Of a stretch of DNA of 39,355 bases, positions 1 through 39,355 are shown piece after piece (the stretch's first letter is position 1; each line of letters starts with the position of its first letter). Origin of the DNA: an uncultured Clostridia bacterium (lineage in GTDB: Bacteria; Bacillota; Clostridia; Oscillospirales; Acutalibacteraceae); NCBI GenBank assembly GCA_947630285.1, contig CANRHD010000019.1, positions 1 through 39,355 on the forward strand, in the 5' to 3' direction. Under the pieces are notes generated by a model. That model was not told the origin of the DNA and made no database searches. It was given only the letters and a program-made list of their open reading frames with translations. The translations under genes were made by a program, and so were the position numbers.

Positions 1-88
1 AATTTTTGCCTGATAATTTTTGTTTAAACATTTACAAAAATAATTAAATATGATATTATAATTTGATAAGAAAAAAGGAGAAATACGG

Positions 89-1558
89 ATGGCACAGTCA
101 CATAAGCTGCAGAAGCAGGCTATCAGGCTTGTTTTGCATGAGACACTCAAGTACATTGATAAAAACCCGGACAGAAATCTTGAAAAGCTTGCAAACAATA
201 TCTCTACCCTTTTCAGCGGACTTTTTCCACCCGAAAACTTCAAAAAGCTGAAGCTTGCGGTTGCCGACAGGGACAATGTATGGCGCAACTTTGCCCTTTC
301 GCTTATAAACGATGTTGACAGGGGCGTTGCCGAACAGATGCTTATGTCGCTTGGCATCGACGCCGGACTTTACGGTACAAAGGCGGTACGGGCAAACAGG
401 GAAAAATATCACTGTAACATTCCGTTTATAATACTTTTTGACCCCACAAGTGCCTGCAACCTTAAATGCAAGGGCTGTTGGGCGGCGGAGTACGGGTACA
501 AGCAGAGCCTTTCAAACGAGGAGATGCAGTCAATAGTAACCCAGGGCAAGGAAATGGGAACGCATTTCTATATGCTCACGGGCGGCGAACCGCTTATAAG
601 GAAAAACGATATAATAGAGCTTGCCGCAAACAACAGGGATGCAGGCTTTGTAATCTATACCAATTCAACGCTTATCGACCAAAAATTCTGCGAGGATATG
701 AACAGGGTGGGCAATATCGGCCTGGCTCTTAGCCTTGAGGGGACGGAGGAGTCCAACGACTGGCGCAGGGGCGAGGGCTCATACAAGCGCACGCTTGAGG
801 CCATGGAACTGCTCAAAAAGAATAAATGCCTGTTCGGTGTTTCCGTTTGCTATACGAGGAAGAATATAGAATTTGTAACCTCCGACGAGTTTATGGATAT
901 GATAATCCAAAAGGGCGCAAAGTATTCGCTTATGTTCAACTATATGCCCGTAGGCCACGGCGCCGACAAGGAGCTTATACCCACACCGGCGCAGAGGGAG
1001 TATATGTATAATTGGCTTAAAAAGGTCCGCAACTCAAAAACGGGCAAGCCGATTTTTGTTATGGATTTCCAGAACGACGGCGAATATGTCGGCGGCTGTA
1101 TTGCAGGCGGCAGGAACTATTTTCACATTAATTCTGCCGGTGATATTGAGCCGTGCGTATTTATCCATTATTCCGATACAAATATCAGAACGCACACGCT
1201 TATGCAGGCTCTTAAATCGCCGCTGTTTACGCAGTATTATAAAAACCAGCCGTTTAACGACAACCATTTAAGACCCTGCCCCATGCTTGAAAACCCCGAA
1301 TATCTGCGTAAAATGATTAAGCAATGCGGAGCCCATTCCTCGGATCTTATTCACGAGGAGAGCGTTGACGAGCTGTGCGACAAGTGTATGGAATTTGCGG
1401 CCGCCTGGGCGCCGGAGGCGGAAAGGATATGGAATTCCACCAAGCACAGGGATACGCACACGCAGTATTACAGGGACACGCCGGAGGGCAAGGCGGAATT
1501 TGCCTGCGGCGGAAGCTGTAGCGAATGTGCAAAAAAAGCGGCAAACGGCGAAGAATAA
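89..1558 (+). CDS. Radical SAM/SPASM-type protein
   Basis: A 489-residue radical SAM enzyme of unassigned substrate. Seen: after about 120 N-terminal residues comes the cluster-binding motif CNLKCKGCW (CxxxCxxC), which ligates a [4Fe-4S] cluster and S-adenosylmethionine, then the SAM-contact motif TGGEPL. The C-terminal third is rich in cysteines (GGCIAGG, EPCVF, CPMLENP, KQCGAH, LCDKC, CGGSCSECAKKA), as expected for a SPASM-like domain holding auxiliary Fe-S clusters. The start at 89 follows a good ribosome binding site (AAAAAAGGAG). No signal peptide or membrane segment is seen, so it is probably cytoplasmic. There is no small precursor peptide beside it and the next gene is on the other strand, so nothing local identifies the substrate. 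Family membership is certain; function is open (peptide or protein modification, or sulfatase maturation-like). Confidence 0.9.
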   Translation: MAQSHKLQKQAIRLVLHETLKYIDKNPDRNLEKLANNISTLFSGLFPPENFKKLKLAVADRDNVWRNFALSLINDVDRGVAEQMLMSLGIDAGLYGTKAVRANREKYHCNIPFIILFDPTSACNLKCKGCWAAEYGYKQSLSNEEMQSIVTQGKEMGTHFYMLTGGEPLIRKNDIIELAANNRDAGFVIYTNSTLIDQKFCEDMNRVGNIGLALSLEGTEESNDWRRGEGSYKRTLEAMELLKKNKCLFGVSVCYTRKNIEFVTSDEFMDMIIQKGAKYSLMFNYMPVGHGADKELIPTPAQREYMYNWLKKVRNSKTGKPIFVMDFQNDGEYVGGCIAGGRNYFHINSAGDIEPCVFIHYSDTNIRTHTLMQALKSPLFTQYYKNQPFNDNHLRPCPMLENPEYLRKMIKQCGAHSSDLIHEESVDELCDKCMEFAAAWAPEAERIWNSTKHRDTHTQYYRDTPEGKAEFACGGSCSECAKKAANGEE

Positions 1559-1599
1559 ATATTTAAAAATAAACGCTGTTGAAATAAATAACCAAAGCT

Positions 1600-1735
1600 T
1601 CGCTTAAGGCGAGCGACGGTCGGGTTCAGCCCAAATTTTCGGTGGAAAAATTCAAAGTTTTCCCCGGCTTTTACAAAGGGTAACGCCCCGTCGCAGTACG
1701 CAGGCTGCGAAATTCTCTTACCTTTAAAATCAATC
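1600..1735. other. Structured intergenic segment
   Basis: Between the radical SAM gene and the bidirectional terminator lies GC-richer, palindrome-rich DNA. GCGACGG near 1612 can pair with CCGTCGC near 1687, enclosing a smaller hairpin GGAAAA/TTTTCC. No ORF with a ribosome binding site is apparent. It could be a degenerate intergenic repeat or part of a 3' UTR; no family is recognised. Confidence 0.3.
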
Positions 1736-1741
1736 AAAGAC

Positions 1742-1790
1742 AAAAAAGCGGTTGTACCAAGTTCCACCTCGGTATAACCGCTTTTTATTG
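1742..1790. terminator. Bidirectional intrinsic terminator
   Basis: A 16-bp stem, AAAAAGCGGTTGTACC against GGTATAACCGCTTTTT with one G-T pair, around a 12-nt loop. It is flanked by T-runs when read from either strand. It sits between the convergent radical SAM gene and LRR-dockerin gene and can serve both. Confidence 0.85.
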
Positions 1791-1847
1791 TTTTGTTTTT
1801 TTGTTATTGCTTTGTTTATGCTTTTTAAGAACTTTTTGCTTTAAAAT

Positions 1848-3158
1848 TTATTTCTTAATGGGTTTGAGAGTTTGGGCGTCTCTGAGGCCTACGACTATCT
1901 GAAGCACCCATTTTGCGTCAACGATTGTTACCTTACCGTCCTTGTTGAGGTCGGCGGCCTTTGCCTGCGCCTCGGTGAGGTTTCTTGATTTTACGGTATT
2001 TTGTAATATCCACTTAGCGTCGGTGATTGTAATATTAGCGTTGCCGTCTATATCGCCTATTGCGTTCTGCTTGTCAGGGTCGGGTGTTACAGGCTCTCCG
2101 TCTATGGCAACAAATTTTTTGTCGTATTCTTTCGCATATTCCTCTGCGGCTGAACCTGCATAACCGTGGATTGTGGTTTTATCGGGAATGGTATAATAAC
2201 CATTATATATTAAACATTCTCTGTTTAATATATAAATATCTGTTAAGTTTTCGCAATCTTGAAATGCACCCCCACCTATGCTTGTAACGCTGTTGGGAAT
2301 ATCATATGTTTTTCTTTCATTTCCTATAGGATATTGTATAAGCTCTGTTTTATCCTTGTTAAACAATACTCCGTCCTGTGAAGTATAGTTTTTGTTGTTA
2401 GCGTTAACTCTTATTTCTGTTAAATTGCTGCACTCTCCAAATGCCCAAACGCCTATGTTCGTAACGCTATCGGGTATTGCTATGCTTGTTAAGCCTTCGC
2501 AACCATAAAATGCCCAATCGCCTATGCTTATAACGCCATTGCCGATTGCTACGCTTGTTAAGCTTTCGCAGAATTCAAATGTGTCATCACCTATGCTTGT
2601 AACGCTGTCGGGTATCGTTATACTTGTTATGCTGTGGCAATTTTCAAATGCAAGATCACCTATACTTGTAACACCATTACCTATTGTTATGCTTGTTAAG
2701 CTGTCGCAATATTGAAATGCACTCTCGCCTATACTTGTAACGCTGTCCGGTATTGTTACGCTTGTTAAGCTATTGCAATTTTCAAATGCACGCACACCTA
2801 TGCTTGTAACGCTATTACCTATTGTTATGCCTGTTAAGCTCTCGCAATCAAAAAATGAAAGTTCACCTATGCTTGTAACGCTGTCGGGTATTGTTATGCT
2901 TGTAAAGTCACAATTTGCAAACGCTTGTTTGCCTATACTTGTAACAGTATATCCGTTAAGCTTTGAGGGAATATCAAGTATCTCCGCATTACCGTTATAT
3001 TTTGTAATCTCCGCCGTGCCGTCTTTGAGTACCACATACTCAAAGTCTCCGCTCGTGTGCGTTCCGTCCTCCGCAAAAGCCGTGAACCCTGCCAAGGGCA
3101 GAGCGGTCAGTATCATTGCAAGTGACATTAACAATGATAAAAATTTTTTTGCTCTCAT
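1848..3158 (-). CDS. Secreted BspA-type LRR protein with C-terminal dockerin
   Basis: A 436-residue exported protein. Seen: a Sec signal peptide (about residues 1-29, MRAKK start, long hydrophobic run, cleavage near AFA-ED); a short region; then about eight 23-residue LRR_5/BspA repeats with core SVTSIGxxAFxxCxSLTxIxI; a linker; and a type I dockerin at the C-terminus with two calcium-loop segments (DIDGNANITITD and DLNKDGKVTIVD) each followed by an AKWxLQ helix. LRR_5 repeats usually mediate adhesion or protein binding at the cell surface. A dockerin docks its carrier onto a cohesin scaffold, so the protein may be displayed on a cellulosome-like assembly; no cohesin is in this window. Repeats alternate IPDS and IGN versions, so the true unit is a 46-residue pair. 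It shares the 3.2-3.5 kb intergenic region divergently with the XRE gene. Confidence 0.92.
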   Translation of the reverse strand: MRAKKFLSLLMSLAMILTALPLAGFTAFAEDGTHTSGDFEYVVLKDGTAEITKYNGNAEILDIPSKLNGYTVTSIGKQAFANCDFTSITIPDSVTSIGELSFFDCESLTGITIGNSVTSIGVRAFENCNSLTSVTIPDSVTSIGESAFQYCDSLTSITIGNGVTSIGDLAFENCHSITSITIPDSVTSIGDDTFEFCESLTSVAIGNGVISIGDWAFYGCEGLTSIAIPDSVTNIGVWAFGECSNLTEIRVNANNKNYTSQDGVLFNKDKTELIQYPIGNERKTYDIPNSVTSIGGGAFQDCENLTDIYILNRECLIYNGYYTIPDKTTIHGYAGSAAEEYAKEYDKKFVAIDGEPVTPDPDKQNAIGDIDGNANITITDAKWILQNTVKSRNLTEAQAKAADLNKDGKVTIVDAKWVLQIVVGLRDAQTLKPIKK

Positions 3159-3508
3159 ATTTTTTCCTTTCTGCCATTAAAAATTTATTTTGATTTTTCG
3201 GCGGATTTTTGTTGATTTTTGCCGTCTGTTTTGCGCCGCCGATTTCACAAAATATTTATTGCATTTTTGATTTTACAACTTTAATTTTTCCATTTCAATA
3301 CAATCAGGGTAAATGACTGAGAAATCAGGGTATAAAACTTAAATTTTGCGCCGTTTTCTATTTTTTATCCCCAATAAGCGTAATTTTTTCTCCTTTCGTT
3401 TGATTAATTTAGCGGTATTTGGTAAAATATTACGATACCATAGTATTTAGTATTTGTAATTAAAATTGATACAATGGTATTGTAAAATTTGACTTCGGGA
3501 AGATTGAT
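3159..3508. other. AT-rich divergent intergenic region
   Basis: About 350 bp of AT-rich DNA between the divergent LRR-dockerin and XRE genes. It contains the leader of the LRR gene on the minus strand and, from 3435, the operator-like inverted repeat and promoter of the XRE gene. No further gene is seen. Confidence 0.6.
3435..3480 (+). promoter_or_regulatory. XRE gene promoter inside an inverted repeat (candidate operator)
   Basis: Arms ATACCATAGTAT (3435-3446) and ATACAATGGTAT (3469-3480) are inverted repeats with one mismatch. Between and over them lies a candidate promoter: TTAGTA (3447-3452), a 17-nt spacer and an extended -10, TGA-TACAAT (-10 hexamer 3470-3475). The arrangement fits an autorepressor operator for the HTH protein that starts at 3509. 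The regulatory role is inferred. Confidence 0.5.
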
Positions 3509-3787
3509 ATGTTGAGTAAAAGGATTAGAGAGCTACGGCTTTCGCACGGGTTAAATCAGATCGCCTTTGCAAATGATATGTCCGTTACAAAGCAAACCGT
3601 TTCCAACTGGGAGAATAACAATATCCAGCCGTCCGTCGATATGCTTGTTAAAATTGCCGATTATTTTTCCGTAAGCACCGACTATTTGCTCGGCAGGGAC
3701 GACTCGCCCTTACTGCGTGCCGACGGGCTTACCAAAGGTCAAATCGCACACATCGAGCAATTAATTCACGACCTGCGAGGTCATTGA
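3509..3787 (+). CDS. Small XRE-family DNA-binding regulator
   Basis: A 92-residue helix-turn-helix protein. Seen: a complete HTH_3/Cro-CI domain from residue 3 to about 58 (RIRELRLSHGLNQIAFAND, SVTKQTVSNWENN, PSVDMLVKIADYFSVSTDYLLGR), followed by about 25 residues too short to be a sensor domain. It probably binds DNA as a dimer and represses, and the inverted repeat over its own promoter is the natural target. The ribosome binding site is weak (CGGGAAG). It is monocistronic, ending in a clear terminator, and diverges from the LRR-dockerin gene, which it could also control. The ligand or signal is unknown. Confidence 0.85.
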   Translation: MLSKRIRELRLSHGLNQIAFANDMSVTKQTVSNWENNNIQPSVDMLVKIADYFSVSTDYLLGRDDSPLLRADGLTKGQIAHIEQLIHDLRGH

Positions 3788-3831
3788 ATTTCCATATGCT
3801 TTTTGTGCCAAAGAAAGCGTTTTAAACGATT

Positions 3832-3866
3832 AAAAGCTCCCCTTGCGATAAGAGGAGCTTTTTATT
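3832..3866 (+). terminator. Terminator of the XRE gene
   Basis: An AAAGCTCC / GGAGCTTT stem with a 13-nt loop followed by a TTTTTATT tract, just downstream of the small XRE gene and upstream of the convergent lexA end. Confidence 0.75.
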
Positions 3867-3913
3867 AGAATTATCGAATTTTAAAACGCCCTGCACGGGC
3901 TGTTAAACGCAAA

Positions 3914-4510
3914 TCAATAACTTCTCATAAGCCCGATCACCTTGCCGAGAATTACTACCTCCTTGGCAAAAATGGGCTCATAAGCCTCGTTTTCGGGCTG
4001 TAATCTGAACAGACCCTTTTCCTTATAAAAGGTTTTTACCGTTGCCTCGTCCCCGACAAGGGCAACGACAATTTCGCCGTTTTGGGCGACGGGCGTTTTT
4101 TCAACAATAACTATGTCCCCACTTAAAATACCGGCGTTGAGCATACTCTCGCCCCTGACCTTAAGGGCAAAAAGCGGCTTGTCCCGTGCCGAGCTTGCGG
4201 CATAGGGAATGTAGCCCTCTATCTGCTCGACGGCAAGTATAGGCACGCCTGCCGTTACGGTACCTATGAGCGGAACTCTCATATAATCCTCCTGCCCCTC
4301 GGAGCAGACCCTGATAGAGCGCTTTAGCATAGGATCCCTCTCGATATAGCCGGCCTTTTCAAGTGCGTCAAGGTTCGCCTGCACCGATGAGGTTGATTTA
4401 AGCCCTACCGCCGCACCGATTTCACGCACCGAGGGCGGAACCTTGCTTACCTGCGAACGCTCCATAAGATATTCATATATCTGCCTTTGAGTTTTATTGA
4501 TTTCAGCCAT
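3914..4510 (-). CDS. lexA: LexA SOS repressor
   Basis: 198 residues, the usual LexA length. Seen: an N-terminal winged HTH (about residues 1-65, with PSVREIGAAVGLKSTSSVQ) and a C-terminal S24 self-cleavage domain. The Ala87-Gly88 cleavage bond lies in VTAGVP, the catalytic serine is Ser122 in RGESML and the lysine is Lys159 in ATVKTF, so autoproteolysis should be intact. The open frame extends 21 codons upstream, but the start at 4510 is chosen because GGAGGTG lies just before it and because the longer frame would run through the SOS boxes. LexA represses DNA-repair genes and its own gene until RecA filaments trigger cleavage. Two SOS-box-like sites lie over its promoter. Confidence 0.97.
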   Translation of the reverse strand: MAEINKTQRQIYEYLMERSQVSKVPPSVREIGAAVGLKSTSSVQANLDALEKAGYIERDPMLKRSIRVCSEGQEDYMRVPLIGTVTAGVPILAVEQIEGYIPYAASSARDKPLFALKVRGESMLNAGILSGDIVIVEKTPVAQNGEIVVALVGDEATVKTFYKEKGLFRLQPENEAYEPIFAKEVVILGKVIGLMRSY

Positions 4511-4546
4511 AAAACACCTCCGATTTATTATTCTTTTATAATGATA

Positions 4547-4579
4547 GCACAAATGTTCTGAAAATGCAAACATTTGTTC
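4547..4579 (-). promoter_or_regulatory. lexA promoter with SOS boxes
   Basis: Read on the minus strand, GAACAAATGTTT (4568-4579) matches the Bacillus-type LexA site GAAC-N4-GTTY. A second, weaker half-matching site, GAACATTTGTGC (4547-4558), lies ten bases nearer the gene. A promoter-like pair (TTGCAT, 17 nt, TATCAT) overlaps them. This is the expected layout for LexA autoregulation. Confidence 0.75.
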
Positions 4580-4847
4580 AATTTTTTTATAATTTTTTTA
4601 TTTATACCTCTATGCGGACAAAAAAATTGACAAAAAATTTTTAAATTGTGTTCATTTTTTATTAATAATTAAGGTTTATATTTTGATAAACAGTTGAATA
4701 GGTACCGCAACCTATTTAGCTGTATTTATCCCCCTCCTCAAACAACCCTAAATTCAGGAAAGATGGCTGATGTACTGTCGGTCATTTTTCCTTTTTTGTG
4801 TATAATCTCGGTAATTTTTGGGAATACTCTTTTCGGAGGTAATAATT

Positions 4848-5579
4848 ATGTCCGAAAAACAAACTCAAAACCAAGAATTAAAGAGGAAAATTTCGCTTTA
4901 CACAATAATAGCGGTCTGCCTTTTGGTGGCAGGCTCCGCTTCCTATCTCAGCGCAAAAAGGAGCATTACGGCAAGGAATGACAGCGTTAAAATCACCGCT
5001 TCCGTACCCGTCAGCGAAAACCTGCAAACCGCCGCCGACAGCAGGGTAAACGACAATGTCGGAGGAATAGCGGACGACCGCACTCGGGCCGTTTCCGAAA
5101 CGACGACCGCCGCACCGCCGGAGACCACTACCGACAAGGATTTTATACTGCGTGCCGAAAGCTTTGTACTGCCCATTGACACGCAGGTTTTAAAAAATTA
5201 TTCCGACTCGCAGATAGTCTATTCAAAGACCACGGACGACTGGCGCAGTCACAACGGCATTGATTTTTCGGGAAATATGGGCGATCCCGTAGCGGCGGTA
5301 AATAACGGCATTGTCACGGAGGTCTATTCAGACTCGCTGTGGGGCACGGTAGTTATTATCGACCATGGCGACGGGCTCATCGCCAAGTACTGCGGACTGG
5401 GAAAGGGCAGTACCGTAAAGGCGGGCGAAAAGGTTAAAATCAATCAAAAAATCGGCAATTTGAGCGAAGTACCCATAGAAAACGCCGACGGGATACATCT
5501 GCATTTTGAGACAACAATAGACGGAATGACCGTGAACCCGATTATCGCTATGGGTATGAACGAAAACGATTTTAAATGA
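4848..5579 (+). CDS. LytM/M23 peptidase-family membrane protein, SpoIIQ-like
   Basis: 243 residues with a single N-terminal membrane anchor (about residues 13-33), a low-complexity Ser/Thr/Ala-rich linker (to about 105), and a C-terminal LytM (M23) domain. The zinc-ligand pattern is intact: HNGIDF supplies His and Asp, and IHLHFE supplies the HxH pair, so it could cleave peptidoglycan cross-bridges. Size and layout resemble clostridial SpoIIQ, the forespore-membrane partner of SpoIIIAH in engulfment, whose LytM site is often intact in clostridia. No other sporulation gene is adjacent, so a vegetative cell-wall hydrolase is also possible. The start is set at 4848 (GGAGG seven bases upstream) rather than ten codons earlier. 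Confidence 0.75.
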   Translation: MSEKQTQNQELKRKISLYTIIAVCLLVAGSASYLSAKRSITARNDSVKITASVPVSENLQTAADSRVNDNVGGIADDRTRAVSETTTAAPPETTTDKDFILRAESFVLPIDTQVLKNYSDSQIVYSKTTDDWRSHNGIDFSGNMGDPVAAVNNGIVTEVYSDSLWGTVVIIDHGDGLIAKYCGLGKGSTVKAGEKVKINQKIGNLSEVPIENADGIHLHFETTIDGMTVNPIIAMGMNENDFK

Positions 5580-5632
5580 ATAAGATATAAAAGCGGTCTT
5601 TATCAGACTTGCGCAAAAATGTAAGATTTTTT

Positions 5633-5655
5633 GGGAACCCCCGGCGAGGGTTCCC
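5633..5655. other. Perfect hairpin downstream of the M23 gene
   Basis: GGGAACCC and GGGTTCCC form a perfect 8-bp stem with a 7-nt loop. It has no downstream T-tract on either strand, so it is not a standard terminator; it may protect mRNA 3' ends. Confidence 0.4.
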
Positions 5656-5726
5656 TATAATATCTCCTTTTGTAAAAGACGGACAAAAACTTTTAACTTT
5701 TAATGTAAAAATTTTATTGACGACCC

Positions 5727-5756
5727 AATCCGCCCTTTTTAAGGCGGATTTTATTG
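5727..5756 (+). terminator. Candidate terminator before mltG
   Basis: An AATCCGCC / GGCGGATT stem with an 8-nt loop followed by a short TTATT tract. It probably ends transcription from the M23 gene just upstream of the mltG promoter. Confidence 0.5.
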
Positions 5757-5762
5757 ACGGCA

Positions 5763-5791
5763 TTGCAAAATTACTCGAATGGTGCTAAAAT
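5763..5791 (+). promoter_or_regulatory. mltG promoter
   Basis: TTGCAA (5763-5768), a 17-nt spacer and TAAAAT (5786-5791) preceded by TGC (extended -10). Initiation would be near 5798, which rules out the more upstream in-frame start of the next gene. Confidence 0.6.
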
Positions 5792-5820
5792 GTATCCATA
5801 TTTTTTGCAGAGGTGTAATT

Positions 5821-6672
5821 ATGAAAAAGCTTATATCATTATTACTGTGCTTTGCCGCAATTTTTACCATGGCCTCCTGCTCAAAGGAAGAACCCACCGA
5901 GGTCTACGACCCGGACTCCCCGACAACGACCCGATCGGCCAAAAATACAACGGACGAAAACACGGTTAAGCTCTCGGTTCCCGAGGGCTATACGCTGGTG
6001 AAAATCGCCTGGGCGCTCGAGGAAAAGGGCGTTTGCGGCGCCGACGAATTTATAGAGGCCGCACAAAATTACGATATTTCAAAATATTCGGTGCTTTCGT
6101 CTCTTGAAGGCAGGGAAAATCTGTGCTTCCTGCTGGAGGGCTACCTTTTTCCGGCAACATATGAATTTGAAAAGAATACACAGCCTGTGGAAGTGCTTGA
6201 TAAAATGATAAGCGCAACGCAGTCAAGGTTTGACAGTTCAATGCTTGACAGAGCCAAGGAGCTGGGGTATTCCGTACACGAAGTCCTTACCATCGCCTCC
6301 ATTATAGAAAAGGAAACCTATACCGACGAACAGCGCACGCTCGTTTCCTCTACCATACACAACAGGCTCAAGAAAAATATGAAAATTGAATATGATGTAA
6401 CGACAAAATACTGCACGGGAGTAATTGAAAAGCAGTATCCCGATAAAATAGACTACTATAAAAACTTTTATAACGGCTACCGTTGCAAGGGGCTTATTGC
6501 AGGGCCTATCTGCAACCCCGGCCTTGCAAGCATCAACGCCGCCCTTTGGCCCGACGAAACGGATTATCTCTATTTTGTAATCGATACCGAAGAACCGCAC
6601 CATTTCGCATTTGCGGCGGATTATAACGAGCATTTAAAGAATGTCGAAAAGTGGAAAAACGGCGAATTATAA
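5821..6672 (+). CDS. mltG: MltG-like endolytic transglycosylase (lipoprotein form)
   Basis: 283 residues. MltG/YceG enzymes cut nascent glycan strands and are thought to release them from the elongating synthase at the outer face of the membrane. Seen: a short lipoprotein signal ending in the lipobox MASC (Cys20) instead of the usual transmembrane anchor; a LysM-like segment (VPEGYTLVKIAWALEEKGV, residues 53-71); LEGYLFPATY; ASIIEKE with the expected catalytic Glu163; NRLKKNM; and GLIAGPICNPG near the C-terminus. The start at 5821 is supported by GAGGTG upstream and by the promoter position. It is shorter than the roughly 340-residue enterobacterial form, mostly at the N-terminus. It is monocistronic, with no pbp or yqgF neighbour. 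Confidence 0.9.
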   Translation: MKKLISLLLCFAAIFTMASCSKEEPTEVYDPDSPTTTRSAKNTTDENTVKLSVPEGYTLVKIAWALEEKGVCGADEFIEAAQNYDISKYSVLSSLEGRENLCFLLEGYLFPATYEFEKNTQPVEVLDKMISATQSRFDSSMLDRAKELGYSVHEVLTIASIIEKETYTDEQRTLVSSTIHNRLKKNMKIEYDVTTKYCTGVIEKQYPDKIDYYKNFYNGYRCKGLIAGPICNPGLASINAALWPDETDYLYFVIDTEEPHHFAFAADYNEHLKNVEKWKNGEL

Positions 6673-6714
6673 TATTTCGCAACCAAAAGTTGCCCCCATG
6701 CAAACAGGAATTTA

Positions 6715-6743
6715 TTGCACAGAGGCTCTTAATAATATATAAT
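6715..6743 (+). promoter_or_regulatory. Promoter of the membrane XRE gene
   Basis: TTGCAC (6715-6720), a 17-nt spacer and TATAAT (6738-6743), a near-consensus vegetative promoter about 35 bases upstream of the start at 6779. Confidence 0.7.
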
Positions 6744-6778
6744 CGTTACATGGATTTACATAAAAACGGAGGTATTAT

Positions 6779-7441
6779 ATGGATATAGCAACGGCGGACA
6801 GACTTGTTCAGCTTAGAAAAGCAAACGGGCTTTCGCAGGAATCGCTTGCCGCACTGCTCGGAGTGAGCCGCCAGGCGGTTTCAAAATGGGAAAGGGCCGA
6901 GGCCTCTCCCGATACCGACAACCTTATTGCGCTTGCCGGAATATACAATATGACGCTCGACCAATTACTTGACACGACAAACGATAAATACATACTCGAC
7001 GGTAACGGAAAGGACGCCGACGGGGAAAACGGCGGCACGCTGAACAAAATCAAGGAAAAGGGCAGGGAGTATTTAAACAGCGCACTCTATCCCGAAACGG
7101 CGAAAAAGATGTTCAAGTTCCCCTATCCGCTTTTGGTGGTTATAGTGTACCTTGTCGTCTGCTTTTTATTAAAAGGAGTTTTCGCCCCGTGGGGCATATT
7201 TTCTCTGCTGTTTCTCACAATACCCATATACTATATGATAGCCGCAGCGTGCAGGGCCACAACGAAAAAGGGCTTTTTCTTCCTGATGCCCGTGCCGGTA
7301 GTTGTTGTAACCGTCTATCTGTTTTTGGGTATGGTTTTTGGCGTATGGGGCCCTGCGGCAATACTGTTTTTGGCTATTCCGCTCTATTATTGGTTTGTTA
7401 TTTTCTATGTTAAAGGCGGAAAGAAAAACGGCAAAAAATAA
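6779..7441 (+). CDS. XRE regulator fused to a four-helix membrane domain
   Basis: 220 residues. Seen: an N-terminal HTH_3 domain (residues 6-62, with LAALLGVSRQAVSKWERAEA, SPDTDNLIALAGIYNMTLDQLL), a charged linker of about 40 residues, then four predicted membrane helices. The membrane part is a twofold internal repeat: YPLLVVIVYLVVCFLLKGVF plus WGIFSLLFLTIPIYY is echoed by VPVVVVTVYLFLGMVFG plus WGPAAILFLAIPLYY. Such fusions tether a DNA-binding domain to the membrane and are common in Firmicutes, often sensing membrane or envelope-active compounds; the signal here is unknown. It has a strong own promoter, a GGAGG ribosome binding site and a downstream terminator, so it is monocistronic. Confidence 0.85.
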   Translation: MDIATADRLVQLRKANGLSQESLAALLGVSRQAVSKWERAEASPDTDNLIALAGIYNMTLDQLLDTTNDKYILDGNGKDADGENGGTLNKIKEKGREYLNSALYPETAKKMFKFPYPLLVVIVYLVVCFLLKGVFAPWGIFSLLFLTIPIYYMIAAACRATTKKGFFFLMPVPVVVVTVYLFLGMVFGVWGPAAILFLAIPLYYWFVIFYVKGGKKNGKK

Positions 7442-7452
7442 AAGCAATATTT

Positions 7453-7505
7453 AAAAACCGCTGTGCAAAGCTCAGTTACGGCTCGCACAGCGGTTATTTT
7501 TTGTA
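7453..7505. terminator. Bidirectional terminator
   Basis: An AACCGCTGTGC / GCACAGCGGTT stem (11 bp) with an 18-nt loop followed by ATTTTTTG, and A-rich on the other side. It sits between the membrane XRE gene and the convergent CpsB-like gene. Confidence 0.8.
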
Positions 7506-7507
7506 TT

Positions 7508-8251
7508 TTAAAAGTAACCTACATCTCTTTTTTCAAGCTCCTCGTTCCTGGCGACCTTTTCCGGAGCGATTTGAGTGAGATATTCTATTCTTCTTTCGTC
7601 TATTTCCTTGGGAAAATCATCTATTTTGGACAGCACCCTGTTGTCCCTGCCCCTGACGGAGTGGGCGTCCGTTCCGAGAAAATCGACAAAGCCCCTTAAA
7701 ATAAGGTTGCTTGCAAACTCCTGCATCTGTTCGCCGCCCCTGCCGGCAAGGCAGGCGACATTGACCTGAAAGCGACAGCCCAAATCCCACAGTTCGTTTA
7801 CAACCTCGGGGTTCTTCCAAAAGCTTATGTACCTCTCCGGGTGGGCGATTATCGGCACATATCCCCTGTTGCATATTTCCTCCGCATAAATGACGGCCTT
7901 TTCAATATCAAAGGGCTTTAACGAGTACTCGCAAAGCATATATCTGCTCCCGTTGACGGTGAGCCCGTTAAGATCTCCTGCGGTAAAGACATCGCTTTTA
8001 AGGTACACCTCCGCACCGCAGCCTATTGAGATGCCGACGCCGAGACTGCCTAAGATTTTATTTAAAAGGACTATTTTTTCGTTCCTCTCCATAATAAACT
8101 CGTCAATCTCGTCATAATCGACAAAATGCGGCGTTGCGATTACTGCGCCTATTTTATTTTTTTTTGCGCTTTTTGCCATTTCAACAGCTTCGTCATAGCT
8201 TGTTGCGCCGTCGTCCATCTCAGGCAGTATATGGCAATGAAGATCAATCAT
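7508..8251 (-). CDS. CpsB/CapC-type tyrosine phosphatase (PHP fold)
   Basis: 247 residues, the standard length for the metal-dependent PHP-fold tyrosine phosphatases that control capsule or exopolysaccharide synthesis by dephosphorylating a BY-kinase. Seen metal-binding motifs: DLHCHILPEMDDGA at the N-terminus, ATPH near residue 41, IAHPERY mid-protein, and FLGTDAHS near the C-terminus. It starts inside the stop of the upstream AI-2E-family gene (ATGA overlap), with GGGGAG as ribosome binding site, so the two are translationally coupled. No BY-kinase, Wzx/Wzy or glycosyltransferase gene is nearby, so its substrate is encoded elsewhere. Family assignment is strong; the polysaccharide role is from the family. 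Confidence 0.9.
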   Translation of the reverse strand: MIDLHCHILPEMDDGATSYDEAVEMAKSAKKNKIGAVIATPHFVDYDEIDEFIMERNEKIVLLNKILGSLGVGISIGCGAEVYLKSDVFTAGDLNGLTVNGSRYMLCEYSLKPFDIEKAVIYAEEICNRGYVPIIAHPERYISFWKNPEVVNELWDLGCRFQVNVACLAGRGGEQMQEFASNLILRGFVDFLGTDAHSVRGRDNRVLSKIDDFPKEIDERRIEYLTQIAPEKVARNEELEKRDVGYF

Positions 8252-9441
8252 TCTGTACTCCCCGTTTCTTGTTCAGCCCTTATGTCAGCTTCTATTTCCT
8301 CCGAGGTAACAAGCCGGCGTCTGAATATATTTATTATGCCCTCGTCGTTAAGCACCTTTAAGAGCATAATGCTCATCGGCAGCAGGAACAGGCCTAAGAA
8401 GCCGAAAAGCTGAGTGCCCACATACATTGCGGTAATTGTAATAAACGCAGGCAAGCCGAGCTGTTCGGCGACAAGCTTTGGTTCAATTATCTGCCTGATA
8501 ATAGTTATTATTGCATATACTATCAATATTCCTATTCCGAAGCCGATTTTTCCCGTGACAAGCGACCAGACGCCCCAGGGAATAAGCACGGTGCCTGTTC
8601 CGAGTACCGGCAATATATCGACTATTGCGGTGATAAGTGAAATTACAAATATATAATCGCCCTCATATAGTCCGATTATTTTAAGGAAGCTAAGACCCAA
8701 CAGCATTTCTGTAAATGTTACCAATATGAGTATGCAGTATGCCTTTACGATTTTACCGAAGGTGGAAATTATTATTCTCTTTGTCTTTACTATTTTAACG
8801 GAGTTATGCTCGCCTGCAAGCGTAAGTACGATGTTGCGAAGCGTGGAGTAATCGGCGGTAAGGAAACAGCACGAAACTATGGAGACGATTATGCCTACGG
8901 CTATCATGGGTATCTGCTTTGCGGTGCCCCAAACCATTCCTATAGGCGATGCCAGCCAGGACAGGTCGAAGGAGGGCTGTTTAGCGCTTGCCGCAGGCGC
9001 AGTACCGAGTACCTTTGACAAAATTTGCTCGACATAGGTTGAGAGCGTTTCCCTGATATTTTCGGGTAAAATTGTTATCTTATTTTCTATAAAGGCTTTT
9101 ATCTGCTCGATAAACACGGGGGCGTCGTTTATCTTTACCATAAGGTAGTTGAAAAAGTCTTTTATCTCGGAAAAGACCTTCATCAGCGCAAGCACAAGTA
9201 TCGAACCGACGATAAGAAAGCAAAAGAGAACCAATACGGCGGATATTATTCCCCTGCCGCCGTGCAGTTTTTTGGTGAAAAATTCAACCGGCCTCTGCAA
9301 AAGCATTGCGACCAGAACCGCAGTTAAAAACGGCACAAATATTCCGAGCGCATATTTAAAGAAAATGTAAAACAAGCCTATTATGATGAAGAAATATACA
9401 ACATCAATTATAAACCTGCGCCTTTTTTCCGTCGTATTCAT
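8248..9441 (-). CDS. AI-2E family (PerM-like) membrane transporter
   Basis: 397 residues with about seven or eight membrane helices and the cytoplasmic/extracytoplasmic middle region typical of the AI-2E (UPF0118) family. Conserved C-terminal stretches are seen: VDILPVLGTG, PWGVWSLVTG, RQIIEPKLVAEQLGLPAFIT and GLFLLPMSIMLL. Proteins of this family have been linked to autoinducer-2 export, Na+/H+ exchange or general efflux; substrate cannot be read from sequence. Translation starts after GGAGG at 9441. It is first gene of a two-gene minus-strand operon with the CpsB-like phosphatase. Confidence 0.9.
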   Translation of the reverse strand: MNTTEKRRRFIIDVVYFFIIIGLFYIFFKYALGIFVPFLTAVLVAMLLQRPVEFFTKKLHGGRGIISAVLVLFCFLIVGSILVLALMKVFSEIKDFFNYLMVKINDAPVFIEQIKAFIENKITILPENIRETLSTYVEQILSKVLGTAPAASAKQPSFDLSWLASPIGMVWGTAKQIPMIAVGIIVSIVSCCFLTADYSTLRNIVLTLAGEHNSVKIVKTKRIIISTFGKIVKAYCILILVTFTEMLLGLSFLKIIGLYEGDYIFVISLITAIVDILPVLGTGTVLIPWGVWSLVTGKIGFGIGILIVYAIITIIRQIIEPKLVAEQLGLPAFITITAMYVGTQLFGFLGLFLLPMSIMLLKVLNDEGIINIFRRRLVTSEEIEADIRAEQETGSTE

Positions 9442-9622
9442 TTTAAAAGTCCTCCGCTTTTATATATATGCTATTATACATTTTATACTATTTTTTTCAA
9501 ACTTACAATGAATAATATTAACTTTCATAGAAATTTTACATTTTTATTTTTTTTACTTTATTATTGTGCTTTTTTGTGATAAAATGCTATGTGAATTATT
9601 CTAATTAACAGGATGTGAGATT

Positions 9623-10861
9623 ATGTATATTGCAGTTATGGGCTACGGTACCGTAGGCTCGGGCGTTGTCGAGGTTTTCCTTAAAAACCACGAGAGCATA
9701 GTAAAACGCAGTTCGCAGTCCGAGCTTGAGCTGAAATATATACTTGATTTAAGGGATTTTCCCGACGACCCCAACAAAGATATTTTTATCAAAGACTTTA
9801 ATATAATCCTCAACGACGACGATGTTAAAATTGTAGTCGAAACAATGGGCGGTCTGCACCCTGCGTTTGAATTTGTCTCGGCGCTTTTAAAGGCCGGCAA
9901 GAGCGTTGTAAGCTCAAACAAGGAGCTTGTCGCCGCAAAGGGCTATGAGCTTTTGACCTTGGCGGAGGAAAACAATGTAAACTTCCTGTTTGAGGCCTCC
10001 GTAGGCGGCGGCATTCCCATAATCCGTCCCATAACCCAGTGCCTTGCGGCAAACGAGATTGACGAAATTGCCGGTATCCTCAACGGAACAACAAACTTTA
10101 TACTGACTATGATGATAGAGAAGAATATGAGTTTTGAGGACGCTTTGAAGCTCGCACAGGAAAACGGCTATGCGGAAAAAGACCCTACCGCCGATATTGA
10201 GGGCTATGACGCCTGCCGCAAAATTTGTATTCTCGCTTCCCTCTGCTTCGGAAAGCATGTTTACCCCGACAGCGTCCATACCGAGGGCATTTCAAAAATC
10301 ACCCTCTCCGATGTCGAATATGTAAACAGGCTCGGCGGAGTTATTAAGCTGATAGGCAGGGCCAAACGGGTTCCCGGCAGAAAAATTGCCGCCATTGTAA
10401 GCCCCTGCGTCGTTATGGCGCACAGCCAGCTTGCAAATGTAAGCGATGTTTTTAACGCCATACTGGTAAGGGGCGACGCCATAGGCGATGTCGTATTTTA
10501 CGGCAGGGGCGCAGGCAAGCTCCCGACCGCAAGCGCAGTTGTGGCAGATGTAATCGACTGTGCCAAGCACGCCAAACGCAAAAAGCTTTTCGGCTGGGGC
10601 GAAAGCGAGCCCAACTATGTAATAGACTATAAGCAGCTTGAAACCTCGCTCTATGTCCGTGCCGAGGCAGGCGACAGGGACGCCGCAATCGGGCAGGTTG
10701 AAAGCGTTTTCCCCAATGCAAAAATTATTCTTCCCGACAGCTCTGTTAAAAACGAATTTGCTTTTGTAACAGATGTTGAAACGGAGGCGGCGCTCAACGA
10801 AAAACTCGGCGGCATAGAAAATATCAGCGTCCAATCCGTTATCAGGGTAACTGATTATTAA
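9623..10861 (+). CDS. hom: Homoserine dehydrogenase
   Basis: 412 residues. Reduces L-aspartate semialdehyde to L-homoserine with NAD(P)H, the branch toward threonine and methionine. Seen: nucleotide-binding GYGTVGSG at residues 7-14; the SNKELVA segment; the catalytic-domain signature ILNGTTNFILT followed by AQENGYAEKDPTADIEGYDACRK; and a C-terminal ACT-like domain (from about residue 335, SLYVRAEAGDRDAAIGQVESV) for feedback control, probably by threonine. Start at 9623 has a modest AGGATGTGAG ribosome binding site. The aspartate kinase gene follows after 18 bases in the same operon, so the first and third enzymes of the aspartate pathway are co-expressed. No T-box or riboswitch was recognised in the 180-base leader. 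Confidence 0.97.
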   Translation: MYIAVMGYGTVGSGVVEVFLKNHESIVKRSSQSELELKYILDLRDFPDDPNKDIFIKDFNIILNDDDVKIVVETMGGLHPAFEFVSALLKAGKSVVSSNKELVAAKGYELLTLAEENNVNFLFEASVGGGIPIIRPITQCLAANEIDEIAGILNGTTNFILTMMIEKNMSFEDALKLAQENGYAEKDPTADIEGYDACRKICILASLCFGKHVYPDSVHTEGISKITLSDVEYVNRLGGVIKLIGRAKRVPGRKIAAIVSPCVVMAHSQLANVSDVFNAILVRGDAIGDVVFYGRGAGKLPTASAVVADVIDCAKHAKRKKLFGWGESEPNYVIDYKQLETSLYVRAEAGDRDAAIGQVESVFPNAKIILPDSSVKNEFAFVTDVETEAALNEKLGGIENISVQSVIRVTDY

Positions 10862-10879
10862 TAAATTCGGAGGTAAAAT

Positions 10880-12085
10880 ATGTCATTAATTGTTCAGAAG
10901 TTCGGCGGAAGCTCTGTCGCAGACGCCGAAAGAGTTATGAATGTCGCAGGCATCATAACGGATACCTACCGTCAAGGCAATGATGTTGTTGTGGTTGTTT
11001 CCGCACAGGGCGACACAACCGACGACTTAATCGAAAAGGCATATGAAATTAACGATAAGCCCTCCAAGAGAGAAATGGATATGCTCCTGACTTCCGGCGA
11101 ACAGATTTCCATAGCGCTTTTGGCAATGGCCATTGAAAAATTGGGCTGTCCCGTGGTTTCCCTTTTGGGCTGGCAGGCAGGCTTCAACACAAGCTCGGCA
11201 TACGGCCAGGCAAGAATTAAATCCATTAAATCAGACAGGCTCAAGGCAGAGCTTGACCACCACAATATAGTAATTGTCGCAGGCTTCCAGGGCATAAACA
11301 AGTACGATGACCTTACCACTCTCGGAAGGGGCGGAAGCGATACAAGCGCAGTAGCCATAGCCGCGGCGCTTCATGCGGACAGATGCCAGATATTCACCGA
11401 TGTCGAGGGCGTGTTTACCGCCGACCCGAGAAAGGTCAAGGACGCCATAAAGCTTCACGAAATAACCTATGACGAGATGCTTGAGCTCGCAACGCTCGGC
11501 GCTCAGGTTTTAAACAACCGCTCGGTTGAAATGGCTAAAAAATATAATGTTGAAATAGAGGTTCTCTCATCGCTGAAGAGGGTTCCCGGCACAGTAGTCA
11601 AGGAGGTCGCTAAAATGGAAAAAATGCTTGTAAGGGGCGTAACAAAGGACACAGATGTTGCCCGTATATCGGTAACAAACATTCCCAACATACCCGGTAT
11701 CGCTTTTAAGCTTTTCTCAAAGCTTGCACAGAAAAAAATCAATGTTGACATTATTCTTCAGTCGGTCGGCAGGGACGACACAAAGGATATTACCTTTACC
11801 GTTTCCAAGGACAATGCGCAGACCGCAATAGAGGCTATCAAAAACACATTCGACATCGAAGAAAAGGACATCATCTGCGACACAAGCGTTGCAAAGATTT
11901 CCGTTGTAGGCGCAGGTATGGAGTCGCATCCCGGCACCGCTTCCAAGATGTTTGAGGCCCTGTTTGAAAACGATATAAACATTGATATGATTTCAACAAG
12001 CGAAATTAAAATCTCGGTTCTCATAGATATTAACGACGCCGACCGTGCCGTTTTGGCAGTACACAGAGCATTTTTTAATAACTGA
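10880..12085 (+). CDS. lysC: Aspartate kinase
   Basis: 401 residues, monofunctional. Phosphorylates L-aspartate to 4-phospho-L-aspartate, the committed step for lysine, threonine, methionine and diaminopimelate. Seen: KFGGSSVAD at residues 7-15; TSGEQIS; GRGGSDTSAVAIAAAL; FTDVEGVFTADPR; then two C-terminal ACT domains (VTNIPNIPGIAFKLFSKLA and VVGAGMESHPGTASKMFEAL, residues about 265-401), giving allosteric control by lysine and/or threonine. GGAGG precedes the start. Second gene of the hom-lysC operon and followed by a strong terminator. Confidence 0.97.
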   Translation: MSLIVQKFGGSSVADAERVMNVAGIITDTYRQGNDVVVVVSAQGDTTDDLIEKAYEINDKPSKREMDMLLTSGEQISIALLAMAIEKLGCPVVSLLGWQAGFNTSSAYGQARIKSIKSDRLKAELDHHNIVIVAGFQGINKYDDLTTLGRGGSDTSAVAIAAALHADRCQIFTDVEGVFTADPRKVKDAIKLHEITYDEMLELATLGAQVLNNRSVEMAKKYNVEIEVLSSLKRVPGTVVKEVAKMEKMLVRGVTKDTDVARISVTNIPNIPGIAFKLFSKLAQKKINVDIILQSVGRDDTKDITFTVSKDNAQTAIEAIKNTFDIEEKDIICDTSVAKISVVGAGMESHPGTASKMFEALFENDINIDMISTSEIKISVLIDINDADRAVLAVHRAFFNN

Positions 12086-12104
12086 TATACCGAAAACAAA
12101 ATTA

Positions 12105-12150
12105 ACGCACCCCGAACCAAGGCTTCGTCCTAATTCGGGGTGCGTTTTTA
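12105..12150. terminator. Bidirectional terminator after hom-lysC
   Basis: A perfect 12-bp stem, ACGCACCCCGAA / TTCGGGGTGCGT, with a 17-nt loop followed by TTTTTATTTT. It separates lysC from the convergent lipoprotein gene. Confidence 0.85.
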
Positions 12151-12173
12151 TTTTCGCCTGTTTTATTCGCCCT

Positions 12174-13103
12174 TTATTTCTTTAATGAAAGCGTATTTTG
12201 CTTTTCGACCTTGTAATTTTCGCTCCACGCATCTACCAACAAATCAAACTCTCCGCCCTTCAGGGCTTTAAGGCAGTCGTCCCTGTACTCGTTAAAGAGG
12301 TTAAGCTCGTCGGAATTTATATCGTTGCGCTCAACGGTAAATATGTAATCGCCGATTGCAAAACTGCCCGCCTTGTCGTTGCCGAGTTTAATTGCGTTTT
12401 CAAAAAAGCCCTCGGGATAATCCGTGCTGTTTCTGCTTATTACCACGGTTTCGTTTGTTATTATCGTATTTTCCGCATACGAGGCCGCAGTTTCAATGCT
12501 TGCCTTGCCCTCGTTAATATCGGAGGCCATTTTACCGAACTGCTTTGTAATTTTTTCCCTCTCGGCGGCAGGCAGGGAAACGGTATTGTTGTTTTCGTCC
12601 ACGGTGGTAAGGAAGCCCGTAACCGCCCTGAACGCAACAAAATTTTTATTAAAATAATCCTTGAGACTCTGCTCGGAAACAGGCTCCTCCCCGTTGTCGG
12701 AATAATAATTCTCCATTAATTTTTCACGGTAAAACTCGCTTGTTTTTATCAGGTAATAGTCCTGCTTGCTAACGCCTATATCCTCGTAATATTTGCCGAA
12801 ATACTGCCAGCAGACATTTACATCGTCGGAAAGCTCGGTCTTTTCGTCAACCGAAAGAGTCAGCCCGTCGTTTTTAAACCGTGAATTGACCGCAACATAC
12901 CGCAAAAGCATACCGTCCGCCGCCGTTTTAAGCTCGTCCTCGCCAAGCTTCGGGTTTTCGCTTTTTGCACGGTCAAGGAAATAAGTATAAACGCCTTTGC
13001 CGATTTTTACTCCGTTGACCGTAACATCGGCATATTTGCCGCAGGAGCAAAAGGACAAAAGCGCCGCAAGAATGAGAATTAACGCCGTTATTTTCCTTTT
13101 CAT
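12174..13103 (-). CDS. SurA/PrsA-like putative lipoprotein foldase
   Basis: 309 residues. Seen: a lipoprotein signal (MKRK, hydrophobic run, lipobox SFCSC with Cys21), then VNGVKIGKGVYTYFLDRA, which resembles the NGxxI start of the SurA_N/PrsA chaperone domain, and a mostly helical body. A C-terminal region (residues about 160-270, with GFLTTVDE, GKMASDINEG, GDYIFTVERN) lies where a parvulin PPIase would be, but the usual parvulin landmarks are not clear, so isomerase activity is doubtful. It would sit on the outer face of the membrane and help fold exported proteins, perhaps the operon's own propeller lipoprotein. Last gene of the four-gene minus-strand operon, 12 bases after degV. Confidence 0.6.
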   Translation of the reverse strand: MKRKITALILILAALLSFCSCGKYADVTVNGVKIGKGVYTYFLDRAKSENPKLGEDELKTAADGMLLRYVAVNSRFKNDGLTLSVDEKTELSDDVNVCWQYFGKYYEDIGVSKQDYYLIKTSEFYREKLMENYYSDNGEEPVSEQSLKDYFNKNFVAFRAVTGFLTTVDENNNTVSLPAAEREKITKQFGKMASDINEGKASIETAASYAENTIITNETVVISRNSTDYPEGFFENAIKLGNDKAGSFAIGDYIFTVERNDINSDELNLFNEYRDDCLKALKGGEFDLLVDAWSENYKVEKQNTLSLKK

Positions 13104-13115
13104 AAAAGCTCACCC

Positions 13116-13970
13116 TTATCCGTTTTTTAAAAACATAAAGGAAAATGTACCCTTTCCGCAGTGCGAGGTGATGGTACAGCCCGCCTTTGCCGTTACAACT
13201 TCCTTAAACGGTATTTGCTTTAAAATCTGCCTTTTGGAGGCGTTGATCTGTTCCGGACTTACGCCGTCGGTGCTTACTATCACGGCAATATCCGTGTCGA
13301 TACCGTTTTTATTCGCCTCTATTAAATCGTCAATATAACGGGAAATGCAATCTTCAAATTTTCCCCTGTATTTTTTATCTACAACAAGCCTGCCTTCCTC
13401 ATTTGCGGATATCGACGGCTTGATGCCGAGTATATTTGCGCCGAAAGACGCAACGCCCGAGCATCTGCCTCCCTTGTGGAGGAATTCAAGGTTGCTTATT
13501 ATAAATGTGGTGCTGATATTTTTAACCGTTTCTTCGCTTTTGGCGGCAATTTCCTCTGCGCTCATACCCATAGCGGACATTTTATAGGCCTTCAGCATAG
13601 CGAGGGCTATGCCCGTTGAAAGACTTTTGGTATCGACAATATATACATTGTCAAAATTCTCCGACGCAATTTTGGCGTTTTGGCACGAGGAGGATATTCC
13701 GCTTGACAGGCTGAAATGCACCAAAGGCTCTCCGCCCTGCGTCATTTTACGGAAAAATTCATTGTACTCCTCAATGGAAACGGCGGAGGTTTTGGGCAAA
13801 AGCTTGTTTTGGGCGTAGAAATTGTAAATATCGTCCGTTGTAACATTTATTCCGTCTTCAAAGCAGTCGTCGCCCAAAATAACATGAAGCGGAACGGTTT
13901 TAAAACCGTAGGTTTCGCAAATTTCCCTCGGCAAATCCGCAGGGCTGTCAGTTGTTATTCTTACTCGCAT
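13116..13970 (-). CDS. DegV-family fatty-acid-binding protein
   Basis: 284 residues. DegV proteins bind a fatty acid; in Firmicutes homologues (FakB) they present it to the fatty-acid kinase FakA. Seen: TTDSPADLPREICE at the N-terminus, the VPLHV strand, KTSAVS, SLSSGISSSCQNA, VDTKSLSTGIAL, and FLHKGGRCSG, all DegV landmarks. Start chosen at ATG 13970 with AAAGGA eight bases upstream; a TTG directly before it is less likely. The gene begins inside the end of the upstream DUF2238-like gene (23-base overlap), so translation is coupled. FakA is not in this window. Which lipid it binds cannot be told. Confidence 0.93.
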   Translation of the reverse strand: MRVRITTDSPADLPREICETYGFKTVPLHVILGDDCFEDGINVTTDDIYNFYAQNKLLPKTSAVSIEEYNEFFRKMTQGGEPLVHFSLSSGISSSCQNAKIASENFDNVYIVDTKSLSTGIALAMLKAYKMSAMGMSAEEIAAKSEETVKNISTTFIISNLEFLHKGGRCSGVASFGANILGIKPSISANEEGRLVVDKKYRGKFEDCISRYIDDLIEANKNGIDTDIAVIVSTDGVSPEQINASKRQILKQIPFKEVVTAKAGCTITSHCGKGTFSFMFLKNG

Positions 13971-14673
13971 CAATATATTCCTTTAAAAGCCTTTCCTTGA
14001 GTAATTCGTTTTCTTCGGCAATTCTCGCCCTCTCTTTGTAAATCCTCTTATTCGGGCCGATAATTCCGTTACGGTAAAAAGCCACAAGGAACATACCTGC
14101 AACGGCGCCTATTGACGCCATGATAAAATCAACCATTGTGTCGGTTAAGCCATAATCGGACATGGGCACGGAGTTTTGAAGCTGTAACCCGTAAACCCTG
14201 TCCATGGTAAACTCGTATATTTCCCAGCCCACCGCAATAAAGCAGGCGGAGAAAAGCGAAAACAATGATGCCAGCGCCGGCGAAAGCCGTCTTTTTCTGC
14301 CCTGAATTATAACCGCAAAATCATAGGCAAACCACGCTGAAATGAAACCCGATAAAAAGTGAGTTACAAGGTCAAAGCTTCGGAAATCGGTTCTGTTGTT
14401 TAGCGTTGACCCTATCACCACACCCACAAAAATGAACAAATTAAGCATAGTTTGAGTTAAATAATCAACCCTTGTTATGAAAGAAAAACCGCCGAAAATC
14501 TGAAAGAAGTCCCACAAATGGGTGAAAATTACGGCAAATACGGCTTCAAGGAATTCTACCGTAGAGCCGTGGAACAAGCCGTAAATGCCCCACAGCAGTA
14601 ACCCGGCCCTCAGAAAAAGCCATAATATTTTATGAGTTTTCGGAATGTATCCCGGCTTAAATCTCTCTTCCAT
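13948..14673 (-). CDS. DUF2238/YjdF-like integral membrane protein
   Basis: 241 residues, about six membrane helices. Seen: FDLVTHFLSGFISAWFAYDF, an acidic-aromatic signature VGWEIYEFTMDRVYG, and DTMVDFIMASIGAVAG. This spacing (D-x-x-x-HF...WE-x-YEF...DT-x-x-D) resembles the DUF2238/YjdF family, whose function is unknown; the conserved polar residues within membrane helices suggest metal or substrate binding. The C-terminal tail (about 40 residues) is charged and coiled-coil-like. Ribosome binding site AAGGA overlaps the stop of the preceding propeller gene (11 bases between coding regions). Second gene of the minus-strand envelope operon. Confidence 0.6.
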   Translation of the reverse strand: MEERFKPGYIPKTHKILWLFLRAGLLLWGIYGLFHGSTVEFLEAVFAVIFTHLWDFFQIFGGFSFITRVDYLTQTMLNLFIFVGVVIGSTLNNRTDFRSFDLVTHFLSGFISAWFAYDFAVIIQGRKRRLSPALASLFSLFSACFIAVGWEIYEFTMDRVYGLQLQNSVPMSDYGLTDTMVDFIMASIGAVAGMFLVAFYRNGIIGPNKRIYKERARIAEENELLKERLLKEYIDASKNNN

Positions 14674-14684
14674 ATAAAAATTCC

Positions 14685-16505
14685 TTATCTGAATTTCGCT
14701 ATCATACCGACAGTATTCTTTCCGTTGCTTTCGGCAGAACCGCCCACAAGGTCGCCGTTTGTCGAAAGCGTTGAACCGCAGGCGATGTATTCGCCGCTTG
14801 AAAGCACGCAGACGCCTGTAAACTGATCCTCGTTTGTGCCGCCGTAGCCCTGTATCGTGTTTACCTTGCCGCTCTTGTCCAGAGTTATGACAAAGCCGTC
14901 GCTCAAGCCCTTATTACCTATGGTTTTAAGGTCCCTTGTACCCGAATAAGAGTAACCGCACAATACAAACGAGCCGTTTGAAAGCTGTTTAATCGCCGCA
15001 AACGAATCGTCGTTTGTGCCCCTGAACGCCGTAGTCCAGGCTATGCCGCCGTCCGCCTTGTACTTGACCGCAACAGCGTCATATCCGCCCTGGTTGCCGA
15101 GCTCTCCAAGCGATTTATCCGTAGAGCGTGTGCGTCCGCAGATAACACAGCCGTCGGAGGTGGCGGCAATATCACGGAAGTTTTCTATCTTGCTTCCGCC
15201 GAACTGCTTTACCCATTTTCTTTTGCCCGAGGAGTCAAATTTTGCAATGGCGGCGTCCGCCATTCCGTAAGGCGAAAACGCCTTGCCGTCGAGCTTTGAA
15301 GAAAAATTGCCCACAGCGTAAATTGTTCCGTCGGGCGCTACATCGACAGCGTTAAAAGAGTCGCCCGTAGCGCCGGTGGTATTTGCAAAGGCAACCTCGC
15401 CGTTTTGCTTGAATTTAACCAAAACTGCGGCAGATGTACCCTTCTTTAATTTAAGGACAGAGGCGTTGCCGTCCGATGAAGCGGACAGACCTACCGCCGC
15501 CACTCCGCCGTCGGGGCAAATGCTTATTCCGCTGAAGCTGTCGGTCATGCTTCCTCCGAAGTTTTTAACCCAATTAGTATCGCCTGTCGAACTGAATTTA
15601 TAAATAACCGCATCATAATCTCCGTACAGATTAAAGCCGAGGTTTTTGGCGTTTGTGTAGCCTGCGGCATAAATATTACCGCTCTTATCCACGGCAAGGG
15701 AATTTAAAGACAGCGAGCCGTTGCCCGAAAGCGCCTTCTGCCACTGAAGCTTTCCGTTTTTGTTGAATTTCATCAGCATCATATACGGAACGCTTGCGTC
15801 CTTGGTGAGGCCGAGCAGAGTGCCGTCCTTTGAGTTTGTCTGGAGCAGGGCTACACAGCCGCCGTCCGGAGTTGCGGCCGTATCGTTAAACAAATCGTTG
15901 CCCGAACCGCCGAAGGTCGTGCCCCAATCGGAATTGTTAGTGCCGCCGGGTACAACGGAATTTGTCGTAAATGTCGATAAGAAGGTAACGACCGAGCCCT
16001 TTTCGTCAACTGCGGTATTTCCGAAGTAGTCCGTAACGGGAACTGCGGTAACTATCGCCTCGTTTTTCGGAGGAACAACTATTTTAGTGCTTACAACATG
16101 TCCTTTGCTGTCCGTAAGAAGCTCTCCCCCGACCCTTGTTACGGGTATTTCAACCTCCTGCGAATGGTAAACTATAGATGTTTTTACCTCGCCGTTTTCA
16201 TCGTATATCTTATCGCCGTTTGCGTTGGTTATGGGTACTATTTCCGTAGAGAGCACAACCGTTATCGCCTCCCCCGACTCATCTGTCACGGGGACGCCGT
16301 TTTTGTCCGTAACCACAACGACCTCTTTATATATCATTTCGGTAACATATTCGCCGTTTTTGTCCGTAACGGGTTCACCCGATTCGTCCGTAACAACTAC
16401 GGGCGTGCCCTGCCCCAGTTTATTTTTTTTGCAGGCAGGTACAAGCAATATTACAAGCGAAAGCACCAATATAGCAAAAATCACAAGCTTTTTGTTATTA
16501 TTCAT
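14685..16505 (-). CDS. Beta-propeller lipoprotein with N-terminal VTD repeats
   Basis: 606 residues. Seen: a lipoprotein-type signal (MNNNKK, hydrophobic run, VPACKK lipobox); about 150 residues of degenerate repeats of the form VPVTDxxGxxVTDExGxxxT; then seven repeats of about 50 residues built as W-x-x-x-FGGS-x-x-D-x-F-x-x-x-x-x-x-x-DGG-x-x-x-x-G, as in the SBBP (beta-propeller) family. Seven units would close one seven-bladed propeller. The C-terminal blades are the most regular (FGGSKIENF, FRGTNDDSF, YGGTNEDQF). Role unknown: surface binding or a sensor-like scaffold. Start set at ATG 16505 because GGAGG lies seven bases upstream; a TTG two codons earlier touches the ribosome binding site. 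First gene of the four-gene operon. Confidence 0.8.
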   Translation of the reverse strand: MNNNKKLVIFAILVLSLVILLVPACKKNKLGQGTPVVVTDESGEPVTDKNGEYVTEMIYKEVVVVTDKNGVPVTDESGEAITVVLSTEIVPITNANGDKIYDENGEVKTSIVYHSQEVEIPVTRVGGELLTDSKGHVVSTKIVVPPKNEAIVTAVPVTDYFGNTAVDEKGSVVTFLSTFTTNSVVPGGTNNSDWGTTFGGSGNDLFNDTAATPDGGCVALLQTNSKDGTLLGLTKDASVPYMMLMKFNKNGKLQWQKALSGNGSLSLNSLAVDKSGNIYAAGYTNAKNLGFNLYGDYDAVIYKFSSTGDTNWVKNFGGSMTDSFSGISICPDGGVAAVGLSASSDGNASVLKLKKGTSAAVLVKFKQNGEVAFANTTGATGDSFNAVDVAPDGTIYAVGNFSSKLDGKAFSPYGMADAAIAKFDSSGKRKWVKQFGGSKIENFRDIAATSDGCVICGRTRSTDKSLGELGNQGGYDAVAVKYKADGGIAWTTAFRGTNDDSFAAIKQLSNGSFVLCGYSYSGTRDLKTIGNKGLSDGFVITLDKSGKVNTIQGYGGTNEDQFTGVCVLSSGEYIACGSTLSTNGDLVGGSAESNGKNTVGMIAKFR

Positions 16506-16681
16506 ATCCAAACCTCCGATAACCCTTTGCGCTGAATAATATTATAATACATTTTATATTTTAACACATAGTAAAATCAAATTCAACATATTTAAAATAT
16601 TTAATATTAATTATACAAACTAAGATATTTGTGTTATTATAATACCGTTAAGTCGAGATGAGCTTTATACGGAGGTGCAAA

Positions 16682-16966
16682 ATGCAAACAGACGCAAAAC
16701 TTATAGAGCATTTGGAGAGTTTAAGTAAAATCGAACTCACTCGGGAGGAGAGAGAATTTGTCACGGACGATTTAAGGCAAATTCTCGGCTATATAGGCAA
16801 GCTCTCACAGCTTGATACCGACGGCGTTGAGCCGAGCGCCCGTTTTGCTTTGCCGCAGGAGCTTCGCAGTGACGACGCCAAAGGCGGTATGGGTTCACGG
16901 GAAATTTTAAAAAATGCGCCGGCGCAAAAGGACGGTTACTTTACCGTTTTAAAAACGCTCGGGTGA
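16682..16966 (+). CDS. gatC: Glutamyl/aspartyl-tRNA amidotransferase subunit C
   Basis: 94 residues, normal for GatC, which wraps around the A/B subunits and stabilises the complex. Seen: HLESLSKIELTREEREFVTDDLRQILGYI... and LDTDGVEPSARF followed by the ILKNAPAQKDGYFTV tail typical of the family. Start at 16682, after CGGAGGTG; the open frame extends eight codons upstream without a ribosome binding site. First gene of gatCAB. A TATAAT at 16638-16643 could be the -10, but no good -35 is visible. Confidence 0.95.
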   Translation: MQTDAKLIEHLESLSKIELTREEREFVTDDLRQILGYIGKLSQLDTDGVEPSARFALPQELRSDDAKGGMGSREILKNAPAQKDGYFTVLKTLG

Positions 16967-16973
16967 GGTTTTT

Positions 16974-18458
16974 ATGAAAGAAATTCACGAGATGACGGCA
17001 GTCGAAATTTCAGAAAAAATCAAGTGCGGAGAGCTCGGCGCAGAAGAGTGCGCCGCAGTTTTTCTTGACAGAGCCGAAAAATATGACGGCGTTCTCAACT
17101 GCTTTACTTATATTGACAGGGAAACGGTTTTGAAAAGGGCGGCGGAGGTTCAAAAGGGCGTTAAAAGCGGCAGATATTCCGGCAGGCTTGCAGGGGCGGT
17201 CGTTGCGGTAAAGGACAACATCTGCGTAAAGGATATGCCGGCCTCCTGCGGCTCAAAGATTTTAAAAAACTTTACGGCTCCTTATAATGCGACGGTGATA
17301 AACAGGCTGGAGGACGAGGGAGTTATAGTGTTGGGCAAAACAAATACGGACGAGTTTGCCATGGGCTCTACCACGGAGACCTCTTACTTCGGCCCGACGC
17401 TTAACCCGTGGGATCTGTCACGGGTTCCCGGAGGAAGCTCCGGCGGAAGCGCCGCCTGTGTGAGCGCAGGCCTTGCGCCCCTGGCGCTGGGAACGGATAC
17501 GGGCGGCTCGATACGCCAGCCCTGCTCTTTTTGCGGCGTTTCAGGCTTAAAGCCTACATACTCGGCCGTTTCCCGTTTTGGACTTATTGCTTATGCTTCG
17601 TCCTTTGACCAGATAGGCCCCATTGCTAAGAATATTGACGATTGCGCCGCTCTTTATTCCGTAATATGCGGAAAAGATTTTTCCGACAGCACCTCGTCAT
17701 ATGTAAATTTTGATTACGGCAGAGCCGTAACGCCCGATGTCAGGGGCAAAAAAATAGGCGTTTTAACGGATTTTTCAGGCGGAAAAATTGACGCAGGTGT
17801 AAAATCCGCCGTTTTAAAAAGCGCCGAAATCTTTGAGGAGCTTGGCGCAGAGGTTGAGGAGATAAGTATGCCCTGCCTTGAATACTGCGTGCCTGCGTAC
17901 TACATTTTGGCGTGCGCTCAAGCAAGCTCCAACCTTGCAAGATATGACGCCGTAAAATTCGGTTTCCGTGCGGAAAATTGCAAAAGCGCAGACGAATTAT
18001 ACATAAAAAGCCGCAGCGAGGGCTTCGGCATCGAGGCGAAAAGGCGCATAATGCTCGGCAACTTTCTGCTGTCGGCAGGGTACTATGAAACCTACTACAA
18101 AAAGGCTCTCAAGGCAAGGGAATATATAAAAAACGAGTTTTTACGGATATTTGAAAATTTTGACCTCATTATTACTCCCGTTGCGCCGAGTACCGCCCCG
18201 AAATTGGGCGCTTCCCTGAAAAGACCGCTTGAGATGTACCTGGCGGACGCTTACACGGCGGCCGTTAATCTCGCCTCTCTGCCGGCGTGCTCCTGCCCCT
18301 GCGGATTTGACCCGAACAATTTGCCCATAGGCTTTCAGTTAATCGGCAAACCGTTTGCCGAGGAAGAAATAATCGGTGCGGCAAAGGCCTTTGAGGAGGC
18401 GGCTCATTTTTATAAAAATCCGCCCGTTACTAATTTATCGGGAGGCGGCTCACAATGA
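16974..18458 (+). CDS. gatA: Glutamyl/aspartyl-tRNA amidotransferase subunit A
   Basis: 494 residues. The amidase subunit that hydrolyses glutamine and delivers ammonia to convert Glu-tRNA-Gln or Asp-tRNA-Asn to the amidated form. Seen: amidase-signature catalytic triad Lys80 (VAVKDNICV), cis-Ser155 (PGGSSGGSAA) and Ser179 (GTDTGGSIRQP), matching the spacing known for GatA. Begins seven bases after gatC with GGTGAGG as ribosome binding site, and overlaps gatB by four bases. Its presence suggests the organism uses indirect aminoacylation for tRNA-Gln and perhaps tRNA-Asn. Confidence 0.98.
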   Translation: MKEIHEMTAVEISEKIKCGELGAEECAAVFLDRAEKYDGVLNCFTYIDRETVLKRAAEVQKGVKSGRYSGRLAGAVVAVKDNICVKDMPASCGSKILKNFTAPYNATVINRLEDEGVIVLGKTNTDEFAMGSTTETSYFGPTLNPWDLSRVPGGSSGGSAACVSAGLAPLALGTDTGGSIRQPCSFCGVSGLKPTYSAVSRFGLIAYASSFDQIGPIAKNIDDCAALYSVICGKDFSDSTSSYVNFDYGRAVTPDVRGKKIGVLTDFSGGKIDAGVKSAVLKSAEIFEELGAEVEEISMPCLEYCVPAYYILACAQASSNLARYDAVKFGFRAENCKSADELYIKSRSEGFGIEAKRRIMLGNFLLSAGYYETYYKKALKAREYIKNEFLRIFENFDLIITPVAPSTAPKLGASLKRPLEMYLADAYTAAVNLASLPACSCPCGFDPNNLPIGFQLIGKPFAEEEIIGAAKAFEEAAHFYKNPPVTNLSGGGSQ

Positions 18459-19882
18459 AATACGAAACGGTTATAGGTCTTGAAATACATGCACAGCTTT
18501 CCGCAAAAACAAAAATTTTCTGCTCGTGTAAGACGGACTTCGGCGCACCTGCCAACACTCAGGTTTGCCCCGTGTGTCTGGGGCTTCCGGGCGCTCTGCC
18601 CGTATTGAACCGAAAGGTTTTGGAATACGCCGTAAAAACGGGGCTTGCTCTCGGCTGTGAGATAACGCAGCTGACCTCCTTTGACAGAAAAAACTACTTT
18701 TATCCCGACCTGCCGAAGTCATATCAAATTTCCCAGCTGTTTTTGCCGATTTGCCGAAACGGCTCTGTTGAGATTGAAACGGAAAACGGCAAAAAGCGAA
18801 TAGGCATATCGGAAATTCACATGGAGGAGGACGCCGGCAAGCTTATACACAGCGAAGAGGAAAACCTCACTTATATTGACTTTAACCGCTGCGGCGTTGC
18901 GCTTTTGGAAATAGTATCACAGCCCGATTTTACAAGCGCCGACGAGGTGACGGCATATATAGAAAAGCTGTGCAGGATACTCAAATACATAGATGTGTGC
19001 GACTGCAAAATGCAGGAGGGCTCGCTTAGGGCGGACATAAACCTTTCCGTAAGACCCGAGGGTCAAAAAGAACTCGGCACAAGGACGGAAATGAAAAACT
19101 TAAACTCCCTGCGTGAAATACGCCGTGCGATAAATTATGAGGCGAACCGGCAGGCGGAGCTTATTGAAAGCGGAAAAAAGGTGATCCGCCGTACTCTGCG
19201 CTGGGACGACGGCAAAGGTCAAAGCATACCCATGCGGGACAAGGAGGACGCCGCCGATTATAAATATTTCCCCGAACCCGACCTTCCCCCTGTTTTTGTT
19301 TCAAAAGAATACATAGACGGCATACGCTCGCAAATTCCGGAACTGCCTGACAGCAGAACCGAGCGCTATGTAAATGAGCTTGGGCTGTCCGAATACGACG
19401 CCCGTCTGCTGTCGGAGAGCGTACACATTTCCGATTTTTACGAAAAGGTCATAAACGGCTGCGGCGAATACAAGGAGGCGGCAAACTGGATAACGGGCGA
19501 GCTTATGAGGCTTATGAAGCTTAATTCGGTTCCCGACGAAAATATCCCCGTTTCCCCCGAAAGCCTCGTTGAAATAATAAATATGCTTAAAGCAGGCGAA
19601 ATAAACCGCACCGTGGCAAAGGCCGCATTTGAGGAAAGCTTTATAAACAAAGCAAAACCGAGAGAATATGTTGAGAAAAACAACCTGAAGCTTTTTACCG
19701 ATACCGAGAAAATCCGCCTTGTCCTTACAAAGGTTATAAGCGAGAACGAAAAAAGCGTATCCGATTATAAATCGGGCAAGAGTTCGGCGTTCGGCTACAT
19801 TACGGGGCAGGCCATGAAGGCGTTAAATTCAAAAGCCCCCGTAAAAGAGGTTCAGAAAATTCTTAAACAGCTTTTGGGATAG
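18455..19882 (+). CDS. gatB: Glutamyl/aspartyl-tRNA amidotransferase subunit B
   Basis: 475 residues. Binds the misacylated tRNA, phosphorylates the Glu/Asp side chain with ATP and accepts ammonia from GatA. Seen: ETVIGLEIHAQL start; a zinc-site cysteine set (FCSCKTDFG...NTQVCPVCLGLPG); HMEEDAGKL; NRCGVALLEIVSQPD; DINLSVRP; and a C-terminal YqeY-like helical domain (from about residue 325) ending GYITGQAMKAL...QKILKQLL. Start ATGA overlaps the gatA stop, with GGGAGG upstream. Confidence 0.98.
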   Translation: MKYETVIGLEIHAQLSAKTKIFCSCKTDFGAPANTQVCPVCLGLPGALPVLNRKVLEYAVKTGLALGCEITQLTSFDRKNYFYPDLPKSYQISQLFLPICRNGSVEIETENGKKRIGISEIHMEEDAGKLIHSEEENLTYIDFNRCGVALLEIVSQPDFTSADEVTAYIEKLCRILKYIDVCDCKMQEGSLRADINLSVRPEGQKELGTRTEMKNLNSLREIRRAINYEANRQAELIESGKKVIRRTLRWDDGKGQSIPMRDKEDAADYKYFPEPDLPPVFVSKEYIDGIRSQIPELPDSRTERYVNELGLSEYDARLLSESVHISDFYEKVINGCGEYKEAANWITGELMRLMKLNSVPDENIPVSPESLVEIINMLKAGEINRTVAKAAFEESFINKAKPREYVEKNNLKLFTDTEKIRLVLTKVISENEKSVSDYKSGKSSAFGYITGQAMKALNSKAPVKEVQKILKQLLG

Positions 19883-19916
19883 CAGGCTTTTCCTGCCCCG
19901 TTTCGAGCATTTTTGC

Positions 19917-19945
19917 TTGTTATTTGTATTATTTTATGGTAGAAT
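19917..19945 (+). promoter_or_regulatory. proBA promoter
   Basis: TTGTTA (19917-19922), a 17-nt spacer and TAGAAT (19940-19945) preceded by TGG (extended -10). This gives the proline genes their own transcription start, separate from gatCAB. Confidence 0.6.
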
Positions 19946-19981
19946 GTATTGATTAAATATATTTAATCGGAGTTGAGAATT

Positions 19982-20773
19982 TTGCCGATACTTAAAAATG
20001 TAAAGAGAATAGTTGTCAAGGTGGGTACCTCCACCCTTACATACGATACGGGAAAGACAAACATAAGGCGTATGCACAAGCTGGTTTCGGTTCTTTCGGA
20101 CATAGCAAACTCCGGTATTGAAACGGCGCTTGTCACCTCGGGCGCAATAGGCGTAGGGGTAAGCAAATTGGGGCTTAAGGAAAGGCCGGAGGACACGCCC
20201 GGCAGACAGGCCGCCGCTACGGTAGGCCAATGCGAGCTTATGTTTATGTATGACAAGCTGTTTTCCGAATACGGCCATACCGTAGGTCAGCTTTTGATTA
20301 CCAAAAGCGATGTTGAAAACGACGAGCGCAGGGAAAACCTCATAAACGCCTTTGACAAGCTCTTTGCCTACGGAGCAATACCCGTTATAAACGAAAACGA
20401 CTCTGTGGCGGTTGACGAGATTGTTTACGGCGACAACGACAGCCTTTCGGCTATTGTGGCAAAGCTTATCCGTGCGGACGCCCTTATCATACTTACGGAT
20501 ACCGACGGCTTTTATGACGCCGACCCCGGAAGCGACGAGGACGCAAAGCTAATTCCCGTTATAAACGAAATTACCGACGAGCTGTATTCTGCGGCAGGCG
20601 GCTGCGGCTCAAAATTTTCGACGGGCGGTATGGTTACAAAGCTCCATGCGGCGCAGATAGCCACCGACGCCGGAATAGATACCATAGTTATGAACGGCGC
20701 CTATCCCGAGGACATATACAAGGCTCTTGACGGGAAGCAAATAGGCACATTTTTTACGGGAAACAGAAAGTAA
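19982..20773 (+). CDS. proB: Glutamate 5-kinase, short form
   Basis: 263 residues. Phosphorylates L-glutamate to gamma-glutamyl phosphate, the first step to proline. Seen: amino-acid-kinase fold with KRIVVKVGTSTLT, LVTSGAIGVGVSKL, INENDSVAVDEI, GDNDSLSAIVAKL, LTDTDGFYDADP, and KFSTGGMVTKLHAA. It lacks the C-terminal PUA domain of enterobacterial ProB (about 367 residues), as many clostridial versions do. Start codon: TTG at 19982 is preferred, because CGGAG (19968-19972) lies nine bases before it, whereas an upstream TTG at 19973 would abut the ribosome binding site. The gene is followed after 11 bases by proA. Confidence 0.95.
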   Translation: MPILKNVKRIVVKVGTSTLTYDTGKTNIRRMHKLVSVLSDIANSGIETALVTSGAIGVGVSKLGLKERPEDTPGRQAAATVGQCELMFMYDKLFSEYGHTVGQLLITKSDVENDERRENLINAFDKLFAYGAIPVINENDSVAVDEIVYGDNDSLSAIVAKLIRADALIILTDTDGFYDADPGSDEDAKLIPVINEITDELYSAAGGCGSKFSTGGMVTKLHAAQIATDAGIDTIVMNGAYPEDIYKALDGKQIGTFFTGNRK

Positions 20774-20784
20774 GGACTGATTAT

Positions 20785-22029
20785 ATGACTCAAACCGAAC
20801 AGCTCGGATTAAAGGCAAAGCAGGCGGAAAAAAGTCTTGCGCTTGCCGATACAGGGAATAAAAACGGGGCTCTTGCGCTTATGGCGAAAAGTCTTCGTGA
20901 AAATTGCTCCGAAATACTTTCCGCCAACGCCGCCGATATGGCGCAGGCAGAAAAAAACGGAATGAAAAAAATAATGCTCGACAGGCTCCTTTTGACAGAG
21001 GAGCGCATTGAGAGCATGGCAAAGGGCATTGAGGATATTATAGCCCTCCCCGACCCCGTGGGAACCGTTCTTTCAAAAATTCGGAGGCCCAACGGTATGG
21101 TTGTTGAAAAAATAACTGTGCCGCTCGGGGTTATTGCGGTCATTTACGAGGCAAGGCCGAATGTCACTTCCGACGCCGCCGCCCTGTGCCTTAAATCCGG
21201 CAACGCCGTAATATTAAGGGGCGGAAAGGAAGCCGTAAATTCCTCTTTTGCGATAACCCGTGCTTTAAGACAGGCTCTTAAAAAATCGGGATTTGACGAA
21301 AACTGCATACAGCTCGTTACGGACACATCAAGGGAAAGTGCGGCAGAGCTTATGAAAATGAATGAATTTGTCGATGTGCTTATCCCAAGAGGCGGCTCGG
21401 GGCTTATTAAATCCTGCGTTGAAAACTCCACCGTCCCCGTAATAGAAACGGGTACGGGCAACTGTCATATTTATGTTGACCGTGACGCCGACCTCGAAAA
21501 GGCCGTGAAGATTGTTTACAATGCGAAAACCTCCCGTCCCTCCGTGTGCAACGCCGCCGAAAGCCTTGTCATACACAGGGATATTATAAAAGAAGCCCTG
21601 CCTTTGATAAAGGCGGAGCTTGACAAAAAGGGCGTTGAGCTCAGGGGCGACGATTTTTCCTGCGGCATTTGTTCGGGCATATCAAAGGCGTCCGAGGAGG
21701 ACTGGGGCGCAGAGTACCTTGACTACATTATGTCCGTTAAAAGCGTTTCCTCACTTGACGAGGCGATAGAGCATATCTCGAAATATTCAACGGGACACAG
21801 CGAATGTATCGTAACCGAAAACGGGGAAGCGGCACGGGAATTTTTAAAGAGAGTTGACTCTGCCGCCGTTTATCACAATGTGAGCACACGCTTTACCGAC
21901 GGCGGAGAATTCGGCTTCGGCGCCGAAATCGGAATATCCACCCAAAAACTGCACGCAAGAGGCCCTTTGGGGCTTCCCCAGCTGACCTCTTTTAAATATG
22001 TAATCAAAGGCAACGGACAGATAAGATAA
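20785..22029 (+). CDS. proA: Gamma-glutamyl phosphate reductase
   Basis: 414 residues. Reduces gamma-glutamyl phosphate to glutamate-5-semialdehyde with NADPH, the second proline step. Seen: PLGVIAVIYEARPNVTSDAA; LRGGKEAVNSS; the catalytic cysteine Cys255 in TSRPSVCNAAES; VIETGTGNCHIYVD; and the C-terminal FGFGAEIGISTQKLHARGP motif. Length is normal. Ribosome binding site is weak (AAGGACTG), consistent with coupling to proB 11 bases upstream. Cyclisation and final reduction need ProC, not in this window. Confidence 0.97.
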   Translation: MTQTEQLGLKAKQAEKSLALADTGNKNGALALMAKSLRENCSEILSANAADMAQAEKNGMKKIMLDRLLLTEERIESMAKGIEDIIALPDPVGTVLSKIRRPNGMVVEKITVPLGVIAVIYEARPNVTSDAAALCLKSGNAVILRGGKEAVNSSFAITRALRQALKKSGFDENCIQLVTDTSRESAAELMKMNEFVDVLIPRGGSGLIKSCVENSTVPVIETGTGNCHIYVDRDADLEKAVKIVYNAKTSRPSVCNAAESLVIHRDIIKEALPLIKAELDKKGVELRGDDFSCGICSGISKASEEDWGAEYLDYIMSVKSVSSLDEAIEHISKYSTGHSECIVTENGEAAREFLKRVDSAAVYHNVSTRFTDGGEFGFGAEIGISTQKLHARGPLGLPQLTSFKYVIKGNGQIR

Positions 22030-22043
22030 CAGGGAGTAACGAT

Positions 22044-22979
22044 ATGGCCAACGACATAAAAACCGACGATATCCTTGAAATTTTTGAACAGGACGGAAAA
22101 CAGGCTGAAAGACGGGACAGAAAATCCGCTTCGGCTTCTTCGGCAGTCGCTCATAAGGGAAAGAGGAAAAGAAAAAAGAGGGCGCACCCGTGGGCGTTTC
22201 CGCTCGGGCTTTTAATCGCAGTACTTTCCGCAGTCGGCGTTGTTTCTATATTGATTGCCGGAATAGGCACTGCAAAAAAGGCTTTGATAAAGATAAAAAA
22301 CATCGACGAATACAACAAAATGCTCATTCCCGTGGTTATGAACGACCCCGACACCTTTGACGACCTTTCAAAGGCGGATATGAGCCAATTAATCGACATT
22401 TCTATATGGGCGATATTAAAAAGCGATCTCGCCCCCGACGCCTACGCCTACAACGACAGCGGTATGGTGATACCCGAGGAAGATGTTGCAAAGCAGTTTG
22501 AAAAGCTCTTCGGCAAAAATATCGCCCCTGCACATTCAACCGTTACGGGCTTCGGCTACGAGTTCGCATACGACGCAGCAAGCAAGTGTTATACCATTCC
22601 GCTTACGGGCGTTGCGCCTATTTACACTCCCGATGTAATCGATGTGCAGAAAAAGAGCAACACAGTAATATTGACGGTCGCCTGCCTTGCGGCGAGCGGC
22701 TGGGCGCAATCTCAGGACGGTAAAATGGTCGCCCCTGCGCCCGACAAATATATAAAAGTAACCCTGCGTGAGGGCGACACGGGCTACTATATAAACGCCA
22801 TACAGTCTACCTCCGCTCCCGAAACGGCAGTTACCCAACCCGTAACGGAAATAGCCCAGCAGACCGTAACGGCAAGCGCTCCTGCGGCAAGCGAAAAGGC
22901 AACCGCTTCGCAAAGCTCCGATAAGAGCGGCGCTTCCACCACGCAGAGCGTAACGCAGGCGCAAACGAGCATTTCATAG
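22044..22979 (+). CDS. Single-pass membrane protein of unknown function, proBA operon
   Basis: 311 residues, not recognised. Seen: a basic cytoplasmic N-terminus (KRKRKKR around residue 40); one membrane helix (about 50-73, PLGLLIAVLSAVGVVSILIAG); an extracytoplasmic alpha/beta-like domain (about 75-250) containing VMNDPDTFDDLSKADMSQLID and TLREGDTGYYINAI; and a low-complexity Ser/Thr/Ala/Gln tail (about 255-311). Starts 15 bases after proA with GGGAG as ribosome binding site, so it is probably co-transcribed with proBA, although a link to proline synthesis is not evident. The layout suggests a cell-surface-exposed anchored domain. Confidence 0.65.
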   Translation: MANDIKTDDILEIFEQDGKQAERRDRKSASASSAVAHKGKRKRKKRAHPWAFPLGLLIAVLSAVGVVSILIAGIGTAKKALIKIKNIDEYNKMLIPVVMNDPDTFDDLSKADMSQLIDISIWAILKSDLAPDAYAYNDSGMVIPEEDVAKQFEKLFGKNIAPAHSTVTGFGYEFAYDAASKCYTIPLTGVAPIYTPDVIDVQKKSNTVILTVACLAASGWAQSQDGKMVAPAPDKYIKVTLREGDTGYYINAIQSTSAPETAVTQPVTEIAQQTVTASAPAASEKATASQSSDKSGASTTQSVTQAQTSIS

Positions 22980-23080
22980 GCAGAGCTTACAAAGCTTTTA
23001 CCCCATATCACGCCTTGTCCGGCTACAGCAGGGAAAGCCGTGATTTATAATTTTTTGTAGTCGGAAAGGTATGAAAACAT

Positions 23081-23737
23081 ATGATTAAAATATCGCCGTC
23101 CATACTTTCAAGCGACTACGGAAATCTCGAAAAAGAACTGAAAAGAATGGAAGACTGCGGTGCGGATATGATTCATATTGATGTTATGGACGGGCATTTT
23201 GTACCCAACATAACTCTCGGCGCACCCGTAGTAAAATGTATAAGAAAAGCCTGTCGGCTTCCGTTTGATGTGCATCTTATGATTTCCGACCCGTGCAAAT
23301 ATATACCCGATTTTGCCGAGGCCGGCGCAGATATAATCACATTCCATCTGGAAGCGGACTGTGACGCTCAAAAAACCGTTGAGCTTATCCGCTCATACAA
23401 TATTAAGGCCGGTATCTCCGTAAAGCCCGGTACGGCGATTGAGGAGGTTTTCCCCTATCTTGACAGGCTTTCCATGGTGCTTGTAATGACCGTTGAACCC
23501 GGCTTCGGCGGACAGTCGTTTATGGAGGATATGATGCCAAAGGTACGCACTCTGCGTGCGGAGGCCGAAAGGCGCGGACTTGATATTGACATTGAGGTTG
23601 ACGGAGGTATAAACTGCGATACTATAGCCAAAGCCTCCGAGGCCGGCGCAAATGTTTTTGTCTCCGGCAACGCCGTTTTTTCAAGCGCCGACCCCAAAAA
23701 GACCATTGAACAGTTCAGGGCAAAAGCTTTGGGGTAA
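23081..23737 (+). CDS. rpe: Ribulose-phosphate 3-epimerase
   Basis: 218 residues. Interconverts D-ribulose 5-phosphate and D-xylulose 5-phosphate in the pentose phosphate pathway. Seen: TIM-barrel landmarks ISPSILSSDYGNLE, MIHIDVMDGHFVPNITLG, PFDVHLMI, TFHLEAD, GISVKPGT, MTVEPGFGGQSF and IEVDGGIN, which contain the metal-binding His/Asp residues and the phosphate loop. AAAGG lies 12 bases upstream. Its 3' end overlaps the convergent mecA-like gene by 23 bases. No other pentose-phosphate gene adjoins. Confidence 0.97.
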   Translation: MIKISPSILSSDYGNLEKELKRMEDCGADMIHIDVMDGHFVPNITLGAPVVKCIRKACRLPFDVHLMISDPCKYIPDFAEAGADIITFHLEADCDAQKTVELIRSYNIKAGISVKPGTAIEEVFPYLDRLSMVLVMTVEPGFGGQSFMEDMMPKVRTLRAEAERRGLDIDIEVDGGINCDTIAKASEAGANVFVSGNAVFSSADPKKTIEQFRAKALG

Positions 23738-24269
23738 CATTTTCGCAAACAAGCGAATAATGTTCCCTTATCTGGGCGCACAGGGCTTCGTCGGTTTCTA
23801 CGCCGTCGCCGTATTCAAGGCAAAGCGCCTTTAGATTATTTTTATCTAAACCGCAATTTTCTATTTGGAGCGCAAATTTTTTGCCGTCCGACATAAGCCT
23901 CAAAACCGTTCTGCGGCTTAATTTTGAGATAATTTCGCAGAGCCTTAACAGCGCAGTTGTTTCGCTAAAAATGACTATAGGCGCAGTTTCGCCGTCCGCC
24001 CTGCCCTTTAATTTGTAAATTTTCTTCTTTATAAGCGTAATCAGGACAAGCGCCGAGCCGTCCCTGTGTTCGATTATATTAATATTCAGTTTGGGCTTTG
24101 GCTCGGAAGCGCCGATATTGAGCCTTGAAGAACAGATGAGGTCGGAAAGCATTTCCTTTGTGTTTTCGTCGCTTAAATCTATTTTGTCAAGGTCGAGGCT
24201 GTAGCTCTTAATATCCTGCTTTGAAAGCTCCGCCAAAAATTGTTCGTCGGTATTTTTATGTATCTTCAT
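23715..24269 (-). CDS. mecA: MecA-like adaptor protein
   Basis: 184 residues. MecA proteins bind substrates and present them to the ClpC ATPase for ClpCP degradation. Seen: an N-terminal MKIHKNTDEQFLAELSKQDI with the beta-strand pattern and ENTKEMLSDLICSSRLNIG segment typical of MecA, then a C-terminal half with VIFSETTALLRLCEIISKL and SDGKKFALQIENCG. Somewhat shorter than the B. subtilis protein (about 218 residues), mainly in the linker. Located tail-to-tail with rpe, overlapping it by 23 bases, with divergent start from the RnfD-like gene. Assignment rests on the N-terminal pattern and overall layout; confidence moderate-high. Confidence 0.8.
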   Translation of the reverse strand: MKIHKNTDEQFLAELSKQDIKSYSLDLDKIDLSDENTKEMLSDLICSSRLNIGASEPKPKLNINIIEHRDGSALVLITLIKKKIYKLKGRADGETAPIVIFSETTALLRLCEIISKLSRRTVLRLMSDGKKFALQIENCGLDKNNLKALCLEYGDGVETDEALCAQIREHYSLVCENVTPKLLP

Positions 24270-24360
24270 ATCTTTTCCCCCGTCGGATTATATTAATAAT
24301 CATATTGCAAATAAGGCCCGTCCGCAACGCACAAATAATGGAAAGAGGTGATTTTCGGGT

Positions 24361-25719
24361 ATGCCTGAAAACGCAGTTAAGCCTACAGACGCAATTAGAA
24401 AAACAAGAAAATATATGCTCGATATGCTGTTGCTTTTATGTGCGCCTGCGGTAATGGCGTGGTACTATTACGGCTCCCGTGCGCTAAAGCTTATATGCGT
24501 CTGCGTAATAACGGCGATACTCACGCAAATCACGGTTTCCGCAATAGTAAAGGCAAGGTCGTACATCTCGGATTTATCGGCGGTGTTTATAGCGGCAAGC
24601 ATAGCTCTATGTATGCCTGCGTATGCGGACTGGTGGCTTCCCTGCCTTGCCGTAATATTCGCAGTAACCGTTGCGGTAATTCCTTTCGGCGGACCGGAAA
24701 ATCTTTTGTTTTCACCTGCGGCGGCAGGTCTTGCGTTTATAACAATATGCTTTCCCGATAAAGTTTTCGCCTATCCCGTTATCCCCTCTGCGCCCGAAAA
24801 TCTTCCCCTGCTTTCAAGCGTCGGATTTATTAAGGGCGAGTCCATATCCTATATGCTGTCACAGGGCAACTCCATAGGCGTAAACATCATAAATTACATA
24901 GATATTCTTGTGGGCAATGTTCCCGGTCCTATGGGCGCAACCTGTGCCATAGCCATGCTCGGCGGCCTTGTTTATTTGATTTTCAGACGCCCTAAGGGAG
25001 CGGTCATAAGCCTTTCCTACCTGCTCACCTGCGCCGCCTTTGCGGCAGTTTTTCCGAGGATCGGCGGCGGCAGGCTCGTCTCCGTAATAATGGAGCTTTG
25101 CGGCGGCCTTACCCTGATATCGGCGCTTATATTTATTTCCGACGAAACGGTAGCCCCCAAAAGATTTATTTCAAGAGTTTGTTACGGTGTTGCGGCAGGT
25201 CTTATAGCCATGCTTTTAAGACTTTACAGCCCTTTGGAGGAGAGCAGCGTTTTTGCGGTGCTGCTTGCAAACGGCATATCGCCCGTTTTCGATTCAAAAA
25301 TCCCCGTATTCGGGCTTGAAAAAAAGCATATGCTTGATAAAATAGAACTGGCAAAGGAAGAACAGCTCAAGCTCAAAAAGGAGCTTGAGGATATAGAAAA
25401 AGCCAAGAAAGAGCAGGAGGAAATGGCGCAAATAAACGCCGCCCTTCAGCCCGAGCGTTCGAAATTTGTCCGCAGGATTTCAAAAAATATAAACAGAAAA
25501 ACTCAGCTTGAAACTAAGGATATTCCGGAGGCGGCCGAGGACACGACGGAAGAAGCCCCCGAAAGCGGATACGGCGATGCCGTCCCGGTAAACCCCGATA
25601 CCGACCCGGACGACTCGGACGATATTCCCACCTTGCAGTACATAGGGGAGCTTGCCGACAAATACGAGCTCGGTTCTTTGGACGAACCCGACAGGGACGG
25701 AGGTGCCTGCGATGAGTGA
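24361..25719 (+). CDS. RnfD/NqrB-like membrane protein with charged C-terminal tail
   Basis: 452 residues. First gene of a three-gene Rnf-like operon. Seen: eight to ten membrane helices (residues about 20-325) with RnfD/NqrB-like features (VIPFGGPENLLFSPAAAGLAF; the GPMGATCAIAMLGGLVYLIF stretch aligns with the G-x-IGETS-x-LA-x-L-x-GG segment of RnfD). In RnfD an FMN is bound to a threonine in an SGATPL-like motif; the corresponding region here (SSVGFIKGESISYML) lacks a clear copy. After the last helix comes a coiled-coil-like stretch (about 330-385) and an acidic tail to 452, not part of typical RnfD (about 310-350 residues). Ribosome binding site AGAGGTG is 13 bases upstream. In classical Rnf this subunit carries electrons and couples to ion pumping; that role is doubtful here. 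Confidence 0.75.
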   Translation: MPENAVKPTDAIRKTRKYMLDMLLLLCAPAVMAWYYYGSRALKLICVCVITAILTQITVSAIVKARSYISDLSAVFIAASIALCMPAYADWWLPCLAVIFAVTVAVIPFGGPENLLFSPAAAGLAFITICFPDKVFAYPVIPSAPENLPLLSSVGFIKGESISYMLSQGNSIGVNIINYIDILVGNVPGPMGATCAIAMLGGLVYLIFRRPKGAVISLSYLLTCAAFAAVFPRIGGGRLVSVIMELCGGLTLISALIFISDETVAPKRFISRVCYGVAAGLIAMLLRLYSPLEESSVFAVLLANGISPVFDSKIPVFGLEKKHMLDKIELAKEEQLKLKKELEDIEKAKKEQEEMAQINAALQPERSKFVRRISKNINRKTQLETKDIPEAAEDTTEEAPESGYGDAVPVNPDTDPDDSDDIPTLQYIGELADKYELGSLDEPDRDGGACDE

Positions 25720-26731
25720 TAAAAAAATCGGCGCTGTTGCAAAAAGTGCGGTAATAAAAAACCCCGTTTTGTTTGAGGCCATAGGCATAGCGCCCGTTGT
25801 CGCCATGGCTACGAGCCTTAAAACCGCTATAATGCTGACCGCAATTACGCTTATACAGATGACCGTTATAGAGCTTTTTGCGTGCAAATTTCTGAAAATG
25901 CTGAAAAGCCGTTTCCGTGTTTTGGTTTATGCGGTTCTGGGCGTGCTTATAAATATACCGTTGTTTTCGGTATTTTCCTATTTCACCCCGAACGAGGCGG
26001 CAAATGTCAGTATCTTTCTGCCGATTATAGCGGTAAATTCCCTTATCGCCCTGCACTGCGAAAGGTTTGCGGTGCGTCACAGCATAAAGGAAACCTTTGT
26101 AGACTCCCTTGCCTCCGGTATGGGCTACGGGCTTATAGTATTGCTTACCGGCACCGTAAGAGAAATTTTCGGCTCCGGCACAATATACGGAATAGACCTG
26201 GGCTTTAAGCTTAAATTTTCGGGGCTGTTGCTTCCGTTCGGCGGCTTTCTTGCGCTGGGTTATATTTCGGCGGTTTTTAAGCGCATAATAAAAAGGCTGT
26301 ATCCCGGCGAAAAGCCCGAGGAAGCGTTTAATCTTTCGGAGATTTCACAGTCGCATTTTGACAACATTAAAAATCTGTTCAACGAGGACTTTAACCCCTT
26401 TGACGAGGAAGCGGAGGCCGAAACGGAAACCTTAAATCCCTTTGCCGATATAGCTCCCGTCCCCGAAAAGCGGAAGAAAAGCAAAAAAGCTCTGCCTAAT
26501 TTAAAGCACGGCAAAAGCAAACGGGCGGAGCAAAAAGAAAGCAAGTATGAGATTATAATTGAAAACGGGGAGAATTTTTCCGCACCTGCGGAGGAAAGAC
26601 GGGATTTGCCGTCCGAAACGGGCGAAAATATAATTTCCGACAGCAAAAAATACGAATCCGAATTTGACGACCTGCTGTCCGAGCTTGAGGTTCACAAAAA
26701 GAAAAAGGAAAAGGACGGTGACGTAGAATGA
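25712..26731 (+). CDS. RnfE/NqrD-like membrane protein, cysteine-lacking, with charged tail
   Basis: 339 residues; RnfE is normally about 200-230. Seen: six membrane helices (residues about 15-190) with the family start KNPVLFEAIGIAP and the second half-motif AVNSLIALHCERFAVRHS, then GMGYGLIVLLTGTVREIFGSGT. In Rnf/Nqr these two positions are Cys (GLCP and NC) and ligate an intramembrane [2Fe-2S] cluster; here they are Ala27 and Ser110. Residues about 210-339 form a charged, Lys/Glu-rich hydrophilic tail. Start at 25712 is preferred over an earlier in-frame ATG because GGAGGTG lies nine bases upstream and the gene then overlaps the RnfD-like gene by eight bases. Tight overlaps on both sides indicate a single unit. 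Confidence 0.8.
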   Translation: MSDKKIGAVAKSAVIKNPVLFEAIGIAPVVAMATSLKTAIMLTAITLIQMTVIELFACKFLKMLKSRFRVLVYAVLGVLINIPLFSVFSYFTPNEAANVSIFLPIIAVNSLIALHCERFAVRHSIKETFVDSLASGMGYGLIVLLTGTVREIFGSGTIYGIDLGFKLKFSGLLLPFGGFLALGYISAVFKRIIKRLYPGEKPEEAFNLSEISQSHFDNIKNLFNEDFNPFDEEAEAETETLNPFADIAPVPEKRKKSKKALPNLKHGKSKRAEQKESKYEIIIENGENFSAPAEERRDLPSETGENIISDSKKYESEFDDLLSELEVHKKKKEKDGDVE

Positions 26732-27321
26732 GCATAATCACGGATCTGATAACTGCCGCCCTTTACGCTATGCTGTTCCAAAATTTTATTTTTACAGGCG
26801 GATACGGCGCCTCGGAGGCCGTGCGAATGTCCGCAAAGCCAAAACAGCTTTACCCCATGACCATACTTATTACCGTTTTTTCAACGGTCGTATCGCTTAT
26901 CTGCACGCTTTTGGAGCGTATTAACTATGTTCACTCGCTGGGCACCGTTGGCCATTCGCTGATTTTTATTGCGGTGCTGTCGGTTTTTTACCTCTTTGTT
27001 TTGTTTTTCGTAGTCAGCGTACTGCACGCAAAGAAAAGAACCGTAAGGCGTGTCGGCATAGCCGCATTTAACACGCTTGTGCTCGCAGTTCCGTTTATAA
27101 ATTACAGAGCCGCATTTTCCCCTGTCGAGGCAATAGGCTCGGGCTTGGGTTCGGGTCTTGCGTTTGCGCTTGCCGTATCGCTTATAAACCTGGGGCTTCG
27201 CAGGCTCGACAAATGCCCCGATATTCCCGAGGCGTTCAAGGGTACGCCGGCTATCTTTATCTATGTTGCGGTACTCTCGCTTGCGTTTACGGGCATTTCG
27301 GGCAGAGGTCTGACGCTTTAA
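26728..27321 (+). CDS. RnfA/NqrE-like membrane protein, cysteine-lacking
   Basis: 197 residues, normal RnfA length, six membrane helices. Starts with the ATGA overlap of the RnfE-like stop. Seen: the N-terminal helix NFIFTGGYGASEAVRMS aligns with NFVL-x-x-x-LG-x-CP-x-LGVS of RnfA; the second half-motif AAFNTLVLAVPF aligns with T-x-NCAVLG. Both cluster cysteines are absent (Ser29 and Thr116). Homology to RnfA/E is inferred from helix layout, these anchored motifs and operon order D-E-A; without cysteines the classical transmembrane electron path through the [2Fe-2S] cluster cannot form. A hairpin straddles the stop codon. Confidence 0.75.
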   Translation: MSIITDLITAALYAMLFQNFIFTGGYGASEAVRMSAKPKQLYPMTILITVFSTVVSLICTLLERINYVHSLGTVGHSLIFIAVLSVFYLFVLFFVVSVLHAKKRTVRRVGIAAFNTLVLAVPFINYRAAFSPVEAIGSGLGSGLAFALAVSLINLGLRRLDKCPDIPEAFKGTPAIFIYVAVLSLAFTGISGRGLTL

Positions 27322-27346
27322 GGCGAGGAGCCTAAACACGCCTTAA
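27318..27346. other. Hairpin at the end of the Rnf-like operon
   Basis: TTAAGGCG and CGCCTTAA form a perfect 8-bp stem that includes the stop codon of the RnfA-like gene. There is no T-tract, so it may be an mRNA-stabilising or processing element rather than a terminator. Confidence 0.35.
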
Positions 27347-27404
27347 CCCTTTAAAATACTTTGCCGCACGGATTTTCAGAGTGTATAATAAAGGATCAAC
27401 TGTT

Positions 27405-28583
27405 ATGTTTTTTAATTCAAAACCCCACAAGCCGAGAAAAAGAAGCTATTATCCGTTTTCTAAAAATTACCCGGGAAAACGGGGCAACTCCTATGACATC
27501 GGCGAAAGCAGAACGAGAAGGGAAAGAGACGAGCGCAACAATATAATTTTTTATGTTTCGCTTATATTGATATTCATAGCCTCTTTCATAATTTTCTCCG
27601 TTGCAATAAAGCTGTCAAAAAGGCCCGTAAGCGGCAACGCCGAAATTAACGCCGCCGCTTTTGACGGGGCGTATAATGCGGTGCAGATTTCCGAGGACGC
27701 CCTTGAGGGCGGAATTGCCTACGACCTTTTTAAAACAGAGCTTGCAGGCTCGAACGCCAACGCCGTCGCCATAGATTTTAAAACGGCGCAGGGCAATCTG
27801 AATTTCCCCTGTAAAAACGAAAACGCCGTAAAAATCGGCGCCGTTGACGATATGCCCTCCCGTTCTGTGGAAATTATCAACGATTTAAAAAAGCATAATT
27901 ACAAAATAATCGCAAGGATTTACTGCTTTGAGGACAGACGGGCCGCCGCACTCATAAGCGGCGCAGGGGTTCGTGAAAAGGATTCGGGCACCGTATGGCT
28001 TGACAACAGCGCCCAAAACGACGGCAACCCCTGGCTCAATCCGTATTCGCCTGCGGCGGTAAACTATATTTTGGATATAATAAAAGAGAGCATCGACTGC
28101 GGTGCGGATATGATTTTGCTAAACTCCGTATGCTTCCCCTCCGGCCCGAAAATCTCAAGCGCAGTCTTTACTGCGGACGAAAACGCCAAGCCCGGTAACG
28201 AGGTATTGCTTGACTTCATAAAGAGGGCGGCAAACGCCTGCGGAGATATACCCCTGGCGGTGCATATGCCCTCGGACAAAGCTCTAAACGGCAGTAAGGC
28301 GCTGTACGGCGGCACAATAATAAACAGCGCCGCAGACTACAACGCCATTGACTTTACCTCTGCCTGCGTGACTGCGGATTTTGAATTTAACGGCACAGTT
28401 TACACAAAGGATAATTTCAGCGAAAACTCGCTGATACAGGCCGCCGTCCCTGCCCTGACGGATAAGGGCTCGAACGCCTATCCCGATAAGGAAATAATCC
28501 CCATAATAGACGATGAAATTTATGTTTCGGCTCTTGAAAATCTCGGGATTTATAATTATATAATAATCAAGCAGGCAAAATAA
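27405..28583 (+). CDS. DUF4015-type putative glycoside hydrolase, membrane-anchored
   Basis: 392 residues. Seen: a very basic N-terminus (about 40 residues), one membrane helix (about 48-70, IIFYVSLILIFIASFIIF), then a TIM-barrel-like extracytoplasmic domain with AVAIDFKTAQGNLNF, EIINDLKKHNYKIIARIYCFEDRRAA, WLNPYSPAAVNYILDIIKES and CGADMILLNSVCFPSG. These match the pattern of the DUF4015 putative glycosyl hydrolase family (related to YpjM-like proteins). Substrate unknown; expected to act on a cell-wall or surface polysaccharide. Start at ATG 27405, with AAGGA nine bases upstream, rather than an in-frame GTG eight codons earlier. It lies 83 bases after the RnfA-like gene and may share its operon. 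Confidence 0.7.
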   Translation: MFFNSKPHKPRKRSYYPFSKNYPGKRGNSYDIGESRTRRERDERNNIIFYVSLILIFIASFIIFSVAIKLSKRPVSGNAEINAAAFDGAYNAVQISEDALEGGIAYDLFKTELAGSNANAVAIDFKTAQGNLNFPCKNENAVKIGAVDDMPSRSVEIINDLKKHNYKIIARIYCFEDRRAAALISGAGVREKDSGTVWLDNSAQNDGNPWLNPYSPAAVNYILDIIKESIDCGADMILLNSVCFPSGPKISSAVFTADENAKPGNEVLLDFIKRAANACGDIPLAVHMPSDKALNGSKALYGGTIINSAADYNAIDFTSACVTADFEFNGTVYTKDNFSENSLIQAAVPALTDKGSNAYPDKEIIPIIDDEIYVSALENLGIYNYIIIKQAK

Positions 28584-28612
28584 AATATGTGCGCCAATGC
28601 CCCTGCTGTTTC

Positions 28613-28641
28613 TTGACAAAAGCAAGGCATTGTGATAATAT
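28613..28641 (+). promoter_or_regulatory. Promoter of the riboswitch-ATPase transcript
   Basis: Consensus -35 TTGACA (28613-28618), a 17-nt spacer and TAATAT (28636-28641) preceded by TGA (extended -10). Initiation would be near 28648, just upstream of the aptamer. Confidence 0.8.
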
Positions 28642-28663
28642 CAATATATAACAGATACCTCCT

Positions 28664-28774
28664 GAAGGGGAGTAGCTTTTATCCGGCAGTCAACAATTCC
28701 CGTCTTTTTAAGACTGGTTGCCGGGCCTTAAAAAAGGTAGCAAGACCTTCGGCTGAATGCCGAGGGCCTTTTTT
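28664..28774 (+). promoter_or_regulatory. yybP-ykoY manganese riboswitch with terminator
   Basis: The aptamer begins GAAGGGGAGTAGC (28664-28676) and ends GGTAGCAAGACCTTC (28736-28750), matching the two conserved internal-loop strands of the yybP-ykoY (Mn2+) class; GAAGG and CCTTC form P1. The expression platform is readable: CCTTCGGC (28746-28753) can instead pair with GCCGAGGG (28759-28766), followed by TTTTTT (28769-28774), an intrinsic terminator. P1 and the terminator share CCTTC, so metal-bound aptamer should block termination and switch expression on. Between the two strands lies a variable region with its own helices. The gene controlled is a P2-type ATPase starting at 28811. Confidence 0.92.
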
Positions 28775-28810
28775 ATAAATCTTAATAAAATTGAATTAAG
28801 AGGTGTAAAA

Positions 28811-31492
28811 ATGAAGCATTATCTTATGACAAGCGAAGAAGTTTTCGGCTCTGTCAAGGCTTCGGCAGACGGTCTTAGCGCCGCAGAGGCGGAAAAAAGA
28901 CTTGCCGAAAACGGGAAAAACAAACTGAAAGAGGGCAAGAAAAAGTCTATTATCAAACGGTTCTTTGAGCAGTTTATGGACCCGATGATAATTATTCTTA
29001 TTGTGGCGGCGGTTATCTCCGCCATTACAGCTTCGTTCGGCGGCGAAAAAGAGGGCTACGCCGATGTTATAATCATCTTGTCGGTCGTTATAATCAACGC
29101 CGTTCTCGGCGTTTACCAGGAAAGCAAGGCGGAGGCGGCAATCGAAGCTTTGCAGGAAATGGCGGCGGCAACCTCCAAGGTTTTGCGTGACGGTAAGGTA
29201 GTGCAAATTCACAGCGAGGATCTGGTAGTAGGCGATATTATACTCGTTGAGGCCGGCGACGCCGTTCCGGCGGACGCAAGGATAATCGAAGCCGCAAGCC
29301 TTAAAATCGAAGAGGCGGCGCTAACGGGCGAAAGCGTGCCGGCAAACAAAATTGACGGCGTACTGTCGCTTGACGGCGAAAAAGATGTCCCCTTGGGCGA
29401 CAGAAAAAATATGATGTATATGGGCTCCACCGTAGTTTACGGACGGGGCAGGGCCGTTGTCACCGCAACGGGTATGGATACCGAAATGGGTAAAATCGCC
29501 GATTCTCTCGCACAGGCGGAGGACGGCCAAACTCCGCTTCAGTTAAAGCTTGCACAGCTTAGTAAAATCTTAAGCTACATCGTAATAGGCATATGTATAT
29601 TCATGTTCGGCTTCGGAATAGCAAGGCAGTTTATCGACGGTCTGACCCCGAATTTCGAGTTCTATCTCCACTCGTTTATGATAGCCGTTTCGCTTGCCGT
29701 TGCCGCAATACCCGAGGGACTTGCGGCGGTCGTAACGATAGTTCTTTCAATAGGCGTTACCAATATGTCCAAAAAGAACGCCATAATAAGAAAGCTTACC
29801 GCAGTTGAGACTCTGGGCTGCGCTCAGATTATCTGTTCGGACAAAACAGGCACCTTAACGCAGAACAAGATGACGGTTGTAGACTGCTACACGGACAACA
29901 AAGAGCTTCTCGCCAAAAGTATGGCGCTTTGCACCGATGTAAACATCGACGAGGAGGGCAATATAATAGGCGAGCCCACGGAATGTGCGCTTGTAAACTT
30001 TGCGCTCAGCCTCAATCTCAATAAAAACGATTTGCTGAAGGACGCTCCGAGAGTTGCGGAGGCCCCGTTCGACTCCATGCGTAAGATGATGACCACCATA
30101 CACAAAACATCTGCCGGCGTGGTTCAATATACAAAGGGCGCTCCCGATGAAATCCTTAAAAGATGTACGCAAATTCTCAAAGACGGCAAGGTCGTGCCGA
30201 TTACCGAAGAGGATAAGGCGCAAATACTTAAAACAAACAAGGCGTTTGCGGACAGGGCCCTGCGTGTACTTGCTTCAAGCTTTAAGCTTATTGACGAAGT
30301 ACCTGCCGACTGCGAACCCGAAAAAATCGAAAACGAGCTTGTGTTCTGCGGACTTACGGGTATGATTGACCCCGTCCGTCCCGAGGTAAAGGCGGCAATA
30401 GAGGAATGTGCCACGGCAGGCATACGCCCGATTATGATAACCGGCGACCACAGGGATACCGCCGTTGCGATAGCGATGGAGTTGGGCGTTATTACCGACC
30501 CGTCGCAGGCGATAACGGGCGCCGAGCTCAACGATATGTCGGACGATGAATTTCTTGAAAAGGTCGGCAACTATTCGGTATATGCGAGGGTTCAGCCCGA
30601 ACACAAGGTCAGGATTGTCAACGCCTGGCGTAAAAAGGGCTTCATAACGGCTATGACGGGCGACGGCGTAAATGACGCCCCGTCAATAAAGAGCGCCGAT
30701 ATAGGCGTGGGCATGGGCATTACCGGCACAGATGTCACAAAGAATGTTGCCGATATGGTGCTTGCCGACGACAACTTTGCCACAATCGTCTCTGCGGTTG
30801 CGGAGGGCAGAAGGATTTACGACAACATCAGAAAAGCAATTCAGTTCCTGCTCGCCTCCAACCTCTCGGAGGTTATGTCGATTTTCGTAGCAAACCTTAT
30901 AGGCTTCACTATTCTTGAGCCGACCCACCTGCTTTGGATAAACCTCATTACGGACTCGTTCCCGGCGCTTGCCCTCGGTATGGAAAGACCCGAGGCGGAT
31001 ATTATGCGGCGTCAGCCGAGAAAGGCAACGGACGGTATCTTTGCAGGCGGCGTAGGTATAGATATTGCGTACCAGGGCGTGCTTGTAACGGTACTCACGA
31101 TAGCCGCATATTATATAGGCCATTTCCTTGAAGTGGGCAACTGGAACGCCCATGCGGTTTCAAGCCCCGACGGCATTACAATGGCGTTTCTCACAATGTC
31201 AATGTGCGAAATTTTCCACTCGTTTAATATGCGTTCTCAGCGCCAGTCGGTAATCAAAATGATGTGCAAGGGCAGTCACAACAAATTCATCTATCTTGCC
31301 ACCCTCGCTTCCCTCGTGCTGACAACGGCCGTTATCTATATCCCGTTCCTTAAAAACGCTTTCCACTTTACGGCTATAAGTCCCCTTGAATACGCAGTCG
31401 CCATGGCGCTTGCATTTACGGTAATACCCGTAGTTGAAATTATTAAGGCCGTACAGCGTGCAATAGCGAAGAAAAAGAATAAAATAAGCTAA
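28811..31492 (+). CDS. P2-type cation ATPase, probable Mn2+ (or Ca2+) exporter
   Basis: 893 residues, normal for P2A ATPases. Seen in order: cation-ATPase N-domain (residues about 3-70); actuator motif TGES (172-175); M4 motif VAAIPEGLAA; phosphorylation motif DKTGTLT with Asp344; nucleotide-binding KGAPDEIL; MITGDHRDTA; hinge TGDGVNDAPS (Asp618/Asp622); M6 NLITDSFPALALGMERP; and a C-terminal cation-ATPase domain with about ten helices in all. These are the Ca2+/Mn2+-type motifs. It sits directly behind a yybP-ykoY riboswitch, the same pairing as in lactococcal YoaB, which favours Mn2+ export. The true start is 28811 (AGGTG eight bases upstream); an 18-codon upstream extension would run through the riboswitch terminator. 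Confidence 0.93.
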   Translation: MKHYLMTSEEVFGSVKASADGLSAAEAEKRLAENGKNKLKEGKKKSIIKRFFEQFMDPMIIILIVAAVISAITASFGGEKEGYADVIIILSVVIINAVLGVYQESKAEAAIEALQEMAAATSKVLRDGKVVQIHSEDLVVGDIILVEAGDAVPADARIIEAASLKIEEAALTGESVPANKIDGVLSLDGEKDVPLGDRKNMMYMGSTVVYGRGRAVVTATGMDTEMGKIADSLAQAEDGQTPLQLKLAQLSKILSYIVIGICIFMFGFGIARQFIDGLTPNFEFYLHSFMIAVSLAVAAIPEGLAAVVTIVLSIGVTNMSKKNAIIRKLTAVETLGCAQIICSDKTGTLTQNKMTVVDCYTDNKELLAKSMALCTDVNIDEEGNIIGEPTECALVNFALSLNLNKNDLLKDAPRVAEAPFDSMRKMMTTIHKTSAGVVQYTKGAPDEILKRCTQILKDGKVVPITEEDKAQILKTNKAFADRALRVLASSFKLIDEVPADCEPEKIENELVFCGLTGMIDPVRPEVKAAIEECATAGIRPIMITGDHRDTAVAIAMELGVITDPSQAITGAELNDMSDDEFLEKVGNYSVYARVQPEHKVRIVNAWRKKGFITAMTGDGVNDAPSIKSADIGVGMGITGTDVTKNVADMVLADDNFATIVSAVAEGRRIYDNIRKAIQFLLASNLSEVMSIFVANLIGFTILEPTHLLWINLITDSFPALALGMERPEADIMRRQPRKATDGIFAGGVGIDIAYQGVLVTVLTIAAYYIGHFLEVGNWNAHAVSSPDGITMAFLTMSMCEIFHSFNMRSQRQSVIKMMCKGSHNKFIYLATLASLVLTTAVIYIPFLKNAFHFTAISPLEYAVAMALAFTVIPVVEIIKAVQRAIAKKKNKIS

Positions 31493-31512
31493 AGCCTCTC
31501 ACAGGGCATAAA

Positions 31513-31552
31513 GAAAAAGCGCCGGCAAAAACGATGTCGGCGCTTTATCATT
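31513..31552. terminator. Bidirectional terminator after the ATPase
   Basis: AAAGCGCCGGC and GTCGGCGCTTT form an imperfect 10-11-bp stem with a short A-rich loop followed by ATCATTTT, between the ATPase and the convergent LytTR gene. Confidence 0.7.
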
Positions 31553-31570
31553 TTCGGGCGCAAAAAGTAA

Positions 31571-32281
31571 TTACACTCCCGACATAATGAACTTAAAAAA
31601 GCGTTTTCTGAAATTTGTACTGCAACCCCTTGAAACGGGAATGGAATAATTGTTTGCAAGCTGGATTTTTGTCTCGTTGTACTTTGTCACATAGTCCAGG
31701 TTTATAAGATAGCTTTTATGAGGCTTCACAAAATTGCTGTCCGCCAACTGCTTCTCCCAGTATTCCATCTTTTTTGCGGAAATATATGTTCTTTCTTCGG
31801 TAACTATATGGGTTTTCCTGTGCGTATCGCCCTCAATTTCGATGAAAATAATATCACGGGTGGGGATCTTGAAAATTTCCGAATTTTCTTTCAGAACCAC
31901 ATTGGCGCTTAGCTCATACACCCTCTTTACCGCCCTGTCTATACCCCGGTAAAACCTCTGCTCGTCAATGGGCTTTTCAAAAAATCTGAAAGCATTGAGG
32001 TCGAGGCTGTCGTCAAGATATTTTCCGTAAGCCGTAATGTAAATGAGAACTGTATTTTTGTTTCTCTGCCTGAGCTTTTTTCCGACTTCGATGCCGTCAA
32101 TATCCGGCATTTCAACATCTAAAACCGCAATGTCGAAATCCTTTTTTGTGCCGAGCAATGCGTAGCCCGAATCGAAGGTGTCAATTTCCATTTCTATATT
32201 GCTTTCTTCCGCATAATAATCGAGCATCTTTTTAACCTTGTTGGCAAAAGCGGCCTCGTCGTCGCAAATTGCGATATTCAT
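31571..32281 (-). CDS. LytTR-family response regulator (AgrA/LytR-like)
   Basis: 236 residues. Seen: a receiver domain with acidic pocket (IAICDDE) and phospho-acceptor Asp54 in AVLDVEMPDIDG, conserved switch Thr/Lys (YITAYG and FEKPID), followed by a LytTR DNA-binding domain (from about residue 130) with FIEIEGDTHRKT, VTEERTYISAKKM, KPHKSYLINLDYVTKYN and PVSRGC. Such regulators usually pair with a sensor kinase and control bacteriocin, autolysin or quorum-sensing genes. No histidine kinase gene is adjacent, so it is an orphan here. It points away from the 32.5-34.1 kb cluster; a link to those small genes is possible but unproven. Length is normal. Confidence 0.92.
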   Translation of the reverse strand: MNIAICDDEAAFANKVKKMLDYYAEESNIEMEIDTFDSGYALLGTKKDFDIAVLDVEMPDIDGIEVGKKLRQRNKNTVLIYITAYGKYLDDSLDLNAFRFFEKPIDEQRFYRGIDRAVKRVYELSANVVLKENSEIFKIPTRDIIFIEIEGDTHRKTHIVTEERTYISAKKMEYWEKQLADSNFVKPHKSYLINLDYVTKYNETKIQLANNYSIPVSRGCSTNFRKRFFKFIMSGV

Positions 32282-32507
32282 TTTACATCACTTCCAATGC
32301 TTAATTTATATAAAAAGCAAAAACTTTTTCCTTTTTGATTTTACTAAATATAACCTTTATCTACAATATCAAATGAAAAAAGCACAAAAAATCGACAAAA
32401 ATGCAGAATTTTTCTAAAAATAATAGAAAAGTATAAAAATATTATATATAATATAAGTAAGGCAGGCGTTTGATTTTCTTAATAAAGTTTAAAAAGGTGG
32501 TAATAAA

Positions 32508-32846
32508 ATGTCGTTCCTTGTCAATGTGGGAGAAAAAATTAAAATGAGGCGTTTAATATTGGGTATGACGCAGTCCGAGCTTGCACGCTCCATGCCCGAC
32601 AGCTTAAAGCTAAGCGGCAAGCAGATTTCACGGCTTGAAACGGGAACATCGGGTACGGGGCTTGAAACCTTTACCGAGCTTGCAAAGCTGTTGGGGAAAA
32701 CGCCTGATTATTTTCTGCTGGGCTCGGAAAAGTCCGGCACAGATGCGCAGAGCCTTATAGACGAAATAACCGAAAATCTCTGTTTGTGCAGTCTTGAAGA
32801 TTTAAAAAATATTTTGGCAATCGCAAAGACATTTTCAAACAGATAA
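32508..32846 (+). CDS. XRE-family regulator
   Basis: 112 residues. Seen: an N-terminal HTH_3 domain (residues about 9-68: KIKMRRLILGMTQSELARSM, KLSGKQISRLETGTSGTG, TFTELAKLLGKTPDYFLLG), then a short C-terminal helical tail (IDEITENLCLCSLEDLKNILAIAKTF) that may mediate dimerisation. Good ribosome binding site (AAAGGTGG). A hairpin at about 32871-32892 probably ends its transcript, so it is likely monocistronic, but it lies directly upstream of the two small secreted/membrane genes and is the nearest candidate to control them. Confidence 0.85.
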   Translation: MSFLVNVGEKIKMRRLILGMTQSELARSMPDSLKLSGKQISRLETGTSGTGLETFTELAKLLGKTPDYFLLGSEKSGTDAQSLIDEITENLCLCSLEDLKNILAIAKTFSNR

Positions 32847-32870
32847 TTTTCTATAAATAATCTTCGTTTC

Positions 32871-32905
32871 GGCGGCAAACCGTTTTTTGCCGTATTTTCG
32901 GCCGC
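32871..32905 (+). terminator. Candidate terminator of the XRE gene
   Basis: CGGCAAA / TTTGCCG hairpin, overlapping an alternative outer pairing GGCGGC / GCCGCC, followed by CTTTT. Likely ends the XRE transcript. Confidence 0.4.
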
Positions 32906-32961
32906 CCTTTTACCGAAAGCGAAAGTTTTTATACCTGTTTTGTAAATTACCCGTAAACATA

Positions 32962-32990
32962 TTGACACACGGATTTTAATATGGTATAAA
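32962..32990 (+). promoter_or_regulatory. Strong promoter of the small secreted-protein gene pair
   Basis: TTGACA (32962-32967), a 17-nt spacer and TATAAA (32985-32990) preceded by TGG (extended -10). Initiation near 32997 would leave a 5' leader of about 220 bases before the gene at 33219. Confidence 0.75.
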
Positions 32991-32997
32991 ATAAGTA

Positions 32998-33218
32998 TAA
33001 AAAGTAAATTTTAGTAAATTTTAAATTTAATACTTAAATTACGATAGCAGCACAACGATTTTAAAAATAACATAACAATGGGGGGCGGAAAATATAAGAA
33101 TTTAGAGACAATAATATATAAGGTGAGGAGGCGATAAAAAATTTAAACAAACGCACAAAAAAGTACACCATAAAAATAAGTAGCTATAATATTAGCTATA
33201 GGATAAGGAAAATTGTTT
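32998..33218 (+). other. Long AT-rich 5' leader with a strong but orphan ribosome binding site
   Basis: The leader contains ATG at 33078 opening a 19-codon frame (stop 33135-33137; the peptide begins MGGGKYKNLETI) without a clear ribosome binding site. At the end of that frame lies GGTGAGGAGG (33122-33131), a very strong Shine-Dalgarno-like sequence with no usual start codon downstream at the right distance. It may be a regulatory leader or leftover of a lost small gene; no known riboswitch was recognised. Confidence 0.4.
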
Positions 33219-33830
33219 ATGAAAAAATATATGAAAAAATTTATTGCAATTATAATTTCTCTACTTATGTTAACAATTAATTTTTTACCGTCATATGCCT
33301 ATGAAAATAAAACAAATGAAATGTATTCTTATATAGGATTTGACGGCAAACAAGTTAACTATTATAAAGATATTGACGGCAACAATTATGTAATAGAAAA
33401 TGGTGAAAAAATATATATCGCTATTCCTGTTTTAAAGGAAAAGGTAACTGACGAAAATATAATCGAACAACTAAAATCTTATTCTCAGATCGCACCGACA
33501 GCTACAAACGGGTTTGAAACACTTCCTTATTCAAAAACTCTTAACTTTTCTACCACTATAGTTAAGACCGGTGTGTTTCATATAGTAAGCGGTTCGTATA
33601 TTTATTTAAAATGTTCTAAATTGAATCCTTCAAATGCAAAAAGAGGCTTTTCATACTATATATACTATTCCCCAGATAATGTTGCTTGGGAACGAGCACT
33701 ATTTGTAAATGAATCATTATTATTTTATACAAGACATAGACTTGCAGATCTTGGCAATGGACCTTATATATATGTTCAAATTTGGTCATACTATGGCACA
33801 GTTCAATCTTGTCTGCTTTCTATGAAATAA
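33219..33830 (+). CDS. Small secreted protein with YYKD module, unknown function
   Basis: 203 residues, not recognised. Seen: a signal peptide (residues 1-27, MKKYMKK, hydrophobic core, cleavage after SYA), a short YYKD-centred module (43-70: GKQVNYYKDIDGNNYVIENG and then IYIAIP), and a C-terminal beta-rich, Tyr/Ser/Asn-rich domain (about 90-203, with YIYLKCS, YYIYYSPDNVAWERALF, YIYVQIWSYYGTV), which looks like an extracellular beta-sandwich. Start at ATG 33219, with AAGGA nine bases upstream; an in-frame TTG two codons earlier is poorer. The gene is visibly more AT-rich than its neighbours, which may indicate acquired DNA. It precedes a gene with the same module by 15 bases, so both are probably co-transcribed. 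Confidence 0.7.
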   Translation: MKKYMKKFIAIIISLLMLTINFLPSYAYENKTNEMYSYIGFDGKQVNYYKDIDGNNYVIENGEKIYIAIPVLKEKVTDENIIEQLKSYSQIAPTATNGFETLPYSKTLNFSTTIVKTGVFHIVSGSYIYLKCSKLNPSNAKRGFSYYIYYSPDNVAWERALFVNESLLFYTRHRLADLGNGPYIYVQIWSYYGTVQSCLLSMK

Positions 33831-33845
33831 CGGAGGGTATTAATT

Positions 33846-34130
33846 ATGTCAAAAAAGGCTATTATCATTATTTCGGTTGTTTTGGCGGTGGCAATTATAT
33901 TTGGCCTGTCATATTTTCTCTATGACAGCCCGGCTAAATATGTAACGACTGCGGACGGCAGTATTTATTTAAACGACAAAGGCGAACCCGTTTTGTATTA
34001 CAAGGATATGTTCGGTCTGACCTTTTATGATAACAACGGAAAAAGAGAATATGCGGCAGTTCCTGCGTACATAAGCGATAAGGGCACTGCAACCGTTGCA
34101 GGCGGCACACTCACCGACGCTTCAAAGTAA
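33846..34130 (+). CDS. Small membrane-anchored protein with YYKD module
   Basis: 94 residues, not recognised. Seen: an N-terminal membrane helix (about 5-25) followed by an outside module containing GEPVLYYKDMFGLTFYDNNG and YAAVP (residues 46-73). This aligns without gaps with residues 43-70 of the preceding secreted protein (identities include YYKD, G, NG, Y, A and P). A short tail follows. It begins 15 bases after the secreted gene with a GGAGGG ribosome binding site and ends before a terminator. The pair may form a membrane-bound partner and secreted partner of one system, or a recent duplication. Function unknown. Confidence 0.75.
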   Translation: MSKKAIIIISVVLAVAIIFGLSYFLYDSPAKYVTTADGSIYLNDKGEPVLYYKDMFGLTFYDNNGKREYAAVPAYISDKGTATVAGGTLTDASK

Positions 34131-34168
34131 GTACCATTTTACTCATATTTCTTTCTCCTCTTACCCAA

Positions 34169-34203
34169 AAGGCGAGGCATTGTTTAAAATGCCTCGCTTT
34201 GCT
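34169..34203 (+). terminator. Terminator of the YYKD gene pair
   Basis: GCGAGGCAT / ATGCCTCGC stem (9 bp, extended by A-T pairs at the loop) followed by TTTGCTTT. Confidence 0.75.
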
Positions 34204-34369
34204 TTATAAGTAAGTATTATTAAGGAGAGAAGAAACCGAATCTTAAACGAAAAAATCAAAATTTAAGCTGTATTTTGGGCTTTTTAGCCTTTGTGGATAA
34301 AATCCCCGTCACGCCCGATTTCCGCCCTTTAACCGCAAAATATGAAAATTTAAAGTGAGGTTAGCTGTA

Positions 34370-34423
34370 ACCTATACCTATACCTATACCGTTACCTATG
34401 CCTATACCTACACCGTTACCGCA
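34370..34423. repeat. Degenerate hexanucleotide tandem repeat
   Basis: Nine tandem six-base units, mostly ACCTAT with ACCGTT and ACCTAC variants. The array overlaps the last codons and stop of the methyltransferase gene (minus strand) and continues into its 3' flank, where it contains several further in-frame TAG codons. Confidence 0.75.
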
Positions 34424-35028
34424 ACAAAAATGTGGGCAAGCTCCGTTTCCTGCCGCTTTATCAGCTTCATTCCGGCTTTATAAATACCGTTTTCTATATC
34501 TTCCCGTTTGTCAGGGTATATTTTCAACCTGCGGCTGCCCACATCAATGGTATTGCTTTGATTTTTGTCAATGGACAGCACAAACCGACCGCCGGGCTTC
34601 ATCAGCTTCGCAACCTTGTTCAGCGCCGCTTGCTTGTCCTCTATGTGCATAAATGTCAGCGAGGAGTAAATGACGCTAAATGTTTCACAAAACGGATAGG
34701 TAAGAAAATCTCCGCACAGGAGCGTTACATTCGCATATCCGGCAAGATTTTTCTGTGTCCGTTCCACGGTTTTTGGGGACAGATCAACACCACAAAAGCT
34801 ACCGCACAACGGCGCTGTCTGTATTGCCAACCGCCCTGTGCCCACGCCGATTTCCAGCACAGATTTTTCTTGATTTAATTCCATTGCTTCAATGAAAGCC
34901 TGCCCGTCCCATTTGTCCATATATTCACGAAGCATCGGAGGGTCAAAAACCGGGTCGTTGCCCTCGTCAACAAGAGCGTCATAGTGACGGATTACAGCAT
35001 TAAAATCGTTCGTTTTCTTATCTTCCAT
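34408..35028 (-). CDS. Class I SAM-dependent methyltransferase
   Basis: 206 residues. Seen: Rossmann-fold motif I VLEIGVGTGRLAIQTA (residues about 65-80), motif II with GVDLSPKTVERTQKNL, LCGDFLTYPF and motif IV-like SVIYSSLTFMHIEDKQAALNKVAKLMKPGGRFVLSID (split by the acceptor loop), as in Methyltransf_11/25 families. Substrate unknown. Ribosome binding site AGGAG is seven bases upstream of 35028. The final codons are built from the hexanucleotide repeat that continues beyond the stop. It lies alone between the YYKD pair and the tRNA-Asn repeat array, with no transcript partner. Confidence 0.88.
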   Translation of the reverse strand: MEDKKTNDFNAVIRHYDALVDEGNDPVFDPPMLREYMDKWDGQAFIEAMELNQEKSVLEIGVGTGRLAIQTAPLCGSFCGVDLSPKTVERTQKNLAGYANVTLLCGDFLTYPFCETFSVIYSSLTFMHIEDKQAALNKVAKLMKPGGRFVLSIDKNQSNTIDVGSRRLKIYPDKREDIENGIYKAGMKLIKRQETELAHIFVAVTV

Positions 35029-35145
35029 TTTCAGCTCCTATATATTCTCAAAGATTTTTTACCAATCTTAACGCCCGTTTCCTTAACTTTATTTTATCAT
35101 TAATTGTTTTATGTGTCCACTTTTATTAAACAATCTTCAAAAAGT

Positions 35146-35180
35146 AAAAACGGCAAGGCTCTGACGAACCTTGCCGATTT
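35146..35180 (-). terminator. Terminator beyond the distal tRNA-Asn half copy
   Basis: CGGCAAGG / CCTTGCCG, 8-bp stem with a 10-nt loop; read on the minus strand it is followed by a T-run. It sits at the left end of the repeat array. Confidence 0.65.
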
Positions 35181-35181
35181 T

Positions 35182-35398
35182 TGGCTCCCCAAGTTGGACT
35201 CGAACCAACGACCCTATCGGATTGCGGTGCCCAAAATTTTCAATCGCACCTAAAGGCGCTCAAAAATTTTGACCGCTGCAAATTCTTATTGCTCCCTTTA
35301 TCCCACACTGTGGGCGGTCGCAAACGAATCAGTTAACAGCGATGCGGCTGTTAACACGCCGGCAAAGTAAAAAAGTCCGTATCTCTACGGACCTTTTT
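35182..35398 (-). repeat. 217-bp tandem repeat, copy 1, carrying a tRNA-Asn 3' half
   Basis: Sequence apparently identical to copy 2. Its first 34 bases (35182-35215, minus strand) are the variable loop, T arm, acceptor 3' strand and CCA of tRNA-Asn. The rest is unrelated to the tRNA gene and highly structured: an A/T-rich hairpin with AAAATTTT arms, and a GACCGC/GCGGTC stem enclosing CCCAC-AGT-GTGGG. It ends in the terminator GTCCGTA/TACGGAC. No ORF. Confidence 0.9.
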
Positions 35399-35615
35399 TG
35401 GCTCCCCAAGTTGGACTCGAACCAACGACCCTATCGGATTGCGGTGCCCAAAATTTTCAATCGCACCTAAAGGCGCTCAAAAATTTTGACCGCTGCAAAT
35501 TCTTATTGCTCCCTTTATCCCACACTGTGGGCGGTCGCAAACGAATCAGTTAACAGCGATGCGGCTGTTAACACGCCGGCAAAGTAAAAAAGTCCGTATC
35601 TCTACGGACCTTTTT
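35399..35615 (-). repeat. 217-bp tandem repeat, copy 2, carrying a tRNA-Asn 3' half
   Basis: Second perfect copy, directly abutting the intact tRNA-Asn gene. The tRNA half lies at 35399-35432. The repeat boundary nearest the tRNA contains the intrinsic terminator of the tRNA transcript (35585-35612). Repeat period is 217 bases measured between the three occurrences of the tRNA 3' end at 35182, 35399 and 35616. Confidence 0.9.
35585..35612 (-). terminator. tRNA-Asn terminator
   Basis: On the minus strand GTCCGTA-GAGA-TACGGAC followed by TTTTTT, immediately 3' of tRNA-Asn. The same hairpin is copied at 35368-35395 in repeat copy 1. Confidence 0.8.
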
Positions 35616-35691
35616 TGGCTCCCCAAGTTGGACTCGAACCAACGACCCTGCGGTTAACAGCCGCATGCTCTACCGACTGAGCTATTGAGGA
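35616..35691 (-). tRNA. tRNA-Asn (GTT)
   Basis: 76 nt with encoded CCA. Acceptor TCCTCAA pairs with TTGGGGA; D arm GCTC/GAGC; anticodon stem TGCGG/CCGCA with loop CTGTTAA, anticodon GTT; T arm GTTGG-TTCGAGT-CCAAC. Own promoter upstream and terminator downstream. Its 3' half is duplicated twice downstream in 217-bp repeats. Confidence 0.97.
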
Positions 35692-35714
35692 ATGTGTTTC
35701 TTGAATGCCTAAAT

Positions 35715-35743
35715 ATAATAACAAATTACATGGCTTATGTCAA
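35715..35743 (-). promoter_or_regulatory. tRNA-Asn promoter
   Basis: On the minus strand TTGACA (35738-35743), 17-nt spacer and TATTAT (35715-35720), about 24 bases before the tRNA 5' end. Confidence 0.7.
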
Positions 35744-35836
35744 GATATTTTTTTGATTTTTTTATATTTTCGTAAAAACCGCATATTTAAACGACTGCCA
35801 AAAGAGAGCGGCTCTCTTTCGGCATTTTCGTTCGTT

Positions 35837-38056
35837 TTAAAATTCTGCTTCTCTGATATTCTTACAGCCGTTCATCAGTGACGGGCTTACATCGCAGTAT
35901 TTGATTTTTGATCCCTTTTTAACATATAAGGGCATCGTTTTAAGCTCAACGGGCTTTTCAATCCATTCGCCTGTCGAATTAATTTCTTCCCTTGTGAAAA
36001 AGTCAACCCAAACGCCCTTTGGCAGGTATAATTTCCTCACCCTGCTCTTTTCCAAAGGCGTTAATACCGGAGCGGCAAGAATACTGTCCCCGAACATATA
36101 TTCATCGTCAATACAGCGTACATTCCTGTCCTGCGGATATTCAAGATATAACGCCCTCATCATAGGAAGCCCCGTTTTTGTGCACTTTTCCGCCTGCTCG
36201 TAAATATACGGAATAAGCGAATACCTCAGCTTGTCGTAATACCTGAAAATATCGCACGCCTCTTTTGAAAACGCCCACGGTTCACGGTGGGTTGTATCGC
36301 CTGCGCCGTGGCACCTGGCGTGGGAGGAAAGCATACCGATTTGCGCCCAGCGCACATAAAGCTCATCGCTCGGCATACCCAAAAATCCGCCTATATCATG
36401 GGAAAAGAACGGTATTCCGCTGATTCCCATCGACAATGCGCCCCTGAGCGTTGCGGCAAGCGCTTCAAAACTGCACTGGCTGTCGCCGCCCCAATGAATA
36501 GGATAGCGCTGACTGCCTGCCGTTCCGCTCCTTGCCCAAACAAGGTTTTCGCCGCTCGCCCTTTTTGAAGCGTTAAACACGGTATAATTATACACAAGCG
36601 AGTACAGATTGTGAAAAAATCTGCCGTCTATCGAATGATAAACCGCCTCTTCCGGTATTCCCTCGCCGAAATCGGTTTTTATCGCCGCGGCGCCCATTTT
36701 TATCAGGCTGTAGATTTTATCTCCGTACCATTTTCTTGCGTCGGGATTTGAAAAATCAATAATTACATCTTTTGTCCAACTGCCCTTACACTCTTCGGGC
36801 AGGCTGTACGGGTCGCCCTTGCCGTTCTTGGCGAGATACCCGTTTTGCACGGCCTCCGAATAATGGGTGTTGCCTTCGTTCGGGGGTATAAAATTGTACT
36901 GCCAGAGGGAAACCCTAAAGCCGTCGTTATATAGTTTTTTCATATTTTTTTCGGGTTCGGGAAAACGCTCCTGCGAGAATTTCAAATCGCAGTCCCAATC
37001 CGTTTTGAACCACGCCGTGTCAAGATGAATTACATCGCAGGGTATATCGTTTTTTCGCAGTTTTTCTGCAATATCGAAAACCGTATCCCAGGAAGTGTAG
37101 CTGTTTCTGCTCATCCAAAGCCCAAAGCTCCAAAGCGGAGGCAGGGGTGAAAAGCCCGTCAGCGTACAATAGGATTTAATTATATCCTTAGGCGTGTCGC
37201 CCTGAATAACAAAGTACTCAAGCTGATTATCCTCCACCGAGAACTGAAGCGACGAGCAATCCTCCGTTGCAATATCCCAATTCGTTTTTGCGCCGCTGTT
37301 TAAAAACAGGCCGTAGCCCTTGGTCGAAATGTAAAACGGGATATTTACATACGCCCTCCTGCTTGTAGTGCCGACGGCGTCCTTATTACGGAAATCAACG
37401 GTTCTGCCGTTTCTTACAAGGCTGTCAAACCTCTCGCCCAGGCCGTAAATAATTTCTGTGCTCTCAAGCTCCAACGCTTCCATGGCGCAGTATTTGTCTG
37501 CGAGCGTGCCAATCGCCAAATCGCAGGTGTCCGGTGTTCTGAAATTATTTTTGCGCTGTGAAAAGTATTCCTCGCCCCTGCTGTTATATGCGGAAACCTT
37601 AGCCGTGCTTTTTTCAATCAGGATTTTAATTTGCGCTGTTTTAATTGTAATAAAATCATTGCTTTCGCTGACCTCAAAATTAACCCTTTGTGGGTCGGCA
37701 ATCAACATTCTTGCCTCTTTCGGAATACCGTCAAAGCGATTTTTCGGGTACTTCTCATTTGAGAACAAAAGCTTAAATATATTGTTGCTCCAAAGCTCCA
37801 GATGCAGATAAAGCTCCTGCGTTTGCGCCGGGCATGGCTTTAGCAGATTAATCTGCGTTTCGTGGGTATATGAAAGAACCGACCTCCGGGCAGACGGGGA
37901 AAAGGTAATAATTATCCCTAAATCGGTTTTTTCAACCGATATAATTTTGCCCGGTCTGTTTATTACTGCGCTGTATTTATTTATTGCATCGGTTTCATTG
38001 CATTTGCTGTCATCAGCTATAAATTGCGGAAATTCTCTGTCGTTCGGAATGTCCAT
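35837..38056 (-). CDS. yicI: GH31 alpha-xylosidase-like glycosidase (YicI type)
   Basis: 739 residues. Seen: N-terminal beta-sandwich (to about 285), TIM barrel beginning PPLWSFGLWMSRNSYTSW, HLDTAWFKTDW, nucleophile region IKTDFGEGIP with Asp462, acid/base Asp525 in HWGGDSQC, ARSGTAGSQRYP just before it, then GIPFFSHDIGGF and a C-terminal beta domain. The 63-residue distance between the two aspartates is close to that of E. coli YicI, and the KTDFGE...GSQRYP-x-HWGGD pattern is typical of alpha-xylosidases; alpha-glucosidase or other activity is not excluded. No signal peptide, so it probably acts on imported xyloglucan or isoprimeverose-type fragments. Start at ATG 38056 (AGAGGTG six bases upstream); the in-frame GTG at 38065 overlaps the ribosome binding site. 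It is divergent from an AraC regulator. Confidence 0.92.
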   Translation of the reverse strand: MDIPNDREFPQFIADDSKCNETDAINKYSAVINRPGKIISVEKTDLGIIITFSPSARRSVLSYTHETQINLLKPCPAQTQELYLHLELWSNNIFKLLFSNEKYPKNRFDGIPKEARMLIADPQRVNFEVSESNDFITIKTAQIKILIEKSTAKVSAYNSRGEEYFSQRKNNFRTPDTCDLAIGTLADKYCAMEALELESTEIIYGLGERFDSLVRNGRTVDFRNKDAVGTTSRRAYVNIPFYISTKGYGLFLNSGAKTNWDIATEDCSSLQFSVEDNQLEYFVIQGDTPKDIIKSYCTLTGFSPLPPLWSFGLWMSRNSYTSWDTVFDIAEKLRKNDIPCDVIHLDTAWFKTDWDCDLKFSQERFPEPEKNMKKLYNDGFRVSLWQYNFIPPNEGNTHYSEAVQNGYLAKNGKGDPYSLPEECKGSWTKDVIIDFSNPDARKWYGDKIYSLIKMGAAAIKTDFGEGIPEEAVYHSIDGRFFHNLYSLVYNYTVFNASKRASGENLVWARSGTAGSQRYPIHWGGDSQCSFEALAATLRGALSMGISGIPFFSHDIGGFLGMPSDELYVRWAQIGMLSSHARCHGAGDTTHREPWAFSKEACDIFRYYDKLRYSLIPYIYEQAEKCTKTGLPMMRALYLEYPQDRNVRCIDDEYMFGDSILAAPVLTPLEKSRVRKLYLPKGVWVDFFTREEINSTGEWIEKPVELKTMPLYVKKGSKIKYCDVSPSLMNGCKNIREAEF

Positions 38057-38091
38057 ATTGCTCACCTCTTAGCATAATTTTAATATATATA

Positions 38092-38115
38092 CTTGAATAA
38101 TCAAGCAATATATTG
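38092..38115. promoter_or_regulatory. Candidate operator between GH31 gene and araC-type gene
   Basis: Two adjacent palindromes in the 90-base divergent region: CTTGA-ATAA-TCAAG (38092-38105) and CAATATATTG (38106-38115). They are plausible binding sites for the AraC-family protein; not tested. Confidence 0.4.
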
Positions 38116-38146
38116 TAATATATTAGCTGAAAGTTAAGGTGATAAA

Positions 38147-38908
38147 ATGTTGTTTGAACTGAAAAACAGCGGTGCAAACCATTACCGCACAATTAAAATA
38201 GAAAATATCGTATGCGTTCCGCACTGCCACACAAGCTACGAGCTTTTGTTTGTAACCGGCGGCAAAATCAGGGCTGTCGTTGACTCGGTAAGCTATACGG
38301 TATCGGAAAACAGCGGAATTATGATAACGCCGTTGCAAGTCCATTCATACAAGACCTTAGGTGACAGCAAGGTTGAAATTTTGATTTTTTCAAGGGACTA
38401 TATAACCGACTTTTATGCGGAAACAAAGAACAAAGCGCTTAAAAATCCGATTTTTTCTTTTGACGCCGACGATTTAAGGCTTTTGCAAAAAAGCAAAAAC
38501 AGGTATCAGATAAAGTCCCTGCTTTACAAATACTGCGTTTCTCTTGCGGATAACGGCTTTAAAAAGGCTGAAAATTCAAACGACAGCTTATTCACAAAAA
38601 TAGTTATTTACACCCAGGAGAATTTCAGAAATAACATTTCGCTTCACACGATGGCAAAAGAGCTCGGCTACAGCTACAATTACCTGTCCGCCTACTTTAA
38701 GCCGCATTTTTTATGCGGTTTTTCGGAATATGTAAACAAACTGCGAATAGATGACAGCGCATATCAGCTTAAAAACACGGACAGACCCGTTACAGATATA
38801 GCCTACTCCTCCGGCTTTACAAGCATAAGGCGGTTTAACGATGTATTCAAAAGCGAATACCGCCTGACCCCGACTCAATACAGAAAAAATGAAAAAGCTC
38901 CGTACTGA
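38147..38908 (+). CDS. AraC-family transcriptional regulator
   Basis: 253 residues. Seen: an N-terminal cupin-like sensing domain (about 1-110, with PHCHTSYELLFVTGGK and SGIMITPLQVHSYKTLG), a linker, and a C-terminal double-HTH AraC domain (about 155-250: ISLHTMAKELGYSYNYLSAYF and DIAYSSGFTSIRRFNDVFKSEYRLTPTQYRK). Such regulators usually activate sugar-use genes when a ligand binds the cupin. The gene diverges from the GH31 alpha-xylosidase-like gene with 90 bases between the starts, so that gene is the likely target. Ribosome binding site AAGGTG. Its last codons overlap the terminator hairpin shared with the convergent rRNA operon. Confidence 0.93.
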   Translation: MLFELKNSGANHYRTIKIENIVCVPHCHTSYELLFVTGGKIRAVVDSVSYTVSENSGIMITPLQVHSYKTLGDSKVEILIFSRDYITDFYAETKNKALKNPIFSFDADDLRLLQKSKNRYQIKSLLYKYCVSLADNGFKKAENSNDSLFTKIVIYTQENFRNNISLHTMAKELGYSYNYLSAYFKPHFLCGFSEYVNKLRIDDSAYQLKNTDRPVTDIAYSSGFTSIRRFNDVFKSEYRLTPTQYRKNEKAPY

Positions 38909-38926
38909 GTACAGAGCTTTTAAAAA
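38893..38926. terminator. Bidirectional terminator between araC-type gene and rRNA operon
   Basis: AAAAGCTC / GAGCTTTT arms enclosing GTACTGAGTAC. Read leftward it follows 5S with a T-run beyond; read rightward it overlaps the stop of the AraC gene. Confidence 0.75.
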
Positions 38927-38927
38927 T

Positions 38928-39043
<116 letters not shown>

Positions 39044-39109
39044 TATTAACCTCGGATAAATCCGACGCTAAATTATTAAATTATATATAAAGATACCGTT
39101 ATATCAAAT

Positions 39110-39185
39110 TGGTGACCCGTAGCGGATTCGAACCGCTGTTGCCGGCGTGAGAGGCCGGAGTCTTAGGCCACTTGACCAACGGGCC
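39110..39185 (-). tRNA. tRNA-Glu (CTC)
   Basis: 76 nt with encoded CCA. Acceptor GGCCCGT / ACGGGTC, anticodon stem CCGGC/GCCGG with loop CTCTCA region giving anticodon CTC, T arm AGCGG-TTCGAAT-CCGCT. Lies between tRNA-Lys and 5S. Confidence 0.93.
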
Positions 39186-39196
39186 TTGTATACAAG

Positions 39197-39272
39197 TGGT
39201 ACACCTTCAGGGACTCGAACCCTGGACACCCTGATTAAGAGTCAGGTGCTCTACCAGCTGAGCTAAAGGTGC
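39197..39272 (-). tRNA. tRNA-Lys (CTT)
   Basis: 76 nt with encoded CCA. Acceptor GCACCTT / AAGGTGT, D arm GCTC/GAGC, anticodon stem CTGA/TCAG with loop CTCTTAA (anticodon CTT), T arm CCAGG-GTTCGAG-TCCCTG region. First tRNA seen in the rRNA operon tail, reading leftward. Confidence 0.93.
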
Positions 39273-39355
39273 ATATTGCACCCTAAAAACTGAACAAAGT
39301 AAAAGCGGAAGGGGGAAAAAAGAGAAGAAAAAGGAAACAAGATGTTCAAAAGAAC
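39273..39355 (-). other. rRNA operon spacer, cut by the window end
   Basis: On the minus strand the segment reads TTTGTTCAGTTTTTAGGGTGC just before tRNA-Lys, a sequence style typical of spacers in clostridial rRNA operons. 23S rRNA probably lies to the right, outside the window. Confidence 0.5.

Follow-up and report, generated by a model that had tools for sequence, protein, structure and literature searches.

The D-E-A locus

The window analysed here is a stretch of 39,355 nt from an uncultured Clostridia bacterium (family Acutalibacteraceae; contig CANRHD010000019.1). It contains three overlapping genes for membrane proteins of the Rnf/Nqr type, next to a mecA-like gene:

23715-24269, minus strand: mecA-like gene, neighbour of the trio
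24361..25719, plus strand: RnfD/NqrB-like membrane protein, 452 aa (PF03116, E 2.9e-55; phmmer against A. woodii RnfD 9eri_D, E 5.4e-24)
25712..26731, plus strand: RnfE/NqrD-like membrane protein, 339 aa, with a long C-terminal tail (PF02508, E 3.1e-27)
26273..26728, plus strand: long tail of the E-like protein, 152 aa, with an acidic/hydrophobic patch at its end
26728..27321, plus strand: RnfA/NqrE-like membrane protein, 197 aa (PF02508, E 3.5e-18)

The E-like reading frame overlaps with D by 8 bases and with A by 4 bases. The ORF listing starts it at a TTG (25652); we adopted the ATG at 25712, which matches the earlier residue numbering. The membrane part of the D-like protein reaches to residue ~312 and is followed by a charged C-terminal extension, which by analogy with RnfD would be cytoplasmic. 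A DUF4015 protein is encoded downstream of the trio.

The three genes had been recognised as Rnf-like in the first-pass annotation, and the Pfam profiles agree. Each of D, E and A also matches solved Rnf/Nqr chains by sequence. AlphaFold models were built as single chains for E and A; E (pLDDT 75) gave Foldseek TM-scores on target of 0.84 (8a1y_D) and 0.82 (9eri_E), and A (pLDDT 87) of 0.75 (7zc6_A) and 0.73 (9eri_A). Chance similarity to Rnf is ruled out by these profile, sequence and Foldseek matches. All three proteins score far below the curated NCBIfam cut-offs (rnfD 126.8 vs 207.05, rnfE 66.7 vs 213.4, rnfA 43.1 vs 229.3 bits).

A profile scan of the window revealed no rnfB, rnfC or rnfG beside D-E-A, and no NqrF or NqrC neighbours were found among the proteins scanned at the locus. 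The D-like protein shows PF03116 only, with no fused PF00175 and no FMN_bind protein beside it. The absence of B, C and G, as claimed before, thus holds for the locus; a full set is present on another contig (see below).

A conserved branch of Rnf

The trio belongs to a separate branch of Rnf that is found at one conserved place, after rpe and often beside a mecA-like gene. Two main grades are seen, C-D-E-A and D-E-A, the window being of the latter. In each of the D, E and A trees the members lie on one side of a branch, apart from canonical Rnf (SH-aLRT 99.9, 97 and 89, respectively). Among the 80 named loci (best 80 of 121) rpe adjoins the locus in 70, and RnfB or RnfG was detected by profile in none of the 80 stretches.

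For residue counts we used 66 D-E-A and 30 C-D-E-A loci (together 96) and 23 canonical sets. The 66 and 30 loci were gathered from a family-wide sample together with a single peptide-pattern scan of named genomes (best 80 of 121 hits); being related by descent, they do not represent independent events. Eleven duplicates were left out (L093, L095, L099, L101, L104, L109, L112, L127, L137, L140, L151), and 12 loci that are truncated by a contig end or comprise fewer genes (D, C-D, D-E) stand outside both groups. ORFs were called mechanically from their first start codon, so that N-termini may be overlong. With one and the same profile, 10 of 12 checked (C)DEA loci from the order sample scored 270-305 bits and canonical RnfD up to 249 bits; in a sample of 291 genomes of the class no hit outside the order exceeded 217 bits. 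As two checked D-E-A loci score 211 (L190) and 239 (L188), the branch may nevertheless occur outside the order.

The genes are under purifying selection. Against the nearest relative, dN/dS of D is 0.24/1.54, while dN is 0.098 for A and 0.134 for the membrane part of E with dS saturated for both. A pseudogene or decaying copy is ruled out by dN far below dS together with the open frames.

The C-like gene of the relatives carries both [4Fe-4S] motifs (CxxCxxCxxxC) in 30/30 loci and the NuoF-like GGxGFP in 0/30. Hence the redox wiring was lost stepwise. The first-pass annotation had proposed a membrane core kept while its wiring was lost; this is supported, except that the loss was gradual and a C-like gene remains in related loci. 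Rather than a single trio, the locus belongs to a conserved branch with many members, 66 D-E-A loci being counted among the relatives. It is undescribed as far as the searchable papers go, a full-text search of which found no description of the trio.

The [2Fe-2S] ligands are replaced

According to work on the A. woodii complex (PMC11889175), the cluster between RnfA and RnfE is held by Cys25E, Cys108E, Cys25A and Cys113A. All four positions differ in the window, as had been read from the sequence before and as the alignment with the A. woodii ligands confirms:

25790..25792, plus strand: E Ala27, position of ligand Cys25 of RnfE (Cys in canonical 23/23, C-D-E-A 20/30, D-E-A 45/66)
26039..26041, plus strand: E Ser110, position of ligand Cys108 of RnfE (Cys in canonical 23/23, C-D-E-A 0/30, D-E-A 0/66, there Ser 46)
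26812..26817, plus strand: A Ser29, position of ligand Cys25 of RnfA (Cys 0/96), followed by the new acidic Glu30
27070..27075, plus strand: A Asn115 (= A. woodii Asn112; Asn in D-E-A 66/66) and Thr116, position of ligand Cys113 (D-E-A Thr 59, Ser 7)

Over the whole branch, Cys occupies the two E columns in 65/96 and 0/96 and the two A columns in 0/96 and 2/96, compared to 23/23 each in canonical Rnf. One ligand (E, GxCP) survives in 45 of the 66 D-E-A relatives, which makes the window an extreme case. The new residues are conserved in their turn: Glu30 of A, where all 23 canonical proteins have Pro, is found in 65/66 D-E-A loci.

Conserved cysteines elsewhere in the two proteins, which the first-pass annotation had named as something that would count against its reading if they were cluster ligands, do exist. 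E Cys116 is present in 64/66 and A Cys59 in 60/66 D-E-A loci; two cysteines do not make up the old cluster. A standard cluster from relocated cysteines was rejected, as E and A together hold no conserved set of four and only these two singles remain. A new metal centre or a disulfide built from the pair is conceivable. As an explanation of the trio, a new metal or Fe-S centre of these two, joined by the Cys at the Cys25 position of E where present, is the least probable of the readings we considered: A Cys59 lies towards the end of long helix 2 (H38-63 in the A model) and E Cys116 six residues past Ser110, neither is the majority residue in C-D-E-A, and both are absent in the four D-E-A loci of another family.

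Canonical Rnf in the same genomes

The genome search for a full operon, as suggested in the first-pass annotation, was successful. A complete canonical rnfCDGEAB is located on contig C20 of the same genome; its RnfG is the sole FMN_bind match of the genome, and its A and E retain 4/4 [2Fe-2S] Cys ligands compared to 0/4 in the window trio. An RnfG match is also found in 34 of 38 genomes with the locus, 22 of them over the curated cut-off. The D-E-A proteins could conceivably enter the cell's canonical Rnf in trans, borrowing B, C and G. We regard such a hybrid as very improbable: without the A/E cluster ligands the electron path is cut, and the locus is kept in genomes without RnfG. An RnfG match is missing in four of the 38, which are 93-98% complete; in three of them the pair at the locus is the sole PF02508 pair of the genome, while one lacks such a pair altogether. 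Thus, the system can stand without Rnf.

Residues of the Na+ route and of flavin binding

Arg67 and Glu115 of RnfE, an ion pair in Na+ gating, and Asn112 of RnfA are among the residues named in the Na+ model for A. woodii (PMC11889175). A role with riboflavin and Na+ is assigned to Asp248 of C. tetanomorphum RnfD (PMC9588780). The corresponding positions in the window are:

25916..25918, plus strand: E Arg69 (= Arg67 of A. woodii RnfE; Arg in D-E-A 66/66, C-D-E-A 19/30, canonical 23/23)
26057..26062, plus strand: E Cys116 (new) and Glu117 (= Glu115 of A. woodii RnfE; D-E-A Cys 64/66, Glu 63/66)
24841..24843, plus strand: D Ser161 at the FMN-Thr column of RnfD (D-E-A Ser 59, Thr 4 of 66; C-D-E-A Ser 24, Thr 3 of 30)
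25141..25143, plus strand: D Asp261 (= Asp248 of C. tetanomorphum RnfD; Asp in D-E-A 36/66, C-D-E-A 26/30, canonical 23/23)

In C-D-E-A the Glu115 column holds Glu in 0/30 (Asp in 5). Other A. woodii Na+ and gating residues are gone in D-E-A, namely Thr110 of A (Ala in 59/66), Glu88 (0/66) and Lys32 (11/66), the columns of the last two being aligned by eye. In D, the flavin/Na+ residue Asn124 is kept in 1/66 D-E-A and 23/30 C-D-E-A, and Asn90 and Glu185 in 0/66 and 0/30. In another family, four D-E-A loci (L183, L184, L188, L190) keep Asn124 in 4/4 and have Glu30 in 0/4. Hence the signature belongs to the window's clade and not to the loss of C itself.

The D-like protein lacks SGATPL, as stated before, yet Ser161 occupies the column of the FMN threonine (canonical Thr 18, Ser 5 of 23). 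ApbE is able to use Ser (PMC12052999). An ApbE is encoded in 9/9 genomes tested, four of these without an FMN_bind protein. Together with the cysteine motifs of the C-like protein, the retained Asn124 and Asp248 in C-D-E-A and the Ser (83/96) or Thr (7/96) at the FMN column, this is consistent with a residual electron conduit, in which a different cytoplasmic partner would take the place of C in the window. We regard this as rather unlikely. In the window's grade C is absent and the D residues are lost or, for Asp248, kept in about half of the loci; moreover the residues preceding Ser161 in the window depart from D-x-x-[ST]-G-A-[ST], and there is no RnfG as electron acceptor.

The E tail and neighbouring envelope genes

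From the basic residues after the last helix we take the E tail to be cytoplasmic (topology rule). Its median length is 164.5 aa in the 66 D-E-A loci, 21 in the 30 C-D-E-A loci and 41 in the 23 canonical ones. Three loose patterns of the terminal patch occur in 12, 5 and 32 of 66 tails vs shuffled means of 0.1, 0.1 and 2.3, an exploratory comparison with patterns chosen after looking and tails that are related.

In 8/66 D-E-A loci a gap of over 700 bases separates D from E, at the point that rnfG takes in Rnf. Seven of these gaps have a called gene on the same strand, whose product is a CAP-domain (YkwD-like) protein that begins like a lipoprotein; L123 shows no called gene on that strand, and two more CAP genes are found in L118, a locus at a contig end. 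A missed RnfG between D and E is rejected, as the called gap genes encode CAP-domain proteins. For this subclade, a secreted CAP lipoprotein encoded between D and E speaks for an envelope complex no less than for a plain carrier. Of the 80 named loci (best 80 of 121), 47 are followed by DUF4015, a putative glycosidase whose N-terminal part includes a hydrophobic segment; several of these matches are weak. A promoter-like site precedes DUF4015 in the window; by count such sites are no more frequent than by chance. With this occurrence and this site before it, DUF4015 was not counted as part of the trio.

These features, the long tails with their patch, the CAP genes and DUF4015, would suit an envelope scaffold or sensor without transport, which contacts an extracytosolic partner on one side and a cytoplasmic partner through the tails on the other. 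We consider it unlikely on balance. Conservation is highest within the membrane core, the identity of E to L078 drops from 77% in the membrane part to 55% in the tail, and neither the CAP gene nor DUF4015 is general.

A putative cation carrier or channel

We infer that the trio is no longer a redox pump and that it serves transport. Our best explanation, held tentatively and somewhat short of probable, is a non-redox paralogue of the Rnf core whose A-E pair acts as an alternating-access carrier or a channel for a cation (Na+ or H+). The replacing and retained residues are highly conserved in D-E-A (A Thr116, Glu30 and Asn115; E Arg69 and Glu117). Ancestry, synteny, ligand loss and purifying selection are established: the trio is an Rnf-core paralogue at a fixed place after rpe in this order, from a branch lacking RnfB, RnfG, the A/E ligands and, in its C-D-E-A grade, the NADH motif of RnfC; the window's lineage has no RnfC either. 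The A-E fold is kept, and the former cluster site would be lined by polar residues and a new glutamate (A Ser29-Glu30, A Asn115-Thr116, E Ser110) together with the retained E Arg69-Glu117 pair. The A-E pair would move a cation with or without a co-substrate, D would be a structural partner, and the long E tail might bind or sense a cytoplasmic partner at the former RnfC dock.

Counted against the carrier were the first E Cys surviving in much of the branch, the possibility of flavin given Asp248 and the Ser at the FMN column of D, the possible metal site of E Cys116 and A Cys59, and the loss of A Thr110, Glu88 and Lys32. The CAP genes between D and E led us to raise the envelope scaffold and to lower the carrier, the hybrid, the metal site and the following, wider reading. 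By it, the locus would represent the first non-redox Rnf/Nqr branch, the unique intramembrane [2Fe-2S] site being rebuilt as an ion (or ion/solute) site, with a Ser-Glu at the membrane centre and the former Na+-gating Arg-Glu pair, and a redox-driven pump becoming a cation carrier or channel; this is possible but doubtful.

Comparison with known systems

The Rnf complex (RnfABCDGE; A. woodii 9eri, C. tetanomorphum 7zc6, A. vinelandii 8ahx) shares with the trio the D/E/A folds, the D-E-A order and Arg67 and Glu115 of E and Asn112 of A. Unlike Rnf, the trio has no B and G (nor C in the window), no A/E [2Fe-2S] ligands, and in D no Asn90, Asn124, Glu185 or FMN Thr, but a new Glu30/Arg33 in A and the long E tail. 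In Na+-NQR (NqrA-F), NqrB, NqrD and NqrE are homologous to D, E and A. NqrA is a relative of RnfC with lost cofactors, a parallel loss (PMC12174285, PMC4014512). However, NQR retains the NqrD/E cluster and flavinylated subunits and gained NqrF, whereas the trio lost the cluster and has no NqrC or NqrF at the locus. Two-subunit NQR/RNF-like systems, as PMC8238504 and PMC11334425 describe them, likewise use part of the set, an NqrB/RnfD domain with no conserved flavinylation Thr. There the domain is fused to an NAD-binding domain and accompanied by a flavinylated extracytosolic subunit, while the trio keeps the A/E pair and has neither FMN_bind nor NAD-binding parts.

The Na+ route is disputed between RnfD/NqrB (Vitt 2022, Hau 2023) and RnfA/E (Kumar 2025), as outlined in PMC12174285. 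The branch is a natural separation of the two routes. The window's grade keeps Arg67, Glu115 and Asn112 in A/E and loses Asn90, Asn124 and Glu185 of D. C-D-E-A leans the opposite way, with Glu115 absent, Arg67 partly lost, Asn124 and Asp248 of D mostly kept and the cluster motifs of C in all 30 loci, yet Asn90 and Glu185 are missing there too. How the two grades transport would thus speak to the Na+ route, free of redox chemistry. The branch is present in many uncultured bacteria of gut and rumen, and for its proteins the NCBIfam name 'RnfABCDGE type electron transport complex subunit' may be misleading. The intact keeping of the trio at one place in many uncultured gut bacteria suggests that the membrane core of a pump has found a second job.

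Conserved locus and its distribution

The three Rnf-like genes overlap and are flanked by a mecA-like gene and a DUF4015 gene:

23715-24269, minus strand (opposite to the trio), MecA-like gene (PF05389, E 1.7e-6)
24361-25719, D-like gene (PF03116)
25712-26731, E-like gene (PF02508)
26728-27321, A-like gene (PF02508)
27381-28583, DUF4015 gene, protein with an N-terminal hydrophobic segment

D, E and A lie well over the Pfam cut-offs and far below those of NCBIfam rnfD, rnfE and rnfA. Their nearest solved chains by sequence are Rnf/Nqr subunits of the corresponding kind. In Foldseek the AlphaFold model of E (pLDDT 75, low quality over most of the tail) matches RnfE/NqrD, and that of A (pLDDT 87) matches RnfA. 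Pfam, solved chains and models thus bear out the overlapping D-E-A genes proposed by the first-pass annotation. The nearest solved chain to the DUF4015 protein is uncharacterized (4s1a_A, E 3.2e-9). A promoter-like site (TTGCCG-17-TATAAT, 27361-27389) directly precedes its gene, suggesting that DUF4015 may stand outside the D-E-A operon; counts of such sites are similar in the region (5) and in its shuffles (mean 4.1).

With the D-like protein as query, 81 of the 100 genomes in the family sample gave a match, canonical matches counted in. Among 40 stretches fetched around the better and a few weaker matches, three hold canonical loci (L073, L074, L076) and 37 related loci. The locus has a fixed place. 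Usually rpe comes first, followed by a mecA-like gene on the opposite strand, in some loci an RnfC-like gene, and then D, E and A, often with DUF4015 behind them. A scan of named genomes gave 121 loci, the best 80 of which were retained: 62 D-E-A, 13 C-D-E-A and five with fewer genes (3 D-E, 1 D, 1 C-D-E), attributed to contig ends on account of how long the stretches are. In these best 80, rpe is present in 70, mecA-like in 55 and DUF4015 in 47 (some weak), and RnfB and RnfG were found in none using profiles built from four loci. Judging by their titles, these are metagenome-assembled or uncultured bacteria; most are labelled Clostridia or Oscillospiraceae, and gut or rumen is the source of many. 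Twelve of 20 stretches sampled from the order are of this kind (L178-L188, L190), each adjoining rpe, four in the family of the window and eight in other families. The search for a trio without B, C and G in other Clostridia, suggested earlier, returns many such loci.

The trio shares common ancestry with Rnf and forms a separate branch: in trees built by a quick method and containing long branches, D, E and A fall on one side versus canonical Rnf (SH-aLRT 99.9, 97 and 89). The presence of C requires at least five changes on the D tree. We found no description of a C-D-E-A or D-E-A branch in the open-licence PMC literature, in line with the undescribed system suspected at first. Closest in print are partial NQR/RNF-like systems, which differ in make-up (PMC8238504, PMC11334425). 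A further paper proposes a duplicated rnf operon that lost rnfB as the origin of NQR (PMC4014512).

The C-D-E-A grade lacks B and G, the D-E-A grade also C. D alone or C-D occurs at L066, L070, L071 (near a contig end) and L072. One of these four genomes, G008 (95% complete), holds no PF02508 protein, and the sole PF02508 pair of the other three is canonical-type and located elsewhere. Another partial Rnf-like arrangement in the order (L191, L195) is a row of apbE-, RnfC-, RnfD- and RnfG-like genes; E, A and B were not found within the 14-kb stretch.

Canonical Rnf in the same genomes

On contig C20 the same genome has a full set in the order rnfC, D, G, E, A, B; an ApbE gene lies nearby. The complete set sought in the genome therefore exists, and RnfB, C and G are absent only beside the trio, being present in the cell. 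Among 38 genomes with the locus, RnfB exceeds the cut-off in 33 (G077 passes only with neighbouring stretches summed). RnfG matches in 34, 22 exceeding the cut-off, and not in G077, G008, G090 and G051 (93-98% complete), so the system can exist without Rnf. One canonical rnfB (L173, G044:C4) matches only partly, with a stop within the match; the gene may be broken or misassembled.

Loss of redox ligands

Residues were counted after removal of duplicates. Four A/E cysteines are described as [2Fe-2S] ligands in PMC11889175, and five RnfD residues are named for the C. tetanomorphum structure (PMC9588780).

Table. Loci with the given residue (D-E-A; C-D-E-A; canonical)
E Cys25: 45/66; 20/30; 23/23
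E Cys108: 0/66; 0/30; 23/23
A Cys25: 0/66; 0/30; 23/23
A Cys113: 0/66; 2/30; 23/23
D Asn90: 0/66; 0/30; 23/23
D Asn124: 1/66; 23/30; 23/23
D Glu185: 0/66; 0/30; 23/23
D Asp248: 36/66; 26/30; 23/23
D Ser284: 1/66; 0/30; 23/23
D FMN Thr column, Ser: 59/66; 24/30; 5/23
D FMN Thr column, Thr: 4/66; 3/30; 18/23

Judged from these counts, none of the 96 D-E-A and C-D-E-A loci can bind a [2Fe-2S] cluster with the four cysteines. The loss first noticed in the window holds, with none of the four present there and all four in the C20 copy. Two full C-D-G-E-A-B sets of the order also lack ligands (L196 A Cys25 and Cys113; L197 E Cys108 and A Cys25).

In the C-D-E-A grade, the RnfC-like protein has two CxxCxxCxxxC motifs (both in 30/30); this grade retains the C cluster motifs and the D riboflavin residues. 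GGxGFP, the NuoF-like FMN/NADH site, occurs in 0/30 versus 23/23 canonical proteins, its place mostly taken by an E-x-D-G stretch; by analogy to the known RnfC/NuoF site, NADH binding would be abolished. ApbE accepts Ser and prefers Thr (PMC12052999). It is encoded in 9/9 genomes tested, FMN_bind proteins in only 4/8. Survival as a residual flavin conduit appears rather improbable. In the whole genomes G008, G077, G090 and G011, ApbE is present and FMN_bind (PF04205) was not found, a hint, no more, at another flavinylated target.

Constraint on the core and possible function

The core is under constraint. Versus L078, the nearest relative found, D shows dN 0.24 and dS 1.54; dN is 0.098 for A and 0.134 for the membrane part of E, dS being saturated for both. 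The E tail has a median of 164.5 aa in D-E-A (range 19-503), 21 in C-D-E-A and 41 in canonical loci. In 8/66 D-E-A loci the D-to-E gap, the site of rnfG in canonical operons, exceeds 700 bases. Seven of these have a called same-strand gene, each for a CAP-domain (YkwD-like) protein that has a Thr/Pro-rich linker and, as read from sequence, begins like a lipoprotein:

L042:5418-6191, CAP-domain gene between D and E
L103, L105, L106, L108, L113, L121, same place; two such genes also in L118, besides the seven

An unrelated secreted protein at the place of RnfG points, in that subclade, to the outward side of the cell membrane. The main rivals to an ion-carrying A/E pair are an envelope scaffold and the flavin conduit, both rather unlikely.

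E Arg67, E Glu115 and A Asn112, named in the A. woodii Na+ model (PMC11889175), are kept in 66/66, 63/66 and 66/66 D-E-A loci. New and conserved are A Glu30 (65/66) and Arg33 (62/66), which adjoin the former ligand and replace Pro and Gly (23/23 canonical), and A Thr116 (59/66). Two cysteines are likewise new and conserved: E Cys116 (64/66), named beforehand as a candidate ligand that would speak against the loss, and A Cys59 (60/66). A Thr110 and A Glu88 are lost (0/66) and A Lys32 is left in 11/66. C-D-E-A loci show E Glu115 in 0/30 (Asp in 5) and E Arg67 in 19/30. The four D-E-A loci from one other family (L183, L184, L188, L190) keep D Asn124 and lack A Glu30, so the pattern belongs to the clade of the window.

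By its residues, the grade of the window retains some of the ion route that has been proposed and has dropped the electron route. We infer all three elements of a reading that we favour tentatively: A and E would no longer pass electrons, the former cluster site would have turned into a cation site, and the A/E pair may act as a carrier or channel.
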